Source: Ruegeria sp. THAF33
GTDB taxonomy: Bacteria; Pseudomonadota; Alphaproteobacteria; Rhodobacterales; Rhodobacteraceae
NCBI RefSeq assembly: GCF_009363615.1
Contig: NZ_CP045384.1
Span: 2,788,501-2,852,500 of the forward strand
DNA: 64,000 nt
Direction: 5' to 3'
Under the pieces are notes generated by a model that saw only the letters and a program-made list of their open reading frames with translations, was not told the DNA's origin and searched no databases. Shown piece after piece: positions 1 through 64,000 of this stretch. The translations under genes were made by a program, and so were the position numbers. The number at the start of each line of letters is the position of its first letter. Within the stretch, counting starts at the first letter, position 1.

Positions 1-1607
1 GAAGTATCGGCGCCCTGATCCGCGCCGACCCAGGCCGCCCGCCCCAGACGAACACGTTGACCACGGAATTCGCCCTCGGTGCCATAGCCGGGAACCTCGG
101 CTATTCCCCGCACATTTGCTGGTTTAATCCCTGCCGCACGCGCCGCTTTTGCCAGTGATACGGACAAAGGATGTGCAGAAGCCTCGGCCAGCGCCAGAGC
201 GACCTCGACCTTGGCGCGTGCATGGTCTGCCAGATTGACCAGTTCGGGTGCGCCGGATGTCAGCGTGCCCGTCTTGTCGAATACAACCGTGTCGGCTTCG
301 GACAGCCGTTCCAGAGCTGTGGCGTGCTTGATCAGCATTCCCTTGCGGAACAACCGGCCCGACGCGGCCGTGGTTACTGCTGGCACGGCCAGACCCAACG
401 CACAGGGGCAGGTAATAATCAGAACAGCCGCCGCGATATTCAGCGCCGTGCGCAAGTCACCGGAATAGATGTACCACCCAACAAAGCTGAGCGCCGACAG
501 AATGTGAACACCCGGCGCATACAGCTTGGCGGCCTTGTCGGCCAACGAGGTATAACGGGACCGGCCAGACTCGGCGATGGCGACCAGATCAGCCATACGA
601 TGGAGCGACGTGTCTTCACCCACCGCCGTTGCCCGGATTGTCAACGGACCCGTCAGATTGACTTCACCCGCGCTCACAGTCTGCCCGGCTTCGGCAAAGA
701 CTGGCACCGTCTCGCCTGTCAGAAGGGATCGATCCAGTTCGGACTGACCCGACACGATCTGGCCGTCCACGGGCATGCGCCCACCCGGTCGCACAAGGAT
801 CAGGTCTCCGACGCGCAACTCGGCAACGGGAACTTCATCTTCAACCCCATCGGCGACACGAATGGCGCGGGGAACTTCCAACGCGGTCAATTCCTCGGCC
901 GCAGATCGCGCCGCGGCACGGGTGCGGTAATCAAGATACCGTCCGGCCAGCAGAAAGAAGGTCAATGTCAGGGCTGCGTCGAAATAGGCATGCTCGCCGC
1001 TCAACGCGGTTTCCCACAACGACGTGACCAGCGCCAACAGGATCGCCAGCACAATCGGCACATCCATATTCAGCCGTCGCACGCGCAGGGCGCTCCAGGC
1101 ATTGGCAAAGAACGGCTGGGCCGAGAACGCAATGGCGGGCAGCGCGATGGCCGCTGAAATCCAGTGGAACATGTCCCGCGTTGCATCCGTCGCACCGGAC
1201 CAGACCGACACCGACAGCAACATCACGTTCATGGATGCAAACCCGGCCACGGCCAGCCGCATCAAAAGATCACGCCCGGCCTTGTCCGTCTGCGTTGCGG
1301 ACAAAGCCCCCGGATCAAGCTCATGTGCTTCGAATCCTGCCTGTTCAAGCACCGGGATCAGATCGCTTGCACGCGTTTCCGGCGTGGCTTTGATCATCGC
1401 GCGTTTGAGCGTCAGGTTCACCCGGGCGTCTTCGACGCCGGGATGCGCGTTCAGTTCACGCTCGACCGTCGCGATACAGGCCGAGCAATGAATGCCCGGC
1501 AGCGACAAGGCGATCTGTACATCTTCCGGTATGGGCCGGGCCGGTTCTGCCGGGGCCGCAAGGCAGCCCGGGCAAGCTGCTGTGCCGGATGAAAGCTGAG
1601 CCGTCAT
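1..1607 (-). CDS. ccoI: Copper-translocating P-type ATPase CcoI/FixI (partial, 3' end beyond window)
   Basis: Copper-exporting P1B-type ATPase needed to metallate the cbb3 oxidase at the inner membrane. About 535 codons are present and the C-terminus lies left of the window. An N-terminal CPGC motif (about residue 12) is followed by a heavy-metal-associated domain with HCSAC (about residues 40-44), several membrane segments, the transmembrane metal-binding CPC in CPCALGL (about 400), and the phosphorylation motif DKTGTLT with aspartate near 444. The ATG at 1607 lies 2 bases after the ccoH stop, so translation is probably coupled. The double cysteine N-terminus and the ccoGH neighbours favour CcoI over a general CopA-type exporter. 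Confidence 0.95.
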   Translation of the reverse strand, partial: MTAQLSSGTAACPGCLAAPAEPARPIPEDVQIALSLPGIHCSACIATVERELNAHPGVEDARVNLTLKRAMIKATPETRASDLIPVLEQAGFEAHELDPGALSATQTDKAGRDLLMRLAVAGFASMNVMLLSVSVWSGATDATRDMFHWISAAIALPAIAFSAQPFFANAWSALRVRRLNMDVPIVLAILLALVTSLWETALSGEHAYFDAALTLTFFLLAGRYLDYRTRAAARSAAEELTALEVPRAIRVADGVEDEVPVAELRVGDLILVRPGGRMPVDGQIVSGQSELDRSLLTGETVPVFAEAGQTVSAGEVNLTGPLTIRATAVGEDTSLHRMADLVAIAESGRSRYTSLADKAAKLYAPGVHILSALSFVGWYIYSGDLRTALNIAAAVLIITCPCALGLAVPAVTTAASGRLFRKGMLIKHATALERLSEADTVVFDKTGTLTSGAPELVNLADHARAKVEVALALAEASAHPLSVSLAKAARAAGIKPANVRGIAEVPGYGTEGEFRGQRVRLGRAAWVGADQGADT

Positions 1608-1609
1608 GC

Positions 1610-2068
1610 TTACCCCTTCACGTAAAGCGGGACGCGCTGCGAGAATTCGGCACCGTTTCCGTCACGCGCCACCAATCGGATGTTCCAGTTGCCCTTACCC
1701 AGTGTAGCAGGCGTGGCATAGGCTGTACCGTCGAACGTAAAATCCGGCACGAAGTCGTCGCGCAAATGGGTTGCCCGGCCGACCACGGCCTGCAATTCGC
1801 TCACCTCAACTGGCGCACCGCTTTCGTCGGTGATGTGCAGGATTAGAAGGCCGCCTTTGGTTTCCGCCCGAACTGTCCAGCCCAGCGCCTGCTGCTCTTT
1901 CAGGCGCTCGTTGAACTCCTGACTGGCGACGTAGGAGTTCTTGACCTCCAGCCCGGGAAAGGTTTTCACCGCATTATACGCCAGCACGAGGTTCACCGCG
2001 ATGATCACGCCAAAAGCGCCGACAAACACGGCCAAAGCGTGCTTTCCGGTGAATTTACGTTCGGCCAT
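1610..2068 (-). CDS. ccoH: Cbb3 oxidase assembly protein CcoH/FixH
   Basis: A 152-residue protein with one N-terminal membrane segment (about residues 10-32) and a periplasmic FixH domain ending in a beta-rich GNWNIRLVARD region. FixH/CcoH is a single-span assembly factor that helps stabilise cbb3 oxidase. It lies 2 bases downstream of ccoG and 2 bases upstream of ccoI, so the three are almost certainly co-transcribed. Length and position match the family. Confidence 0.93.
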   Translation of the reverse strand: MAERKFTGKHALAVFVGAFGVIIAVNLVLAYNAVKTFPGLEVKNSYVASQEFNERLKEQQALGWTVRAETKGGLLILHITDESGAPVEVSELQAVVGRATHLRDDFVPDFTFDGTAYATPATLGKGNWNIRLVARDGNGAEFSQRVPLYVKG

Positions 2069-2070
2069 GA

Positions 2071-3498
2071 TCAGTTCCCTCGTCCGTTAAACGTGGTGTC
2101 CTTGTAGGCGCGTTCGCCGCTGCTGAGGTCTTCGACCCAGATCCGTACTGGCGTCGCCTCTGCTGCGGCCGGATCGCTATCGCGGGAGGCCACGATATAT
2201 ACACGGGTCAATTGTGCCGTATCCGCCGTGACATTCACAGTATCGATTTTGGTTCCCTCGATTTCCAGTCGCATCGCCGGATCGCCCGCCAAAGACAGTT
2301 TGAACAGACGGTCCTCACCGTGCTTGTTGCGCAGTCGAACGTCATAGGTGTTGCGGATTGTACCGTCCGACAGGGTGACGAAAGTGGGGTTGCGGACCGG
2401 TGCAACAGTCAGATCGATGTCAGAACGGATGAAGAGTGCAAACAACAGCCCGAACCCGACCAGCGCCCACAATGCGGTGTACATGATCGTACGCGGCCTT
2501 AGAATGTGCTTCCAGACATTCTTGGCGGGCTCGCCGGATCGCTCATGCTCTTCATCGCTCAGCGCCATGTAGTCGATCAGCCCTCGTGGCTTTCCGATCT
2601 TGGCCATCATGTCATCACACGCGTCGATACAAAGGGCACAGGTGATGCATTCCAGCTGCTGACCATCCCGAATATCGATCCCGACAGGGCAGACATTCAC
2701 GCAGGCCATACAGTCGATGCAATCCCCCAATTCAGAATCGGCCGTCCGCTTGCCTTTGCCGCGCGGTTCACCCCGCCATTCGCGATAGCCGACAACCAGC
2801 GTGTCCTCATCCATCATCGCCGCCTGAATGCGCGGCCATGGGCAGGCATAGATACAGATCTGCTCGCGGGCGAACCCGCCGAAGAAGAAGGTTGTACCCG
2901 TCAGGATCAACATCGTCGTGTAGGCAATGGGATGCGCGTTGCCCGTCACAAGATCACGGGCCAGCGTAGGTGCATCCGCGAAATAGAACACCCAGGCACC
3001 ACCTGTCGCCAAACCGATCAGAAACCAGACCGCCCATTTGGTGACCCGCAGGCGAGCCTTTCGGAGATCAAGCTTTTCCTGACGGTGCAGGCGCAGGCGG
3101 GCGTTTCTGTCGCCTTCAATCCACCGCTCGACCAAAATGAACAGGTCCGTCCAGACGGTTTGCGGGCATGCGTATCCGCACCAAACGCGACCCAGAGCGG
3201 ACGTAAACAGGAACAGACCCAACCCTGCCATGATCAGCAGACCAGCGACAAAGTAGAATTCGTGCGGCCAGATCTCGATCCAGAAGAAATAAAAACGTCG
3301 ATTTGCAAGATCCAGCAGGACAGCCTGATCAGGCAGGCTGGGGCCACGATCCCATCTGATCCAGGGTGTCACATAGTAGATGCCCAGTGTCACGATGAGG
3401 ATGATCCATTTCAGGTTTCGAAACGGCCCCGAAACACGTCTTGGAAAAATCGGCTCACGCGCGGCGTAAAGGCTGGGGGCGGGATCGGAATCGCTCAC
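2071..3498 (-). CDS. ccoG: Cbb3 oxidase maturation ferredoxin CcoG (FixG/RdxA)
   Basis: Membrane-bound iron-sulfur protein thought to reduce copper for cbb3 oxidase maturation. The 475-residue product has several hydrophobic spans in its N-terminal half, a CGYACPQTVW motif, and two 4Fe-4S cysteine clusters (CIDCMACVNVCP and CITCALCIDAC) near residues 260-300, then a C-terminal IgG-like domain. I choose the GTG at 3498 because TGGAG lies 8 bases upstream; a TTG five codons earlier (3513) has no such site. An FNR-type palindrome lies about 62-76 bases upstream, suggesting its own oxygen-regulated promoter separate from ccoNOQP. Confidence 0.95.
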   Translation of the reverse strand: MSDSDPAPSLYAAREPIFPRRVSGPFRNLKWIILIVTLGIYYVTPWIRWDRGPSLPDQAVLLDLANRRFYFFWIEIWPHEFYFVAGLLIMAGLGLFLFTSALGRVWCGYACPQTVWTDLFILVERWIEGDRNARLRLHRQEKLDLRKARLRVTKWAVWFLIGLATGGAWVFYFADAPTLARDLVTGNAHPIAYTTMLILTGTTFFFGGFAREQICIYACPWPRIQAAMMDEDTLVVGYREWRGEPRGKGKRTADSELGDCIDCMACVNVCPVGIDIRDGQQLECITCALCIDACDDMMAKIGKPRGLIDYMALSDEEHERSGEPAKNVWKHILRPRTIMYTALWALVGFGLLFALFIRSDIDLTVAPVRNPTFVTLSDGTIRNTYDVRLRNKHGEDRLFKLSLAGDPAMRLEIEGTKIDTVNVTADTAQLTRVYIVASRDSDPAAAEATPVRIWVEDLSSGERAYKDTTFNGRGN

Positions 3499-3560
3499 TG
3501 GCTGGCTCCACAAATGGGTCTTCTGAAGACGTCTTGTTCCAGATCATGCCTAGGCGAACT

Positions 3561-3574
3561 TTGACATGGGTCAA
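3561..3574. promoter_or_regulatory. FNR-type box upstream of ccoG
   Basis: TTGACATGGGTCAA is a symmetric TTGAC-N4-GTCAA palindrome that fits the FNR/FnrL consensus apart from the C/G at the inner position. It lies upstream of ccoG and behind the ccoNOQP terminator. Regulation by the fnrL product encoded at 8744-9487 is inferred. Confidence 0.75.
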
Positions 3575-3821
3575 AAAGCGCATCGAGCAAACATCTTTTG
3601 AAGATCAGCGCATCCTGCCGGCGCTGGAATTAAATCATTTTACCCGATTTTCAGCCGATTTTGGCGCAAAATCTGCTTGTGGCGCGATACCAGCTGCAAA
3701 TCGCAATTGCAGTTTTCAAAGTACCGGCCAATTGTCGCAGCCCCGGGTCAGACCTGCCCGGACGCGGATGGTCAGCCGTCTTTGCAAAGAACGGAATGGC
3801 AAAACAACAGGAATTCAGTGT

Positions 3822-3874
3822 AAAAAAGCACCGGCTGTTCAGGAAACGCGCGAACAGATGGAACAGCCGGTGCT
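3822..3874 (-). terminator. Rho-independent terminator of ccoNOQP
   Basis: Perfect 14-base inverted repeat AGCACCGGCTGTTC (3827-3840) and GAACAGCCGGTGCT (3861-3874). Read on the minus strand it is followed directly by a run of six T. It sits about 44 bases after the ccoP stop and closes the operon. Confidence 0.85.
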
Positions 3875-3878
3875 ACAG

Positions 3879-3904
3879 CCTTCGGGCGGCGAACCGCCCG
3901 AAGG
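3879..3904 (-). terminator. Stable UUCG-tetraloop hairpin after ccoP
   Basis: An 11-base-pair stem, CCTTCGGGCGG with CCGCCCGAAGG, encloses a 4-base loop that reads TTCG on the minus strand. It lies between the ccoP stop and the T-run terminator. It has no T-run of its own and probably protects the 3' end of the transcript. Confidence 0.6.
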
Positions 3905-3917
3905 TGCCCTCTAGGTC

Positions 3918-4781
3918 TTACTGGCCACCACCCAACTGGTGGACATAGGCGGAAACCGCACGGATCTGCGCCTCGGTCAGTCGGGTATCCCATGGCGGCA
4001 TGACACCAAAGCGGCTGTAAGTCACAGTTTCGGTCAGAGCTTCTTCGCTACCGCCATAAAGCCAGATCGCGTCGGTCAGGTTCGGCGCCCCCTGGAAGAT
4101 GTCACCTTTGCCATCTTCACCATGGCAGGACGCGCAGTTGTCTTCGAAGACAACCTTGCCCGCCTGTGCCGCCGCGTCATCGGTCTGAGCGTTGCTCAGC
4201 GACATGACATACTGAACCACCTGCGTGATTTCGTCATGCTCCAGGATTTCACCGAAGGCAGGCATCTCGGAATAGCGCGCATCGTCGCTTTCTTCGTTCC
4301 GGATACCATAGCTGACGGTGTAGACGATATCTTCCATCGTACCACCCCACAGCCAGGCGTCATCCAGCAGGTTCGGGAAACCCGGCGCGCCCTGCGCACC
4401 GGAACCGTGGCACTGTGCACACCAGGTACGGAACACGGCACCGCCAGAGTTCACGGCATATTGCTGAAGCTCAGCGTCCTTCGCGATGTCTTCCAATGGT
4501 GTTTCCACCAGTTTGGCGTTCCAGGGTGCATTTGCCTCTTCGAATGCGACCATCTCCTGCTGGACCAAAGCCCGTGAAGACCAGCCCAGCACGCCAGCAG
4601 TTGCCGACTGCACCAGGGGCCATGCTGGATACATGATCGTGTAGATCACGCCCCAGAAGATAGTGGCGTAGAAGGTCCACAGCCACCAGCGCGGCATCGG
4701 GTTGTCGAACTCTTCGATCCCGTCCCAGCTGTGCCCGGTTGTGTTCGGATCACCCGGCTGTTTTTCAGGTGTCTTGCTCAT
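3918..4781 (-). CDS. ccoP: Cbb3 cytochrome c oxidase subunit III (dihaem cytochrome c) CcoP
   Basis: Membrane-anchored dihaem cytochrome c that feeds electrons to the cbb3 catalytic subunit. The 287-residue protein has an N-terminal FixP-type domain with membrane spans (about 30-55) and two CXXCH haem sites, CAQCH near residue 122 and CASCH near 218, in tandem cytochrome c domains. The start overlaps the ccoQ stop by four bases (ATGA). Strong hairpins lie just downstream. Length and haem spacing are typical. Confidence 0.97.
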
Positions 4782-4966
4782 TGCCGCGCCTCCTTGGATG
4801 TGGCGGGTTTGTCTTGATGCCGGAAGGGGATGTTGGCGGTGTCCTTGTATTCCTTGCTGGCACCGGGGCGGAAAACCCAGATGACGATACCAACGAAGAA
4901 GGCGAACAACAGCAGCAGCATCCAGCTATCCGCGAACTGCCTGAGAATTGTGTATTCTTCCATCAC
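4778..4966 (-). CDS. ccoQ: Cbb3 oxidase small subunit CcoQ
   Basis: A 62-residue protein with one membrane span (about residues 14-32) and a polar tail. CcoQ/FixQ is the small cbb3 subunit that stabilises CcoP association. It sits between ccoO and ccoP, 9 bases after the ccoO stop, and overlaps ccoP by four bases. The assignment rests on position and topology because the family is poorly conserved. Confidence 0.92.
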
Positions 4967-4975
4967 GATCCTCCT

Positions 4976-5704
4976 TTAGCGGCTTGCGTCCGGGGTGAAG
5001 GTCGAGAAATCGACCAACGTGCCCAGCATCTGAAGATAGGCAACCAACGCATCAGCTTCGGTCAACTCGGGCTGGCCGTCGAAGTTGCGCACGTTGACCT
5101 TGTCGCCGTAACGCTCCAGCAGCCCGTCATAGTCGCTGTCCGGGTCAGCCTGAGCGAGGAAGTCGGCTTGTGCGTTTTCCAGCATCTCTTCGGAATAGGG
5201 CGTACCGACCAGAGCATTGGCGGCCATCACATCACCGATGTACTTTCCGTCAATTTTGCGATGTTCGAGGAAGCCGTATTTCGGCATCACGGATTCCGGC
5301 ACAACGGATTGCGGGTCCCGCAGGTGGTCGACATGCCATTGGTCAGAATAGCGGCCACCGACACGCGCCAGATCCGGTCCGGTCCGTTTGGACCCCCACT
5401 GGAACGGGTGATCGTACATCGATTCCGCCGCCAGCGAGTAGTGGCCATAGCGTTCGACCTCATCCCGCATCGGGCGGATCATCTGGCTGTGGCAGACATA
5501 GCAGCCTTCGCGGATGTAGATCTCGCGCCCCGCCATTTCGAGAGGGGTGTAAGGGCGCATGCCCTCCACCTTTTCGATCGTGTTCTCAAGATAGAACAGC
5601 GGGGTGATCTGAACGATGCCGCCGATGGTCACGACCAGAAAGCTGAAGATCAGCAGGAGGGTCGCGTTGGTCTCGAGGATCTTGTGTTTGTCGAGAATTG
5701 CCAT
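4976..5704 (-). CDS. ccoO: Cbb3 cytochrome c oxidase subunit II (monohaem) CcoO
   Basis: Membrane-anchored monohaem cytochrome c of the cbb3 oxidase. The 242-residue protein has one N-terminal span (about 14-36) and a haem site [11 protein letters not shown] near residue 68, with a distal methionine in the [14 protein letters not shown] region. The ATG follows GGAGG at suitable spacing. It lies 14 bases after ccoN in the same operon. Confidence 0.97.
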
Positions 5705-5718
5705 TGCTCCGGCCCTCC

Positions 5719-7326
5719 TTATTCAGCCGGGACCGCGACGGTCAGGCTGGCCTCTTTGGCCGGCGCTTTCCGCACAGTCATCCACAGGTTGTAGCACATG
5801 ATCAGCGAACCGGCGACGAACATCACGCCACCCAGAGCACGCACCACATACATCGGGAACTTGGCAGCCACGGTGTCGGCGAACGAGTTCACCAGGAAGC
5901 CGTTGGCATCCACTTCGCGCCACATCAGGCCTTCCATGATACCGGTGACCCACATCGAGGCGGCGTAAAGCACGATACCGATGGTGGCGAGCCAGAAGTG
6001 CCAGCTGACCATTTGCAGCGAATACAGACGCTCACGCTTCCACAGGACGGGCACCAGGAAGTACAGCGCACCGAAGGTGATCATGCCGTTCCAGCCCAGC
6101 GCGCCCGAATGCACGTGACCAATGGTCCAGTCTGTGTAGTGCGACAGCGAGTTCACCGCGCGGATCGACATCATCGGGCCTTCGAAGGTGGACATGCCGT
6201 AGAAGCCGACCGAGATCACCATCATCCGGATCACCGGGTCAGTGCGCAGCTTGTCCCATGCGCCCGACAGAGTCATCAGACCGTTGATCATACCACCCCA
6301 AGACGGCATCCACAGGACCACCGAGAACACCATGCCCAGCGTCGAAGCCCAGTCAGGCAGCGCGGTATAGTGCAGGTGGTGCGGACCGGCCCAGATATAC
6401 AGGAAGATCAGTGCCCAGAAGTGGATGATCGACAGCTTGTACGAGAATACAGGGCGTTCGGCCTGTTTCGGGATGAAATAGTACATCATGCCCAGGAAGC
6501 CGGCAGTCAGGAAGAATCCCACCGCGTTGTGGCCGTACCACCACTGGATCATGGCGTCTTGTACGCCCGACCAGACGATGACCGATTTCGAACCCCAGAT
6601 GCTGACGGGAACGGTCATGTTGTTGACCAGGTGCAGCATCGCGACGGTGACGATAAAGGCGAGGTAGAACCAGTTGGCCACATAGATATGCGGCTCTTTC
6701 CGCTTGACGATCGTGCCCAGGAACACGGCCAGGTAGGCGACCCAGACAATGGTCAGCCACAGATCGACATACCATTCAGGCTCGGCATATTCCTTGGACT
6801 GCGTTCCGCCCAGAACATAGCCCGTCGCCGCCAGAACGATGAACAGCTGATAGCCCCAGAAAACGAACCAGGCCAGATTGCCGCCCCAAAGACGCGCGGC
6901 GCTGGTACGTTGAACGACGTAGAACGACGTTGCGATCAGCGCGTTGCCACCAAAGGCAAAAATCACTGCCGACGTATGCAGCGGACGCAAACGACCGAAA
7001 TTCAGATACCCCTGTGCCCATTCAAAGTTCAGCACCGGAAAGGCGAGCTGAAACGCGATGAAGGTCCCGGCCAGAAACCCGACCACGCCCCAGAAGGCGG
7101 TTGCGATCACGCCATAGCGGATCACGTCATCCATGTATTCGCCCGAGCGATCGACTAGAATATCTGGCTCGTCAGTGTTTCGAAGCGTCCAGATAAACAG
7201 GCCACCGGCGATAAGCATCACCAGCAGTGCATGTACCTGATACGCCAAATCGCGTGCATAATTGGTTCCGATCGCTGCAAACAGCGCGATCAGACCAAGC
7301 ACGATCAGCTTGATGTAATTCGACAT
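5719..7326 (-). CDS. ccoN: Cbb3 cytochrome c oxidase catalytic subunit I CcoN
   Basis: Haem-copper oxidase subunit of the high-affinity cbb3 oxidase, reducing oxygen at the inner membrane. It is strongly hydrophobic with the expected histidine motifs WWYGHNAV (about residue 262), GPHHLHYT (about 313) and HVHSGALGW (about 407). I choose the ATG at 7326 (535 residues) because AAAGGGA lies 7-8 bases upstream; earlier in-frame starts at 7344 and 7383 lack this and would add a basic, non-conserved leader. First gene of ccoNOQP, with a perfect FNR palindrome about 100 bases upstream. Confidence 0.97.
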
Positions 7327-7424
7327 ATTGCGTCCCTTTGCCATGCCCCGCGCGTTTTTGATTCTTGTACGCGCGAAACCCATTTGACTGGCTGCCGTTC
7401 TGAAGCACGGCAGCTGTTACTGCT

Positions 7425-7438
7425 TTGATCTGTATCAA
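7425..7438. promoter_or_regulatory. Perfect FNR box between ccoN and the stress-protein gene
   Basis: TTGATCTGTATCAA matches TTGAT-N4-ATCAA exactly. It lies about 100 bases from both the ccoN start (minus strand) and the universal stress protein start (plus strand), so one site may serve two promoters. FnrL is the likely ligand. Confidence 0.9.
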
Positions 7439-7526
7439 GACAGTTCTGCGTTTTCTGTGACACGCATTGTAGAGGAAATAGGCCGACTGGTCACATGAGA
7501 CCAAATGCCCGAATCATGAGGTCGCA

Positions 7527-8366
7527 ATGACTTACAAATCACTACTCACTGTCATGACCGAAACGCAGACGGCACCCGCCGCTCTGGCGCAGATGGTGGC
7601 CCTGGCAGAATCGCAGGATGCACATGCCGAAGCCCTGTGCCTTGGCGTCGATCGCAGTCAGACAGGTTATTACTATGCGGGTGCCAATGCGCTTATCGTT
7701 CAGGAAACACTGAGCCGGGCCAATGCCGAGGCCCAGGAGCTGTTGAACTTTGCCAATGACTACCTTGGCAAGTCCGGCGTTCGCTGGTCCGCCGAGCACG
7801 GCGTCGCGCAGATTGCCGATATCGGACGCCATGTTGCGCATCGGGCACGGTTTTCCGATCTGGTGGTCCTGCCGCACCCTTATGGCAAAGACCGCGCTGC
7901 CGAGGCCGAGCCGATCATCGAAGCCGCCATGTTCGAGGGGCATTGCCCGGTTCTGGTCGTACCGGACGACGCCGAGCCCCTGACGGTGCCGCGCAATATC
8001 ATGATAGGTTGGAACGAAAGCGTAGAGGCCATGTGCGCCATTCGTCACGCCCTGCCATTCCTGAAACAGGCCGAGCTGGTCCGAATCGTGGTCATCGATC
8101 CGCCCCGCCATGGGCCGGACCGGTCTGATCCGGGCGGAATGCTGTCACAGATGCTGGCCCGACACGGGGTCAAATGTGAGATTGATGTGCTGAGCAAAAG
8201 CATGACGCGCGTGTCGGATATTCTCAACCGTCACGCATCCGATACAGAATCGGATCTGATCGTCATGGGCGCTTACGGTCATTCCCGTTTTCGCGAGGCC
8301 ATTCTGGGCGGCGCAACCCGCAACATGCTGGAGCAGTCTACCGTACCGGTATTCCTGGCCCATTGA
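7527..8366 (+). CDS. Tandem-domain universal stress protein
   Basis: A 279-residue protein made of two UspA-type domains (about 1-145 and 150-279). The second ends in a GAYGHSRFREAILGGATR segment, the nucleotide-loop signature G-x2-G-x9-G-S/T of ATP-binding Usp proteins. The first domain lacks a clear loop. GAGGT precedes the ATG by about five bases. It is divergent from ccoN across a perfect FNR box, and Usp genes beside cbb3 clusters are typically induced under low oxygen. The exact role is not known. Confidence 0.9.
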   Translation: MTYKSLLTVMTETQTAPAALAQMVALAESQDAHAEALCLGVDRSQTGYYYAGANALIVQETLSRANAEAQELLNFANDYLGKSGVRWSAEHGVAQIADIGRHVAHRARFSDLVVLPHPYGKDRAAEAEPIIEAAMFEGHCPVLVVPDDAEPLTVPRNIMIGWNESVEAMCAIRHALPFLKQAELVRIVVIDPPRHGPDRSDPGGMLSQMLARHGVKCEIDVLSKSMTRVSDILNRHASDTESDLIVMGAYGHSRFREAILGGATRNMLEQSTVPVFLAH

Positions 8367-8376
8367 TCCGCCCTTC

Positions 8377-8402
8377 AAAAGCCGCCCGACGTGGCGGCTT
8401 TT
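8377..8402. terminator. Bidirectional terminator between the stress-protein and GlsB-like genes
   Basis: AAAAGCCGCC and GGCGGCTTTT form a ten-base-pair stem around a six-base loop, with T-runs on both strands. It lies between two convergent genes, 11 bases after the plus-strand stop. Confidence 0.85.
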
Positions 8403-8418
8403 GTCATCCTCTCTTTTG

Positions 8419-8673
8419 TCATCCTCTGCGGATCAGGCCTATCAGGAACAACAGGATCACGGCACCTGCTGTTGCGAAGAGGATAGATGACAGCAGGCCG
8501 CCGCCAACGGCGAATCCAAGCGCCGGAAAAATCAACCCCGCCAGAAACGCACCTACGATTCCGACAACTATGTTTCCGAAAAGACCAAAACCCCTGCCCT
8601 CCATGATCTTTCCGGAAAGCCAACCGGCGATTGCGCCGACCAAAAGCATTGCCAACAAACTGGTAAATTCCAT
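8419..8673 (-). CDS. GlsB/YeaQ/YmgE-family stress-response membrane protein
   Basis: An 84-residue, very hydrophobic protein with three predicted membrane segments rich in glycine and alanine (about 5-20, 28-48, 54-80). It fits the transglycosylase-associated GlsB/YeaQ family of small stress proteins. CAGGAGC lies 6 bases before the ATG. It stands downstream of fnrL on the same strand with a 70-base gap. The biochemical function of the family is unknown. Confidence 0.82.
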   Translation of the reverse strand: MEFTSLLAMLLVGAIAGWLSGKIMEGRGFGLFGNIVVGIVGAFLAGLIFPALGFAVGGGLLSSILFATAGAVILLFLIGLIRRG

Positions 8674-8743
8674 GCCGAGCTCCTGAATTAGATATCTCGC
8701 GAAAAAGACTGCGGCGGCTGTTCGTGGTCAAAAGCCGATTACG

Positions 8744-9487
8744 TCAGACCGGAAAGCCGCCATCCGAATCGTCACCTGCCTCTTCCATCAGGCGGCCCAG
8801 ATCGGGGATGGTCACGTGTCGCTTTCCTTCAAGTGTGATCACCCCGTCTTTTTTCAAAGCTGATATCTGGCGACTGACCGTTTCCAATGTCAAACCCAGG
8901 TAATCCGCCATTGCTTCTCGGGTCAGGGGCAGGTCGAACACGATAGATCCAGTCAGACCCTTTTGGCTGACCGAAGCGTCCCGGCGCGCAATGATCGACA
9001 GCAGGCTGGCAATCTTCTCACGCGCCGTTTTGCGCCCCAGAACCAGCATCCACTCGCGGGCGGCATCAAGCTCGTCCAAAGTCATCTGCAAAAGACGATG
9101 GGCGATATGCGGGGTGTGGTCCATCAACTCTTCGAACGGTTTCTTGCGGAAACAGCACATCACGACATCCGTCGTGGCCTGAACATCATAGGGCGCAGTA
9201 TCGCGACCCGGGCGGCCAACGAAGTCGCTTGGCAGCAGCAGACCAACCATTTGGGTGCGGCCATCTTCCATTGTCTGAGTCAACGACGCGATACCAGCCA
9301 CAACCGAGCCGACAAAACTCATCTGATCCCCAGACCAGATGATCGTCTGACCCGCTTCAAAACTGCGGTAATATTTAATGCTTTCAAGCTCTTCCAGCTC
9401 ATCGGCATCACAACGGGCGCAGACGGCGCGATGACGAATCGGGCAATCTCCGCAATTTGAATGGTCAAATTGTGCTTTTACTGTCAT
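8744..9487 (-). CDS. fnrL: Oxygen-sensing transcription factor FnrL
   Basis: CRP/FNR-family regulator that senses oxygen through a 4Fe-4S cluster. The N-terminus carries the cluster cysteines C-x2-C-x7-C-x2-C (NCGDCPIRHRAVCARC, residues 11-26). A cAMP-binding-like fold follows, and the C-terminal helix-turn-helix has ETVSRQISALKK (about 200-215), including the E-x2-S-R recognition pattern of FNR. I start at the ATG at 9487, giving 247 residues; a longer frame to 9550 would run through the FNR box and overlap hemN. The box at 9500-9513 is only 13 bases from the start codon, which suggests autorepression. Confidence 0.95.
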   Translation of the reverse strand: MTVKAQFDHSNCGDCPIRHRAVCARCDADELEELESIKYYRSFEAGQTIIWSGDQMSFVGSVVAGIASLTQTMEDGRTQMVGLLLPSDFVGRPGRDTAPYDVQATTDVVMCCFRKKPFEELMDHTPHIAHRLLQMTLDELDAAREWMLVLGRKTAREKIASLLSIIARRDASVSQKGLTGSIVFDLPLTREAMADYLGLTLETVSRQISALKKDGVITLEGKRHVTIPDLGRLMEEAGDDSDGGFPV

Positions 9488-9499
9488 GCGCGTTCCCAC

Positions 9500-9513
9500 T
9501 TGATCTCCATCAA
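9500..9513. promoter_or_regulatory. Perfect FNR box between fnrL and hemN
   Basis: TTGATCTCCATCAA matches the FNR consensus in all ten conserved positions. Its centre is about 19 bases from the fnrL ATG and 42 bases from the hemN ATG. The likely reading is repression of fnrL and activation of hemN. Confidence 0.9.
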
Positions 9514-9548
9514 AGCACCTGTGTCGCCTGTCGCATAAGGGTATCGCC

Positions 9549-10904
9549 ATGATAGTGAAACCACAATTGGCAAAGCTTGGACTTTTTGACGCGAAAGTAC
9601 CGCGTTACACAAGCTACCCCACCGCCCCCCACTTCAGCAACGACGTGGGATCAGACATGTTCGGCGACTGGATTTCCGGGATCAAACCCGGCAGTGCAAT
9701 TTCGCTGTACATTCATGTCCCATTCTGCCGCAGGCTATGCTGGTTCTGCGCCTGCAGGACACAAGGGACACAAACCGACAATCCGGTAATCGCCTATGTC
9801 GATGTTCTGAAGGCCGAACTGGACCTTCTGGCCGCACGTCTGCCTGAGGGTGTGGTTCTGTCGCGCCTGCACTGGGGCGGCGGCACACCAACATTGCTGA
9901 ACGCCCAATTGATGCGCGAATTGGCGCAACACATCCTGGGTATCGTGCCCATGGGGCCGAATGCCGAATTCTCGGTCGAGATTGATCCGAACGAGATTGA
10001 CGAGGCGCGTTTGGATGCGCTGGCAGACGCGGGCATGAACCGCGCCTCGATCGGGGTGCAGGATTTCGATGACGAAATCCAAAAAACCATAGGCCGTATT
10101 CAAAGCTATGACACCACGCGCGACGCTATTGACATGATCCGTGAACGTGGCATCACCAGCCTGAATGCGGATATCCTCTACGGTCTGCCACATCAGACCA
10201 AGGCGCGCATGACGGAAAGCGTGCAGAAACTCGTGTCGCTCAACCCGGATCGCGTGGCACTTTACGGTTATGCCCACGTGCCTTGGATGGCCAAGCGGCA
10301 GCAGCTGATTCCGTCGGACGCCCTGCCCACACCGGAACAGCGCCTTGAACTATTCGACACGGCCCGACGTTTGTTCCTTTGGGACAATTATGCCGAGATC
10401 GGTATCGACCATTTCGCCACTGTGGATGACGGTCTGACACACGCTTTGCGCGCGGGCCGCCTCAAGCGGAACTTCCAGGGTTACACCGACGATCAGGCCG
10501 ATGTTCTGATTGGTGTCGGGGCCAGCTCGATCTCTCGTTTCCCGCAAGGCTACGCGCAGAACGCCCCGGCCACCTCTGCCCATACCAAAGCCATTCGCGA
10601 TGGGCAGTTTTCGACATCCCGAGGGCACCTTTTCAAAGGTCAGGACATTCTTCGTGCTCGCCTGATCGAGGCATTGATGTGCGATTTCAAGATCGACTCG
10701 GCGGAAATCCTGCGGGATCACGATATTTCGGCCTCTGACTTGGACGAGATGTACCGCGCAGCCAACGCATCTTTCGACGGGATGCTGCAAATCACCGAAG
10801 CCGGGCTTTTCATACCGCCCGAAGCGCGGGCGCTGACCCGGATGATCGCCCGCAGCTTTGACGCCTATGACCTCAGCAAAGCCGGGCACAGCTCGGCCAT
10901 CTGA
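9549..10904 (+). CDS. hemN: Oxygen-independent coproporphyrinogen III dehydrogenase HemN
   Basis: Radical SAM enzyme that converts coproporphyrinogen III to protoporphyrinogen IX without oxygen in haem synthesis. The 451-residue protein has the 4Fe-4S motif C-x3-C-x2-C in CRRLCWFC (about residues 59-66), the HWGGGTP motif, and the HemN C-terminal domain. The start PRYTSYPTAPHF region is diagnostic for true HemN rather than HemW. Divergent from fnrL with an FNR box between them, as expected for an enzyme needed when oxygen is low. Confidence 0.97.
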   Translation: MIVKPQLAKLGLFDAKVPRYTSYPTAPHFSNDVGSDMFGDWISGIKPGSAISLYIHVPFCRRLCWFCACRTQGTQTDNPVIAYVDVLKAELDLLAARLPEGVVLSRLHWGGGTPTLLNAQLMRELAQHILGIVPMGPNAEFSVEIDPNEIDEARLDALADAGMNRASIGVQDFDDEIQKTIGRIQSYDTTRDAIDMIRERGITSLNADILYGLPHQTKARMTESVQKLVSLNPDRVALYGYAHVPWMAKRQQLIPSDALPTPEQRLELFDTARRLFLWDNYAEIGIDHFATVDDGLTHALRAGRLKRNFQGYTDDQADVLIGVGASSISRFPQGYAQNAPATSAHTKAIRDGQFSTSRGHLFKGQDILRARLIEALMCDFKIDSAEILRDHDISASDLDEMYRAANASFDGMLQITEAGLFIPPEARALTRMIARSFDAYDLSKAGHSSAI

Positions 10905-11116
10905 CCCTTTTTCGGCGGGCAACATTCGGCCCGTGACGCGCAAAACACATCAGGGGCTTGACGCACGCCTGCGGTTTTTCCCACACTCATGTTGTAGGGC
11001 GGCATCTCGCTCTGCGGTCTGAGGCGGGCAAAATACAGACAATCCTTGTCGGCGCCAACGCGTCGGTCGGTCCCTTTCGTGTAGCCAATCTGCAACCTGA
11101 AAGAGGGACAACACTC

Positions 11117-13045
11117 ATGCGCGTTTTCACCGTCCTCGGGCCCAGCCAATCGGGCAAATCTACGCTTGTCGAGGCCATCAGCCGCCTCGACGGGCGCCCC
11201 ACCACATTCGATGTTTCCGGAACCGTGCATTTGCACGGTTTTTCTTACCTGGACGAGCCCTGGTGCGCGATCGACGTCGATGGGGGCGGCGATGCACTGG
11301 CCTATGTCGGCCCTGCAATGGCGATTTCGGACGCCGCCGTGGTCGTGGTGCCCCCCGACCCGAATGCCGCCGTTCTGTGCGCGCCCTACCTGCGATTGGT
11401 CGAAGAGGCCGGCATCCCCTGTTTTCTGTTCATCAACCGGATGGACAACCCCAATGGCCGCGTCCGCGATATCATCGCCGCTCTGCAAACATACTGCACC
11501 CACCACATTGCCCTGCGTCAGGTGCCGATCCGCGAAGGGGATACGATCATCGGGGCGGTTGATCTGATCTCGGAACGGGCCTGGAAATATCAGGAGGGCC
11601 AGCCCTCGGCCCTGATCGAACTGCCTCAATCCGTCGAAGACCGCGAGCAGGAAGCGCGAACCGAGCTGCTCGAAACCCTGTCCGATTTCGATGACAACCT
11701 GCTGGAACAGCTGATCGAAGACAAACAGCCGCCAAGTGACGAGGTCTATGATCTGGCGGCACAGGTCCTGAAGAACCACCAGTTGATTCCCGCCTGCCTG
11801 GGTGCCGCAAGTCACGGCAACGGGCTGACGCGTCTGATGAAGGCGCTGCGGCACGAAGCCCCCGAATTTGACATCGCCGCCGGGCGCGACGAGGCCGCAG
11901 ACAGCGCCCGCGCCATTGCCGGTTTTGCAGATGTCAAAAAGCACATCGGAAAAATCGTGGTTCTGCGCGGCCTGGGGGACGGCGTGCAAGCCCATGAAGC
12001 CTTGGGCGGTGAGACCGTCGGCAATCTGACAACGCTGGATGCCAAAACCCAGATCGCCACGCTTGAGGCCGGGCAGATTGGTCTGGCGGTGAAATCCGAT
12101 CACCTAAACCCCGGCTATATCTACGACAGCAATTCGGCGACGGAACTGCCGGAATGGGCAGCCTCGCATCCGGTGGCGCATCGTCAGATCGTCTCGCCCG
12201 CGCATGAGCGGGACGATGTGCGCCTGTCAAACGCCCTGAGCCGCCTGGCCGAAATCGACCCCGGCCTTCACCTGCAACAGGATGAGCTTACCGGCCACGC
12301 CGTTCTTGGGTCTCAAGGTCCGCAGCACATGCGACGCGTGACCGCCAAACTGGCCGAGGATTTCGGGATCGAGATTGAAGCCGACCCGGTCGAAACCGCC
12401 TATCGCGAAACCATCCGAACACCTGTCGAACATCGCCACAGACACCGCAAACAATCCGGCGGGGCTGGGCAGTTCGCGGATGTCGTGATCTCGGTCGCGC
12501 CGCTGCCGCGCGGATCTGGGTTCCAGTTCGAAGAGGTGGTCAAGGGCGGCGCGGTGCCCAAGAATTACATCCCATCCGTGGAACAGGGCGCCAGAGACGC
12601 GCTGGAGCAAGGCCCCGAGGGCTTTCCGGTGGTGGATGTGAAGGTCACGCTGCATGACGGCAAACATCACAACGTGGACAGTTCCGATTATGCCTTCCGC
12701 ACCGCGGGCAAGAACGCCGTGCGCGAAGCGCTGCCACAGGCCAAGCCCGTTGTTTTGCAGCCAATCCTGAACGCCGAAATCCACCTGCCTTCTGATTTTG
12801 TCGGCGACCTCGTGCCGACGATCAGCTCTCTGCAAGGGCAGGTTCTGGGATTTGAGGGCAACCCGAACGCATCAGGCTGGGAGATTTTCAACGCCCTGAT
12901 TCCCGCCGTGGCCGAGGATGAGTTGCATCGCACTCTTGCCAGTGCCACGCGCGGAACCGGGTGGGTCAAGCTGAGCTTTGATCACTATGAAGAACTGCGC
13001 GGGCCGGTGCCGAAAACGGCGGCCAAAGAGAAAGCCAGCGCCTGA
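11117..13045 (+). CDS. EF-G-like translational GTPase paralogue
   Basis: A 642-residue protein with EF-G architecture: GTPase domain, domain II, and domains III-V (the KQSGGAGQFADV motif is typical of domain IV). The P-loop is intact (GPSQSGKST, residues 8-16). The G3 motif is DVDGG instead of DTPGH and G4 is NRMD instead of NKMD, so the catalytic histidine is missing. It is shorter than housekeeping EF-G (about 700). The ATG at 11117 is preceded by GAGGG about 10 bases upstream and gives a protein that begins directly at the P-loop strand; an upstream in-frame ATG (10958) would add an implausible leader. Its function is uncharacterised as far as I know. Confidence 0.85.
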   Translation: MRVFTVLGPSQSGKSTLVEAISRLDGRPTTFDVSGTVHLHGFSYLDEPWCAIDVDGGGDALAYVGPAMAISDAAVVVVPPDPNAAVLCAPYLRLVEEAGIPCFLFINRMDNPNGRVRDIIAALQTYCTHHIALRQVPIREGDTIIGAVDLISERAWKYQEGQPSALIELPQSVEDREQEARTELLETLSDFDDNLLEQLIEDKQPPSDEVYDLAAQVLKNHQLIPACLGAASHGNGLTRLMKALRHEAPEFDIAAGRDEAADSARAIAGFADVKKHIGKIVVLRGLGDGVQAHEALGGETVGNLTTLDAKTQIATLEAGQIGLAVKSDHLNPGYIYDSNSATELPEWAASHPVAHRQIVSPAHERDDVRLSNALSRLAEIDPGLHLQQDELTGHAVLGSQGPQHMRRVTAKLAEDFGIEIEADPVETAYRETIRTPVEHRHRHRKQSGGAGQFADVVISVAPLPRGSGFQFEEVVKGGAVPKNYIPSVEQGARDALEQGPEGFPVVDVKVTLHDGKHHNVDSSDYAFRTAGKNAVREALPQAKPVVLQPILNAEIHLPSDFVGDLVPTISSLQGQVLGFEGNPNASGWEIFNALIPAVAEDELHRTLASATRGTGWVKLSFDHYEELRGPVPKTAAKEKASA

Positions 13046-13069
13046 TGGACTGACGGTGGCGGGCTGATT

Positions 13070-14647
13070 TCAGCCCGCCGCAGCAATCAATTCGCGGGTA
13101 TAGTCGGTCTGGGCATTTTCGAACAAATCCTCGGCCGTGCCCATTTCAACCACATCTCCGTTTCGCATGACGATCACCTTGTGCGACATCGCCCGCACCA
13201 CTTTCAGGTCATGGCTGATGAACAGATACGCCAGCCCGTATTTCTTTTGCAGATCGCGCAGCAGATCGACGATCTGAACCTGAACCGTCATGTCCAGCGC
13301 GCTGGTCGGTTCGTCCAGAACCAGCAGCTTGGGGCGCAAGACCATCGCGCGCGCAATCGCGATGCGCTGACGCTGACCGCCCGAAAACTCGTGCGGATAC
13401 CGGTCCATTGCCGCAGGATCCAGGCCCACCTCGGTCATCACCTCAGCGACCAGTTCACGCGGCGCGCGATGAGGATCAATATTGTGAATGGCCAGACCTT
13501 CCGCGATGATCTGCTGACAGGTCATGCGTGGGCTGAGGCTGCCGAACGGGTCCTGAAACACGATCTGCATATCCTTGCGCAGCCGGCGCAGCTCTCGTGT
13601 GGACCATTTCCGAACATCCTGATCGCGGAAGGTGATGCCGCCTTCGGACGCGATCAGACGCATGATCGCCAGCGCCAGCGTGGTCTTGCCCGACCCGCTT
13701 TCGCCCACGATCCCCAAGGTCTCACCCGCGCGCACGCTCAGCGTGGCGTCATTCACCGCCTTCACATAGCCGACCGTGCGTTTCAGAAACCCGCGCTGGA
13801 TTGGGAACCAGACCTTCAGGTGATCGGTGCGCGCGACTTCCTCGGCATCTGTTGCAACGGCGACTGGCTGGCCCGAAGGTTCCGCGGCCAAGAGCTTGCG
13901 GGTATAGGGGTGCTGCGGGTTGTCGAAGATCTCGGCGGTCGCACCGGTCTCGACGATCTCACCATCCTTCATCACACAGACCCGGTCGGCGATGCGCCGC
14001 ACGATGCCCAGATCATGGGTGATGAACAGCATCCCCATGTTTTCGGATTTCTGCAAACTGGCCAGCAACTCGAGGATCTGTGCCTGAATGGTTACATCCA
14101 ACGCCGTCGTCGGTTCATCGGCGATCAGGATGTCCGGCTTGTTCGCCAGCGCCATGGCGATCATCACGCGCTGCCGCTGTCCGCCAGACAACTGGTGCGG
14201 ATAGCTGTCCAGCCGGTCTTCGGGGTCGCGGATACCGACCTTGTTCAACAATTCAAGAATTCGTTCGCGCGCGACATCACCCGTGACCCCCTGATGCAGG
14301 GCCAACGATTCCGCCATCTGCTTCTGGATCGTGTGCAGCGGGTTCAGCGATGTCATCGGCTCTTGGAAAATAAAGCTGATGTCATTGCCGCGCACATCCA
14401 TCAGGCGTTGCTCCGAGGCGCCGATCATCTCCTGTCCGTCATAGGTGACGGACCCTTCGACGATCGCGCTGTCGCCCAGCAAAGATACGGTGCTGAGCGC
14501 GGTCACAGATTTGCCCGATCCGGATTCACCCACCAGCGCCACGGTTTCCCCGCGATCGACATGGAATGACACGCCCCGAACCGCAGCACTGATCTGACCG
14601 TCCTGCCGGAACGAGACCTTCAGGTTGTTTACATCCAGCAGGCTCAT
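13070..14647 (-). CDS. yejF: Peptide ABC transporter ATP-binding protein YejF
   Basis: ATPase subunit of a YejABEF-type importer (peptides, microcin C-like compounds) on the cytoplasmic face. The 525-residue protein is a fusion of two ABC domains, each with Walker A (GESGSGKS), a signature motif (LSGGQRQR and FSGGQRQR) and Walker B with DEPT. The tandem fusion is diagnostic for YejF versus separate DppD/DppF. Its start overlaps the yejE stop by four bases. Confidence 0.93.
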
Positions 14648-15750
14648 GAGAAGGTCTTTCTGGGATCGAACGCATCCCGCACGCCTTCAAAGATGAAGAC
14701 CAGCAGAGACAGCATGATGGCAAAGGTGAAAAAGGCCGTGAAAGCCAGCCATGGGGCCTGAAGGTTCTGTTTTGCCTGCAAGGTGAGCTCCCCCAGCGAG
14801 GGGGCCGAAGACGGAAGACCAAAACCCAGATAATCCAGCGAAGCCAGCCCGCCTATGGTGCCCGTAACGATGAAGGGCATGAAGGTCAGCGTGGCCACCA
14901 TTGCGTTGGGCAGCATGTGGCGGAACATAATGGTCATGTTGCCCACCCCCAATGCCCGTGCAGCGCGCACATATTCAAGGTTTCGCGCCCGCAGGAATTC
15001 TGCGCGCACCACGCCAACCAACCCGGTCCAGCTGAACAGGATCATCAACGCGACCAGCAGCCAGAAACTTCGGCCCAGAACCGCGAACATGATGATGATC
15101 ACATATAACGAAGGCGTCGCTGACCAGATCTCAATGATCCGCTGAAAGATCAGATCCAGCCAACCGCCGAAGAAACCCTGTATGGCACCGGCAAAAATAC
15201 CGATCAGGCTGGCAGCGCCCGTCACCAGCAGCGTGAACAGGATCGACAAGCGGAAGCCGTAAATCACCCGTGCCAGCACATCGCGCTTGGTGTCATCGGT
15301 GCCCAGCAGGTTCTGGCCGTTGGGCGGCAAAGGTGCAGCCCCGGGGCGATCCACAGACGTGTTGTAGGAATAGGGGATCAGCGGCCAAAGCGCCCAGCCA
15401 CGCTCGAACCCTTCCGCCTGGAAAGTCCCGGCGTCGATTTGTTCAATGATACCTTCGGGATCGTCGAAACACTCTTCCAGTCCACCGCTATCGATCAGGC
15501 ATTGAACTTCGGGATCGCGATAAATGGCTTCAGTCTGGAAATCGCCACCAAATTCGGTTTCCGCATAGAAGTTGAAGACCGGCATGTAAAACTCGCCCCG
15601 GTATTTCACCAGAATCGGTTTGTCATTGGCGATGAACTCGGCAAACAGCGACAGGCCGAACAACACGGCGAAGATGATCAACGACCAGAAAGCGCGCTTG
15701 TTTCGGCGAAAATTGCTCCAGCGGCGCTGGTTCAGGGGGGACAATGCCAT
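14644..15750 (-). CDS. yejE: Peptide ABC transporter permease YejE
   Basis: A 368-residue inner-membrane permease of the DppC/OppC type. An N-terminal span is followed by a periplasmic insert of about 90 residues (typical of YejE) and a BPD-transport domain with the EAA-loop region RAARALGVGNMTIMFRHMLPN. It abuts yejB without a gap and overlaps yejF by four bases. Confidence 0.93.
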   Translation of the reverse strand: MALSPLNQRRWSNFRRNKRAFWSLIIFAVLFGLSLFAEFIANDKPILVKYRGEFYMPVFNFYAETEFGGDFQTEAIYRDPEVQCLIDSGGLEECFDDPEGIIEQIDAGTFQAEGFERGWALWPLIPYSYNTSVDRPGAAPLPPNGQNLLGTDDTKRDVLARVIYGFRLSILFTLLVTGAASLIGIFAGAIQGFFGGWLDLIFQRIIEIWSATPSLYVIIIMFAVLGRSFWLLVALMILFSWTGLVGVVRAEFLRARNLEYVRAARALGVGNMTIMFRHMLPNAMVATLTFMPFIVTGTIGGLASLDYLGFGLPSSAPSLGELTLQAKQNLQAPWLAFTAFFTFAIMLSLLVFIFEGVRDAFDPRKTFS

Positions 15751-16845
15751 TTACCCCTCCCGCTTTTCAAAATCGATGCGCGGGTCGACCAGCACATACA
15801 TCAGATCGCTGATGATACCGACCACCAGACCCATCAGGCCAAAGATGAACAACGTGCCGAAAATCACCGGGTAATCCCGCGCCACGGCGGCTTCAAAACC
15901 CAGACGTCCCAGACCATCAAGTGAGAAGATCGTTTCGATGATGATCGAACCTCCGAAGAACACGCCGATGAACACGGCCGGAAATCCGGCTATGACGATC
16001 AGCATCGCGTTGCGGAACACATGGCCATACAGCACCTTGCGTTCGCTCAGGCCTTTGGCGCGGGCGGTCATGACATATTGCTTTTTGATTTCATCAAGAA
16101 AAGAGTTTTTGGTCAGCAGCGTCAATGTCGCAAAGGCCGAGATCGTCAGCGCAATGGTCGGCAACGCGATATGCCAGAAATAATCTGCGATCTTGCCAAA
16201 AAGACTCAGGCTGTCCCAGTTGTCGGATGTCAGCCCCCGCAACGGGAAGATCTGCCAATAGGATCCACCGGCGAAAAGCACCAGCAGTAGAATGGCAAAC
16301 AGGAAGCCAGGGATCGCATAGGCCACGATGATCGCTGCGCTGGTCCACGTGTCGAACTGCGAACCGTCCCTGATCGCCTTGCGAATGCCTAGAGGGATCG
16401 AAACCAGATAGGCGATAAGCGTTGACCACAGGCCCAGCGAGATCGAGACCGGCATTTTCTCGAGCACCAGATCAATCACGCTGATCGAGCGGAAATAGCT
16501 CTCGCCGAAGTCCAGCGTCAGATAGTTGCCCATCATGATCAGAAAACGTTCCAGGGGCGGTTTGTCGAAGCCGAATTCCTTTTCAAGTTCAGCAATGAAC
16601 TCGGGCGGCAGGCCCCGCGCACCGACATATTTGTCGTCGAAAACGCCGCCCGCCGGCTCTGACCCCGCGCCGGCATCGCCCGCACCCGCAAAACCGGCGA
16701 AAACATCCCCCTGACCCTCGATCTGGGCAATGATCTGCTCAACCGGTCCGCCGGGCACGAATTGTACCAGCGTAAAGTTGACGATCATGATGCCCAGAAG
16801 GGTCGGAATGATCAGCAACAAACGTCTTAGAATATAGGCGCCCAT
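15751..16845 (-). CDS. yejB: Peptide ABC transporter permease YejB
   Basis: A 364-residue DppB-type permease with N-terminal [19 protein letters not shown] and the EAA-loop region [21 protein letters not shown] glycine/alanine-rich low-complexity stretch at about residues 46-66 ([18 protein letters not shown]) is inserted in the first periplasmic loop. It lies 1 base downstream of yejA's stop, as part of the yejABEF operon. Confidence 0.93.
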
Positions 16846-16846
16846 G

Positions 16847-18751
16847 TTATCGCAGCGCGCCTTTCGCTTTCAGTGCGGCCTCTTTTTCCGGATTGATCCA
16901 CCACAGATCCAGATAGCCCAGCGAATAAGGCGGCAGGTTTTCCGGGTATTCATACATATCGTAATATGCCACCCAGTGGTCAGCGATGTATCCTACGGGG
17001 ATCACGAAGAACTCGTACCGCAAAGCGCGATCCAACGCCTTCAACGCCATGTCCTGATCCGCCTGATTGTCAGTATCAAAGGATGCTTCGATGATTGCGT
17101 CAACCAATGGGCTGGCCAATCCGGCCGGGTTGAAAAGACTGAATGCGGCCTCTTCCGACCCGTACATCTGGCTCAACCCGCCACCGGTCGACAAAAAAGA
17201 CCCGTAACGAGTGGAATAGACCATGTCATAGTCCCGCTCGCGGCTGCGCAGCGTGTATTGCGCCGGGTCAACCTTTTCCGCCGACGCATCCACGCCAATG
17301 GCTTGCAGGTTCTGGACATAGGTTTCAATCATCGTGGCCGTCGAAGTCGGCAGATTTGAAGGATAGGGGAAATCCACCTTGAGCGTCTGTCCTTCCGCGT
17401 TGCGCCGCACGTTGCCATCGCCGACAGGCCACCCGGCCTCGTCCAGCAGCTTCGCGGCTTTTCGCAGATTTCTGCGATCGTTCAGGCGCGCGGGGTTTGA
17501 CTCGTGAACCGTCACGGCAGGTTCTGAAAGAAGGTCCTCGGGCACAACCTCACCCAGCGCTTGAAGAAACGCCAGTTCATCGCCCTCGGGCAGGCCTTGC
17601 GCTTCCAGCGGGGTGCCTTGCGTAAAGGAGTTGCGCGGCGAATTCAGACCAAACAGCAGGGATTCATTTGCCCATTCGAAATTGAAGGCCAAGGCCAGGG
17701 CCTTGCGTACTTTTTTGTCGGAGAACTGCGGTTTTCCGAGGTTGAAGACGAAGCCTGACGGTGTTGGCGGGCTGCCATCCGGTATCTCGTCCCGAACGAT
17801 CACACCTTCGTTCAGCTTCGGAAAATCATACGCCGTCGCCCAAAGCTTGGGATCGCTTTCAATCCGCAGCGTGTATTCACCGGCCTTGAACCCCTCGAAC
17901 GCCGCTGTCTGATCGGCGAAATACTCGACGCGAATGGTATCGAAATTGTTGCGACCGACATTGAATGGCAGATCTTTACCCCAATAGTCGTCACGTCGCT
18001 TGTAAACGATACGACGATTGATGTCATAGCTGTCGAGTTTGTAGGGGCCCGAGCCGACCGCAACTTCCAGACGCGGCTCATCCAGACGCCGGGACTCGTC
18101 CGCCTCGAACCATGCTTTCGAAAAGACGGGGGTCGACCCAACGGTCTCGATCAAACTGCGGCGTGTGACTTCCGGATTGAACGTGAACTTGACCGTGTGA
18201 TCATCCAGCGCTTCGGCCCCCGTCACCATGCGGCCCACGGCCTGGGCGTAAGAAGGCAGACCCTGTTCGATGAACAGGCGGTGGCTGTAGACAACATCCT
18301 CGGCCGTCACCGGCGTGCCATCCCAAAAGGTTGCTTCGGGCCGCAAATGGAAAATGACGTAGTTGCGCCCTTCATCGTATTCCAGACTTTCCGCCAACAC
18401 GCCGTAATACTGTCCGACACCGTCATCAGAGCTTTCGAACAGGCGGTCATATTGCAGCGTCGTCAAGGCGCCTGCGCGCCCCTTGCGGGAATAGGGATTC
18501 AGGGAATCGAACGTCCCCGAAGCCGCCAAGGACAACTCACCACCTTTCGGTGCATCAGGGTTCACGTAATTCAGATGCGGATAGTCAGCAGGGTAATCCA
18601 GATTGCCGAAATACGAATATCCATGACTGCGGGTAACCCCCTCATCCAATGCCAAAGCGGCTTGCGAAGAGAGCAGAACAGCACAAAGCCCGAATATGCC
18701 AGCCAATGGCCTGACCTTAAGATCACGTGCAGCAGGCATTAGGGATATCAT
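16847..18751 (-). CDS. yejA: Periplasmic oligopeptide-binding protein YejA
   Basis: Extracellular solute-binding protein family 5 that captures peptides for the YejBEF importer. The 634-residue product has an N-terminal signal peptide (hydrophobic core [20 protein letters not shown], cleavage probably after ALA) and the SBP_bac_5 fold, with [20 protein letters not shown] at the mature N-terminus as in YejA. I choose the ATG at 18751, since AGAGG lies nine bases upstream; the ATG at 18760 abuts that same site and would leave no spacing. Confidence 0.92.
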
Positions 18752-18866
18752 GGGGCTCATCCTCTGGGTTATTGTAATCTTTTATGTCGCATACGCTAGC
18801 TAAAGTGCCAACGCTGACAGTTTCAAGTTTAGAATGCGTGAGCGCTTTGTGAAGTTCCCTTCAGAC

Positions 18867-18896
18867 AAAAAAAAGCCGCTGCGCGGGGCAGCGGCT
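18867..18896 (-). terminator. Rho-independent terminator after the cytochrome c gene
   Basis: On the minus strand AGCCGCTG and CAGCGGCT form an eight-base-pair stem followed by eight T. It lies 27 bases after the cytochrome c stop. Confidence 0.9.
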
Positions 18897-18922
18897 CTGA
18901 ACTTCAATAGTCTCTCAGGCAA

Positions 18923-19435
18923 TCAGTTGCCAATTGTCTGCAGATAAGCAATCAAGTCCGCGCGGTCCTGAGGTTTTTTCAAGCCAGCAAAACTCATCGA
19001 TGTTCCCGAGATATAGGCGCTTGGGCGTTCCAGGAAGGCATCCAGCGCTTCGGGCGTCCAGTTGCCGCCATGGGCCTGCATGCTGGCTGAGTAACCGGTG
19101 AAACCTTTTGCCGAGGCAACCGGGCGATCAACTACGCCATACAGGTAAGGGCCGGTTCCATTCGCCCCGTCTTCCAGCTTGTGGCACGCGGTGCACTTGC
19201 GGAATACTTTCGCGCCCTTCTCAACGTCAGCGGCGGCCAGCAGATCTTCAAAGACCACTTCTTCGCCGTCGGCGCTTTCGCCCGAGCTTTCGGTTTCGAT
19301 AATGTAGGCGGCCTCAGCCGAGCCATGGCCACCGGAAGAATAGAGAATGTCAGCCCCCCATTTGGCCAGAAGCAGCACCAGGAAAGTGCCGAACAGGCCT
19401 GCGGCGGCCTTCGTAACTGTCATCGTGTCGAACAT
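18923..19435 (-). CDS. Membrane-anchored cytochrome c (cytochrome c-y / c552 type)
   Basis: A 170-residue cytochrome c with an uncleaved N-terminal anchor (about residues 10-32), an acidic linker, and a class I cytochrome c domain with haem site CTACH and the distal methionine in SGTSMSFAGL. It resembles Rhodobacter cytochrome c-y (CycY/CycM), which links the bc1 complex to terminal oxidases without diffusing. I start at the ATG at 19435 because homologues begin MFDTMT; no clear ribosome binding site decides between 19435 and the ATG at 19450. Confidence 0.88.
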   Translation of the reverse strand: MFDTMTVTKAAAGLFGTFLVLLLAKWGADILYSSGGHGSAEAAYIIETESSGESADGEEVVFEDLLAAADVEKGAKVFRKCTACHKLEDGANGTGPYLYGVVDRPVASAKGFTGYSASMQAHGGNWTPEALDAFLERPSAYISGTSMSFAGLKKPQDRADLIAYLQTIGN

Positions 19436-19555
19436 TGATCGCGTGTCCATTTCAGCTGTCTGCGCAGGTGTCTAAGGCTTCCACTTGCGAGAGGCAAGGT
19501 ATAGACACCGCGACGAAACGACCAAATCGCGAACTTGTTGCATGGAATCGACCAA

Positions 19556-20389
19556 ATGACCAATCGCATTGCTTTTCAGGGCGAACCCGGCGCCTACAGT
19601 CACGAGGCCTGCCGCAACGCACGCCCCGAAATGGAGGCCCTGCCCTGCCGCACATTCGAGGATGTGATCGAATCAGTTCGCTCGGGCGCGGCCGATCTGG
19701 CGATGCTGCCGGTCGAAAATACGACCTACGGTCGGGTTGCCGATATCCACCGGCTGTTGCCCCATAGCGGGCTTCACATCATCGATGAAGCGTTCGTGCG
19801 TGTTCACATCAACCTTCTTGGTGTACCCGGCGCAAAACTGGAAGACATCACCGAAGCGCATTCGCATCTGGTGCTGCTGCCGCAATGTTCAGGATTTCTG
19901 AAGGAACACGGTATTCGCGGCCGTGTCAGTCCCGACAATGCCCGCGCCGCGCGCGAAGTGGCCGAAATCGGGGATTTGCATTCCGCCGCTCTGGCCAGCG
20001 AGCTTGCGGCTGAAATCTACGACCTGAACGTGCTGGCCCGCCATATCGAGGACAATGACGACAACACGACCCGTTTTCTTGTCATGTCACGAGAGGCGGA
20101 TCTGTCACGTCGGGGTGAGTATGAAATGATCACCAGCTTCGTGTTTCAGGTCCGCAACATCCCGGCCGCGCTGTACAAGGCCATGGGTGGCTTTGCCACC
20201 AACGGGATCAACATGACCAAGCTGGAAAGCTATATGGTCGACGGGTCCTTCACTGCAACGCAGTTTTATGCGGATATCGTTGGACATCCCGAAGACCGCA
20301 ATGTGCAGCTGGCAATGGACGAACTGGAACACTTCACGACCAATGTCGAGGTTCTTGGCGTCTACCCTGCGGCCCATCCTCGCGGCTGA
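19556..20389 (+). CDS. pheA: Prephenate dehydratase
   Basis: Converts prephenate to phenylpyruvate in phenylalanine synthesis. The 277-residue monofunctional enzyme has the PDT domain starting IAFQGEPGAYSHEA, the catalytic TRF motif (NTTRF, about residue 170) and a C-terminal ACT domain for phenylalanine feedback (about 190-270, with the LESYM region). The ATG at 19556 is chosen because the family starts a few residues before IAFQG; an earlier in-frame ATG at 19535 adds seven non-conserved residues. No chorismate mutase domain is fused. Confidence 0.95.
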   Translation: MTNRIAFQGEPGAYSHEACRNARPEMEALPCRTFEDVIESVRSGAADLAMLPVENTTYGRVADIHRLLPHSGLHIIDEAFVRVHINLLGVPGAKLEDITEAHSHLVLLPQCSGFLKEHGIRGRVSPDNARAAREVAEIGDLHSAALASELAAEIYDLNVLARHIEDNDDNTTRFLVMSREADLSRRGEYEMITSFVFQVRNIPAALYKAMGGFATNGINMTKLESYMVDGSFTATQFYADIVGHPEDRNVQLAMDELEHFTTNVEVLGVYPAAHPRG

Positions 20390-20393
20390 CAGG

Positions 20394-20935
20394 TCACGTG
20401 AAAGACTGGCTGAATTCCGATTGGCGCAGGTCACTGCGCCATGCCTGAAGAATTGTCTGCACGTTGGCTTCAATGCCGTCCATGGAATCAATCTCGATAT
20501 CGTAAACTCTACCTGCGTGGATCATGGTTTGGTCCCGTTGGGCGCTTCCCACCGGACGGTCGCCGCGTAATCGTTCGCGCGCGTTCAACTCGGGAACCGG
20601 CAATGGACAGCCACGAACAGAACATCAAACGGGCGGAAAAGGTCGCGCAAATCTTTGTCCCACCCCGGCGTATCCAGAATAGGTTCCAAAATCAGATTGT
20701 TGCCCGAGGCCGCGTAGGCAGCCAGCGACTGATGAAACCCATCAAAGACTGCCGATCGGTCGTCGGACCAATCGAACTCGCCACGGCGATAGCGATCCAG
20801 CGGCAGAACACCACAATCGCGCAGGTGGTCGATCGAGATATGCCAGAATGGCTTCGCTATCTTCTGTTGCAAAGCCTGCGCGATTGTCGATTTTCCGCTG
20901 CTTGATGCACCATGCAGAAAAATAATGTGCGACAT
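20394..20935 (-). pseudogene. Chloramphenicol phosphotransferase-like kinase, frameshifted
   Basis: The first part (from the ATG at 20935) encodes a P-loop kinase with FLHGASSSGKST (Walker A) and continues to about 20597 in one frame, where it stops early after VAVHCRFPS. A second frame, from about 20603 to 20394, continues the same protein with PELNARERLRGDRPVG, the lid region expected of CPT-like kinases. Insertion of one G in the CGGTT at about 20597 would restore a protein of about 180 residues, the normal length for the family. This is either a real pseudogene or a base-call error. The gene ends four bases from pheA, convergent. Confidence 0.8.
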
Positions 20936-20982
20936 CCGAGGTTTTTTCCAATCCTTGCCCCGATCAGCCCAGCAGACCCCGT

Positions 20983-21450
20983 TCACGCCCCGTGCAGGTG
21001 ACGCTGCTCCAGTTCACGCGCAAACTCGCTGAACCGCAGCTGGAATTGCTTGCGGAACTTTGACTGTCCAAGCTTCATGGACTGCAACAGCAACCTCGCG
21101 GGCAAGGACTTTGCGGCCAAGGACATTTCGATGCTCAGGCGTGTCCGGCGCGGAGACAGGGCCAGAAAATCAACTGTCGTCAGGCCGGTCATCCCTTTGC
21201 TGGCCGCCTCGAACCGCATTTGCGACGGCTTGTCGTAATCCGTCATCACCACCGACATCTGGCGCGGCTTTCCACGCAACTTGAATTCGGTTTTCCATTC
21301 AGTGCCGGCAACCACCATTGCATCAGCCTCCAGACGCCGCACGTCGATACCACGACGCATCGCCATACGTTCGAACCTTTCGAAATCCGACACCATGTCG
21401 AACACCGAATTGATCGGGGCTTCGATATCTTCGCGCGCTGAAAACTGCAT
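20983..21450 (-). CDS. SRPBCC (polyketide cyclase/START-like) family protein
   Basis: A 155-residue cytosolic protein with the helix-grip pattern of the SRPBCC superfamily: it opens with FSAREDIEAPINSVFDMVSDFERFE, and strands and a long C-terminal helix follow. Such proteins bind hydrophobic ligands; the ligand here is unknown. It lies between nudC and the broken kinase gene on the same strand. Confidence 0.8.
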   Translation of the reverse strand: MQFSAREDIEAPINSVFDMVSDFERFERMAMRRGIDVRRLEADAMVVAGTEWKTEFKLRGKPRQMSVVMTDYDKPSQMRFEAASKGMTGLTTVDFLALSPRRTRLSIEMSLAAKSLPARLLLQSMKLGQSKFRKQFQLRFSEFARELEQRHLHGA

Positions 21451-21487
21451 AATGACCTTTGCTGTTTATGGCTTCACCAGTTTTTCC

Positions 21488-22471
21488 TCAGTCCAGCGTA
21501 TCCGCAAGCCAGTTCTGAAGCAGAAAATGAGCGATAGCTCCCTTGCGAGCCGGCAACAACCGGGGATGTTCGCCGGCAAATGCCTGCATCATTTCGGATT
21601 TGCTGACCCACATCGCCTCTTCGATCTCGACCGGATCGATAACGATGTCGCGCGACAGGGCCTCGCCGGCGCATCCGAACATCAGGGATGCCGGGAACGG
21701 CCAGGGCTGGCTGGACAGGTAAGACACCGCACCAACAGGTACGCCTGCCTCTTCCATCACTTCGCGACGCACCGCCGCTTCGAGCGTTTCGCCGGGTTCG
21801 ACAAATCCCGCCAGCAAGGAAAACATGCCCTCGGGCCAACCCGGAGACCGCCCTATAAGCACATTGTCCCCATGCGTAATCAGCATGATCACAACCGGAT
21901 CCGTGCGCGGAAAATGTTGCCCGCCGCATGACGGGCAACTGCGCTGCCATCCCGCTTGCGACATATCGCTGGCTGCGCCGCAGCGAGCGCAGAAGCGATG
22001 TGTTTCGTGCCAACCGACAACCGCCTTGGCGGATGCGGCCAGTTCGGCATCACGAGGCGACAATCGCGCCATGATCCGGCGAAGCTCGGCGAAAACATGC
22101 CCTTCAGGCAAATCCGGGTGCTGCTGTTCGGATCTGTCCACGAACTCTCCCAGGCCGGTCAGATCCAATCCCTCTGCCGCCCAGGCCGAGATATCCGCAG
22201 CAAACAGGGGTGCGCCCTCTGCGCTCAGGCCCAGAAAAACCGGTGCTTCGATCACGCCGCCGGGGCCATCGCTGACCAGCGGGTGGGTCATCTGCGTCAG
22301 GGCAAGCTGATCCAGCGCCGCGCCCACGACCAAAAGCTTGCCTCGCCACAGCAATATGCATCGCGCAGCAGGGTCGCGCGCCATCTCGGACAGCTTCTCT
22401 GAATCCCCACGAAGATGCGCTGCCCGATGCAGGCCCGAGCCGCCGAAAGTCACCTGCTCTGCGTTTTTCAT
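21488..22471 (-). CDS. nudC: NAD(+) diphosphatase / RNA deNADding enzyme NudC
   Basis: Nudix hydrolase that cleaves NADH to NMNH and AMP, and removes NAD caps from RNA. The 327-residue protein has a four-cysteine zinc site (CARC and CPSC, about residues 160-180), a Nudix box GFVEPGE...REVMEEAG (about 215-240) and the NudC signature SQPWPFPAS. The ATG at 22471 is chosen because AGAAGGA lies about seven bases upstream; an earlier in-frame start at 22507 lacks one. Confidence 0.94.
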   Translation of the reverse strand: MKNAEQVTFGGSGLHRAAHLRGDSEKLSEMARDPAARCILLWRGKLLVVGAALDQLALTQMTHPLVSDGPGGVIEAPVFLGLSAEGAPLFAADISAWAAEGLDLTGLGEFVDRSEQQHPDLPEGHVFAELRRIMARLSPRDAELAASAKAVVGWHETHRFCARCGAASDMSQAGWQRSCPSCGGQHFPRTDPVVIMLITHGDNVLIGRSPGWPEGMFSLLAGFVEPGETLEAAVRREVMEEAGVPVGAVSYLSSQPWPFPASLMFGCAGEALSRDIVIDPVEIEEAMWVSKSEMMQAFAGEHPRLLPARKGAIAHFLLQNWLADTLD

Positions 22472-22653
22472 TGGAATTCCTTCTGGTCTTGCGCACAGGG
22501 CTGCCATGTCTCAGGCCCTGTTGCAATGGCATTTCAATACGCAAAACGCAGAGACGCGCCGCCGAAAAGCCGCATGGCGGCCTCGGAAAAATCATCTAGA
22601 CTGCGCTTTGATGATTTTAGCCCATTACCACATTCAAAAGCAGAACAAAAAAA

Positions 22654-24522
22654 GTGAAGCAAAACCCATCGACGCAGGTTCAACCCACAAAAGACCGTGG
22701 GCGTATTCGTATTCTTGCCACCTCCGACCTGCACATGCATCTGACCGGTTTTGACTATTACGCGGACACACCGGACCCGACGCTTGGGCTGACACGCACC
22801 GCCAGCCTGATCCGCAAGGCCCGACACGAGGCCACAGACGCGCTGGTGCTGATTTTCGACAACGGGGATTCGCTTCAGGGAACGCCGATGGGCGAATGGG
22901 CCATTCGAAACGACAATCCCCACCCGATGATGCAGGCATTCAAGGCGCTGGACTATGATGCGATTGGTCTGGGCAACCATGATTTCGGGTTCGGGCTGCC
23001 GACATTGGACAAGACCCTTGCACAAGCCCCGTGCCCGGTTCTGTGCGGCAATCTTCATCGGTCCGGAGAACAACAATCATGGCAGCGTTTTACGATCCTT
23101 GACCGTGTCGTGAGAGTGGGAAACAAGGATGTGCCCATTCGCGTCGGCGTGTTTTCGGTTCTGCCGCCGCAGACGACGCGTTGGGAAGAACACAATCTGA
23201 ACGAAACCGTAGCGGCGGACGGCATCGTTGTCGCGGCACGGTCCCTGACGCGTATCTTGCGCGAAAAGGGGTGCGATCTGATCGTGGCGCTCGCCCATTC
23301 CGGGCTTGGACACCCGGACGCAGCGACCGACACTGAAAATGCCGTTATTCCCCTGGCCGCGATCGAGGGCATCGACGCTGTTGTCGCCGGGCACACTCAC
23401 CTGACCCTTCCCGCACGCACCGGCGCGCAAACCCCGAATGTGGATGACGTGAAAGGGCTGGTGCATGGAACGCCGGTTGTCATGCCCGGCTCGGCAGGCG
23501 CATATCTTGGAGTAATCGATCTGGCCGTTACCGTACAGCCCCAGTCGGGGCTGTGTGTTGTCGACAGCAACGCCGAATTGCGCCCGGTTTCGGTGGGCGG
23601 CACCGCGATTGGCGAAGATTTGGAAATCGCGCATCTGGTTGAACCCGCACATCAGCAGACCCGTCAGGACATGGCCGCGCCCGTTGCGCACGTCTCGGAC
23701 ACATTGCACAGCTATTTCAGCTTCTGTGCGCCGGATCGTGGGTTGGCGCTTGTGGCCGCCGCACAGGCAGCCGCGTTGCGCCCTTTTTTACACGGCACCA
23801 CGCTTGCAGAGCTGCCGCTGTTGTCAGCCGCGTCGCCGGCCAAATGCGGCGGACGCTCTGGCCCCAGGCACTATACGGACGTGCCGCCCGGTGAAATCTG
23901 TCTGCGTCACGTGGCGGACCTGCATGTCTTTCCCAACGAGTTGCGCGCGGTTCAGATCACGGGCGCGCAGCTGCTGGAGTGGTTGGAGATGTCAGCCAGC
24001 GCCTTCAACCAACAATTCCCCGACGCCGAGGCAGAGCTGTTCGACCGGGATCGGGCGGGATACAATTTCGATGTCATCTTTGGCCTGTCCTATCAGATCG
24101 ACCCGTCGCAACCGGCGCGTTACGATGTCGGGGGGCAAATGATCCATCCCGGCCACAGGCGGGTGCATCATCTGACTTACGTAGGCCAGGCCGTGCAGCC
24201 CGATCAGGCATTTGTCGTTGCGCTCGATAATTATCGCGCAAGCGGGGGCGGACATTTCCCGCATGTGTCATCGGCCCCGGCCATCGATCTGCCCCCGCTG
24301 GATATCCGGGACATTTTGCGGGACTACATGACGCACCGCCTGCCACCCGACCCATTGGCCCGGCAACCTTACCCGTTCTCTCTGATGCCGAAATCGGGGA
24401 TGACAACCATTCTTCGGACCGGTCCCGGTGCTTTGAAGTATGTCGACGAATTGAACAGGTTTGCCCCCAAGATTCTGGAACCTGACGAAAACGGTTTTGC
24501 ACGCATTCGGCTGACGCTCTGA
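22654..24522 (+). CDS. CpdB-like 2',3'-cyclic nucleotide phosphodiesterase / 5'-nucleotidase
   Basis: A 622-residue metallophosphoesterase followed by a 5'-nucleotidase C-terminal domain. Metal motifs include ATSDLHMHL (about 21), DNGDSLQG (about 69), GNHDFGFG (about 108), AHSGLGH and AGHTHLT. Motif order and length fit the CpdB/UshA superfamily. The HMHLTGFDYY region favours CpdB. The metal-binding domain starts at residue 17 with no signal peptide, although family members are usually periplasmic. The start is GTG with no good ribosome binding site. Confidence 0.85.
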   Translation: MKQNPSTQVQPTKDRGRIRILATSDLHMHLTGFDYYADTPDPTLGLTRTASLIRKARHEATDALVLIFDNGDSLQGTPMGEWAIRNDNPHPMMQAFKALDYDAIGLGNHDFGFGLPTLDKTLAQAPCPVLCGNLHRSGEQQSWQRFTILDRVVRVGNKDVPIRVGVFSVLPPQTTRWEEHNLNETVAADGIVVAARSLTRILREKGCDLIVALAHSGLGHPDAATDTENAVIPLAAIEGIDAVVAGHTHLTLPARTGAQTPNVDDVKGLVHGTPVVMPGSAGAYLGVIDLAVTVQPQSGLCVVDSNAELRPVSVGGTAIGEDLEIAHLVEPAHQQTRQDMAAPVAHVSDTLHSYFSFCAPDRGLALVAAAQAAALRPFLHGTTLAELPLLSAASPAKCGGRSGPRHYTDVPPGEICLRHVADLHVFPNELRAVQITGAQLLEWLEMSASAFNQQFPDAEAELFDRDRAGYNFDVIFGLSYQIDPSQPARYDVGGQMIHPGHRRVHHLTYVGQAVQPDQAFVVALDNYRASGGGHFPHVSSAPAIDLPPLDIRDILRDYMTHRLPPDPLARQPYPFSLMPKSGMTTILRTGPGALKYVDELNRFAPKILEPDENGFARIRLTL

Positions 24523-24526
24523 CGGG

Positions 24527-24555
24527 TTGTCTTTTGCCGAAGCCTTCCCTATATC
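24527..24555 (+). promoter_or_regulatory. Sigma-70-type promoter of the SRP RNA gene
   Basis: TTGTCT (24527-24532), a 17-base spacer and TATATC (24550-24555) sit seven bases before the RNA 5' end at 24563. Spacing and match are both good for a housekeeping promoter. Confidence 0.8.
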
Positions 24556-24562
24556 CTGAGTC

Positions 24563-24656
24563 GAGAGGTTGGCGCGGGCGAGCGCCTCGCCAACCTGGTC
24601 AGGTCCGGAAGGAAGCAGCCACAACGAGCCCCGCTTGGGTCGATGTCCAACCTCTC
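24563..24656 (+). ncRNA. ffs: Signal recognition particle RNA (4.5S, small bacterial type)
   Basis: The ends pair as GAGAGGTTGG (24563-24572) and CCAACCTCTC (24647-24656), closing one long hairpin. The conserved domain IV loop is present: GGTCAGGTCCGGAAGGAAGC near the middle. This is the RNA that binds Ffh for co-translational membrane targeting. A clear promoter precedes it. Confidence 0.97.
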
Positions 24657-24818
24657 ACTTTACGAACCTTAGCCGCAGGAGGGCTTTATGATTGTAGCAA
24701 AGACCCTTCGGGCAGCACGGTTCTGACCTCACGGTATCGACTGACTGCCTGAACACATGACCCGGGGATGAGCGATCGCCATCCGTCGGGAGTGCTGTTT
24801 CTGACGACAGGCAAACCA

Positions 24819-25844
24819 ATGTTTCTTGCACTTTCGGACCTGGGATGGTCCTCTCACTTTGCTGCGCAACACGCGGCTTATCCTACCTGCACACCTTTTC
24901 GCATCACTTCCGTTCATCGGGACCGCCTGATCGGGCTGAACCCTGACGGCGAAGTCCCGTTGCTGACCCCCGATCAAACGACCGGCAGCTATGCCGTTGG
25001 CGATTGGGTTCTCGCCGATGACGACAAACGCGTGCGCCATTTGCTCGACCGGCGCAGCCTGCTGCACCGACGCGCCGCCGGTACAGGCGCCGCGACGCAA
25101 CTGATCGCAGCCAATGTCGATGTGCTGTTCATCGTCAGCTCGTGCAATGCCGATTTCAACCTGCCCCGGCTGGAACGGTATTTGGCGCTTGCGTATCAGG
25201 CCGGGTGTTACCCGGTCGTTGTTCTGACAAAGGCCGACAAATCGGCGGACCCTGACAGTTTCTCGGGACAGGTGCAATCACTGGACCCGTTCCTGACGGT
25301 TCTGGCGATCAACGCGCTGGACCCGGCAGAGGTTGAAAAGGTGCTGTCCTGGTGCCCAAAAAGCCAGACCGGAGCGCTGGTTGGTTCGTCGGGCGTTGGC
25401 AAGACGACACTTGCCAATACCATGACCGATCAGGATCTTGCCACCTCGGACATTCGCGAGGATGACGCAAGGGGCCGGCACACGACGACCGCACGCGCAT
25501 TGCACCGGATGCGCAACGGTGGCTGGTTGATCGATACACCCGGAATGCGCGCGTTGCGCCTGGTGGACGCTCAGGACGGGATCGACGACGTTTTCTCGGA
25601 CCTTGCCGAGTTGAGCCGGGACTGCCGTTTTTCGGATTGCCAGCACAGCTCCGAGCCCGGATGTGCCGTGCAAAAGGCAATAAGCCACGGTACGCTTGAT
25701 CCGGCTCGATTGGACCGGTGGCGCAAGCTTCGGCGCGAAGATCAGCGCAACTCTGAGACCGTCGCGCAGTCCCGGGCGCGGGACAAAGCGTTCGGCAAGA
25801 TGGTCCGTGGCGTCATGAAGGAAAAGAAACTTCGCAACCGGTGA
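24819..25844 (+). CDS. rsgA: Ribosome small-subunit biogenesis GTPase RsgA
   Basis: Circularly permuted GTPase acting late in 30S subunit maturation. It has an N-terminal OB-fold, G4 motif TKAD, P-loop GSSGVGKTTL (about residue 188), G3 DTPGM, and a C-terminal zinc knuckle CRFSDCQHSSEPGC. I choose the ATG at 24819 (341 residues) because it begins just before the conserved LSDLGW start of the family, with CAGG upstream; the ATG at 24768 is possible and would add 17 residues. Confidence 0.93.
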   Translation: MFLALSDLGWSSHFAAQHAAYPTCTPFRITSVHRDRLIGLNPDGEVPLLTPDQTTGSYAVGDWVLADDDKRVRHLLDRRSLLHRRAAGTGAATQLIAANVDVLFIVSSCNADFNLPRLERYLALAYQAGCYPVVVLTKADKSADPDSFSGQVQSLDPFLTVLAINALDPAEVEKVLSWCPKSQTGALVGSSGVGKTTLANTMTDQDLATSDIREDDARGRHTTTARALHRMRNGGWLIDTPGMRALRLVDAQDGIDDVFSDLAELSRDCRFSDCQHSSEPGCAVQKAISHGTLDPARLDRWRKLRREDQRNSETVAQSRARDKAFGKMVRGVMKEKKLRNR

Positions 25845-25883
25845 TTGTTGGACGGTGCCCGGCCCGTCCTGCGACGCGTCTGA

Positions 25884-26741
25884 TCAAGCGATCAGTCGCG
25901 GCCAAACCGCTGCATTGCGCCGGGCAAATGCTCCGATATGACCAACCTCGGGCAACCCGAAATCGGCAGGGCTCAGCAGGTGGCGGTTGGCATCGGGGCC
26001 GTAAAGATCCGCAAGCCGCCAAACCGCTTCCGGCGGCACCATCTGGTCGTCCTCGAAGGTGAACAAATCCACGGGCGTTCCAGAATCCTTCCACTGCGCC
26101 GCAGGTAACTCATGCCCGATTTCAGGCACATAATTCAAAGGCGCGGTACACCATTTGCGCCACTGCCAATAGACCGATGCCGGCAGATCCGAGCCGAACC
26201 CGATCGCCTTTCCGGGAAGGTAGCCAAGGGCTCGGGCCAAAAGCGGGGCATGACCATACCAGAACAATCCTGCCAGACCCCGATAGGGCCATGGGTGGTC
26301 GCTTACGGTTACCAGCCCCGAACACACACAGATCATCCGGTCAATCAGATCGATATCCGGCTGCACAGGCCCCAACATCGCGCCGATCGAATGACCGATG
26401 GTCCAATGCTGCGAATCGGGAAACCGTCTGCGCATTTCCGCCCGTGCCGCGGGCATGTCGATCAAAGCCCAATCCGCCATGGTCGCACGCGAGTCTTTCA
26501 GGCGGCCAGTCAAGGAATGCCCGTAATCGCGATAGTCATAGGTCAGGCAGGCCATACCCTGCTCGGCAGCAAGCCATCGTGCGAAATGACGGTAATAATC
26601 GCGCGGCACACCCGTTGCACTGTTCAGCACGACGACGATTTCGGGCGAGGTCAGCGGGCTGTACAATCGGGCAGACAGTGTTTTCTGCCCGGAAGGAAAG
26701 CAAAACTCTTCGGTCAATACCGTTTGCTCTGTGTCCAACAT
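25884..26741 (-). CDS. Alpha/beta hydrolase (serine hydrolase)
   Basis: An alpha/beta hydrolase with nucleophile elbow GHSIGA, a YDYRDYG strand-loop, an acid in a FTFEDDQMVP segment and a C-terminal histidine in EVGHIGAF, so the triad appears complete. Substrate unknown. I start at the ATG at 26741 (285 residues), which has AGAG five bases upstream; the ATG at 26804 (306 residues) is an alternative. It is divergent from the cobalamin riboswitch region. Confidence 0.85.
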   Translation of the reverse strand: MLDTEQTVLTEEFCFPSGQKTLSARLYSPLTSPEIVVVLNSATGVPRDYYRHFARWLAAEQGMACLTYDYRDYGHSLTGRLKDSRATMADWALIDMPAARAEMRRRFPDSQHWTIGHSIGAMLGPVQPDIDLIDRMICVCSGLVTVSDHPWPYRGLAGLFWYGHAPLLARALGYLPGKAIGFGSDLPASVYWQWRKWCTAPLNYVPEIGHELPAAQWKDSGTPVDLFTFEDDQMVPPEAVWRLADLYGPDANRHLLSPADFGLPEVGHIGAFARRNAAVWPRLIA

Positions 26742-26887
26742 GATCTCTGGCTTTGCGCTTGGTAAATCCGGTTTCAGAACCTCAACGCCCTCGACACTAT
26801 GCATGAACCAACATCGTATCCAGCATGACCAAGCGTCCGGTCAAAAGATCGGCTTGACTCGATGCGTGCTCAAACGCTAGCGGTTGT

Positions 26888-27084
26888 GTGATGGTTTCCG
26901 GCCTCCACAAGGGGTCGGGATGAAAAGGGAACACGGTGCGGTAATGTCTGGTCATGCAGGCAACATCCAAATCCGCGACTGCCCCCGCAACTGTAAGCGG
27001 TAAGCGATGCCGAAACACCACTGGCCCCGAAGGCTGGGAAGGTTGGCAAAGCGATGACCCGCAAGTCAGGAGACCTGCCATCGG
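26888..27084 (+). promoter_or_regulatory. Cobalamin (adenosylcobalamin) riboswitch
   Basis: The plus strand carries the conserved cobalamin aptamer blocks in order: AGGGAACACGGTGCGG, a CCGCGACTGCCCCCGCAACT core followed by GTAAGCGG, a CACTGG arm, and the closing AGTCAGGAGACCTGCC. This is the B12-box architecture. The controlled gene starts at 27188, about 100 bases downstream, leaving room for an expression platform. Low cobalamin is expected to permit expression. Confidence 0.93.
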
Positions 27085-27187
27085 AAACGAAACCAAAACT
27101 CGGGCGGGGTGTCCGGGCAGGTCCTGACGGCATCACGATGTCCCACCTGTCCAAAATATCCTGTCCACCAAGCGCGGAGGGCGCAGG

Positions 27188-27595
27188 ATGATCTGGAAGA
27201 CAAAAACACATGAATTCAGTGCAACAGTATGTCAGCGGACGGGTAAAACCTGCCCCGCTTTGGCGCGGCTGGCGCGCTCGATATCCGAAGCCATGGCCCA
27301 GGCGACCTCGGCCACAAGTGACGATTTCGAGATTGAGGGCAGCAGTGAGCTGTCACATTGCACCGAAGGATGTCATGCAATTTTCCGCGCGCAATCAGAC
27401 AGCATTCGTGTTTTTTGCGGGACGCAGCCCGAAACCGCAGTTGAGCCGCTGAACGGCTATGCCGACCTGATCTTCGGAAACACGTTCAGTGCGATGCCAT
27501 CCGGCGTCGTGAATCCTCCACCCTGCGCGATGATCGAAGTTTCCACGATCCGGCCTTGGAAACCTGCTTGCGCGCCCGTGCAGATTTCAATCTGA
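27188..27595 (+). CDS. Riboswitch-controlled small cysteine-containing protein (possibly DUF1636-like)
   Basis: A 135-residue protein directly behind the cobalamin riboswitch. GGAGG lies seven bases before the ATG. It has a C-x5-C pair near residues 15-21 (VCQRTGKTCP), a CTEGC pair in the middle and a cysteine in RVFCG. That layout recalls thioredoxin-like 2Fe-2S or metal-binding proteins (DUF1636/COG5469 type) that accompany cobalamin genes. The family match is from memory of the pattern and not certain. The 3' end overlaps the convergent phosphatase gene by nine bases. I see no other cobalamin gene here. Confidence 0.7.
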   Translation: MIWKTKTHEFSATVCQRTGKTCPALARLARSISEAMAQATSATSDDFEIEGSSELSHCTEGCHAIFRAQSDSIRVFCGTQPETAVEPLNGYADLIFGNTFSAMPSGVVNPPPCAMIEVSTIRPWKPACAPVQISI

Positions 27596-28099
27596 ATCCA
27601 GACTGACCTGTGCCTGGGCGCGCCGAGAGGCCCAGGCCAGTTGCGCATCCGTTTCGACGGCGCAAGGGCGCACCGCCCGCAATCGTTGCAGCGCCGTGTC
27701 CGCGCGTTCGCCGCATTCGACCATAAGCCGAAGGACAACCATACCTGACCTGCCACATCCCCCGCGGCAGTGCACCAATACGCGACCTCCGCCGGAAAGC
27801 GCGTGCCGGGCTGCGGCGCTGACGGACGGCCACGCGTCATCAATCGCTTTTGTGGGCGCTCCGAAATCTTCGATCGGCAGGTGAACCCATCGGCTGGCGC
27901 GGCTTTGAATATCGCTGCCAAATTCCTGCGCCCCGTCCTGAAGCATTTCGACATCCGTCGTCATCGAAACAACAAGCCCCGGCTGCCAGGCTGCGATCAT
28001 ATCCAGATCGCTGGAGTAATCTCCGCCGCGTCCGGGCATCGAGGTCAGTGCCAGCGTTCCGCCACCAACTTGCAGGGCGTAGATCACCAACTGCGACAT
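27587..28099 (-). CDS. Dual-specificity/tyrosine-type protein phosphatase
   Basis: A 170-residue cytosolic protein with the cysteine phosphatase signature HCRGGCGRSG (C-x5-R) and an upstream general-acid candidate in the IEDFGAP loop. It resembles small dual-specificity phosphatases of the CDKN3/KAP-like group. The ATG at 28099 follows GGGAGGACAGGATTC. The substrate is unknown. Confidence 0.87.
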   Translation of the reverse strand: MSQLVIYALQVGGGTLALTSMPGRGGDYSSDLDMIAAWQPGLVVSMTTDVEMLQDGAQEFGSDIQSRASRWVHLPIEDFGAPTKAIDDAWPSVSAAARHALSGGGRVLVHCRGGCGRSGMVVLRLMVECGERADTALQRLRAVRPCAVETDAQLAWASRRAQAQVSLDSD

Positions 28100-28270
28100 G
28101 AATCCTGTCCTCCCCAAAGAACTCTTTACAAAAATGAGCCATTAAATCCGCTGATGCAGTTTAGTGCGAAAGCGACTCGTTTCTAAATCAAAAATCATCG
28201 CGCCCCGCTGTGGACGCGGGCAACGGTGGCCACTACGCTGTGCCCAAGCACCGAATCCCAACGAGAAGAC

Positions 28271-30034
28271 ATGACAGACAGCTCCAGCCCCGCCTATCAG
28301 GTTCTCGCCCGCAAATATCGCCCGGAAACCTTTGCCGATCTAGTGGGTCAGGATGCCATGGTGCGCACCCTAAAAAACGCGTTTGCGGCCGACCGGATCG
28401 CGCAGGCCTTCATCATGACCGGCATTCGCGGCACCGGCAAAACCACGACCGCAAGGATCATCGCCAAAGGGATGAACTGCATCGGACCCGACGGAACCGG
28501 TGGCCCCACGACCGAGCCCTGCGGTCAGTGTGAACATTGTGTCGCCATCATGGAAGGCCGCCATGTCGACGTGATGGAGATGGACGCCGCCAGCCGTACG
28601 GGCGTCAACGATATCCGCGAGATCATTGACAGTGTCCGCTATCGCGCCGCCAGCGCGCGTTACAAGATTTATATCATCGACGAGGTTCATATGCTCTCGA
28701 CCAGCGCGTTCAACGCGCTGCTCAAGACGTTGGAAGAACCGCCCGCGCATGTGAAGTTCATCTTCGCAACCACTGAAATCCGCAAAGTCCCTGTCACCGT
28801 GCTGTCCCGCTGCCAGCGTTTCGACCTGCGCCGGATCGAACCCGAAGACATGATTGGCCTGCTGCGCAAGATCGCCGAAGCGGAAAACGCCCAGATCGCC
28901 GAAGACGCGCTGGCGCTGATCACCCGAGCAGCGGAAGGATCGGCGCGGGATGCGACCTCGTTGCTGGATCAGGCGATTTCGCATGGGGCTGGTGAGACGA
29001 CCGCCGATCAGGTCCGTGCAATGCTTGGACTGGCAGACCGTGGCCGGGTTCTGGACCTTATGGATATGATCCTGCGCGGCGATGCCGCCGAAGCACTTAC
29101 CGAGTTGAGCGGCCAATACGCCGAAGGCGCGGACCCGCTGGCGGTGCTGCGCGATCTGGCCGAGATCACGCATTGGGTGTCCGTCGTCAAGATCACGCCT
29201 GACGCGGCGCAGGACCCGACGGTTTCTCCGGACGAACGGACCCGGGGCCAACACATGGCCGAGGCTCTGCCGATGCGGGTTCTGACCCGGATGTGGCAAA
29301 TGCTGCTGAAGGCGCTCGAGGAAGTCTCGGCAGCCCCCAACGCCATGATGGCCGCCGAAATGGCCGTTATTCGCCTGACCCATGTGGCGGATTTGCCCAG
29401 CCCCGAAGAGCTGATCAAACGATTGCAAGATGCCCCGCCACCGCCGCCGGGCGGGCCCAATGGCGGCGTTTCGATATCCCGACCGGGCACCGGTCCGGCG
29501 CCGGCTGGCGCGGCCCATCCACCTGCCTATGCGCCGTCCCCTCGCGGTGCCGGTGGCGCACCGGTTGCAGCCCTGGCGCAGGATTCCCAGACGGCTCTTG
29601 CCCGGTACCCAACCTTCGACCACGTGGTGGAACTGATCCGGACAAATCGCGACGTGAAGTTGCTGGTCGAGGTGGAAAACGGCGTGCGCCTCGTCTCCTA
29701 TCAACCCGGACGAATCGAATTTACGCCCGCCGCCCAGGCACCGGCAGATCTGGCGCCACGACTGGGCTCTGCCTTGCAACGCTGGACAGGAAATCGGTGG
29801 GCTGTCTCGATCGTCTCGGACGGTGAAGCCCCCACAATTGCAGAAATACGGGACGAGGCCGAGCTGGCACTGAAATCCGAGGCCGAAAAACACCCGTTGG
29901 TGCAGGCGGTACTGGCGCAATTCCCAAAGGCGAAAATCACCAGGATCGAAACGCCGGAGCAACGCGCGGCCAAGGTCGAGACCGAAGCGCTTCCCGAGGT
30001 GGAAGACGAGTGGGACCCGTTCGAGGAAGACTGA
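28271..30034 (+). CDS. dnaX: DNA polymerase III subunit gamma/tau
   Basis: Clamp-loader ATPase of the replicase. The 587-residue protein has Walker A GIRGTGKTTTAR, a zinc-binding set of cysteines (CGQCEHC region), Walker B IIDEVHML, the SRC motif (VLSRCQRFDLRR), a proline/alanine-rich linker (about 395-440) and a C-terminal tau-type domain. The ATG at 28271 follows GAGAAGAC and starts just before the conserved YQVLARKYRP. I see no obvious slippery A-run for a gamma-producing frameshift. ybaB and recR follow, the usual bacterial order. Confidence 0.95.
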   Translation: MTDSSSPAYQVLARKYRPETFADLVGQDAMVRTLKNAFAADRIAQAFIMTGIRGTGKTTTARIIAKGMNCIGPDGTGGPTTEPCGQCEHCVAIMEGRHVDVMEMDAASRTGVNDIREIIDSVRYRAASARYKIYIIDEVHMLSTSAFNALLKTLEEPPAHVKFIFATTEIRKVPVTVLSRCQRFDLRRIEPEDMIGLLRKIAEAENAQIAEDALALITRAAEGSARDATSLLDQAISHGAGETTADQVRAMLGLADRGRVLDLMDMILRGDAAEALTELSGQYAEGADPLAVLRDLAEITHWVSVVKITPDAAQDPTVSPDERTRGQHMAEALPMRVLTRMWQMLLKALEEVSAAPNAMMAAEMAVIRLTHVADLPSPEELIKRLQDAPPPPPGGPNGGVSISRPGTGPAPAGAAHPPAYAPSPRGAGGAPVAALAQDSQTALARYPTFDHVVELIRTNRDVKLLVEVENGVRLVSYQPGRIEFTPAAQAPADLAPRLGSALQRWTGNRWAVSIVSDGEAPTIAEIRDEAELALKSEAEKHPLVQAVLAQFPKAKITRIETPEQRAAKVETEALPEVEDEWDPFEED

Positions 30035-30434
30035 CCCCACCGCCCGTCACCCCTTGTTTCAAACGAAACTGATCCAGTTTTCGTTCGAACACATCCGCCT
30101 GCCTGTCTCAGATCGTTCGTTGCAACACCGGCGAACGGAAGGCGGCCCGTGACAATTCTGATCCGGATGCTGCGTAGCCATTCGAACCCCGCCCAGATTT
30201 TCTGTGTTCCATGCAATCACTCTCGGCAGAAGACCATATGCGCGCCAAGGGCAATCCGCGCGTGTCGGGCCTGCAGGCGAATATGGCGTCGCAGATGGGC
30301 AGCACGATTCTGCTGACGCCTGCGCCGATCAACATGTCGGCCGGAACGATAGAGCCTCCGACCGGCGGGAGAACCCTTGTGCCATGTGGCTGCTGCCCGT
30401 ATCTAGAGCGCAAACGGAGACACAGGAGAATACT
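30035..30434 (+). other. Gap between dnaX and ybaB
   Basis: A 400-base stretch. A hairpin at 30063-30084 (ACGAAACTG with CAGTTTTCGT, one bulge) may end the dnaX transcript but lacks a T-run. A 76-codon open frame at 30211-30441 has fairly GC-rich third positions but no ribosome binding site and overlaps the ybaB start; I could not recognise it. The promoter for ybaB-recR probably lies here. Confidence 0.4.
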
Positions 30435-30788
30435 ATGCTGAAAGGACTCGGCGGGCTTGGCGGTCTGGGCGACATGGCCAAGATGATGAAATCCGCGCAG
30501 GACCTGCAAACCAAGATGACCGAAATGCAGGAAGAGCTGAACAACATGATGGTTGTCGGCGAATCCGGTGCAGGCCTGGTCAAGGCAACGGCGACAGCCA
30601 AGGGTGAACTCAAAGGTCTGGATATCGACCCGTCGATCTTCAACGGCGATGACAAGGAAGTGGTCGAAGACCTGATCCTGGCCGCCATCAAGGATGCGCA
30701 GACCAAGGCAACCGAACGTTCGCAGGAAGAAATGGCCAAGCTGACCGAAAGCATGGGCTTGCCCGCAGACATCAAGCTGCCGTTCTGA
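30435..30788 (+). CDS. YbaB/EbfC-family nucleoid-associated protein
   Basis: A 117-residue DNA-binding protein starting MLKGLGGLGGLGDMAKMMK, with a long amphipathic helix and the GEL-x2-LDIDPS region typical of YbaB. The ATG at 30435 follows ACAGGAGAATACT. It sits between dnaX and recR in the widely conserved dnaX-ybaB-recR order. It may act in nucleoid organisation or recombination, though its exact job is unsettled. Confidence 0.93.
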   Translation: MLKGLGGLGGLGDMAKMMKSAQDLQTKMTEMQEELNNMMVVGESGAGLVKATATAKGELKGLDIDPSIFNGDDKEVVEDLILAAIKDAQTKATERSQEEMAKLTESMGLPADIKLPF

Positions 30789-30790
30789 GC

Positions 30791-30833
30791 TTCATCTTTT
30801 CTAAAATACTCCCGCCGGAGGCTCCCTCCGGCG
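30791..30833. repeat. Divergent copy of the intergenic core-plus-hairpin repeat
   Basis: The segment TTCATCTTTTCTAAAATACT resembles the repeat core seen at 43513 and 57159. A perfect nine-base-pair hairpin follows (CGCCGGAGG, loop CTC, CCTCCGGCG, 30813-30833). It lies between ybaB and recR, 16 bases before the recR start. Confidence 0.5.
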
Positions 30834-30849
30834 CAAGACAGGACTGGCC

Positions 30850-31443
30850 ATGAGTTCGAACAGCGACATCGACAACCTGATCGACCTGATGGCCAAACTG
30901 CCGGGCCTGGGCCCGCGCTCGGCCCGCCGCGCGGTTCTGCACCTGATCCGAAAACGCGCCCTGCTGCTGACGCCCCTGTCTGATGCCATGCAGCAGGTCG
31001 CGATCACGGCCCGGGAATGCCTGAATTGCGGCAACGTGGGCACCACTGACATCTGCGACATCTGCAACGATGAAGCCCGCGCAACCGGCGAGCTCTGCGT
31101 GGTCGAAGACGTCGCCGATCTGTGGGCGATGGAGCGTGCCGGAGTGTTCAAAGGGCGCTATCACGTTCTGGGTGGCACGCTGTCGGCGTTGGACGGGGTC
31201 GGCCCCGACGAGTTGCGCATTCCCCGCCTCAAGGACCGGGTTGTGGCCGAAGGGATTTCCGAAGTCATCCTGGCGCTGAACGCCACCGTAGATGGCCAGA
31301 CCACCGCCCACTACATCGCCGATCAGCTTGAGGGGCAGGTCCGCCTGACTTCGCTGGCGCAGGGTGTGCCTATTGGCGGAGAACTGGATTATCTGGACGA
31401 CGGGACGATCACGGCCGCGCTGCGGGCGCGGAAGGAAATCTAG
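30850..31443 (+). CDS. recR: Recombination mediator protein RecR
   Basis: Works with RecO/RecF to load RecA on gapped DNA. The 197-residue protein has an N-terminal helix-hairpin-helix ([11 protein letters not shown]), a four-cysteine zinc finger ([16 protein letters not shown], about residues 58-73) and a Toprim domain starting at [25 protein letters not shown] precedes the ATG. Confidence 0.97.
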
Positions 31444-31459
31444 CTAACCTCGGAGGATC

Positions 31460-31484
31460 GGGGCGATAACTGCGCCATCGCCCC
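31460..31484. terminator. Hairpin between recR and the VOC gene
   Basis: GGGGCGAT (31460-31467) and ATCGCCCC (31477-31484) form a perfect eight-base-pair stem. It lies between convergent genes, 16 bases after recR. There is no T-run, so intrinsic termination is uncertain. Confidence 0.5.
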
Positions 31485-31512
31485 AGCACGTATCAACGCG
31501 GGCCCACGGGCT

Positions 31513-32010
31513 TCAGGTATATGCACCAGACGAGTAGGTCAGCTCATACGAGTGGCTGTAGATTTCGAATACGATACCAAAGGGGTCTTCAACATAGACC
31601 ATTCGGTAAGGCTTTTCTCCGGGATAGTAGTGCCGTATCGGCATCCTCTGTTTTCCACCAGCCTGCACAATCTTTTCGACCAGACCTTCGACGTCAGGGT
31701 CCTGAATGCAAAAGTGAAACGTGCCATTTCTGCGGAAATCGATGTTGTTTTCAGGCTCGTAATTCCCGTCAAACTCGAAGAGTTCAATTCCAATCCTGTC
31801 CGCTGTCGCGAGATGCGCGATACGCAGTTTCCTCCAGTCCGGGCCAAAAACATCCGTGCACATAACGCCAATATCCGAGTCATCCTCGACCACGTCCGTG
31901 GGCGGCATGATGACGTAAAAACCCAAGACCTCGGAATAGAACTTCACGGCTTCGTCCACGTTGGGAACAGACAACCCGATATGTGAAAAAGTCCTTGGAA
32001 ACTGAGACAT
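31513..32010 (-). CDS. VOC-superfamily (glyoxalase/dioxygenase-like) protein
   Basis: A 165-residue metal-binding vicinal-oxygen-chelate protein. It begins with HIGLSVPNVDEAVKFYSEVLGF and has candidate metal ligands H10, an internal glutamate (IELFEF), a histidine in FHFCIQDPD, and the final glutamate in FGIVFEIYS. This fits one complete VOC unit with a long middle loop. Third-codon GC looks lower than in its neighbours, which may indicate acquisition. The substrate is unknown. Confidence 0.83.
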   Translation of the reverse strand: MSQFPRTFSHIGLSVPNVDEAVKFYSEVLGFYVIMPPTDVVEDDSDIGVMCTDVFGPDWRKLRIAHLATADRIGIELFEFDGNYEPENNIDFRRNGTFHFCIQDPDVEGLVEKIVQAGGKQRMPIRHYYPGEKPYRMVYVEDPFGIVFEIYSHSYELTYSSGAYT

Positions 32011-32216
32011 AGAAGGCTCCTTAATCTGCTAAGACGTAAAACTATTGGACAGCGATTCGTTTTCAAGTTGCTTCCCAAGCCTTCATAGCAGGGTTCACCC
32101 CGCCGCACGGGTCATGACCCGGAGACAAAATACTCGCTACAAAGCAAAAGGGGCTTTGCCTTCCGTGCGCGCGTAGTAGAATGCCTCGGACTTGATCCCT
32201 TTGATTGGAATACGTT

Positions 32217-32705
32217 ATGGCCCGCCTTCTCGCCCTCGCCTTCGCCACGTTCACTGCAACCGCCGCCCTGTCGCAGGACCTTGTGGACAAGGGCTTTGTC
32301 GAAGGTTGGAACATCATGATGGACCCAGCGCTTGGCAACGGGTGCCTGATCCAGACGGTGTATCAGGATCTCTCGGTGGTGCGGCTGGGCTATGACGCGC
32401 TGGGCAATCGTGGGTATTTCGCCGTGTACAACAAGGCATGGGGCGACATTAAACAGGGCGAGAGTTATCCGATCCGCTTTGATCTGGACGGCAAAAGCTA
32501 TGATGCGACGGCCATCGGGTTCAACGAACGCGACGTGCCGGGCGCAACCGTGTTTTTCACCGACCGGAGCTTTGTGAACGCCATCGCTCAGAACAAAACG
32601 ATGACCGTCTACAATCCGGCAGGTGAAGTGGTGATGGCCATCGATCTGAAAGGCACCGCCAAGGCGCTGGACTATGCGCGGGACTGCCAGAACAAAAAGC
32701 TTTAA
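32217..32705 (+). CDS. Secreted protein of unknown function
   Basis: A 162-residue protein with a signal peptide (MARLLALAFATFTATAALSQ, cleavage probably after ALS or ALSQ). The mature part has FVEGWNIMMDPALGNGCLIQT and a terminal CQNKKL, so one disulfide between the two cysteines is possible. I do not recognise a domain. The ATG at 32217 is preferred to the TTG four codons earlier. It converges on the RNase T2 gene and their stops overlap. Confidence 0.75.
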   Translation: MARLLALAFATFTATAALSQDLVDKGFVEGWNIMMDPALGNGCLIQTVYQDLSVVRLGYDALGNRGYFAVYNKAWGDIKQGESYPIRFDLDGKSYDATAIGFNERDVPGATVFFTDRSFVNAIAQNKTMTVYNPAGEVVMAIDLKGTAKALDYARDCQNKKL

Positions 32706-33343
32706 CGAATCGGATCGAACAGGGCGTCCTTTGCCGTGCAGTCACGGATCACGTCGCGGCCACAGGGTACGGGATCAAGATCGCGGGACAGGCACAGGCG
32801 GACTTCTTCGATATAGCCCTGTTTGCAGGTGATCGTGATCATGTCGCGCTCCAACTCAGGGTTGGCCTTCAGGAATGCCTCCTCGACCACCGAAGCCGGC
32901 AGTCTGACGGATGAATCCAGCTTGCGGAGCACCTCAGGGCGCTTGACCGCTTCATAAGCCCGCCGGGACAAGGCAAAGTAGTCGGATGCCGACAATCCCG
33001 AGCATGTGCCGTGTTTCTTCCATTGATGCCACGCAAGGCCGGAGCTGCCCTGAATATCCTCCATTTCCCGCGTCATGCGTCGCGAAGGTGGGCTTTCGGG
33101 GGTACGGCAGTAGGACGGCCAGCCCTGATGGAACTGTGGCCATAACCCGTGCAGTATCCAGCCGTGATCATGCCGATCGTCACATTGATCCGAGCCGCGC
33201 GCGTCACCTTCGCGGGCGCACCAGTTGGGCGACCAGCTGAGCGACAGCACGTAGTAATCGAACTCGCCCGCCTTTTCGCCCTCGGCCAGCGCAGCGACCG
33301 CGCTCAAGATCCACAAAACCAGCCCCGTAATCCCTTGGCGCAT
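32702..33343 (-). CDS. Secreted ribonuclease T2
   Basis: A 213-residue exported endoribonuclease. After a signal peptide (ending about AVAALA) come the two catalytic histidine motifs, HGLWPQ (CAS1) and HQWKKHGTCSG (CAS2), and several cysteines that would form disulfides. It likely scavenges RNA in the periplasm or outside. The ATG at 33343 follows GAAGGGAAGAGG. It is divergent from trcR with a 130-base gap. Confidence 0.93.
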   Translation of the reverse strand: MRQGITGLVLWILSAVAALAEGEKAGEFDYYVLSLSWSPNWCAREGDARGSDQCDDRHDHGWILHGLWPQFHQGWPSYCRTPESPPSRRMTREMEDIQGSSGLAWHQWKKHGTCSGLSASDYFALSRRAYEAVKRPEVLRKLDSSVRLPASVVEEAFLKANPELERDMITITCKQGYIEEVRLCLSRDLDPVPCGRDVIRDCTAKDALFDPIR

Positions 33344-33473
33344 TCGCCTCTTCCCTTCTTGCCTTTGCGCGACTATATACGGGCCAAGTTCCCCGACAAC
33401 GGAAACCTGCCCCAAAACCAAGGGGCCGCCGAATTCCGGCGACGGGACAGATGTATGTATAGGAGACGGGCTG

Positions 33474-34235
33474 ATGGCAAAACCGCTTATGGCCAAGGCA
33501 ACCGCCGTATGGCTGGTGGACAACACCACGATCAGCTTCAAGCAGATCGCGGATTTCGTAGGAATGCACGAGTTGGAAGTGCAGGGTATCGCTGATGGTG
33601 ACGTCGCCGCCGGCGTCAAGGGCTTTGACCCGATCGCCAACAACCAGCTGACCCAGGAAGAAATCGACGCGGCACAGAACAACCCGCTTCACAAGCTGAA
33701 GCTAAAGTTCAACCCATCGGCCGCCGGCGAGGAAAAGCGCCGTGGCCCGCGTTACACGCCGCTTTCGAAACGTCAGGACCGTCCGAACTCGATCCTGTGG
33801 CTGGTCAAGTTCCACCCGGAACTCAGCGACGGCCAGATTGCCAAGCTGGTCGGCACCACCAAACCCACCATCCAGTCGATCCGCGAACGCACGCACTGGA
33901 ACATCGCCAACATGCAGCCGATTGATCCTGTTGCTCTGGGTCTGTGCAAACAGTCCGAACTGGACACGGCCGTGCAGAAAGCGGCGGCCAAGAAAGCAGC
34001 TGAAGGCGGCGTGATGAGCGATGACGAACGTCGCAAGCTGGTCTCGACCGAGCAGTCGCTGGAAATGGACGCAGCGCCGAAAATCCCGACCGCAATTGAA
34101 GGTCTGGAAACCTTCTCGCTGTCCGACGAGCCGTCGGAAGAGAAAGAAGACGAGCCGATCATCGACGCAGACAGCTTTTTCAACCTGCCCAAGGGTGGGG
34201 CGGATGACGAAGACGAAGACGATCTTCGTCCGTAA
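33474..34235 (+). CDS. trcR: Cell-cycle transcriptional regulator TrcR (DUF1013)
   Basis: A 253-residue protein of the alphaproteobacterial DUF1013/TrcR family. It opens with KATAVWLVDNTTISFKQIAD, has a helix-turn-helix-like segment DGQIAKLVGTTKPTIQSIRE (about 120-140) and a strongly acidic C-terminus ending GADDEDEDDLRP. In Caulobacter TrcR is tied to cell-cycle transcription. AGGAGACGGGCTG precedes the ATG. Confidence 0.88.
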   Translation: MAKPLMAKATAVWLVDNTTISFKQIADFVGMHELEVQGIADGDVAAGVKGFDPIANNQLTQEEIDAAQNNPLHKLKLKFNPSAAGEEKRRGPRYTPLSKRQDRPNSILWLVKFHPELSDGQIAKLVGTTKPTIQSIRERTHWNIANMQPIDPVALGLCKQSELDTAVQKAAAKKAAEGGVMSDDERRKLVSTEQSLEMDAAPKIPTAIEGLETFSLSDEPSEEKEDEPIIDADSFFNLPKGGADDEDEDDLRP

Positions 34236-34244
34236 CGCGCAAAC

Positions 34245-34274
34245 AGCCTCGGCCATGACGGCTGGGGCTTTTTT
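34245..34274 (+). terminator. Rho-independent terminator after trcR
   Basis: AGCCTCGGCC and GGCTGGGGCT form a ten-pair stem (two G-T pairs) followed by six T. It begins nine bases after the trcR stop. Confidence 0.85.
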
Positions 34275-34286
34275 CACGGACTTGCC

Positions 34287-34676
34287 ATGCTGAACGTTCT
34301 ATCTGCGGTATTTGGCCCGCACCGCGCCGTCACGATTTATGCCTTTCTGAAAACGTGGGGGCTTGGTCTGGCCGGCGGCGTTGTCATGATTGCCATCGTC
34401 ACGACATTGTTTCTGCTGGGGGATGAAGGCGAACACGAGCATGAGGCATTTCTGATCGTCCCGGTTCTGTCTGCAACTCCGGTGAACGGAGATCTGAAAA
34501 ACGGCGTCGTGGCATCGGTCCGCTTGCCTGATGGGTCCGCCACATCGATTACGTCCACAGATGCGCAGATTTCGCAGACAGTGGGCACGACGGCCTGTAT
34601 CGAAAAACGCGTTTACGTCGAAAGCGGAGAAGCCCGATACCGGTTCAAACTGCCACGTCTGTGCGACGGTAGTTGA
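34287..34676 (+). CDS. Single-span membrane protein of unknown function
   Basis: A 129-residue protein with one N-terminal membrane segment (about residues 27-45, GLAGGVVMIAIVTTLFLLG) and a probably periplasmic domain containing two cysteines (TACIEKR and RLCDGS) that could pair. I do not recognise a family. It lies between two terminators and so is probably its own transcript. Confidence 0.65.
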   Translation: MLNVLSAVFGPHRAVTIYAFLKTWGLGLAGGVVMIAIVTTLFLLGDEGEHEHEAFLIVPVLSATPVNGDLKNGVVASVRLPDGSATSITSTDAQISQTVGTTACIEKRVYVESGEARYRFKLPRLCDGS

Positions 34677-34695
34677 TCGACGGAACCGAACGGAT

Positions 34696-34728
34696 AAAAG
34701 CCGCCCGATGTGACACCGGGCGGCTTTT
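34696..34728. terminator. Bidirectional terminator between convergent membrane-protein genes
   Basis: AAAAGCCGCCCG and CGGGCGGCTTTT give a twelve-base-pair stem around a nine-base loop, with T-runs on both strands. It serves the 34287 gene and the permease gene ending at 34733. Confidence 0.92.
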
Positions 34729-34732
34729 GCGT

Positions 34733-35764
34733 TCAAACCAATTGAAAGATGATACCAGCCACGATTGCGCCACCGACCCCCAGGGTCAGATAGGTTGCAA
34801 AGACACGTGGTTTGACCAATGACCAGACCGCAGCCATCGCCGGGATGGAACTGACGGCACCGGCAACCATGAACGACATGGCCGCACCCGCTGTCATACC
34901 TTGCTCCATCAACCCTGCCAGCAAAGGCGGCGCCACGTAGGAGTTCAGGTATGCCGGCATACCCACCAGCGCAGCAACGACGATCGGCAGCACGCCTTCT
35001 CCGCCAACCAAGCCTGCGATCAGGTCGGCGGGGACATAGTTTACCAAAAGCGCCTCGAGGACATAAGCCAGCGCAAGCCATTTCAACAGGAACAGACCGT
35101 TGTGCACGAATTCCGAACGGAACCGGGCGCGGCGCTCAGGCTCCTGCCAGAATTTCCAGATCGGTTTGTCATCCGTTTTCGGACCACATCCGCAGCACCC
35201 GGCGGGCTTGTATTCGCGCAAGGGCTGGGCAAACGCGCCGTTGCGCATCAGCAACCGAACCGCGAACCCACCGAACAAGCCAAGCGCAACAGCCGCAACA
35301 GCCTTGCCGATGGCAAAGGGCCATCCCAGTGCACCGGCGGTTATCAAAAGCGTCGGCGGATCGATCAAGGGTGAGCTGAGCCAGAACGCCATGACTGCGG
35401 ACAACGGCGCACCAAGGGCCAGAAGACCCGCAATAAAGGGGATAACCTCGCAAGAACAGAACGGTGCAAGACCACCGAACAAGGCAGCCAGAAAGATCAT
35501 CCGGGTTTCGCGCCCCTCAAAGGCACGCGCCACCATCACCTCTGCGCCGGTCGCCTTGAGGTAAGACAGCAGAAGCACTGCAAACAGAATATACTGCCCT
35601 GTATGCGCCAGAGCCTTGGCTGCAAATGTCACCACCTCGGGCAAGTTTCCGGGATCCAGGATTGCCACCGCCGCCAGAATGACGACGATCAGCGTCCAGG
35701 GTGTCTTGATCAGGTCCAGCGCCACTTTGGCAGTCATGCGCGGGTTCTGTGTCAATTCAGCCAT
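34733..35764 (-). CDS. ArsP/DUF318-type permease
   Basis: A 343-residue inner-membrane permease with about eight to ten spans. It has the conserved APFCSCEVIPF motif (C-x-C in a membrane segment) and a cytoplasmic loop with GCCGCGPK. DUF318 permeases include ArsP, which exports methylated trivalent organoarsenicals. The ArsR-type partner supports a metalloid or soft-metal role, but the substrate is not proven. The ATG at 35764 overlaps the arsR stop by eight bases, so translation is coupled. Confidence 0.82.
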   Translation of the reverse strand: MAELTQNPRMTAKVALDLIKTPWTLIVVILAAVAILDPGNLPEVVTFAAKALAHTGQYILFAVLLLSYLKATGAEVMVARAFEGRETRMIFLAALFGGLAPFCSCEVIPFIAGLLALGAPLSAVMAFWLSSPLIDPPTLLITAGALGWPFAIGKAVAAVALGLFGGFAVRLLMRNGAFAQPLREYKPAGCCGCGPKTDDKPIWKFWQEPERRARFRSEFVHNGLFLLKWLALAYVLEALLVNYVPADLIAGLVGGEGVLPIVVAALVGMPAYLNSYVAPPLLAGLMEQGMTAGAAMSFMVAGAVSSIPAMAAVWSLVKPRVFATYLTLGVGGAIVAGIIFQLV

Positions 35765-36065
35765 CGTTCGCAGCCTTTCCAACTTCGTCAGCGCAGCACT
35801 CGCTGAGAATGAATTGCGCCAGATTTCTCAATTCGTCGTAATTGGCGCGGTTGATCGTGGTTCGACCGGCCTTTTCCTGTTCGACCACACCACCGGCTGC
35901 AAGAAACCGCAGGTGATGGGCCAGGGTCGACGGGGCAATCCCTGTCCGGTCCTGTATCTCGCCAACGGTCAATCCGGCTTTGCCAGCCCGGACCAGCGTC
36001 TTGAGGACTTTCAGCCGAGCTTCAGAGCCCATGGCAGAAAATCCGGCCGCAGCAGCTTCCCACAT
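35757..36065 (-). CDS. ArsR-family winged-helix repressor
   Basis: A 102-residue dimeric winged-helix regulator with recognition helix region GIAPSTLAHHLRFLAAGG. Near the C-terminus is a CC pair (SECCADE) that could sense metal or metalloid. The classic ELCVC site in the recognition region is absent, so any sensing must use other residues. GGAGATAGTGG precedes the ATG. The first gene of an operon with the permease; a perfect palindrome lies upstream. Confidence 0.9.
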   Translation of the reverse strand: MWEAAAAGFSAMGSEARLKVLKTLVRAGKAGLTVGEIQDRTGIAPSTLAHHLRFLAAGGVVEQEKAGRTTINRANYDELRNLAQFILSECCADEVGKAANDG

Positions 36066-36080
36066 CCACTATCTCCATTA

Positions 36081-36096
36081 AACTAGATTTCTAGTT
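36081..36096. promoter_or_regulatory. Palindromic operator upstream of arsR-permease
   Basis: AACTAGATTTCTAGTT is a perfect 7-2-7 inverted repeat centred 23 bases upstream of the arsR start codon. Size and position fit an ArsR-family operator overlapping the promoter. Confidence 0.8.
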
Positions 36097-36153
36097 ATTT
36101 AGTCCGAAGGAACTCGCCGGTCAACCCCGCCGACAAAATTTCGTGACTGCGAT

Positions 36154-36185
36154 GTAAGTCCAGATTGCCCCGACCTTAAGTCCAC
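36154..36185 (-). promoter_or_regulatory. TauR-type direct repeats upstream of tauR
   Basis: On the minus strand, TTAAGTCCAC (36176-36185) and GTAAGTCCAG (36154-36163) are complements of the motif CTGGACYTAA known for TauR in Rhodobacter capsulatus. They start 22 bases apart, about two helical turns. They end 13 bases before the tauR start, as expected for autoregulation. Confidence 0.72.
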
Positions 36186-36198
36186 CCTATAAGCAGGC

Positions 36199-37659
36199 AT
36201 GGGGATTTCGGTCGATACATTCTTTCTTGAGCTCAATGGTCAGGGCACATTGCAGGCCCAGATCCAGCAGATGATTGCCGAAGGCATCTTGTCCGGTCGC
36301 TTTCACGTCGGAGAAAAACTCCCTTCGTCACGCAAACTGGCCGCGCATCTGGGTGTCAGCCGAATAACGGTGACGTTGGCCTACACCGAACTTTTGGCCA
36401 ATGACTACCTGACGGCCAAGGGGCGGTCCGGGTATTACGTTTCGCAAAACGCACCTGTCCCCCCCAAGTATTCGCCTGTCCAGCGCGGCACAGAATCCGT
36501 TGACTGGGACAATGCACTGGCGCGCCGCTTTCTGGACAGTGACGTTCTGCCAAAACCCAGCGACTGGCGAGAGTACCGTTATCCGTTCATCTACGGGCAG
36601 GCTGACCGAACCTTGTTTGACCACGCCAACTGGAGGTTATGCGCCGTCCGCGCGTTGGGACACAAGGATTTCGATTCGCTGACCGGAGATTACGTGGATC
36701 AAGATGATCCGTTGTTGATCGAATTTATTGCCCGTCACACTCTACCTCGACGTGGCATCGCGGCCCGCCCCGAAGAGATCCTGATCACTCTGGGCGCGCA
36801 GAACGCGCTCTGGCTGGCATCGCGCATCTTGCTGACCCACAATCGCACGGCCGTCATAGAAGACCCATGTTACTATGCGCTGCGAAGCCTTCTGAACCAT
36901 TGGGATTGCGCGGTCACGCCCTTGAGCGTGGACCGGGACGGGCTGCCTCCCGAGGCGATTCCCGACGAAGCGGACGTCATCTTTACCACCCCCAGCCATC
37001 AAAGCCCGACAACCGCAACGATGCCGATCGACCGCCGCAACCAATTGCTGGACCGAGCACGCGATCTGGATGCGATGGTTGTCGAGGATGACTATGAGTT
37101 TGAAATGGCCTTCCGAGGCGCCCCTTCGCCGGCGCTGAAATCCATGGATCGGGATGGGCGCGTGATTTATGTCGGCAGTTTTTCCAAGTCGCTGTTTCCA
37201 GGATTGCGACTTGGGTACATGGTCGGCTCAGAGCCATTTATCCGCGAGGCGCGCGCGCTGCGCTCGTTGGTTCTGCGCCACCCGCCAGGCCACATTCAGC
37301 GCACGGCGGCGTATTTCCTGTCGTTGGGCCATTACGACGCGCAAATTCGGCGTATGTCGAAGGCCTTGCAAGAACGGCGCGACGCGATGGACGAAGCCAT
37401 CGCGGAAAGTGGGCTGACCGTGGCTGGACGGGGTGTGATTGGCGGCTCTTCAATGTGGATGTCAGCCCCTGAGCACATCGACACAACTCAACTGGCATTA
37501 AGGCTGCAAAACCAGAGTGTTCACATTGAGCCGGGCGCACCGTTCTTCTCGGGGCCCGACAGGCCACAGAATTTCTATCGCTTGGGCTATTCCTCCATTC
37601 CAACAGACCGCATCGCGCCCGGCGTGAAACTGATCGCCGACGCAATTCGGGCCGTTTGA
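36199..37659 (+). CDS. tauR: MocR/GntR-type taurine-catabolism regulator TauR
   Basis: A 486-residue regulator with an N-terminal GntR winged helix (about 10-80, with LPSSRKLAAHLGVSRITV) fused to a class I aminotransferase-like domain. The PLP-lysine region SFSKSLFPGLR is intact. Members of this family beside xsc activate taurine genes. The gene is co-directional with xsc and 125 bases upstream of it. Matching direct repeats lie ahead of both tauR and xsc. It could respond to another sulfonate or amine, but xsc-pta-soe context favours TauR. Confidence 0.88.
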   Translation: MGISVDTFFLELNGQGTLQAQIQQMIAEGILSGRFHVGEKLPSSRKLAAHLGVSRITVTLAYTELLANDYLTAKGRSGYYVSQNAPVPPKYSPVQRGTESVDWDNALARRFLDSDVLPKPSDWREYRYPFIYGQADRTLFDHANWRLCAVRALGHKDFDSLTGDYVDQDDPLLIEFIARHTLPRRGIAARPEEILITLGAQNALWLASRILLTHNRTAVIEDPCYYALRSLLNHWDCAVTPLSVDRDGLPPEAIPDEADVIFTTPSHQSPTTATMPIDRRNQLLDRARDLDAMVVEDDYEFEMAFRGAPSPALKSMDRDGRVIYVGSFSKSLFPGLRLGYMVGSEPFIREARALRSLVLRHPPGHIQRTAAYFLSLGHYDAQIRRMSKALQERRDAMDEAIAESGLTVAGRGVIGGSSMWMSAPEHIDTTQLALRLQNQSVHIEPGAPFFSGPDRPQNFYRLGYSSIPTDRIAPGVKLIADAIRAV

Positions 37660-37666
37660 GCCTCAT

Positions 37667-37699
37667 CTGGACCTAATCCGGCTTTCGTTTTGGCCCTAA
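37667..37699 (+). promoter_or_regulatory. TauR-type direct repeats upstream of xsc
   Basis: CTGGACCTAA (37667-37676) matches the TauR motif CTGGACYTAA exactly. TTGGCCCTAA (37690-37699) is a weaker second copy 23 bases further. They lie 86-118 bases before the xsc start, suitable for an activator site. Confidence 0.72.
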
Positions 37700-37784
37700 C
37701 GCAGGTCGCACCCTTGCGCCAAAACCATATCAAACGCCGGGCACAGTGCCCGGTTTCACTCACTCTTGGTTGGAGAGCACTCAG

Positions 37785-39560
37785 ATGAAGATGACGACGG
37801 AAGAGGCGTTTGTTAAGGTTTTGCAGATGCACGGGATTGAGCATGCGTTCGGGATCATTGGATCCGCGATGATGCCGATCTCGGACTTGTTCCCGAAGGC
37901 CGGGATCATGTTCTGGGACTGTGCGCATGAAGGCAGCGCCGGGATGATGGCGGATGGCTACACCCGCGCGACCGGCAAGATGTCGATGATGATCGCGCAG
38001 AACGGCCCCGGCATCACCAATTTCGTGACCGCCGTAAAAACTGCCTATTGGAACCACACGCCGCTGCTGCTGGTCACGCCGCAGGCGGCGAACAAGACCA
38101 TCGGTCAGGGCGGTTTCCAGGAAGTCGAGCAGATGAAGCTGTTCGAGGACATGGTCGCCTATCAGGAAGAGGTCCGCGACCCGACCCGCGTCACCGAGGT
38201 TCTGAACCGCGTGATCATGAAAGCCAAGCGCGCCAGCGCCCCGGCCCAGATCAACATCCCGCGTGACATGTGGACCCAGGTGGTTGATGTTGATCTGCCC
38301 GCCATCGTCGATTTCGAACGCCCTGCGGGCGGCGAAACCGCCGTGGCGCAGGCGGCCGAGCTGCTGTCGACCGCCAAGAACCCGGTGATCCTGAACGGTG
38401 CGGGCGTGGTTCTGTCCAAGGGCGGGATCGAGGCCTCGAAGGCGCTGGCCGAGCGTCTGGATGCGCCGGTCTGCGTGGGCTATCAGCACAACGACGCCTT
38501 CCCCGGCAGCCACCCTCTGTTTGCCGGTCCTCTGGGCTACAACGGCTCGAAAGCCGGGATGGAACTGATCAGCGAGGCCGATGTTGTTCTGTGCCTCGGC
38601 ACCCGTCTGAACCCGTTCTCGACCCTGCCGGGCTATGGCATGGAATACTGGCCGGCCGAGGCCAAGATCATCCAGGTCGACATCAACCCCGACCGGATCG
38701 GCCTGACCAAGAAGGTCACCGTAGGCATCGTGGGTGACGCGGCCAAGGTGGCGACCGGCATCCTGAACCAGCTGAGCGACACCGCGGGCGACGAGGGCCG
38801 CGACGCGCGCAAGGCGAAGATCGCCGAGAAAAAGTCCCGCTGGGCCCAGCAGCTGAGCAGCATGGACCACGAGGATGATGATCCGGGCACCACCTGGAAC
38901 CAGCGCGCCCGCGCGGCCAAGCCCGACTGGATGAGCCCCCGCATGGCGTGGCGCGCCATTCAGGCGGCGCTGCCGAAAGAGGCGATCATCAGCTCGGATA
39001 TCGGCAACAACTGCGCCATCGGCAACGCCTATCCGTCCTTCGAGGCGGGCCGCAAATACCTGGCGCCGGGCCTGTTCGGCCCCTGCGGCTATGGCCTGCC
39101 GGCCATCGTCGGCGCCAAGATCGGCTGCCCGGACGTGCCGGTCGTGGGCTTTGCCGGTGACGGCGCCTTCGGCATCGCGGTGAACGAACTGACCGCGATC
39201 GGCCGCGAGGAATGGCCTGCCGTGACCCAGATCGTCTTCCGCAACTATCAGTGGGGCGCGGAAAAGCGCAACTCGACCCTGTGGTTCGATGACAACTTCG
39301 TCGGCACCGAACTGGATACCAAAGTGTCCTACGCCGGTATCGCGCAGGCCTGTGGTCTGAAGGGCGTCGTGGCCCGCACCCAGGACGAGCTGACCGCAGC
39401 CCTGAACCAGGCGATCGAGGATCAGAAGAACGGCATCACCACGCTGATCGAGGCCCTGATCAACCAGGAGCTCGGCGAACCCTTCCGCCGCGACGCAATG
39501 AAAAAACCCGTCGCCGTCGCAGGAATCTCGGCCGAAGACATGAAAGCTCAGGAAGCGTGA
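37785..39560 (+). CDS. xsc: Sulfoacetaldehyde acetyltransferase
   Basis: Thiamine-diphosphate enzyme that converts sulfoacetaldehyde and phosphate to acetyl phosphate and sulfite, the key desulfonation step of taurine and related sulfonates. The 591-residue protein has an N-terminal ThDP PYR domain (HEGSAGMMADGYTRATGK), a central domain, and the ThDP-binding region starting GDGAFGIAVNELTAIGR. TTGGAGAGCACTCAG precedes the ATG at 37785. Third codon positions are nearly all G or C, more extreme than in flanking genes, suggesting high expression. Confidence 0.96.
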   Translation: MKMTTEEAFVKVLQMHGIEHAFGIIGSAMMPISDLFPKAGIMFWDCAHEGSAGMMADGYTRATGKMSMMIAQNGPGITNFVTAVKTAYWNHTPLLLVTPQAANKTIGQGGFQEVEQMKLFEDMVAYQEEVRDPTRVTEVLNRVIMKAKRASAPAQINIPRDMWTQVVDVDLPAIVDFERPAGGETAVAQAAELLSTAKNPVILNGAGVVLSKGGIEASKALAERLDAPVCVGYQHNDAFPGSHPLFAGPLGYNGSKAGMELISEADVVLCLGTRLNPFSTLPGYGMEYWPAEAKIIQVDINPDRIGLTKKVTVGIVGDAAKVATGILNQLSDTAGDEGRDARKAKIAEKKSRWAQQLSSMDHEDDDPGTTWNQRARAAKPDWMSPRMAWRAIQAALPKEAIISSDIGNNCAIGNAYPSFEAGRKYLAPGLFGPCGYGLPAIVGAKIGCPDVPVVGFAGDGAFGIAVNELTAIGREEWPAVTQIVFRNYQWGAEKRNSTLWFDDNFVGTELDTKVSYAGIAQACGLKGVVARTQDELTAALNQAIEDQKNGITTLIEALINQELGEPFRRDAMKKPVAVAGISAEDMKAQEA

Positions 39561-39582
39561 TCAAAGGACGAGGCCAGAGCGT

Positions 39583-40590
39583 ATGACAATGACACCAATT
39601 GAACTGTTGCGTCAGAACGCCCCGGCCTCGCGCCCTGTGATTTCTTTATGCGAAGGCAGTGATCCCCGCGTCGTTGCGGGGGCACTGGCCGCCCACCAGG
39701 CCGGACTGGCTGATGTCATTCTGGTCGGTCCACAAGCCGAGGTCGAAGCCACCCTCAAGAACCAGAATGCCGCTCGCTCTGACGGCGTCATGGTTCACGA
39801 CCCGGCAACCTCGGACCTGACCGAGGAATTTGCCCAAACCTATTTTGAACTGCGCCAACACAAGGGCGTCGATCCGGCCAAAGCCCGCGCCGCCGTTGAA
39901 ACACCGCCAGTCTATGCCGCCATGCTGGTACGCAGCGGGCGGGCCACTGGAACCGTAGGTGGTGCCGTTCACACGACCGGAGACATTGTACGCGCGGCCA
40001 TTCAGGTGATCGGCATGGCCCCAGATGCCGGAATGGTATCATCCTTTTTCCTGATGTACCCGCCGGAAAACGCTCAGCCCGGAGCGCGGGCGATGCTCTA
40101 TTCGGACTGCGGCCTGGTCATCGATCCCAGCGCTGACGAGTTGAGCAAAATTGCCGTCGCCTCGGCCAGATCGGCGCGGGCACTGCTGCGGGTTGACCCC
40201 AAGATCGCCATGCTCAGCTTTTCAACAAAGGGCAGCGCAAAGCATCCCGATGTCGACAAGGTGATCGAGGCCACTGAAACACTGCGCCAAAATTCCCCGG
40301 ATCTCGAGGTCGACGGCGAGCTTCAGTTCGACGCGGCCTTCGTGCCCTCGGTCGGGGATCGCAAATCGCCCGGATCTTCGGTCGCTGGTCAGGCCAACGT
40401 GATGATCTTTCCCAATCTCGACGCGGGCAATATCGGCTACAAGATCACGCAACGACTGGGGGGTTACACCGCGATCGGCCCGGTTTTGCAGGGGCTGGCC
40501 CGACCCGCCAATGATCTTTCCCGCGGATGCAGCGCCGAAGATGTGACCCAGATGATCGCCGTGACGGCACTGCAAGCTATCAGGGAATAA
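39583..40590 (+). CDS. pta: Phosphate acetyltransferase
   Basis: Turns the acetyl phosphate made by Xsc into acetyl-CoA. The 335-residue protein is the short, single-domain Pta with the GGAVHTTGDIVRAAIQVIG region and a C-terminal NVMIFPNLDAGNIGYK motif typical of PTA/PTB enzymes. It starts 22 bases after xsc, so the two form an operon. Confidence 0.95.
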   Translation: MTMTPIELLRQNAPASRPVISLCEGSDPRVVAGALAAHQAGLADVILVGPQAEVEATLKNQNAARSDGVMVHDPATSDLTEEFAQTYFELRQHKGVDPAKARAAVETPPVYAAMLVRSGRATGTVGGAVHTTGDIVRAAIQVIGMAPDAGMVSSFFLMYPPENAQPGARAMLYSDCGLVIDPSADELSKIAVASARSARALLRVDPKIAMLSFSTKGSAKHPDVDKVIEATETLRQNSPDLEVDGELQFDAAFVPSVGDRKSPGSSVAGQANVMIFPNLDAGNIGYKITQRLGGYTAIGPVLQGLARPANDLSRGCSAEDVTQMIAVTALQAIRE

Positions 40591-40680
40591 AACTCAGAAC
40601 TCGCGTCGTTTCCAGAACGATGTTCTCAAATCGGAAGGAAAGTGACAAAGTCCTCCCGACACAACCGACAGGACCCGCCA

Positions 40681-43500
40681 ATGACCCATCAGCAGCCGAT
40701 CCTTGAAACGTCTCCGAAAGTTTCGGACGAGGTCCGCAAAACCACCTGTTATATGTGCGCCTGCCGCTGCGGCATCAACGTTCACATGAAAGACGGCAAG
40801 GTCGCCTATATCGAAGGAAACCGGGACCACCCGGTAAACAAGGGGGTTTTGTGCGCCAAGGGCTCTGCCGGGATCATGCAGGTCAACGCCCCCTCTCGCC
40901 TGCGCAAACCGCTGAAGCGTGTCGGCCCACGTGGCTCGGGTGAATTTCGCGAAATCGAGTGGGACGAGGCGCTCAGCACTGCCGTGGGCTGGCTGAACGA
41001 ACTGCATGAAACCGCACCGCAGAAACTGGCCTTTTTCACTGGCCGCGACCAGAGCCAGAGTTTCACCAGTTTCTGGGCCCAGAATTTCGGCACTCCGAAC
41101 TACGCAGCTCACGGAGGCTTCTGCTCGGTCAATATGGCGGCCGGTGGCATTTACACGATGGGCGGCGCGTTTTGGGAGTTTGGACAACCCGACTGGGATC
41201 ACACCAAACTGTTCATGCTGTTCGGCGTCGCCGAGGATCATGACAGCAACCCGATAAAAATGGGGATCGGCAAGATCAAGGCGCGCGGCGCACGGGTGAT
41301 CGGGGTGAATCCGATCCGGTCGGGCTATAACGCTGTTGCCGATGACTGGGTCGGCATCACACCCGGAACAGACGGGCTGTTCATTTTGTCGTTGATCCAC
41401 GTTCTGATGAAAGCCGGCAAGATCGATCTGGATTACCTGAGCCGCTATACCAATGCGCCGGTTCTGGTGAACGCAAGCGAGGGTGCGGAAAAGGGCCTGT
41501 TCCTGCGCGACGAGGACGGCAAGCCGCTGGTTATTGATCGCAAGACGGGCGAGCCAACCGAATTCGACAAGCCCGGCGTGCGCCCGGACCTGTCGGCGAC
41601 CTATGACAAGGACGGTGTGACGCACCGCCCCGTTTTCCACCTGATGGCTGAAAAATACCTCAGCGACGAACACGCGCCCGAGACGGTGGCCGATCGCTGC
41701 GGCATCCCGGCCAAACGTATCCGGGCTATTGCCGCCGAAATCGCCAGGGTCGCTTTTGACGAAGCAATCGAACTGAATCAGGAATGGGTTGATTTTCGGG
41801 GTGAAAAGCACTCGAAGATGATTGGTCGTCCCGTAAGCTTCCATTCCATGCGGGGCGTATCAGCCCATGCCAACGGATTCCAGACCTGCCGCGCACTGCA
41901 TGTGCTGCAGATCATGCTGGGAACAGTCGAGGTGCCGGGCGGTTTCCGCTTCAAGCCACCCTATCCCAAACCAGTCGAAGCACACCCGACGCCTCATGGC
42001 GACAGGCGTCCGGGACGTCCGCTGAACGGCCCGCATCTGGGCTTTCCACGTGGTCCCGAAGACCTGCTGCTGGACGACTGCGGCACGCCGCAACGCATCG
42101 ACAAGGCATTCACCTGGGAAAACCCGATGTCCGTGCACGGGTTGATGCACATGGTGATTTCGAACGCTGCGGCTGGTGATCCCTACAAGATCGACACCCT
42201 GTTCATGTACATGGCGAATATGTCGTGGAATTCCTCCATGAACACCAAAGGTGTGATGGAGATGCTGACGGCCAAGACCGATGACGGCAATTACGTCATC
42301 CCGCGCATCATTTACTCCGACGCCTATTCTTCGGAAATGGTGGCTTACGCCGACCTGATCCTGCCCGACACCACCTATCTCGAGCGGCACGACTGTATCT
42401 CGCTGCTGGATCGCCCGATCTGCGAGGCCGACGCCGCAGCAGACGCCATTCGCTGGCCAGTGGTCGAACCCGACCGTGACGTGCGTGGTTTCCAGTCGGT
42501 TCTGATCGAGCTGGCCAACCGTATGAGCCTGCCGGGTTTCACGAATGAAGACGGCAGCCCAAAGTGGAAAGACTACGCGGATTACATCGTAAACCACGAA
42601 CGACGCCCTGGCATCGGCCCGCTGGCCGGTTTCCGGGGTCCAGACGGCGACAAGGAAGGCCGCGGCGAGGTCAATTCGGATCAGCTGAACCGGTATATCG
42701 AAAACGGCGGATTTTATGTGGCGCATATCCCGGAAGGCGCGGATTACTACAAACCGTGGAACACCGCCTATCAGAACTGGGCCGTCGGGATGGGCATCTA
42801 TGACAGCCCTCAGCCCTATCTGTTCCAGCTCTATTCCGAACCGATGCGCCGGTTCCAGCTGGCTGCTGAAGGTCACGGTGACCGCCAGCCGCCCGAGCAC
42901 CTGCGCCAGCGCATCAAGGACACCATGGATCCGTTGCCGATCTGGTACGAAACCGATCAGCACGGCAATGAAGGCTTCACCGTCAACGCCCTGACGCAGC
43001 GCCCAATGGCCATGTATCACAGTTGGGGCACACAGAACGCGTGGCTGCGCCAGTTGCACGGGCAAAACCCGCTGTACGTCCCGACCAAACTGATGCGAGA
43101 ACACAACCTGCAAGACGGCGACTGGGCAAAAGTCAGCTCCCCCCACGGTGAAATCACCGTGCCGGTGATGGAGATGGCCGCGCTGAACGACAACACGGTC
43201 TGGACATGGAACGCCATCGGCAAACGCAAGGGCGCCTGGGCCTTGCAGGACGACGCGCCAGAAGCGACCAAAGGTTTCCTGCTCAATCACCTGATTCACG
43301 AATTGCTGCCGTCCAAAGATGATGGAATGCGCTGGGCCAATTCGGACCCGATCACTGGTCAGGCGGCATGGTTCGACCTGAAGGTCAAAATCGAAAAATC
43401 CGACGCACCTGCCGATGCGCAAAGCCAGCCGAATTTCGACCCGATCAAATCTCCTGTCGGAACCGGCCCTGAGAACCTGGCCTGGAAGGTGGGCAAATGA
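40681..43500 (+). CDS. soeA: Sulfite dehydrogenase (quinone) molybdopterin subunit SoeA
   Basis: Catalytic subunit of the cytoplasmic sulfite-oxidising complex SoeABC, which passes electrons to quinone. The 939-residue CISM-family molybdoenzyme binds an N-terminal 4Fe-4S cluster (CYMCACRC, then a distant GVLCAKG) and has molybdopterin dinucleotide-binding domains. There is no twin-arginine signal, as expected for SoeA. The ATG at 40681 follows AGGACCCGCC; an upstream GTG at 40642 is less likely. Here it would remove sulfite released by Xsc. Confidence 0.93.
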   Translation: MTHQQPILETSPKVSDEVRKTTCYMCACRCGINVHMKDGKVAYIEGNRDHPVNKGVLCAKGSAGIMQVNAPSRLRKPLKRVGPRGSGEFREIEWDEALSTAVGWLNELHETAPQKLAFFTGRDQSQSFTSFWAQNFGTPNYAAHGGFCSVNMAAGGIYTMGGAFWEFGQPDWDHTKLFMLFGVAEDHDSNPIKMGIGKIKARGARVIGVNPIRSGYNAVADDWVGITPGTDGLFILSLIHVLMKAGKIDLDYLSRYTNAPVLVNASEGAEKGLFLRDEDGKPLVIDRKTGEPTEFDKPGVRPDLSATYDKDGVTHRPVFHLMAEKYLSDEHAPETVADRCGIPAKRIRAIAAEIARVAFDEAIELNQEWVDFRGEKHSKMIGRPVSFHSMRGVSAHANGFQTCRALHVLQIMLGTVEVPGGFRFKPPYPKPVEAHPTPHGDRRPGRPLNGPHLGFPRGPEDLLLDDCGTPQRIDKAFTWENPMSVHGLMHMVISNAAAGDPYKIDTLFMYMANMSWNSSMNTKGVMEMLTAKTDDGNYVIPRIIYSDAYSSEMVAYADLILPDTTYLERHDCISLLDRPICEADAAADAIRWPVVEPDRDVRGFQSVLIELANRMSLPGFTNEDGSPKWKDYADYIVNHERRPGIGPLAGFRGPDGDKEGRGEVNSDQLNRYIENGGFYVAHIPEGADYYKPWNTAYQNWAVGMGIYDSPQPYLFQLYSEPMRRFQLAAEGHGDRQPPEHLRQRIKDTMDPLPIWYETDQHGNEGFTVNALTQRPMAMYHSWGTQNAWLRQLHGQNPLYVPTKLMREHNLQDGDWAKVSSPHGEITVPVMEMAALNDNTVWTWNAIGKRKGAWALQDDAPEATKGFLLNHLIHELLPSKDDGMRWANSDPITGQAAWFDLKVKIEKSDAPADAQSQPNFDPIKSPVGTGPENLAWKVGK

Positions 43501-43512
43501 CCCGGATCCGCA

Positions 43513-43583
43513 CTTCATCTGGCCAAAAATATCCCGGGGGTGAATTGAGCCGCAGGCTCAAGAGGGCGCTGGCCCCCTCACCT
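43513..43583 (+). repeat. Intergenic core-plus-hairpin repeat, copy between soeA and soeB
   Basis: Core CATCTGGCCAAAAATATCCC followed by GGGGG, then hairpin GAGCC GCA GGCTC and a second imperfect GGG...CCCC hairpin ending near 43583. Related copies lie at 45230, 57103, 57159 and, weakly, 30791. It lies inside the soe operon. Confidence 0.85.
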
Positions 43584-43609
43584 GCCCTCAACAGCGGAGG
43601 TTCCCTGAA

Positions 43610-44359
43610 ATGACCCAGCTACCAAACTCCACTGACCGCAAGATGGGCCTGGTCATCGACCTGGACACCTGTGTCGGCTGCCACGCCTGCGTTATTTCCT
43701 GCAAAGGCTGGAACACGGAAAATTACGGTGCCCCTCTTTCGGATCAGGACGCCTATGGTGCAAACCCTTCGGGCACCTTTCTCAACCGTGTGCATTCCTA
43801 CGAAGTGCAACCTGCCGACGGGCATGCCCAGCTGATTCACTTCCCGAAATCCTGCCTGCATTGCGAAGACGCGCCCTGCGTCACCGTCTGCCCCACCGGC
43901 GCCAGCTACAAACGGGTCGAGGATGGCATCGTCCTGGTCAATGAAAGCGATTGCATCGGATGCGGCCTGTGCGCCTGGTCCTGCCCCTACGGTGCGCGGG
44001 AACTGGATGTGGCCGAGGGCGTGATGAAGAAATGCACACTTTGCGTGGACCGCATCTACAATGAAAACCTCCCCGAGGTCGACCGTATCCCCTCCTGTGT
44101 TCGCACCTGCCCTGCGGGCGCAAGGCACTTTGGTGATCTGGGCGATCCCGACAGCGATGTCAGCCAGCTGGTTGCAGAACGGGGTGGCATGGACCTGATG
44201 CCGGAAATGGGCACCAAACCCGTCAACAAATACCTGCCCCCGCGCCCCAAGGACACCGTGGAAGACCAGATCGACATACTGGCCCCCCTGCTGACCCCCA
44301 TCGCTGACGAGCCCAAAGGGTTCCTCGGCTGGCTCGACAAGACGTTGGAGAAACTCTGA
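43610..44359 (+). CDS. soeB: Sulfite dehydrogenase iron-sulfur subunit SoeB
   Basis: A 249-residue ferredoxin-type electron-transfer subunit with four cysteine clusters (CVGCHACVISC, CLHCEDAPCVTVCPTG, CIGCGLCAWSC and CTLCVDR...CVRTCP), enough for four 4Fe-4S centres as in DmsB/NrfC relatives. It links SoeA to the membrane anchor SoeC. The stop overlaps the soeC start (TGATG). Confidence 0.94.
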   Translation: MTQLPNSTDRKMGLVIDLDTCVGCHACVISCKGWNTENYGAPLSDQDAYGANPSGTFLNRVHSYEVQPADGHAQLIHFPKSCLHCEDAPCVTVCPTGASYKRVEDGIVLVNESDCIGCGLCAWSCPYGARELDVAEGVMKKCTLCVDRIYNENLPEVDRIPSCVRTCPAGARHFGDLGDPDSDVSQLVAERGGMDLMPEMGTKPVNKYLPPRPKDTVEDQIDILAPLLTPIADEPKGFLGWLDKTLEKL

Positions 44360-45231
44360 TGCATCCCGCACCCTCCGTCATTCTGTTCACCACCCTGTCC
44401 GGTCTGGGATTTGGACTGCTGTTCTTTCTTGGCCTGGGGTTTCCGGCTGTCTCGGGTTGGGTGGCTTTTGTGTTCTTCGCCATTGCCTATGGTCTGGCCG
44501 TCGGCGGGCTTTTGGCTTCGACCTTCCACCTGGGCCATCCCGAACGGGCCTTGAAGGCGTTCACTCAATGGAAAACCAGCTGGCTCAGCCGTGAAGGTTG
44601 GTGTGCCGTCCTCGCGCTGGTCATCATGGGGCTCTATGCGATTGGCGTGGTGTTTCTGGACCAACGCTGGGGTTTTCTGGGCTGGATCGGCGCAGGGTTG
44701 TCGCTGGCCACAGTGTTCACGACCTCGATGATCTACACGCAGCTCAAGACCATCCCACGCTGGAACATGAACCTGACACCTGCCATGTTTCTCAGCTTCA
44801 GCCTGGCCGGTGGTGCATTGCTGGCAGGTCAGACAAGCGCAGCTCTGCCGCTGCTGCTGATCGCGGCGCTGGTGCAGATACTGTACTGGCGCAAGGGGGA
44901 TCAGGCGTTTGCGTTATCGGGAACGGATCTGGGAACAGCCACCGGGCTTGGCGCACGCGGATCCGTCCGCGCCTTTGAGCCGCCCCATACCGGCACCAAT
45001 TATCTGCTGCGAGAATTCGTTCACGTGGTCGGGCGCAAACACGCCGAAAAACTGCGGCTGATCTCGTTCGTTCTGGCATTCGTGCTGCCGGTTCTGCTGT
45101 TGCTGCTGCCGTTCAATCACGTCTTCGCCCTGCTGGCCGTGGCCTCGCATCTGGCAGGTGTTGCAACGTCGCGCTGGCTGTTCTTTGCGCAGGCCGAACA
45201 TGTCGTGGGGCTGTATTACGGCAAACGCTGA
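44359..45231 (+). CDS. soeC: Sulfite dehydrogenase membrane anchor SoeC
   Basis: A 290-residue DmsC-family membrane protein with about eight hydrophobic segments and the motif STFHLGHPERA near the second span, typical of DmsC-type quinone-linked anchors. It would deliver sulfite electrons to the quinone pool. It starts on the last base of the soeB stop. Confidence 0.93.
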   Translation: MHPAPSVILFTTLSGLGFGLLFFLGLGFPAVSGWVAFVFFAIAYGLAVGGLLASTFHLGHPERALKAFTQWKTSWLSREGWCAVLALVIMGLYAIGVVFLDQRWGFLGWIGAGLSLATVFTTSMIYTQLKTIPRWNMNLTPAMFLSFSLAGGALLAGQTSAALPLLLIAALVQILYWRKGDQAFALSGTDLGTATGLGARGSVRAFEPPHTGTNYLLREFVHVVGRKHAEKLRLISFVLAFVLPVLLLLLPFNHVFALLAVASHLAGVATSRWLFFAQAEHVVGLYYGKR

Positions 45232-45295
45232 GGGGGCTCTGCCCCCGCCGCGGCAAGCCGCGACTCCCCCGGGATATTTTTTGGCCAGATGAAGT
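45230..45295 (-). repeat. Intergenic core-plus-hairpin repeat after soeC
   Basis: Minus-strand copy: core CATCTGGCCAAAAAATATCC then GGGGG, hairpin CGCGGCTTGCCGCG and a GGGGGC...GCCCCC hairpin. The second hairpin overlaps the soeC stop. It probably acts at the 3' end of soeABC. Confidence 0.85.
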
Positions 45296-45304
45296 CTGGA
45301 TACA

Positions 45305-45345
45305 TCAAAAAGAAAGGGCGACGCTCAAGGTTTGAGGCCGCCCTT
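45305..45345 (-). terminator. Rho-independent terminator of dapA
   Basis: On the minus strand AAGGGCG and CGCCCTT (45339-45345 and 45314-45320) pair, with further CTCAA/TTGAG pairing inside. A T-rich tail follows. It starts 22 bases after dapA. Confidence 0.8.
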
Positions 45346-45366
45346 CGTCATATTCTGAAATACCAG

Positions 45367-46239
45367 TCAGATCAGGCCGGCATGGGCCATTGCGGCCTCG
45401 ATTGCATCCTTGGTGCTGTCTTCCAGCTCGGTCAGGGGTGAACGCACTTCGGTACTGCAAAGGCCCAGTTTGCTGAGTGCATATTTGGCACCGACAAGGC
45501 CCGGCTCGATGAAGATCGCCTCATGCAGCGGCATCAGCTTGTCCTGATACTCCAACGCTTTTGCGTAATCTCCGGCCAGCGTGGCCTGCTGGAATTCGGC
45601 GCAGAGCCTGGGGGCCACGTTTGCGGTGACCGAGATGCAGCCAACACCACCATGGGCGTTAAACCCAAGGGCCGTGGCGTCTTCGCCGGACAATTGGCAG
45701 AAATCCGCGCCGCAAGTTGCACGCTGCTGGCTGACACGGGCCAGATCGCCCGTTGCATCCTTGACCCCGACGATGCGAGGAAGCTTGGCCAGTTCACCCA
45801 TCGTGGCAGGTGTCATGTCAATGACTGAGCGGCCCGGAATGTTGTAGATGATAATCGGGATATCCGCGGCCGCATGCAGCGCCTGGAAATGCGCGATCAG
45901 GCCGCGCTGAGTTGGTTTGTTGTAATACGGCGTGACGACCAGTGCCGCATCCGCTCCGACTTTTTCCGCGAACTGAACGAAGCGGACAGCTTCGACCGTG
46001 TTGTTCGACCCGGCACCGGCAATGACAGGAACGCGGCCCGCAGCGGTTTTAACAACCACTTCGATCACCGTTTCATGCTCTTCGTGGCTGAGCGTCGGGC
46101 TTTCACCGGTTGTTCCCACAGGCACCAGCCCGGTCGAGCCTTCGGATATCTGCCAGTCCACCAGATGTTTGAGCGTTTTCAGGTCCAACTCGCCGTTGTT
46201 GAACGGGGTGACGAGGGCTGGCATCGAGCCTTTGAACAT
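45367..46239 (-). CDS. dapA: 4-hydroxy-tetrahydrodipicolinate synthase
   Basis: Condenses aspartate semialdehyde and pyruvate on the lysine/diaminopimelate route. The 290-residue TIM-barrel enzyme has [14 protein letters not shown], the catalytic tyrosine in YYNKPTQRG, a YNIPGRS loop, and the Schiff-base lysine in GVKDATGDL (about residue 161). The ATG at 46239 follows GAAGGAGCGTGTC. It is divergent from the lytic transglycosylase gene. Confidence 0.96.
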
Positions 46240-46373
46240 GACACGCTCCTTCAAGGTGCATTTTGCAGTTTTTACGCCGCGGTCCCTCACGTTTCCAGCT
46301 TTGTGAGTTGATCCCGGCGACGCACGGTTTATCCTCACAGGCTCTATCCTCGGTTGGTTGGGAAATGCAAGGG

Positions 46374-48347
46374 ATGACACGCTTTCTGGCACTGTTGACT
46401 GCTGTGATTCTGTATTCGGTGACTGCGACGCATTCAGCACGGGCAGATGCTGCTGCTGATTTGCGCGCTGGACTTAACGAAATGCGCAAAGGCGACTGGA
46501 ACGCAGCGTTGCGCGTATCCGGCCAGCGAGGTTCTGTATCGCGCGATATCATTGTCTGGCACTGGCTGCGCGAGGGCTTCGGCAGCTCTGGCGACGTGTT
46601 GGTGTTTCTCGAACGTCGCCCGGACTGGCCCGGGCTGGCATGGCTGCGCCGCAAGAGCGAGCCTGTTTTCACCGGTGCCGATCCAGACAGGGTTCTGAAA
46701 TTCTATGCCGGCATGCCGCCTCAGACGGCAGAGGGCGCGTTGAACTTTGCCGTCGCCCTGAAAGCCAAGGGACGCATCGGAGAAGCGGAGGCCGACATTG
46801 TGACCGCTTGGCGCACCATGCCAATGGGTTCGGGTCTGCAAAAAAGCTATCTGGAGAACTTTGCCAAACTTCTGAAACCGCATCACGCGGCGCGGCTGGA
46901 CAGAATGCTTTGGGACGGTCATCTTGTAAGCGCCGGACAGATGTTGCCTTTGGTCGGTCCGGACGAACGCAAACTGGCCGAAGCGCGCATAGCATTGCAG
47001 AAACGCCAACCCGGTGTGGACACCAAGGTGGCAGCAGTTCCCAAGTCTCTGGCGGATGCGCCCGGGCTGGCCTTCGATCGTTTTGTCTGGCGCGACAAGA
47101 AAGAACTGGATGACAGCGCCGTCGATCTGATGCTGGCACGCTCTACCGGGCCTGACGCCCTGGGTGAGCCTGACAAATGGGCCGAGGGACGGCGCCGTCT
47201 TGCACGGCTTGAGATGCGATCGGGCCGTGCGGCGCGCGCATATGACGTGGCCGCCAATCATCACATGACCCCCGAAATGGGTTACGGCTATGCCGATCTT
47301 GAATGGCTGGCCGGTTTTCTGGCGCTTCGCAAACTAAACGATCCTGCCACCGCCGTTCGCCACTTCCAGAACTTTTCGGACGCCGTGAAATCTCCGATCT
47401 CGAAAGGCCGTGGTGGCTATTGGCTTGGGCGCGCTTACGCGGCATTGGGTGACGCGGACAAGGCGTATGACGCCTATGCAATGGGGGCCGATTACCAGAC
47501 CTCATTCTACGGTCTGTTGGCCGCAGAACGGATCGGACGACCGTTTGATGCGGAACTGGCCAATCCGCGTCGCGCGCCGCATTGGCGGCAGGCGGAGTTT
47601 GCCGATTCCAGCGTTTTGGAGGCCGGATTGCTGTTGTTGAAAGCCGGAGAAGCAAACCTGTCCGAGCGGTTCCTGACCCATCTGGTCGAAAGCCTTGATC
47701 CAGTGCAGGCCAATCAATTGGGCGACCTGGTTATCGAACTGAAACAGCCGCATCTGGCCGTGATGATCGCCAAGCGGGCGGCGACCACGGGAACCGTTTT
47801 ACCCGCAGCCTATTACCCGGTCCATCCAGTGGCAGATATGCGATTGCCGATGGCCAAGGAAATGACATTGGCCATCGCGCGTCGCGAAAGCGAGTTCGAC
47901 CCGGTCGTCGTCAGCGGTGCGGGTGCACGCGGCTTGATGCAGGTAATGCCCGCCACGGCCAAGCTGGTTGCTGGCGAGCTGGGCATTCTCAGCGGCCATC
48001 AGACGGGACGATTGACCACGGACTGGCAATACAACGCAAAGCTTGGGGCCAACTATCTTTCTGGTCTGGCGGCCGATTTCAACGGCAACGTTGTGATGAT
48101 GGCGGCGGGGTACAATGCAGGGCCAAGGCGCCCGATCTCGTGGATGGAACGCTATGGTGATCCGCGCACGGGCGAGGTCGATATCGTGGACTGGATCGAG
48201 ACGATTCCGTTCAGCGAAACGCGGAACTACGTGATGCGCGTGACCGAAAGCCTGCCGGTCTACCGTGCCCGCCTGGGGCAACCCGCCCTTTCGATTCCGT
48301 TCTCACAGGAGTTGATCGGATCATCTCTGGCGGCGTTCGCGCCATAA
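46374..48347 (+). CDS. Soluble-type lytic murein transglycosylase
   Basis: Periplasmic peptidoglycan-cleaving enzyme of family GH23 (Slt type). The 657-residue protein has a signal peptide (ending about SARADA), a long alpha-superhelical domain and a C-terminal SLT domain with catalytic glutamate in [19 protein letters not shown], and the AAGYNAGP motif. The start lies between two close ATGs (46365, 46374); I prefer 46374 for spacing to GGGAA. Its 3' end overlaps the convergent transporter gene by 27 bases. Confidence 0.93.
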
Positions 48348-49190
48348 GGTGAACAAACCTGCGGCTACGACGATGGTTGCGCCCGCCACGACTTCGGGGC
48401 GCAACGTTTCGCCAAAGATCGAAATACCCAGGATCGCGCTCCAAACCAGGTGGAAATATGCAAAGGGTTGAACTGCACTGGCTTCGGCCACTTCGTAGCA
48501 CTTGATCAGCAACCAGTGCCCGAATACGCCACTGACACAAAGCAGCGCCATCCAGAGCCAGTCGCCGTGCGCCATCGGCTCCCAGAACCACATGCCAATC
48601 AAGGTCATCGCCACGGCACCGGCGACACCAGTCCAGAAAAAGCTGGTGGCCGCGCTGTCCTGACGGGCGACATATCGCGTCAAAAGACCATAGATCGCAA
48701 ACAGCAATGCAGAAATCAAAGGTATGACAGCCCACGGGTTGAAGACCCCGGCGCCCGGTTGCAGGATGATCAGAACGCCGATGCAGCCGACACCGATCGC
48801 AGCCCATCGCCGCCATCCGACCTTTTCGCCCAGCACCGGCCCGCTCAGCGCGGCGACAAGCAGAGGATAACAGATGAAAACCGCCATACTGTCGATAAGG
48901 CCAAGGACCGTAAAGCCAAAGACCGCGATGCAGATCTCGGCCGCCAGCAACAAGCCCCGCAGGATCTGCAAACCCAACTGATTTGTCTTTGTGGCCGCCT
49001 TCAGCCCACCGGGGGCCCGCGCGGCCAGAGCGATAACAAAAGCCGCAAAGAACCAATAGCGGATCATGACCACTATGTAGGTGTTGTAGGTTCCGGCCAG
49101 ATGGCGCGAGATACCGTCCTGCAACGCAAAGACAATTGTCGCGCCCACCATCAAAGCGATGCCCGCACCGACATTGTTCTTCTGGGTCAT
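48321..49190 (-). CDS. EamA/DMT-family transporter
   Basis: A 289-residue membrane protein with about ten spans arranged as two EamA repeats. Substrate unknown; the family exports or imports metabolites. The start overlaps the mnmD stop by four bases, so they form an operon. The end overlaps the transglycosylase gene on the other strand. Confidence 0.9.
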   Translation of the reverse strand: MTQKNNVGAGIALMVGATIVFALQDGISRHLAGTYNTYIVVMIRYWFFAAFVIALAARAPGGLKAATKTNQLGLQILRGLLLAAEICIAVFGFTVLGLIDSMAVFICYPLLVAALSGPVLGEKVGWRRWAAIGVGCIGVLIILQPGAGVFNPWAVIPLISALLFAIYGLLTRYVARQDSAATSFFWTGVAGAVAMTLIGMWFWEPMAHGDWLWMALLCVSGVFGHWLLIKCYEVAEASAVQPFAYFHLVWSAILGISIFGETLRPEVVAGATIVVAAGLFTLWRERRQR

Positions 49191-49852
49191 GCTTTGTGTG
49201 CCCGTGTCATGTGCCGCTTGCGACCATAGCCGGGCATGCGGGTTACGTTGAAACCTGCACTCTCAAGTCCCCGGCGCACGAAACCCGCGGCCGTATACGT
49301 GGCCGCGGTACCGCCCGTGACAGTGTGGCTTGCCACGTCCTGCAACAGGTCCGCGCCCCACAATTCGGGGTTCTTGGCTGGTGAAAACCCGTCGAGAAAC
49401 CAGGCATCTGCCATTCCGTCCCAGTTCGGCAATGCCTTGCGTGCATCGCCGATCACCACCTCAAACCGAAGCGAATCCAACACACATGTGCGTCCTGTCC
49501 AATGCGCCAGAAACCGACTGCTCCACGGATGCAATTCAGGAAAGGCCCCAAGCGCGCGCTGCATGTCTTCCGGCGCCATGGGAAAGGCTTCGAAACTAGT
49601 AAAGCGCAATGGCCCTTTCTGACCGGATGCCTCCCATTCCGACCAGGCGGTCAGCAGGTTCAGGCCGGTGCCGAAACCCAACTCGGCAATATGAAACCCC
49701 GGTGCAAACCGCGCAGGCAAATCATTTCCCGCCAGAAACACATGGCGCGTCTCTTCCAGCCCGTTCTGCAACGAGTAATATGGGTCGTCGAAGCGGTCCG
49801 AGACCGGTATCTGATCTTCGGTCCACGTCAATTCGGCGCGCTGGTCTGCCAT
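49187..49852 (-). CDS. mnmD: tRNA (mnm5s2U34) methyltransferase MnmD
   Basis: SAM-dependent methyltransferase for the last step of the mnm5s2U wobble modification. The 221-residue protein corresponds to the N-terminal half of enterobacterial MnmC, with SAM motif ELGFGTGLNLLTA (about residues 56-68), a DARKALP segment and WFLDGFSPAKNPELW (the catalytic region). It faces a stand-alone oxidase gene (49908) that matches the C-terminal half, so the bifunctional enzyme is split into divergent genes. Confidence 0.93.
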   Translation of the reverse strand: MADQRAELTWTEDQIPVSDRFDDPYYSLQNGLEETRHVFLAGNDLPARFAPGFHIAELGFGTGLNLLTAWSEWEASGQKGPLRFTSFEAFPMAPEDMQRALGAFPELHPWSSRFLAHWTGRTCVLDSLRFEVVIGDARKALPNWDGMADAWFLDGFSPAKNPELWGADLLQDVASHTVTGGTAATYTAAGFVRRGLESAGFNVTRMPGYGRKRHMTRAHKA

Positions 49853-49907
49853 TGGGGAATCCTGTAGCTAAGCGGCGCGACACTGAACAAGGAAAAGGGA
49901 ATTGGCA

Positions 49908-50942
49908 ATGGTCGATGTGACGGTTCGCGGCGCAGGAATTTTCGGCCTGTCCATCGCCTGGATTTGTGCGCGCCGCGGTGCGAAAGTGCAGGTTGTCGAT
50001 CCGTCCGGTCCCGGCGCCGGGTCCAGCGGAGGTCTGGTCGGCGCATTGGCCCCGCATGTGCCGGAAAACTGGAACGCCAAGAAAGCATTTCAGTTCGACA
50101 GTCTGATCATGGCTGAGCCATTCTGGCGACAGATCGAAGACACTGGCGGGGTCTCCCCCGGCTATGGCCAGCTGGGCCGCCTGCAGCCGATCCCGGACGC
50201 GCGTGGTCTGGAACTGGCCCGCAAGCGCGAAGGCACCGCAGATGAGCTTTGGCAAGGCCGGGCGGAATGGCGTGTCATCACCACGGCCCAAGCGGGTTCT
50301 TGGTGCCCACCCAGCCCCACAGGCTTTGTCATTCGCGATACGCTGACGGCACGAATGCACCCCCGGCGGGCCTGTGCCGCGCTGGTCGCAGCCCTGGAGG
50401 TCATGGGCGTCCACATTGTCAGTGAAGCCGAGGACAAGGGGCAGGTCATCCACGCCACGGGCCTTGTAGGATTGCAGGAACTGAACGACGCCTACGGCAA
50501 GACCGTCGGAAATGGTGTCAAAGGGCAGGCCGCCCTGTTGCGCTTCGACGCGGGGGAAGTGCCGCAACTATTCGCCGACGCGATTCACATTGTCCCGCAT
50601 GCAGACGGAACACTTGCGATCGGATCGACCTCGGAACGGAATTATGAGAACCCGACCAGCACGGACGAAGCTCTGGACGACGTGATAGACCGCGCCACGC
50701 GCGTCCTGCCCCTGTTGCACGGGGCCGAGGTGATCGAACGCTGGGCCGGTGTGCGCCCGCGCAGCAAAAGCCGTGCGCCGATGTTGGGCGCCCATCCCCT
50801 GCATCAGGGGCAGTTCATCGCCAATGGCGGGTTCAAAATCGGTTTCGGCATGGCCCCCAAAATCGCCGAGGTCATGGCCGATCTTATGCTTGAAGATCGG
50901 GATACGATCCCTGATGAGTTCCGGCCCGAAGCCTCATTGTGA
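49908..50942 (+). CDS. FAD-dependent oxidoreductase resembling the MnmC oxidase domain (MnmC2)
   Basis: A 344-residue DAO-type flavoprotein. The N-terminal dinucleotide-binding motif is variant (VRGAGIFGLSIAW, G-x-G-x2-G intact), and IHIVPHADGTLAIGSTSER resembles the MnmC C-terminal domain that oxidises cmnm5s2U to nm5s2U. Position opposite mnmD supports this. Other glycine-oxidase-like functions (ThiO) cannot be excluded. The ATG at 49908 follows AAAAGGGAATT. The 3' end overlaps the next gene by nine bases. Confidence 0.82.
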   Translation: MVDVTVRGAGIFGLSIAWICARRGAKVQVVDPSGPGAGSSGGLVGALAPHVPENWNAKKAFQFDSLIMAEPFWRQIEDTGGVSPGYGQLGRLQPIPDARGLELARKREGTADELWQGRAEWRVITTAQAGSWCPPSPTGFVIRDTLTARMHPRRACAALVAALEVMGVHIVSEAEDKGQVIHATGLVGLQELNDAYGKTVGNGVKGQAALLRFDAGEVPQLFADAIHIVPHADGTLAIGSTSERNYENPTSTDEALDDVIDRATRVLPLLHGAEVIERWAGVRPRSKSRAPMLGAHPLHQGQFIANGGFKIGFGMAPKIAEVMADLMLEDRDTIPDEFRPEASL

Positions 50943-51725
50943 CTGCACGACGGCTTGCATGCATTGCCGCCCGCCAGGGCCGCGTACCCACATGTTTTCA
51001 CCCCTCCGGCACAACTGGGCAGTTTCGAAATGCATCAATGGCGAAGTCGCGCGGAACGAAAACGAGGCGAGCGGACCGATCAGGTCAACCGCGAAAAGCA
51101 TCAGAAGCTGCGCCAGAAGCGGCCCGTGCACGACCAGCCCGCCATATCCTTCAACATCGCGCGCATAGTCCAGATCATAGTGAATACGGTGGCCATTGAA
51201 GGTCAGGGCCGAGTATCGAAACAAGAACGTTGAATCGAACCCGACTTCGCGGCAATCGGTCTCATCGGTGCGCGCTGTGGGCGGTTGGGGCATTTCAGCA
51301 TCCGGCGCAGGATCTTCGCGATAAACAAGATCCTGCCACTCTGTCACGCGCAACTGACCGTTCTGCCAGATCTCGTGCCGCAAAGTGACAAAGCCCAACG
51401 GGCCGGACCGCCCCACCTTGGCGCTTTGACTTTCAAGAACCGATTTCTTTTCGGCGGTGATCCCTGCGATCAGAGGAACGTGAAAGGTCAACCGCCCGCC
51501 GGCCCACATTCTGCGCGGCAATCCTATATCCGGGATCAGGCCCCCAACCTTGGGATGCCCATCCCGACCCAATTTGGCGGCCGGTTGCGGGGTCCAGAAA
51601 TAAAGCTGATGGAAGAAGGGCGGCAATTCCGAACCACTGGCGATCGTTGCCACACCGCCCAGCGCCACCTGAAATGCGGCCGCGCGGGCCGGATCCAAGA
51701 GATCGGTCTGTCGCTCTTGCGTCAT
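50934..51725 (-). CDS. Hot-dog dehydratase (MaoC/FAS1-like, mesaconyl-CoA hydratase type)
   Basis: A 263-residue protein with two hot-dog halves. The second half has the hydratase-2 pattern YSALTFNGHRIHYDLDYA with catalytic-type N/D and H residues, then GLVVHGPLLAQLL. It resembles mesaconyl-C4-CoA hydratase and HTD2-type 3-hydroxyacyl-thioester dehydratases. The substrate is not evident from context. It lies 15 bases downstream of the FMN reductase gene. Confidence 0.8.
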   Translation of the reverse strand: MTQERQTDLLDPARAAAFQVALGGVATIASGSELPPFFHQLYFWTPQPAAKLGRDGHPKVGGLIPDIGLPRRMWAGGRLTFHVPLIAGITAEKKSVLESQSAKVGRSGPLGFVTLRHEIWQNGQLRVTEWQDLVYREDPAPDAEMPQPPTARTDETDCREVGFDSTFLFRYSALTFNGHRIHYDLDYARDVEGYGGLVVHGPLLAQLLMLFAVDLIGPLASFSFRATSPLMHFETAQLCRRGENMWVRGPGGRQCMQAVVQSQ

Positions 51726-51740
51726 TTGCCTGACCCGCGA

Positions 51741-52283
51741 TCAGAAACCGGCCTCGGCCCGGAGTTTCTGCATCAAGTCATGCAAAGACTTTTCGTACCG
51801 GTCCGAACGCAGCTTTCCCTGATCGTCGAATTCGTTCGAACTGTTCGCCAGATGGATTTCGGGCCCCTGAAGGATGCGCGGCTGAAATGGAACCATACAG
51901 GCCCGCAGGATCATCTGCGCCCGTTCCCCGCCTGCACGACCAGCGGCCGCCGACATTACCGCAACCGGTTTGTCGGCCCATGGATTGCCTTGCGTTCGGC
52001 TGACCCAGTCCAGCGCGTTCTTCAGAACGCCTGATGGACCCTTGTTGTACTCAGGTGTCGAAATGATCACCGCATCGGCCTGTGCGATCTGACTGGCCAG
52101 CGTATGAACCGCCTCGGGAATCCCTTCTCCGTCTTCCAGATCACCATCGTAGAGGGGCAGGTTCAATTCCGCTTCGACAAAGCTTGCCGGATAGAACAAC
52201 CGTGCCGCCTCGCGTAGAAGCTTACGGTTGGTCGCGTTCTGGCGCAGGGAACCGGACAGGCCAAGAAGGGTCGGTTGGGACAT
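51741..52283 (-). CDS. NADPH-dependent FMN reductase-like flavoprotein
   Basis: A 180-residue flavodoxin-fold protein. GLSGSLRQNATNRKLL is the FMN phosphate-binding loop, and TPEYNKGPSGVLKNALDWVSR is the second FMN contact typical of the ArsH/SsuE/quinone-reductase group. The ATG at 52283 follows CGGAGCTTTCCCG. It is probably in one operon with the hot-dog protein. Confidence 0.88.
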   Translation of the reverse strand: MSQPTLLGLSGSLRQNATNRKLLREAARLFYPASFVEAELNLPLYDGDLEDGEGIPEAVHTLASQIAQADAVIISTPEYNKGPSGVLKNALDWVSRTQGNPWADKPVAVMSAAAGRAGGERAQMILRACMVPFQPRILQGPEIHLANSSNEFDDQGKLRSDRYEKSLHDLMQKLRAEAGF

Positions 52284-52415
52284 CGGGAAAGCTCCGTTTC
52301 TGTGTTTCCCGCAAGTTAGACCGAGATCACCCCGATCCAAACCCCATTTGACGCACAGTCATTGCGCAAACCGAGCCGCCCATCGGGCGGCCCCGCTGTT
52401 CACGCCGCGCAGTGG

Positions 52416-53087
52416 TTACGCGTTTCCGCTGGGCACCACGACAATCTCGACACGCCGGTTTTGCGATTTTCCTTCCGGCGTCAGGTTGGACGCGACAGGG
52501 TTGTTTTCGCCCTGCCCGATCGTGCGAATGCGGTTGTAGCTGACACCGTTGGCCTGAAGGATATCGGCCACGGCATTCGCGCGACGCTCTGACAGGCCTT
52601 GATTGTAGGTTGCGTCGCCGTCGCTGTCAGTGTGCCCGATGATCTGCACGTTCGAATTCGGGTAGTTGACCAGGTTCTGGCCCACTTTCACCAGGTCAGA
52701 CCGCAACGCCGGGCGCACGGTCGAACTGTCGGTGTCAAAGGTGATGTCATTCGGGACCGTCACAATCAGGCGATCGCCTGCGTTGACGATTGTAATTCCG
52801 TCATTTGCCAGTTGTTGACGCAGCTCCGCAGCCTGCTTGTCCAGTTGATTGCCGATCACGCCGCCCCCAGCAGCACCGATTGCAGCACCGGCCAGCGCGC
52901 CCAAACCGGGGTTCGAATTATTGGCAATCGCCCCGATTCCAGCGCCGACCAGCCCACCCAGAACGGCGCCCTGTTTGGCGTTCTGGTTCGGGTCGTCTTG
53001 TACTGTCAGCGTGCCCGGGTCGGTACAGGCCGCCAACACAAGGGCTGAACACAAACCTGTGGCCACGAAAAACTTGGAAATCGTCAT
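52416..53087 (-). CDS. OmpA-family glycine-zipper lipoprotein (YiaD-like)
   Basis: A 223-residue outer-membrane lipoprotein. The lipobox LAAC has its cysteine at residue 21. A glycine-zipper segment follows (GAVLGGLVGAGIGAIA...GAAIGAAGGGVIG, about 42-84), then an OmpA peptidoglycan-binding domain (TFDTDSS...GHTDSDGD...LSERRANAV). The ATG at 53087 follows AGAAGGTGATATC. It probably anchors the outer membrane to peptidoglycan. Confidence 0.92.
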   Translation of the reverse strand: MTISKFFVATGLCSALVLAACTDPGTLTVQDDPNQNAKQGAVLGGLVGAGIGAIANNSNPGLGALAGAAIGAAGGGVIGNQLDKQAAELRQQLANDGITIVNAGDRLIVTVPNDITFDTDSSTVRPALRSDLVKVGQNLVNYPNSNVQIIGHTDSDGDATYNQGLSERRANAVADILQANGVSYNRIRTIGQGENNPVASNLTPEGKSQNRRVEIVVVPSGNA

Positions 53088-53213
53088 GATATCACCTTCT
53101 GCTCCAGCACCCGTTGTTCGGGCGTGCTTCGTTTTCCTCAGTATATCACTGTGCAGGCTTGGCGGCTCAAGCAACAATGCGGTGAAGTCGGCGAATACCC
53201 GCCAAACACGTAT

Positions 53214-53906
53214 TCAAACCGCTTCAACGAACGTTTCTGCGTTCTGTTGCTCCTGCCAGAGCTCGCGCAATGACCTGCTTTGTCCTGAAAAGCTATCTTC
53301 CGTGCATTCACTGGACCAGATACGGTCGGTGCGGAAATGGCGAAACCCGTTGCGCAATTCGCACCAGCCTGCCAGCATCGTGCATTCGATGTGATAGATC
53401 AGCGCCACAGGGCGCACGACCCGAACCGTGCGTTCGCCTTCGCCATCTTCATAGGTGATACGGATTTTCCGCTCTGCCCTGATGGCTTCGCGGTAATGCG
53501 CGATCGAAACGCAACCCTTGTTTGGATCATCCGCCGGGGCACCCCATGGGGCAACCTGCAACCAATCCGCTGGGCAATGCAGCGCGTCGATCTTCTGGCA
53601 TATCCGGCTGGCGGCCCTTTGCAGGTGACTGTCGCCGGTACGCGCAAGAAGAGACAGGCCAACCCACAAGGCCTCAACTTCTTCTGCATCGAAATTGAGC
53701 GGCGGCAGATCGTAGCCGCGCCGCATCACGTACCCGATACCGGCCTCACCTTCGATGGGCGTCCGTTGCGCCTGCAACTCGGCAATATCCCGATAAACCG
53801 TGCGCACGGACACCTCCAACCTTGCGGCCAACGCCTCTGCCGTGACCGGAGCGCCCGCAGCCCGCAGGATCTGGATGATTTCAAACAATCGGGTCGAACG
53901 GCGCAT
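53214..53906 (-). CDS. YafY-type HTH/WYL-domain regulator
   Basis: A 230-residue regulator with an HTH_11 DNA-binding domain (about 1-60, LEVSVRTVYRDIAEL) and a WYL-like ligand domain (about 140-205). GACAGGAGGATGCA precedes the ATG. Four TGTCA/TGACA half-sites lie in the 110-base gap to the divergent small gene at 54013, which is the probable target along with the regulator itself. Confidence 0.9.
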   Translation of the reverse strand: MRRSTRLFEIIQILRAAGAPVTAEALAARLEVSVRTVYRDIAELQAQRTPIEGEAGIGYVMRRGYDLPPLNFDAEEVEALWVGLSLLARTGDSHLQRAASRICQKIDALHCPADWLQVAPWGAPADDPNKGCVSIAHYREAIRAERKIRITYEDGEGERTVRVVRPVALIYHIECTMLAGWCELRNGFRHFRTDRIWSSECTEDSFSGQSRSLRELWQEQQNAETFVEAV

Positions 53907-53916
53907 TGCATCCTCC

Positions 53917-53966
53917 TGTCAACATGCTGACATTCTAGCACACCCCACTGACAAGAGGGTGTCAGG
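53917..53966. promoter_or_regulatory. Two TGTCA inverted repeats in the WYL-regulator promoter
   Basis: TGTCA-N6-TGACA (53917-53932) and TGACA-N6-TGTCA (53951-53966) are 34 bases apart centre to centre. The first ends 11 bases from the regulator's start codon. They look like operators for the adjacent WYL protein. Confidence 0.65.
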
Positions 53967-54012
53967 AGTGATGGGCCAGATTGGAATGGCATCGAAAGAA
54001 GGAGCACGAAAA

Positions 54013-54204
54013 ATGCCTTACCTCGACACCCATGTCATGATGACACTCAGGCTGGGGCAATGGTCTCAGGACCATACCCTGCGCGCCTTCGAGATCGAGC
54101 GCGAAATCACCATGGCCCGGCAGTGCAAGCAGCCCGTATCAAAGAAACGATCCAAACGTTTTTCGCTGGGGAATCTGAAGATGCTCTGGACCAGCACGGC
54201 CTGA
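54013..54204 (+). CDS. Small basic protein of unknown function
   Basis: A 63-residue reading frame with a strong ribosome binding site (AAGGAG, 7 bases before the ATG) and many lysine/arginine residues in the C-terminal half (KQPVSKKRSKRF). No family recognised. It is divergent from the WYL regulator and ends two bases from the convergent rluA gene, which argues for a real gene. Confidence 0.6.
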   Translation: MPYLDTHVMMTLRLGQWSQDHTLRAFEIEREITMARQCKQPVSKKRSKRFSLGNLKMLWTSTA

Positions 54205-54206
54205 GA

Positions 54207-54854
54207 TCAGAACTCGGGCCGGGCCCGAAACTTCATCGAAACCCCACCTTCCGGGTGTTTCAGGCGCAGCTCTTCTGAATGCAGCATCAATCTGGGGAAG
54301 TCCAGCGCGTCGCCTGTCGCATAGAATGGATCGCCCAGGATCGGGTGGCCCAGCGCCTGCATATGAACGCGAAGTTGATGAGACCGGCCCGTTTTGGGAA
54401 ACAGACGCACACGCGTTGTATTGCCTTCGGTCTTGACGACACGCCAGTCCGTCACGGCAGGTTTGCCCGTCGCATGGCAAACCATCTGTCTGGGCCGGTT
54501 GGGCCAGTCCACGATCAGAGGCAAGTCCACGGTGCCGGTCTTGGGTTCCAGCTGCCCCCAGACACGGGCGACATAGGTTTTGCGGGTCTGACGCTGCTCG
54601 AATTGCATGCTCAGGTTGCGCTGCGCGTGCGGCGTTTGGGCAAAGACCATGACACCGGACGTGTCCCGGTCCAGCCGGTGCACCAGCAGTGCTTGTGGAA
54701 ATGCATCCTGCACCCGGGTCAACAGACAATCTGACAGATTCGCGCCCCGCCCCGGAACCGAAAGCAGGCCCGATGGTTTGTTCACCACGATCAGCTGTGC
54801 ATCTTCATGCAACACATCCAGTGGGGTTTGAGGGGGTTCATAGGTGTCGCTCAT
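54207..54854 (-). CDS. RluA-family pseudouridine synthase
   Basis: A 215-residue pseudouridine synthase with the catalytic-aspartate motif HRLDRDTSG (about residues 59-67) and the RLFPKTGRSHQLRVHM motif. There is no S4 domain, and the length matches RluA itself, which modifies 23S rRNA U746 and tRNA U32. The exact target is inferred from length. Confidence 0.9.
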   Translation of the reverse strand: MSDTYEPPQTPLDVLHEDAQLIVVNKPSGLLSVPGRGANLSDCLLTRVQDAFPQALLVHRLDRDTSGVMVFAQTPHAQRNLSMQFEQRQTRKTYVARVWGQLEPKTGTVDLPLIVDWPNRPRQMVCHATGKPAVTDWRVVKTEGNTTRVRLFPKTGRSHQLRVHMQALGHPILGDPFYATGDALDFPRLMLHSEELRLKHPEGGVSMKFRARPEF

Positions 54855-54950
54855 GCAGGGTGCCTATCGCAGCTCGTGACCTCCCGCAACGTCGTCCTTG
54901 CATGCCCGCCCATGTTCGGTGACCTTCTCTTCAAAAGCGGAGGAGATGCC

Positions 54951-55361
54951 ATGCACCCGACAATTGAACGCATGCAAGAGGTTGTCGCAAAGGGCGATGA
55001 GGCCTTGATCCATCAGCTCCTGGCCGAAGATGTGCAGTTCCTGCCGCCCACATACTACAGCACCTGGACAGGGCGCGCACCGGTCGCTGCCGTTCTGGGG
55101 CATGTCGGGCAGGTGTTTTCAGATTTTCGTTATCGGCGCGTCATGGGCGACGGGAAAGACTGGGCATTGGAGTTTCAATGCAAAGTCGGTGATCTGGATG
55201 GTATCGGCGTGGATCTTGTTACGTTGAACGACGATGGGTTGATCCAGGTTTTCGAGGTCGTCATGCGCCCCTACAAAACGGTAGGTGCCTTGCGCGATGC
55301 CATGATGGCGCGGGTCATGACAGACGCTCGTTTTCTGGAATTCAAAAACGCGCTGAGCTGA
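54951..55361 (+). CDS. NTF2-like (SnoaL-type) protein
   Basis: A 136-residue cone-fold protein beginning MHPTIERMQEVVAKGDEALI, with the tyrosine/tryptophan-rich TYYSTWTGRAPV segment usual after the first helices. No clear catalytic set. CGGAGGAGATGCC precedes the ATG at 54951. Two bases separate it from the next gene, so the pair is co-transcribed. Confidence 0.8.
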   Translation: MHPTIERMQEVVAKGDEALIHQLLAEDVQFLPPTYYSTWTGRAPVAAVLGHVGQVFSDFRYRRVMGDGKDWALEFQCKVGDLDGIGVDLVTLNDDGLIQVFEVVMRPYKTVGALRDAMMARVMTDARFLEFKNALS

Positions 55362-55363
55362 CA

Positions 55364-56074
55364 ATGCCTCGTTCACTGGCTGCCGATCAGATTTTGCGGG
55401 TTCCGTTGCTTCCGGTGCTTGCCGCGCAGGGCCTATCGGTACGCAGGAACGCGCAGTTGCTGCCGGAACCGACTGGCCCGCGCGAAGGCCGCTCAGGGCG
55501 CGGGCCGCGTCTGCGGCTTCTGATCACCGGTGACAGTTCGGCAGCCGGAGTGGGCGCCGGCACGCAGGATCAGGCGTTATCCGGCCATCTGGTCAACCGT
55601 CTGGCCGGGCACTATGCGGTCGAATGGCAGCTGGAAGCGACAACCGGGCACACCACCCAGGACACGATTGACCGTCTTTCGCAAATCGAGGGCGAGTTCG
55701 ATGCTGTCGTTACGGCACTCGGAGTCAATGATGTCACCCGGGCTGTGACACGCCAGCAATTTGCGCGCCGCCAGACCCGCCTTATCCGCTTGCTTTCAGA
55801 AAACCTAGGGGCTCGTCGCATCGTCGTAACCGCAGTCCCACAGATGAACAGGTTTCCGGCCCTGCCTCAGCCGCTGGCCTGGGTGCTTGGATGCCAGGCC
55901 GCGCGCCTGGATCAGGGGTTGCAAGAGGTTGCGGCTGCATTTTCGCATGTTCAACACCTGCCACTCGACCTGCCGGACGACCCGGCGTTGGCTGCACCGG
56001 ATGGCTATCATCCCAGCCCCCGGGCGTATGCGCTTTGGGCGGATGCAGCCGCGCGCCTGTTGCTTCAGGCCTGA
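55364..56074 (+). CDS. SGNH/GDSL-family hydrolase
   Basis: A 236-residue esterase or lipase-like enzyme with the SGNH blocks: GDSS (nucleophile serine 58), a glycine in TTGHTTQD, GVND, and DGYHPS carrying the Asp-x2-His pair. There is no clear cleavable signal peptide. Substrate unknown. It overlaps the convergent rarD-like gene by ten bases. Confidence 0.88.
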   Translation: MPRSLAADQILRVPLLPVLAAQGLSVRRNAQLLPEPTGPREGRSGRGPRLRLLITGDSSAAGVGAGTQDQALSGHLVNRLAGHYAVEWQLEATTGHTTQDTIDRLSQIEGEFDAVVTALGVNDVTRAVTRQQFARRQTRLIRLLSENLGARRIVVTAVPQMNRFPALPQPLAWVLGCQAARLDQGLQEVAAAFSHVQHLPLDLPDDPALAAPDGYHPSPRAYALWADAAARLLLQA

Positions 56075-56970
56075 CCGCGCGCCTGCCGGATCATAGGGAT
56101 CGAGTAAACGACCAGAGCCGCCCAGATCAGTGGGAATGCGATCATCCGGCCCGTGTCAATCTTTTCGCCGAACAGGGTTATCGCGGTAATGAAAATCATG
56201 GTCGGCGCGATGTATTGCAGGATGCCCATCGTGGACAGGCGCACCAGTTTGGCGCCGTTTGCATAGACCAGCAATGGCACCGCCGTTACTACCCCTGCAC
56301 AGGACAACAACAAGGTGTCCGACATCGCGACACCGAAATGACCAGTGCCCCGCACACCCAGAATGGTGACATAGACCAGTGCCGGAATCAAAAGGATCAG
56401 GACCTCAAGCAGGAAACCCTGGTTCGGCCCAATCGGCAGCGAGCGCTTGAAGAACGCGTAGAATCCCCAACTGATCATCAACCCAAGAGCCGCCCAAGGC
56501 AAACGACCGGCTTCCACCACAAGTACCACCACACCCAGCGCGGCCAATCCGACCGCGAACAATTGTGTCCGTGTCAGGGGTTCTCTCAACAGGATTGCCC
56601 CCAGCGCGATACTGAATAGGGGGTTGATGTAATAACCCAACGCCGCATCCAGTGCGTTGCCCGTGGAAATGGCCCGTACGTAAATCGCCCAGTTCACGGA
56701 AATAAGCGCTGCTGTCAAAGCGGCCATACCCAACATCTTCGGATTGCCAAGCGCGGCCTTCAGATCCCGGGTTCGGCCCAGGACAACCAGCAACAACCCG
56801 GCCACAGGCACTGACCAGATAACACGGTGCGCCACAACCTCGACCGCGCCCATATGATCCAGCGCTTTCATGTACAGAGGCAAGAACCCCCACAGGACAT
56901 AGGCCGTGACTGCCAGCGCAAGCCCCTTTGGTGTGTCCGTGTTCTGTGAAGGTAGAAGCGTGTCTGCCAC
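56065..56970 (-). CDS. rarD: RarD-type EamA transporter
   Basis: A 301-residue inner-membrane protein with ten predicted spans. The N-terminal GLALAVTAYVLWGFLPLYMK pattern and the EVVAHRVIWSVP segment are characteristic of RarD (originally tied to chloramphenicol sensitivity), distinguishing it from the other EamA protein at 48321. The substrate is unknown. Confidence 0.9.
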   Translation of the reverse strand: MADTLLPSQNTDTPKGLALAVTAYVLWGFLPLYMKALDHMGAVEVVAHRVIWSVPVAGLLLVVLGRTRDLKAALGNPKMLGMAALTAALISVNWAIYVRAISTGNALDAALGYYINPLFSIALGAILLREPLTRTQLFAVGLAALGVVVLVVEAGRLPWAALGLMISWGFYAFFKRSLPIGPNQGFLLEVLILLIPALVYVTILGVRGTGHFGVAMSDTLLLSCAGVVTAVPLLVYANGAKLVRLSTMGILQYIAPTMIFITAITLFGEKIDTGRMIAFPLIWAALVVYSIPMIRQARGQA

Positions 56971-57102
56971 ATCGGGTCTCCGGTTGATACCGGTTCGGTT
57001 TAAGGCAGAAATGAACGGGTTGAAAACTCTGAAAACAGTGAAGTGTCACATAACAATGTTTGATGAGTTGTCAGACCACGCTTTTTAGGTGAGGTCTGAA
57101 AT

Positions 57103-57148
57103 GCGAGGCTCTGCCTCGCGCTCCGGGATATTTGTGGCCAGAGGAACA
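57103..57148 (-). repeat. Intergenic core-plus-hairpin repeat, inverted copy
   Basis: On the minus strand the core TCTGGCCACAAATATCCCGG is followed by a seven-base-pair hairpin (GCGAGGC, loop AGA, GCCTCGC, 57103-57119). It faces the copy at 57159 and forms a large inverted repeat with it. Confidence 0.85.
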
Positions 57149-57158
57149 AGGGACCCGC

Positions 57159-57221
57159 TCTTCATCTGGCCACAAATATCCCGGGGGAGTCGCCGAAGGC
57201 GGCGGGGGCAGCGCCCCCACC
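57159..57221 (+). repeat. Intergenic core-plus-hairpin repeat at the end of the demethylation operon
   Basis: Core TCTGGCCACAAATATCCCGG then GGG, a CGCCGAAGGCG hairpin and a GGGGGC...GCCCCC hairpin. It ends 12 bases from the stop of the gene at 57233, so it probably serves as that transcript's 3' structure. Confidence 0.85.
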
Positions 57222-57232
57222 AAACCCCGTGG

Positions 57233-59686
57233 TCACACCTTCACCCGTTCGGATTTCGGGTCATACATCGGCTTGAGCGACGCCTCGGCCCGAACTTTCG
57301 TGCCACACACGTCGATTTCGTAGGTCGAGGCCAGAACGTCTGCGGCCTTCTCCCCCTCGCACGGCACGTAACCCAAGCCAATCGCACCTCCCAGCGTGTG
57401 GCCATAGTTGCCCGAGCTGAGATAGCCCACATACTCGCCATCGCGGATGATCGGTTCATTGTGGAACAGCAGCGGCTCGGGATCGGTCAGGCGGAACTGC
57501 ACAAGGCGCGATTTCGGGCCGCTTTCCTTGCGCGCAATCACCGCCTCGCGGCCGATGAAGTCGCAGCCCTTGTCCACCTTGACGGCAAAGCCCAGCCCGG
57601 CGTCCACCACGTGATCTTCGCAGGTGATGTCATGGCCGAAATGGCGGAAGCCCTTTTCGATCCGGCAGCTGTCCATCATGTGCATGCCGCACAGCTTCAG
57701 CCCCATGTTCTGCCCCGCCTCGTGCAGCGTTTCAAAGACGTGGCCCGCCATGTCGGATGAGACGTAGATCTCCCAGCCCAGCTCACCCACATAGGTGACG
57801 CGGTGGGCGCGGGCGAGGCCCATGCCGATCTCGATTTCCTGCGCGGTGCCGAAGGGGTTTGCCGCGTTCGAGAAGTCGTTGGGCGAGACTTTCTCCAGCA
57901 AGGCCCGCGCATTCGGACCCATCACCGCCAAAACGCCTTCACCCGCCGTGACGTCGGTGATGACCACGTTGAAATTGCCCGCATGGCGCATCATCCAGGT
58001 CTGGTCCGCCAGGCGCGTCGCCGCCGGGGTGACCACCAGATAGGCGGTCTCGGAAAGGCGGGTGACGGTGACATCTGCCTCGATCCCGCCGGAACGGTTC
58101 AGAAACTGCGTGTAGACGATCTTGCCATTGGGCACGGCATAGTCGCCGCCACCGACATAGTTCATGAACTTCTCGGCATCGGGGCCCTCGACCCGGATCT
58201 TGCCGAACGAGGACATGTCGTACATGCCCACGTTTTCGCGCACAGCGCGGTGTTCGGCGGCCGAGTTCTCGAACCAGTTCTGACGCTTCCAACTGTAGTT
58301 GTATTCGCGTTCCTGCCCTTCGTTGGCGAACCAATTGGCGCGCTCCCACCCGGCCAGTTCACCGAACACGGCACCGTGTTCATTCAGGTGGTGGTGGAAT
58401 GGCGTCCGGCGCACGCCGCGCGCGGTGGCTTTCTGGCGATAGGGGTAGTGGTCGGCATAGAGCAGGCCCAGCGTCTCCTTGGACCGTTCGAAAAGATACT
58501 GCTTGTTGCCCTGGAAGGGCTGCATCCGGCTGATGTCCACATCGCCCAGGTCAAAGGGTTTTTCGCCTGTGTCCATCCATTCGGCCAGCGCCATGCCCGC
58601 GCCGCCCGCCGACTGGATCCCGATCGAGTTGAAGCCGGCGGCGACCCAGACATTGTCCATCTCGGGCGCGAGCCCAAGGTGATAGGCGTCGTCGGGCGTG
58701 AAGGACTCAGGGCCGTTGAAGAAGGTGTGGATGCCCGCCTCGGCCAGCATCGGCATGCGGTTGCAGGCGGCTTCGAGGATCGGTTCGAAATGGTCGAAAT
58801 CCTCGGGCAGCTGGTCGAACTCGAAGCTGTCGGGAATGCCGTCCATCGCCCAGGGCTTGGCGTTGGGCTCGAAGGCGCCCAGCAGGATTTTCCCGGCGTC
58901 CTCCTTGTAATAGGCGCATTCATCCGGCACCCGCAGCACCGGCAGCTGCGTCAGGCCGTCGATGTTCTCGGTCACGATGTAGAAATGTTCGCAGGCGTGC
59001 AGCGGGATGTTTACGCCCGCCATTCGGCCAACTTCGTGCCCCCACATGCCGGCGCAGTTGACCACCATGTCACACTCGATATGGCCCGAGGCGCTGCCGT
59101 CATCGGCCACCCAGTCCACGCCGGTCACGCTGCGGCCCTGTTTGACGATATCGGTGACCTTTACCCGTTCCTTGACGATGGCGCCGCGCTGGCGGGCGCC
59201 CTTGGCCAGAGCCAGCGCGATGTTGGCCGGATCACCCTGCCCGTCCAGCGGCAGATAAACTGCACCCTTGACGCCCTCGAGATTGATATGCGGATACAGT
59301 TCCTGCACGCGCTCATTCGAGATTTCTTCGACCTCGACGCCAAACGCCCGCGCCATCGCAGTCTGACGATAGATTTCCTCTTTGCGTTCCTCGGTCAGCG
59401 CCACGGTGATCGACCCGCAGCGCTTGAAGCCCGTGGCGACACCGGTTTCCTCTTCGAGTGAGCCATACAGCTCCTGACTGTACTTCGCCAGCTTGGTCAT
59501 GTTTGCGGTGGCGCGCAGCTGTGCGATCAGACCCGCTGCATGCCAGGTGGTGCCACTTGTCAGCTGCTTTCGTTCAAGCAACACGACGTCTTTCCAACCC
59601 TTCTTGGTCAAATGATAAGCGACCGAGCATCCGATGACGCCACCGCCGATGATGACCGCTCGGGCCTTGCTGGGAAGATCAACCAT
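57233..59686 (-). CDS. Dimethylglycine/sarcosine dehydrogenase-type flavoprotein (DAO-GcvT fusion)
   Basis: An 817-residue fusion. The N-terminal FAD-dependent DAO domain has [16 protein letters not shown] (GxGxxG, about 10-24) and the flavin-attachment region TTWHAAGL with histidine near residue 48; an FAO_M-like middle domain follows. The C-terminal half is a folate-binding GcvT/aminomethyltransferase domain (about 430-800). This layout demethylates N-methyl amines such as dimethylglycine or sarcosine and passes formaldehyde to tetrahydrofolate. It is the last gene of the operon, with extreme GC at third positions suggesting strong expression. Confidence 0.92.
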
Positions 59687-59775
59687 CCTGAAATCTCCGC
59701 TGTGTCAGGTTTGGCATAGGTTGCCACGGAAGATCGACAACAAATGCACCAAAAGCGTCACGAAATCCGCAGTTT

Positions 59776-60753
59776 TCACCGATGTGATGCCGCTCGCTTT
59801 TGCCGACGTACGACAAAGGGCGTGACCCCGAAGAAGCTTTTGTAAACAGACGAAAACCCGTTCGGAAAACCACAGGCCAAACCAATTTCGCGTACGCTCA
59901 TCGTGGTGTTCAGCAACAGGTTATTTGCCTTGGCCAGTCGCATTTCCCGGTAGAATCCGTTGGGAGTGGTTCCAAAAAAGGTTTTGAACTTACGCTCGAG
60001 GGACCGGTTCGACAGGTGCAGCGATTCGACGATCTGATTGATCGGCAGGGGGTCTTCGATATTGGCCTGCATAAGCTTTATGCACTGATCCAGCTTCGAA
60101 TCGCCTGTCGCAGTCAATTTGGCGCCCGAGAATGGCTGCATCGAAGCGAAATCGCGGATGTTCTCATGCAGCATGATGTCGGCCACGGTCATCTTCGCAG
60201 GCCCCGAGATATGGCGCCCGATCACCGCCAAGGCGATATCCGTCGTGGCCTCCATCCCGGCACATGTCACAACCGCGCCCTGTTCGGTTGCGATCGACAG
60301 TTTGGCTTCGAACCGGGCGCCGCGTTCCCGCAGGAACGATGCGTTTTCCCAATGGGTTGCCAGGTCGGCCGTTCCCTGCTCGTCGATATAGCGGCTGGCG
60401 GCTTCGGCCAGCAGGAACACCTTGGCGTCCCGGAAGGTATAGTCCGACACCACCCGCCCCAACGACAAATCCGGATGGTCCGGGTCTGAATTGCCGATTA
60501 CGAACAGGTAATCCGCCCTTGGCTGTGACGGCACCGCTTCTGTTTGAACCACGGCGTCACTGCTGCTGGCAATCGGGCCACCTTTGAGCGAGCGATAGGT
60601 GAAGGTGAACGGAGGGCTTGGGCATACGCGGTTGGCCAGTCTCAACACCTCAACCAACGACGCCAGCTCCAACAGCACGAAACCCGGCGCGACAAGGATG
60701 TCGAAATGCCGGATGGCCTGTTTTGGAGCGTCCGAAGTAGATTTTGCCGCCAT
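59776..60753 (-). CDS. GlxA/GbdR-type AraC-family regulator
   Basis: A 325-residue regulator with an N-terminal DJ-1/PfpI-like domain (about 10-190) and a C-terminal AraC double helix-turn-helix (LHLSNRSLERKFKTFFGTTP then the VREIGLACGFPNGFSSVYKSFFG signature). Close relatives such as GbdR and CdhR control glycine betaine, dimethylglycine and carnitine use. The ATG at 60753 lies five bases after the upstream gene's stop. Being inside the operon, it is probably autoregulated. Confidence 0.92.
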   Translation of the reverse strand: MAAKSTSDAPKQAIRHFDILVAPGFVLLELASLVEVLRLANRVCPSPPFTFTYRSLKGGPIASSSDAVVQTEAVPSQPRADYLFVIGNSDPDHPDLSLGRVVSDYTFRDAKVFLLAEAASRYIDEQGTADLATHWENASFLRERGARFEAKLSIATEQGAVVTCAGMEATTDIALAVIGRHISGPAKMTVADIMLHENIRDFASMQPFSGAKLTATGDSKLDQCIKLMQANIEDPLPINQIVESLHLSNRSLERKFKTFFGTTPNGFYREMRLAKANNLLLNTTMSVREIGLACGFPNGFSSVYKSFFGVTPFVVRRQKRAASHR

Positions 60754-60758
60754 TTTCT

Positions 60759-61652
60759 TCAAACGATGTTATGACCGGCGGCCCGCAACCGGTTCGCCAG
60801 TTCTTCGATATGATCCGGCCCGATTTCGCAGCATCCGCCAACAATCGTTGCCCCCTGATCTATCCACCGCATCACCTGATCCGCATAAGCCCTGGGGCCA
60901 AGGTCATGACGTTCTTGCAGGGCATCCACGGTCGGCGCATCCTGAAGGAAATCATCCGAAATATGCGTGAAGCCATTGGCGTAGGCCCCAAAGGGCCGAT
61001 TCATGCCGGACAGAACTTCCAGCGCCGCCGGGATCGCCTCGGGGCGCGAACAATTGATCAACACGGCATCGGGCGAAAACTCCTCCACCAACGGAGCAAT
61101 GTCCGCCAACGGTTCGCCGGACCTGAGAAGGCTGCCATCGTCATCATTGACTGACAGGGACAGCCAAACCGGTTTTCCGCATCCGACCGTGCCACGCAAT
61201 GCGCCCTCGGCTTCCTGTACCGACGACGCGGTCTCGATCAAAAACAGATCGACCCGCGCGGCCATCATGGCCACAAGTTCGGCGAACTTTTCAGCCGCAT
61301 CCGCAGGGTCCGGGTTAAGGTCGGGGCGATATGAAGCGAGCAATGGCCCCAGTGCACCCGCAATCCGCCCCCCGGTTGCCGCGCGGGCACGTTCGGCCTG
61401 TGTCAGGGCGGTGTCGATCAGGGTAGGCATATGATCCTCCATCCCCACCCGCACCAGACGAGAGCGATGGACGGCATAAGTATTGGTTGTCGCGACCGTC
61501 GCACCCCGGCTGAAATAGTCGCGGTGCACTTCCGCGACCAAATCGGGGTGATCGATCATCACGCGCGTCGACCACAGCGGTGTCGCCTGATCGCCACTGC
61601 GTTTTACCAGTTCCTGCCCGATAGAGCCGTCCAAAAGGGTGATATCTGCCAT
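60759..61652 (-). CDS. Homocysteine S-methyltransferase (betaine-homocysteine methyltransferase type)
   Basis: A 297-residue zinc-dependent methyltransferase of the BHMT/MmuM family. Zinc ligands are visible as INCSRPEA (Cys201) and GGCCEIGP (Cys274, Cys275), and LLDGSIGQEL is the conserved N-terminus. It would transfer a methyl group from a betaine or sulfonium donor to homocysteine, making methionine and a demethylated product for the adjacent dehydrogenases. The donor cannot be told from sequence. Confidence 0.9.
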   Translation of the reverse strand: MADITLLDGSIGQELVKRSGDQATPLWSTRVMIDHPDLVAEVHRDYFSRGATVATTNTYAVHRSRLVRVGMEDHMPTLIDTALTQAERARAATGGRIAGALGPLLASYRPDLNPDPADAAEKFAELVAMMAARVDLFLIETASSVQEAEGALRGTVGCGKPVWLSLSVNDDDGSLLRSGEPLADIAPLVEEFSPDAVLINCSRPEAIPAALEVLSGMNRPFGAYANGFTHISDDFLQDAPTVDALQERHDLGPRAYADQVMRWIDQGATIVGGCCEIGPDHIEELANRLRAAGHNIV

Positions 61653-61663
61653 GTCGTTACTCC

Positions 61664-62716
61664 TCAGGGCACCAATACCAGTTTTCCCGGAAGGGTCTTC
61701 GATTGAAAGTCAGCCTGTGCAATACCAATATCCTTCAACGGATAGGTCCGGGAAACCAGTGGCTTGATCCGTCCGGTATTCACCAGTTCAACAAGACGGT
61801 CAAAGACTTCGGGCGCCTGGTGCGTGCACCCATGTATGGTGATGTCGCGCAGATATATGTCCCGCAGATCAGCTTCGACAATCGGGCCTGCTATTGCCCC
61901 CGAAACGGCATAGTGCCCGCCGGATTTCAGGGAAAGGATCAGCGATGGCCAGGCCGGGCCACCCACAACGTCGATCACCACATCGAACATATCCTGCGGA
62001 AGCGGGTCGTTCCGGTCAAACGTATTCTCGGCCCCCTGGGATTTCACGATCTCGGCTTTCGTGCCCGCTGTTACAGCCCAAACCGACGCCCCGCGCAGGG
62101 CGGCCAGTTGCACCGCCGCCAACCCGACGCCACCCGAGGCGCCGGTGATCAGCACCTTGTGCCCGGCCGTCACGCCTGCGCGGGTCAGCAGGTTCTCCGC
62201 CGTCCCGAAGGCGCAAGGAATGGCGGCGATTTCCACATCCGAAAGGGGCGAGGCGCTGACGTCATAGAGATCATCGGCTTCAACCAGACAATACTGCGCA
62301 AAAGCCCCGTCGATTTCGGAACCCAGCGCAATGAAGCCCTGCGGGTTTCCCGGGCGCGGGCGCGGCAGGTTTATCGGACAGGTCACGCGCTGACCCGGTT
62401 TGAAGGCAACACCCGGCCCAACCTGTTCCACGATGCCGCAAAGATCTCCGCCCTGAATGCGGGGAAAGTGCAATGCACCGCCCCAACCGCCCGCTTCGAC
62501 CTTCTGATCAACGGCATCCGTCGCGCCGGTGACGTCCGAGGAATACCAACCGACCCGTGTGTTGATATCCGTGTTGTTCACGCCTGCGGCGGCGACCCGA
62601 ACCAGAACTTGCCCTGCCCCGGGTTCAGGAACCGGGATATCATCTCGCCATTCCAGAACTTCGGGGCCACCGTGGCCCGTCAGATAGACACCGGACATCG
62701 TCTTTGGAGCATTCAT
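61664..62716 (-). CDS. Medium-chain alcohol dehydrogenase/quinone reductase family protein
   Basis: A 350-residue MDR protein. The nucleotide-binding motif is LITGASGGVGLAAVQ (A-x2-G-x2-G), and the catalytic-zinc cysteine/histidine set of alcohol dehydrogenases is not obvious, so it may be a zinc-free reductase. It lies 11 bases upstream of the methyltransferase gene and 12 bases downstream of the cupin gene. The substrate is probably an intermediate of the same pathway. Confidence 0.88.
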   Translation of the reverse strand: MNAPKTMSGVYLTGHGGPEVLEWRDDIPVPEPGAGQVLVRVAAAGVNNTDINTRVGWYSSDVTGATDAVDQKVEAGGWGGALHFPRIQGGDLCGIVEQVGPGVAFKPGQRVTCPINLPRPRPGNPQGFIALGSEIDGAFAQYCLVEADDLYDVSASPLSDVEIAAIPCAFGTAENLLTRAGVTAGHKVLITGASGGVGLAAVQLAALRGASVWAVTAGTKAEIVKSQGAENTFDRNDPLPQDMFDVVIDVVGGPAWPSLILSLKSGGHYAVSGAIAGPIVEADLRDIYLRDITIHGCTHQAPEVFDRLVELVNTGRIKPLVSRTYPLKDIGIAQADFQSKTLPGKLVLVP

Positions 62717-62728
62717 TTCGCTGGCTTC

Positions 62729-63205
62729 TCAGGTCTGGTCGGCGGGATGGGGCGGAACCGGTCCCATCGGCACGATGTCATATCGGGCATTCAGGTCGGC
62801 CATCTTGGCCTCGTCCTCGAAATCCGCCGGGGTCATGGTTGCCAGTTCCGCAAGGAAACCATCAAACCCGGATGGTTGAAAGATCATGAGCATCCGTGCC
62901 GGTTTGTTGTCGGCAACCCGGCAGGCATGCGGCACACCCGCCGGAACATGCATGGTGGTGCCCGGCGTGCACAGGTGCCAGTCTCCGTCGACATAGAAAT
63001 CCACGGCGCCCTCGAGAAAATAGAAAGTCTCGGCGTGGCTGTCGTGGCGATGAAGGCCAAGCGCGAAGCTGGCCTTCAAGTTGTCTTCCATCAGTGTGTA
63101 GGCTCCGCCCGTGTCCTGACCGGAAACTTTCACGAAGGTATGGTCGTTTTCCCAGTCATAGTTGGGACCTTCACCAGGTCCCATCTTGGAATATCGCGGG
63201 CGCAT
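62729..63205 (-). CDS. Small cupin-domain protein
   Basis: A 158-residue single-cupin protein. Motif 1 is HRHDSHAETFYFLEG (His52, His54, His57, Glu59) and motif 2 is GTTMHVPAGVPHACR (His93), so a 2-His-Glu-His metal site is complete. AAAAAGGAGGCCCGC precedes the ATG at 63205. Cupins of this size include DMSP lyases and dioxygenases as well as binding proteins; sequence alone does not decide. It is 16 bases from the next upstream gene. Confidence 0.88.
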   Translation of the reverse strand: MRPRYSKMGPGEGPNYDWENDHTFVKVSGQDTGGAYTLMEDNLKASFALGLHRHDSHAETFYFLEGAVDFYVDGDWHLCTPGTTMHVPAGVPHACRVADNKPARMLMIFQPSGFDGFLAELATMTPADFEDEAKMADLNARYDIVPMGPVPPHPADQT

Positions 63206-63221
63206 GCGGGCCTCCTTTTTG

Positions 63222-64000
63222 TCAGGCGCGCAGCCGCTCATTTGCGGGATCCCACAGCGGCTGATCCTCCTGTACCACGGCGCGACACTTTTCGCCGTAG
63301 ATTTCCACCTCGAGCTCGGTGCCCGGGTTGGCCAGATCGGCCTTGATCATGCCCAACGCGACGGACTTGCCGACACGATAGCCCCATGCGCCCGAAGTGG
63401 TCTCGCCCACGATCTGATCGCCCTGCCAGATGCAGGACATGTAAGGCGCATCGCAGTCACCGGCCTCGACGACCAGCGTAACGAAAGACTTCTTCACTCC
63501 ACGCTGCTTTTCGGCCAGCAACGCGGCCTTGCCCGGGAAGTCCTGCGGCTTGTCGAACTTGATGAAGCGCTCCAGCCCACCTTCCAGCAGCGAGTAGTCG
63601 GTGCTCAGATCGCCCTTCCACGCGCGGTATCCCTTTTCGATGCGCAGGCTGTTCAGCGCATACATGCCAAACGGCTTGGCCCCGGCGGCAAGGATCGCGT
63701 CATAGATCGCGGGCATGTGCTCGTTGAGCGCATGCACCTCCCAGCCCAGTTCGCCGGCGAAGGACACGCGGATCAGGTGGGCGGGCTGTCCGGCCACGGT
63801 GGCCGCCTGATGGGTCAGCCAGCCCAGCGAGAGGTCGGCATCGGTCAAGCCCGACAGGATCTCGCGCGATTTCGGCCCGGTCACGATCAGCGTGTCGCGG
63901 GTGGTGGTCACGTCCTCGACGGTGACGCCCGCGGGCATCGCGTTCATCAGGATGTCGCGGTCGTGCCATTGCGCGGTGGCGGCGGTGATCATCACGAAAT
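63222..64000 (-). CDS. Second dimethylglycine/sarcosine dehydrogenase-type protein (partial, 5' part beyond window)
   Basis: About 259 C-terminal residues of a GcvT/aminomethyltransferase domain, including FAGELGWEVHAL, the ALNSLRIEKGYRAWKGDL segment (shared with the paralogue at 57233) and a GCV_T_C barrel. The upstream part, likely a FAD-binding DAO domain, lies right of the window, so it could also be a stand-alone GcvT-like demethylase such as a DmdA relative. It heads the visible operon with short gaps to the genes that follow. Confidence 0.85.
   Translation of the reverse strand, partial: FVMITAATAQWHDRDILMNAMPAGVTVEDVTTTRDTLIVTGPKSREILSGLTDADLSLGWLTHQAATVAGQPAHLIRVSFAGELGWEVHALNEHMPAIYDAILAAGAKPFGMYALNSLRIEKGYRAWKGDLSTDYSLLEGGLERFIKFDKPQDFPGKAALLAEKQRGVKKSFVTLVVEAGDCDAPYMSCIWQGDQIVGETTSGAWGYRVGKSVALGMIKADLANPGTELEVEIYGEKCRAVVQEDQPLWDPANERLRA

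Follow-up and report, generated by a model that had tools for sequence, protein, structure and literature searches.

A putative dimethylglycine/sarcosine demethylation operon in Ruegeria sp. THAF33 and its conserved homocysteine methyltransferase-family gene

A gene cluster for the breakdown of glycine betaine has been described in Roseobacter litoralis OCh149. RLO149_c039110, c039100 and c039090, on successive locus tags, encode a dimethylglycine dehydrogenase (DMGDH4), a candidate BHMT with a homocysteine methyltransferase domain and a sarcosine dehydrogenase (SARDH), and their involvement in glycine betaine degradation was proposed in 2011 (PMC3141670). The accessible part of that report names no accessory genes, and states that R. 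litoralis grew on glycine betaine and not on dimethylglycine. For Ruegeria pomeroyi, the literature names SPO3400 a dimethylglycine dehydrogenase and SPO3396 a sarcosine dehydrogenase (PMC4744692), and lists SPO3398 under homocysteine S-methyltransferases (PMC4809877). When R. pomeroyi is given glycine betaine, choline or carnitine, the proteins predicted to act on dimethylglycine and sarcosine become more abundant; the accessible text gives no locus tags for them (PMC12478193). The same study describes MtgBCD/MtgE, a glycine betaine demethylase with a split methionine synthase.

An operon near one end of a 64,000-nucleotide window of the Ruegeria sp. THAF33 genome (contig NZ_CP045384.1) is quite probably the Ruegeria copy of this roseobacter dimethylglycine/sarcosine demethylation operon, acting in glycine betaine (choline, carnitine) catabolism, a reading drawn from its genes, their order and conservation, family matches and catalytic residues. 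The DMGDH-HMT-SARDH cluster is already described in relatives: an earlier note on this DNA took it for an undescribed catabolic system, which does not hold for a cluster in print for R. litoralis and matched by the R. pomeroyi tags. The likeness to R. litoralis is one of gene names and order. In another R. pomeroyi strain, SZCCDBG043, the order is XRE-GFA-DMG1-MDR-HMT-ARAC-DMG2, uninterrupted by any other called gene, and SPO3400, SPO3398 and SPO3396 of strain DSS-3 match the first, third and fifth of the last five genes there, a mapping made from the papers and this other strain; unlike the THAF33 operon, the SZCCDBG043 locus gave no cupin match. Three of the six proteins in the window thus correspond to known enzymes in the same order, and none of the accessible text of the literature assigns a role to the MDR, the cupin or the regulator.

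The six genes lie tightly packed on the minus strand at 57233..64000, each as an open frame (Table 1). The gaps, recomputed in gene order as 16, 12, 11, 5 and 89 bases, agree with those of the earlier note, taking 63205 as the cupin start and 60753 as the regulator start; the longest cupin frame starts at 63241, but 63205 agrees better with aligned relatives. The gene set of that six-gene unit therefore stands, and its end at 64000 does not: in the parent contig the operon continues on the same strand through the 5' part of DMG1 and three further upstream genes, GFA, LysE and an XRE-cupin regulator. The transcription units are putative: a promoter scan found no sigma-70-like sites where 3.1 were expected, and terminator-like sites were at chance level (8 against 10.9 expected).

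Table 1 Genes of the putative operon, in window coordinates; positions beyond 64000 are window-equivalents read from the parent contig.
Gene	Position	Strand	Remarks
XRE-cupin regulator	66693-67373	-	parent contig
LysE	66070-66696	-	parent contig
GFA	65685-66065	-	parent contig; precedes DMG1
DMG1, first DAO-GCV_T dehydrogenase, 3' part	63222..64000	-	whole gene 815 aa, 63222-65669
Cupin	62729..63205	-	Cupin_2; accessory; 3-His/1-Glu site complete
MDR, quinone-oxidoreductase-like medium-chain reductase	61664..62716	-	Pfam ADH_N + ADH_zinc_N; accessory
HMT, homocysteine S-methyltransferase family	60759..61652	-	Pfam S-methyl_trans
AraC/GlxA-type regulator	59776..60753	-	best named family GbdR, score under cut-off
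DMG2, second DAO-FAO_M-GCV_T dehydrogenase	57233..59686	-	817 aa; Pfam DAO, FAO_M, GCV_T, GCV_T_C

In the predicted pathway, the corrinoid system MtgBCD, encoded elsewhere, would do most of the work of removing the first methyl group of glycine betaine. Dimethylglycine would then be oxidised to sarcosine by DMG1, and sarcosine to glycine by DMG2; in both enzymes the GcvT domain would hand the methyl carbon on to tetrahydrofolate. HMT would convert homocysteine to methionine with a methyl donor that the scheme does not specify. Escaping formaldehyde may be captured by GFA, and LysE may be the exporter of an amino acid product, with the cupin and MDR in accessory roles. Regulation of the operon presumably falls to the GbdR-like and XRE-cupin genes. 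The former is AraC-type and, as the GlxA/GbdR-type label in the earlier note implied, has GbdR as its closest named family, though its score of 133.5 bits against NF052371 is under the cut-off of 480. That folate-linked dehydrogenases demethylate a betaine step by step, as was also put forward there, is the best-supported logic.

DMG1 is most likely a dimethylglycine dehydrogenase, as judged by alignment. The part inside the window carries GCV_T and GCV_T_C, and the full frame matches mammalian mitochondrial DMGDH along its whole length (residues 5-814, 575.6 bits with 4pab; also 5l46); the domains of DMG2 are complete, so both genes are indeed dehydrogenases of the DAO-GcvT type. Arthrobacter DMGO (1pj5) matches DMG1 with 290.8 bits. 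The covalent-flavin His motif, which DMG1 shares with the mammalian enzyme, reads GSTWHAAG in DMG1 and GTTWHAAG in DMG2, and alignment to solved chains shows the amine-site His and Tyr retained in both. We take the motif His to be the FAD-linking residue and the His/Tyr pair, presumably H225 and Y259 in DMGO numbering, to serve the amine site. The mammalian enzyme, in contrast, stands without an operon, and the substrate of DMG1 is predicted. The flavin motif leaves this substrate unfixed because its pattern also occurs in 8 of the 11 other DMGDH-type paralogs of the genome, which carries 13 such genes with DMG1 and DMG2 counted; given this number, dimethylglycine could be handled by other genes.

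DMG2 is probably the sarcosine dehydrogenase, by analogy of position with SPO3396 and c039090. Its residues 6-781 align to DMGDH chains, and no sarcosine dehydrogenase was among the 11 solved chains matched with it. The accessible text of another study ascribes glycine betaine degradation in Rhodobacteraceae, including R. pomeroyi DSS-3, to bhmt1, dgcA and soxBDAG (PMC7574528), an assignment under which DMG2 would not be needed for sarcosine. Two pairs of weaker matches from the DMGDH search of the THAF33 genome resemble soxA and soxB, as judged from frame length.

Comparison of gene order across relatives, which the earlier note had suggested, was run on congeneric loci, with genes called by an ORF picker whose calls can err and at least 50% of the query required for presence by tblastn. 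XRE, DMG1, HMT and DMG2 are each constant (53 of 53 other congeneric loci); the regulator is found in 52, MDR in 49 and the cupin in 30. The order DMGDH-like, homocysteine methyltransferase-like, SARDH-like, the last judged from position, is identical in 53/53. All nine genes keep the same order in 27 of the 53, which places the gene order beyond chance. An ortholog of DMG1 occurs in 54/54 congeneric genomes, THAF33 included, at 1709 bits or more, the next-best match scoring 751.9. Among the named loci (the best 80 of 564) the cupin is present in at least 11 and MDR in at least 34, both lower bounds since 12 of the 80 loci end near DMG1.

The same 80 loci point to a probable link between the operon and the first demethylation step. 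An MttB-type gene lies near DMG1 in seven of them, and all seven are closest (66-80%) to one and the same of the seven MttB genes of THAF33, which has an mtgC-like gene and DUF1638 ~27 kb away; the mtgC-like gene is two genes before DUF1638. From position and family, the linked type is probably SPO2134 (MtgB2). One such run (L112) further includes genes resembling BADH and choline dehydrogenase, with scores under the model cut-offs. The linkage is a minority arrangement: 68 named loci extend far enough to either side of DMG1, and 62 of them have no MttB-type gene in view. MtgBCD/MtgE is encoded outside the operon and would supply it with dimethylglycine.

The textbook glycine betaine route makes no use of HMT, MDR or the cupin. 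For the cupin and MDR, this had been read as a sign of a different substrate, and they could be specific to another betaine or a sulfonium, as might the large DMGDH family of the genome suggest; a 47%-identical MDR also follows another THAF33 DMGDH-type gene, near a Rieske oxygenase and two enolase-superfamily genes (L131). We consider this decidedly improbable. DMG1 and DMG2 occur in all 53 congeneric loci, but the cupin is missing from 23 and MDR from 4, and by this patchy presence the cupin and MDR are accessory; the MtgB2-type linkage and the published R. litoralis assignment, as given in its accessible text, both point to glycine betaine. The cupin site is complete, as first described (H64, H66, E71 and H105 in 170-residue frame numbering, invariant in six aligned proteins including its own), and cupin names alone appear among the 120 listed of its 464 relatives at E<=1e-15. 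Outside the operon the contexts of its relatives disagree: sulfatase, SDR, GST and aldehyde dehydrogenase genes (L018), a DAO gene and a disulphide-oxidoreductase gene (L019), an ABC transporter beside a cupin frame that holds a stop (L020) and a hydroxyacid dehydrogenase (L021). MDR appears fairly described as zinc-free-looking: it lacks the usual zinc motif, its GGDLCG standing against GHEYCG in an ADH-family gene from THAF33 (compared by eye), and MDR genes also adjoin other DMGDH-type genes.

We give next to no weight to the operon being a homarine pathway. A conserved homABCDER operon has reportedly been found in marine bacteria, and is said to convert homarine to N-methylglutamate and glutamate; our literature search on homarine did not find the homABCDER gene list. 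In the accessible text Mgd takes part in homarine breakdown, and Mgd with an N-methylglutamate/glutamate route contrasts with the DMGDH-type genes present here.

The glycine betaine reading leaves HMT to be placed. The S-methyl_trans domain bears out its original naming, and all three zinc-site Cys are conserved. When fitted to characterised families, as had also been proposed, it scored 139.1 bits with the MmuM model PRK09485, the best of five families listed (equivalog cut-off 215), and 57.6 bits with the BHMT model PRK07534 (cut-off 338), reaching neither cut-off. Another THAF33 gene, probably MtgE, scores 604.5 bits with the BHMT model and is 28.5% identical to HMT; by sequence the two are different subfamilies. 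A wide search for HMT relatives (5766 of 8000 candidates) gave homocysteine methyltransferase names throughout the 120 matches listed. None of 590 plasmid records reached 60% identity, and four plasmid loci (three at 54-55%, one at 39%) are uninformative on substrate, as their annotation holds no DMGDH-type gene. No published role was found for HMT in the accessible literature beyond PMC3141670, and the SPO tags that PMC12478193 gives in its main text do not include SPO3398.

HMT might itself move the first methyl of glycine betaine to homocysteine, as a new BHMT class, so that the operon alone would take glycine betaine to glycine. This was proposed for c039100 in 2011, and the place of HMT between both dehydrogenases in every congeneric locus and its zinc-site Cys are consistent with it. 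HMT is, moreover, not seen in the seven named loci with the MtgB2-type gene near DMG1 (L089 is cut just past DMG1) but is present in 55 of the 73 others, and the related Bmt of the roseobacter P. inhibens uses betaine and DMSP in vitro (PMC12366255, accessible text). We nevertheless think it unlikely, as HMT is closer to MmuM than to the BHMT model and far from its own genome's BHMT-model gene. R. pomeroyi mtgC mutants, moreover, fail to grow on glycine betaine and leave it unconsumed, even when supplied with methionine, although SPO3398 is listed there. On direct betaine-to-homocysteine transfer in roseobacters the accessible published work disagrees (PMC12478193 versus PMC12366255). Our preferred reading keeps MtgBCD as the main route for the first methyl. 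A further, doubtful reading would make HMT a corrinoid-independent methyltransferase of a subfamily apart from BHMT, MmuM and MtgE, which passes a methyl directly from a pathway compound (glycine betaine, or a betaine at hand when MtgBCD is saturated) to homocysteine, with MDR, as a recurring partner of DMGDH-type enzymes, handling a by-product of demethylation.

Glycine betaine is a major marine osmolyte, and the genus carries the operon genes as a core trait, so that naming them rightly is useful for marker-gene work. The constant homocysteine methyltransferase is the one live question of the cluster: if the proposed role is true, HMT would give roseobacters a second osmolyte-to-methionine route.

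Open frames and family searches place six minus-strand genes in the final 6.8 kb of the window, packed on one strand as the earlier note had claimed, with gaps of 16, 12, 11, 5 and 89 bases. On the parent contig, the first DMGDH-type dehydrogenase (DMG1) extends beyond the window to a full length of 815 aa, and genes for GFA, LysE and an XRE-cupin regulator (XRE) lie upstream of it on the same strand. A nine-gene operon is therefore likely, in the order XRE-LysE-GFA-DMG1-CUP-MDR-HMT-ARAC-DMG2, where CUP is a cupin, MDR a medium-chain reductase, HMT a homocysteine S-methyltransferase-family protein, ARAC a GbdR-like regulator and DMG2 the last DMGDH-type dehydrogenase. The gene cluster is soundly observed; the earlier note's suggestion of an undescribed system is not supported, as the cluster has already been described in relatives. 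Relatives of the neighbouring EamA-type transporter gene are found on DMG1's strand in 42 of the best 80 of 564 named loci (64-92% identity, all 42 in one cluster).

Coordinates of the features discussed (G000, THAF33 genome; C1 and C2, its contigs; L-numbers, compared loci)
Feature	Location	Strand	Remark
Window	G000:C1:2788501-2852500		
EamA-type transporter gene	window 56065-56970	-	3' of operon, same strand
Cobalamin riboswitch (RF00174)	window 26875-27096	+	127.3 bits
Bacterial small SRP RNA (RF00169)	window 24562-24660	+	56.8 bits
Three tandem GFA-type genes in the G082 operon relative	L017:6098-7280	+	one in THAF33
MttB-type gene	L063, L096, L108, L112, L114		downstream of DMG1
MttB-type gene	L089, L091		divergent, upstream of DMG1
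DMGDH-type gene then MDR (C1:135515 region)	L131:3963-12320		
Three sets among the DMGDH-type and MttB-superfamily genes	C1:579235/581652; C1:2070497/2073129; C2:128582-134705		adjacent or one gene apart

Families, gene order and linkage together suggest glycine betaine as the substrate. In the R. litoralis sections of PMC3141670, a gene with a homocysteine-methyltransferase domain is co-located with DMGDH4 and SARDH and proposed to be a new class of BHMT; R. litoralis is reported there to grow on glycine betaine, whereas DMG did not support its growth. Two further papers name SPO3400 as DMG dehydrogenase and SPO3396 as sarcosine dehydrogenase (PMC4744692), and SPO3398 as homocysteine S-methyltransferase (PMC4809877). 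The R. pomeroyi SZCCDBG043 locus (L068) has DMG1-MDR-HMT-ARAC-DMG2 as five successive called genes, an order that fits SPO3400 to SPO3396. According to the R. pomeroyi results of PMC12478193, the predicted DMG- and sarcosine-step proteins are up on glycine betaine, choline and carnitine, and the first demethylation requires MtgC and MtgD. Counting against part of this is the scheme of PMC7574528, which from genome comparison gives glycine betaine degradation in Rhodobacteraceae, including R. pomeroyi DSS-3, as bhmt1, dgcA and soxBDAG, and which leaves DMG2 without a role.

A DMG1 profile detected an ortholog scoring at least 1709 bits in all 54 congeneric genomes, THAF33 among them; the highest further match across these genomes had 751.9 bits. 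The 53 other congeneric loci all contain XRE, DMG1, HMT and DMG2, followed by ARAC (52), GFA (50), LysE (49), MDR (49) and CUP (30), and 27 of the 53 have the full nine-gene set in the window's order. Among the best 80 of 564 named loci, 12 of which end near DMG1 so that the gene counts are lower bounds, DMG1 occurs in 80, XRE in at least 71, DMG2 in 68, GFA in 64, HMT in 55, LysE in 49 (53 under the looser settings used for the congeneric loci, part of the matches being a second, distant LysE of 24-32% identity), ARAC in 46, MDR in 34 and CUP in 11. With room on both sides of DMG1, HMT is present in 48 of 68 of these loci. Cupin relatives (E<=1e-20) occur in 7 of 198 evenly sampled Rhodobacteraceae genomes, own included; two of the six others lie inside the operon (L016, L017), and the remaining four have no further operon gene nearby. 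These per-locus counts leave DMG1 and DMG2 as the constant parts, joined inside the genus by HMT and XRE. The cupin and MDR, which had been taken as pointers to a new substrate, both come and go across loci.

HMT falls under the curated cut-offs of both the MmuM model (139.1 bits against 215) and the BHMT model (57.6 bits against 338), so by these limits it is a member of neither family. A second own-genome gene of its Pfam family scores 604.5 bits with the BHMT model and, going by PMC12478193, is probably MtgE, the homocysteine module of a split methionine synthase; HMT shares 28.5% identity with this gene. The mutant data of that paper show that mtgC mutants of R. pomeroyi leave glycine betaine unconsumed even with methionine, so HMT, though constant in the genus, does not suffice for betaine demethylation in that species. 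Direct methyl transfer from betaine would be possible in principle, since P. inhibens Bmt is described in PMC12366255 as using betaine and DMSP in vitro; unlike HMT, however, Bmt is the split-methionine-synthase gene.

An MttB-superfamily gene lies near DMG1 in 7 of the best 80 of 564 named loci. All seven are closest, among the seven own-genome MttB genes, to C1:1608253 (66-80% identity), and 0/7 were assigned to the other six types. HMT was not seen in these seven loci but is present in 55 of the 73 others among the best 80; L089, which ends 148 bases past DMG1, is uninformative here. For genes of the L112 run the best-scoring models are those of betaine-aldehyde dehydrogenase and of choline dehydrogenase, though the scores stay under the cut-offs. 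About 27 kb after C1:1608253, as the 22nd called gene, comes an mtgC-like gene with B12-binding domains (199.8 bits with the MtgC model, cut-off 370), then a Hint gene and DUF1638. Because this arrangement resembles that of R. pomeroyi, for which PMC12478193 gives SPO2134 as the glycine-betaine-induced MtgB2, SPO2160 as mtgC and SPO2162 as DUF1638, C1:1608253 is probably MtgB2, by position rather than by sequence comparison.

DMG1 matches mammalian dimethylglycine dehydrogenase over its whole length (575.6 bits) and Arthrobacter dimethylglycine oxidase at 290.8 bits, while DMG2 is less one-sided (476.8 and 429.1 bits, respectively). Both retain the flavin-linking His motif and, where they align with these enzymes, the amine-site His and Tyr. 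Where dimethylglycine oxidase has its folate-site acid (residue 552 in 1pj5, Ala in 3gsi), DMG2 carries Asp and DMG1 Glu, the latter as in mammalian dimethylglycine dehydrogenase. These residues are widespread in the family and do not point to a particular substrate.

Three settings place a member of the MDR subfamily beside DMGDH-type genes: the operon itself, L112/L114, and cluster L131 of the THAF33 genome. This recurrence suggests a general partner of DMGDH-type demethylases, not a substrate-specific enzyme. The L131 MDR is 47% identical to that of the operon, and its neighbours include genes for a Rieske oxygenase and for two members of the enolase superfamily; the cluster looks like one that would handle a cyclic betaine, hydroxyproline betaine for example. 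The THAF33 genome encodes 13 DMGDH-type and 7 MttB-superfamily genes, and three sets of them, adjacent or one gene apart, suggest several parallel demethylation routes.
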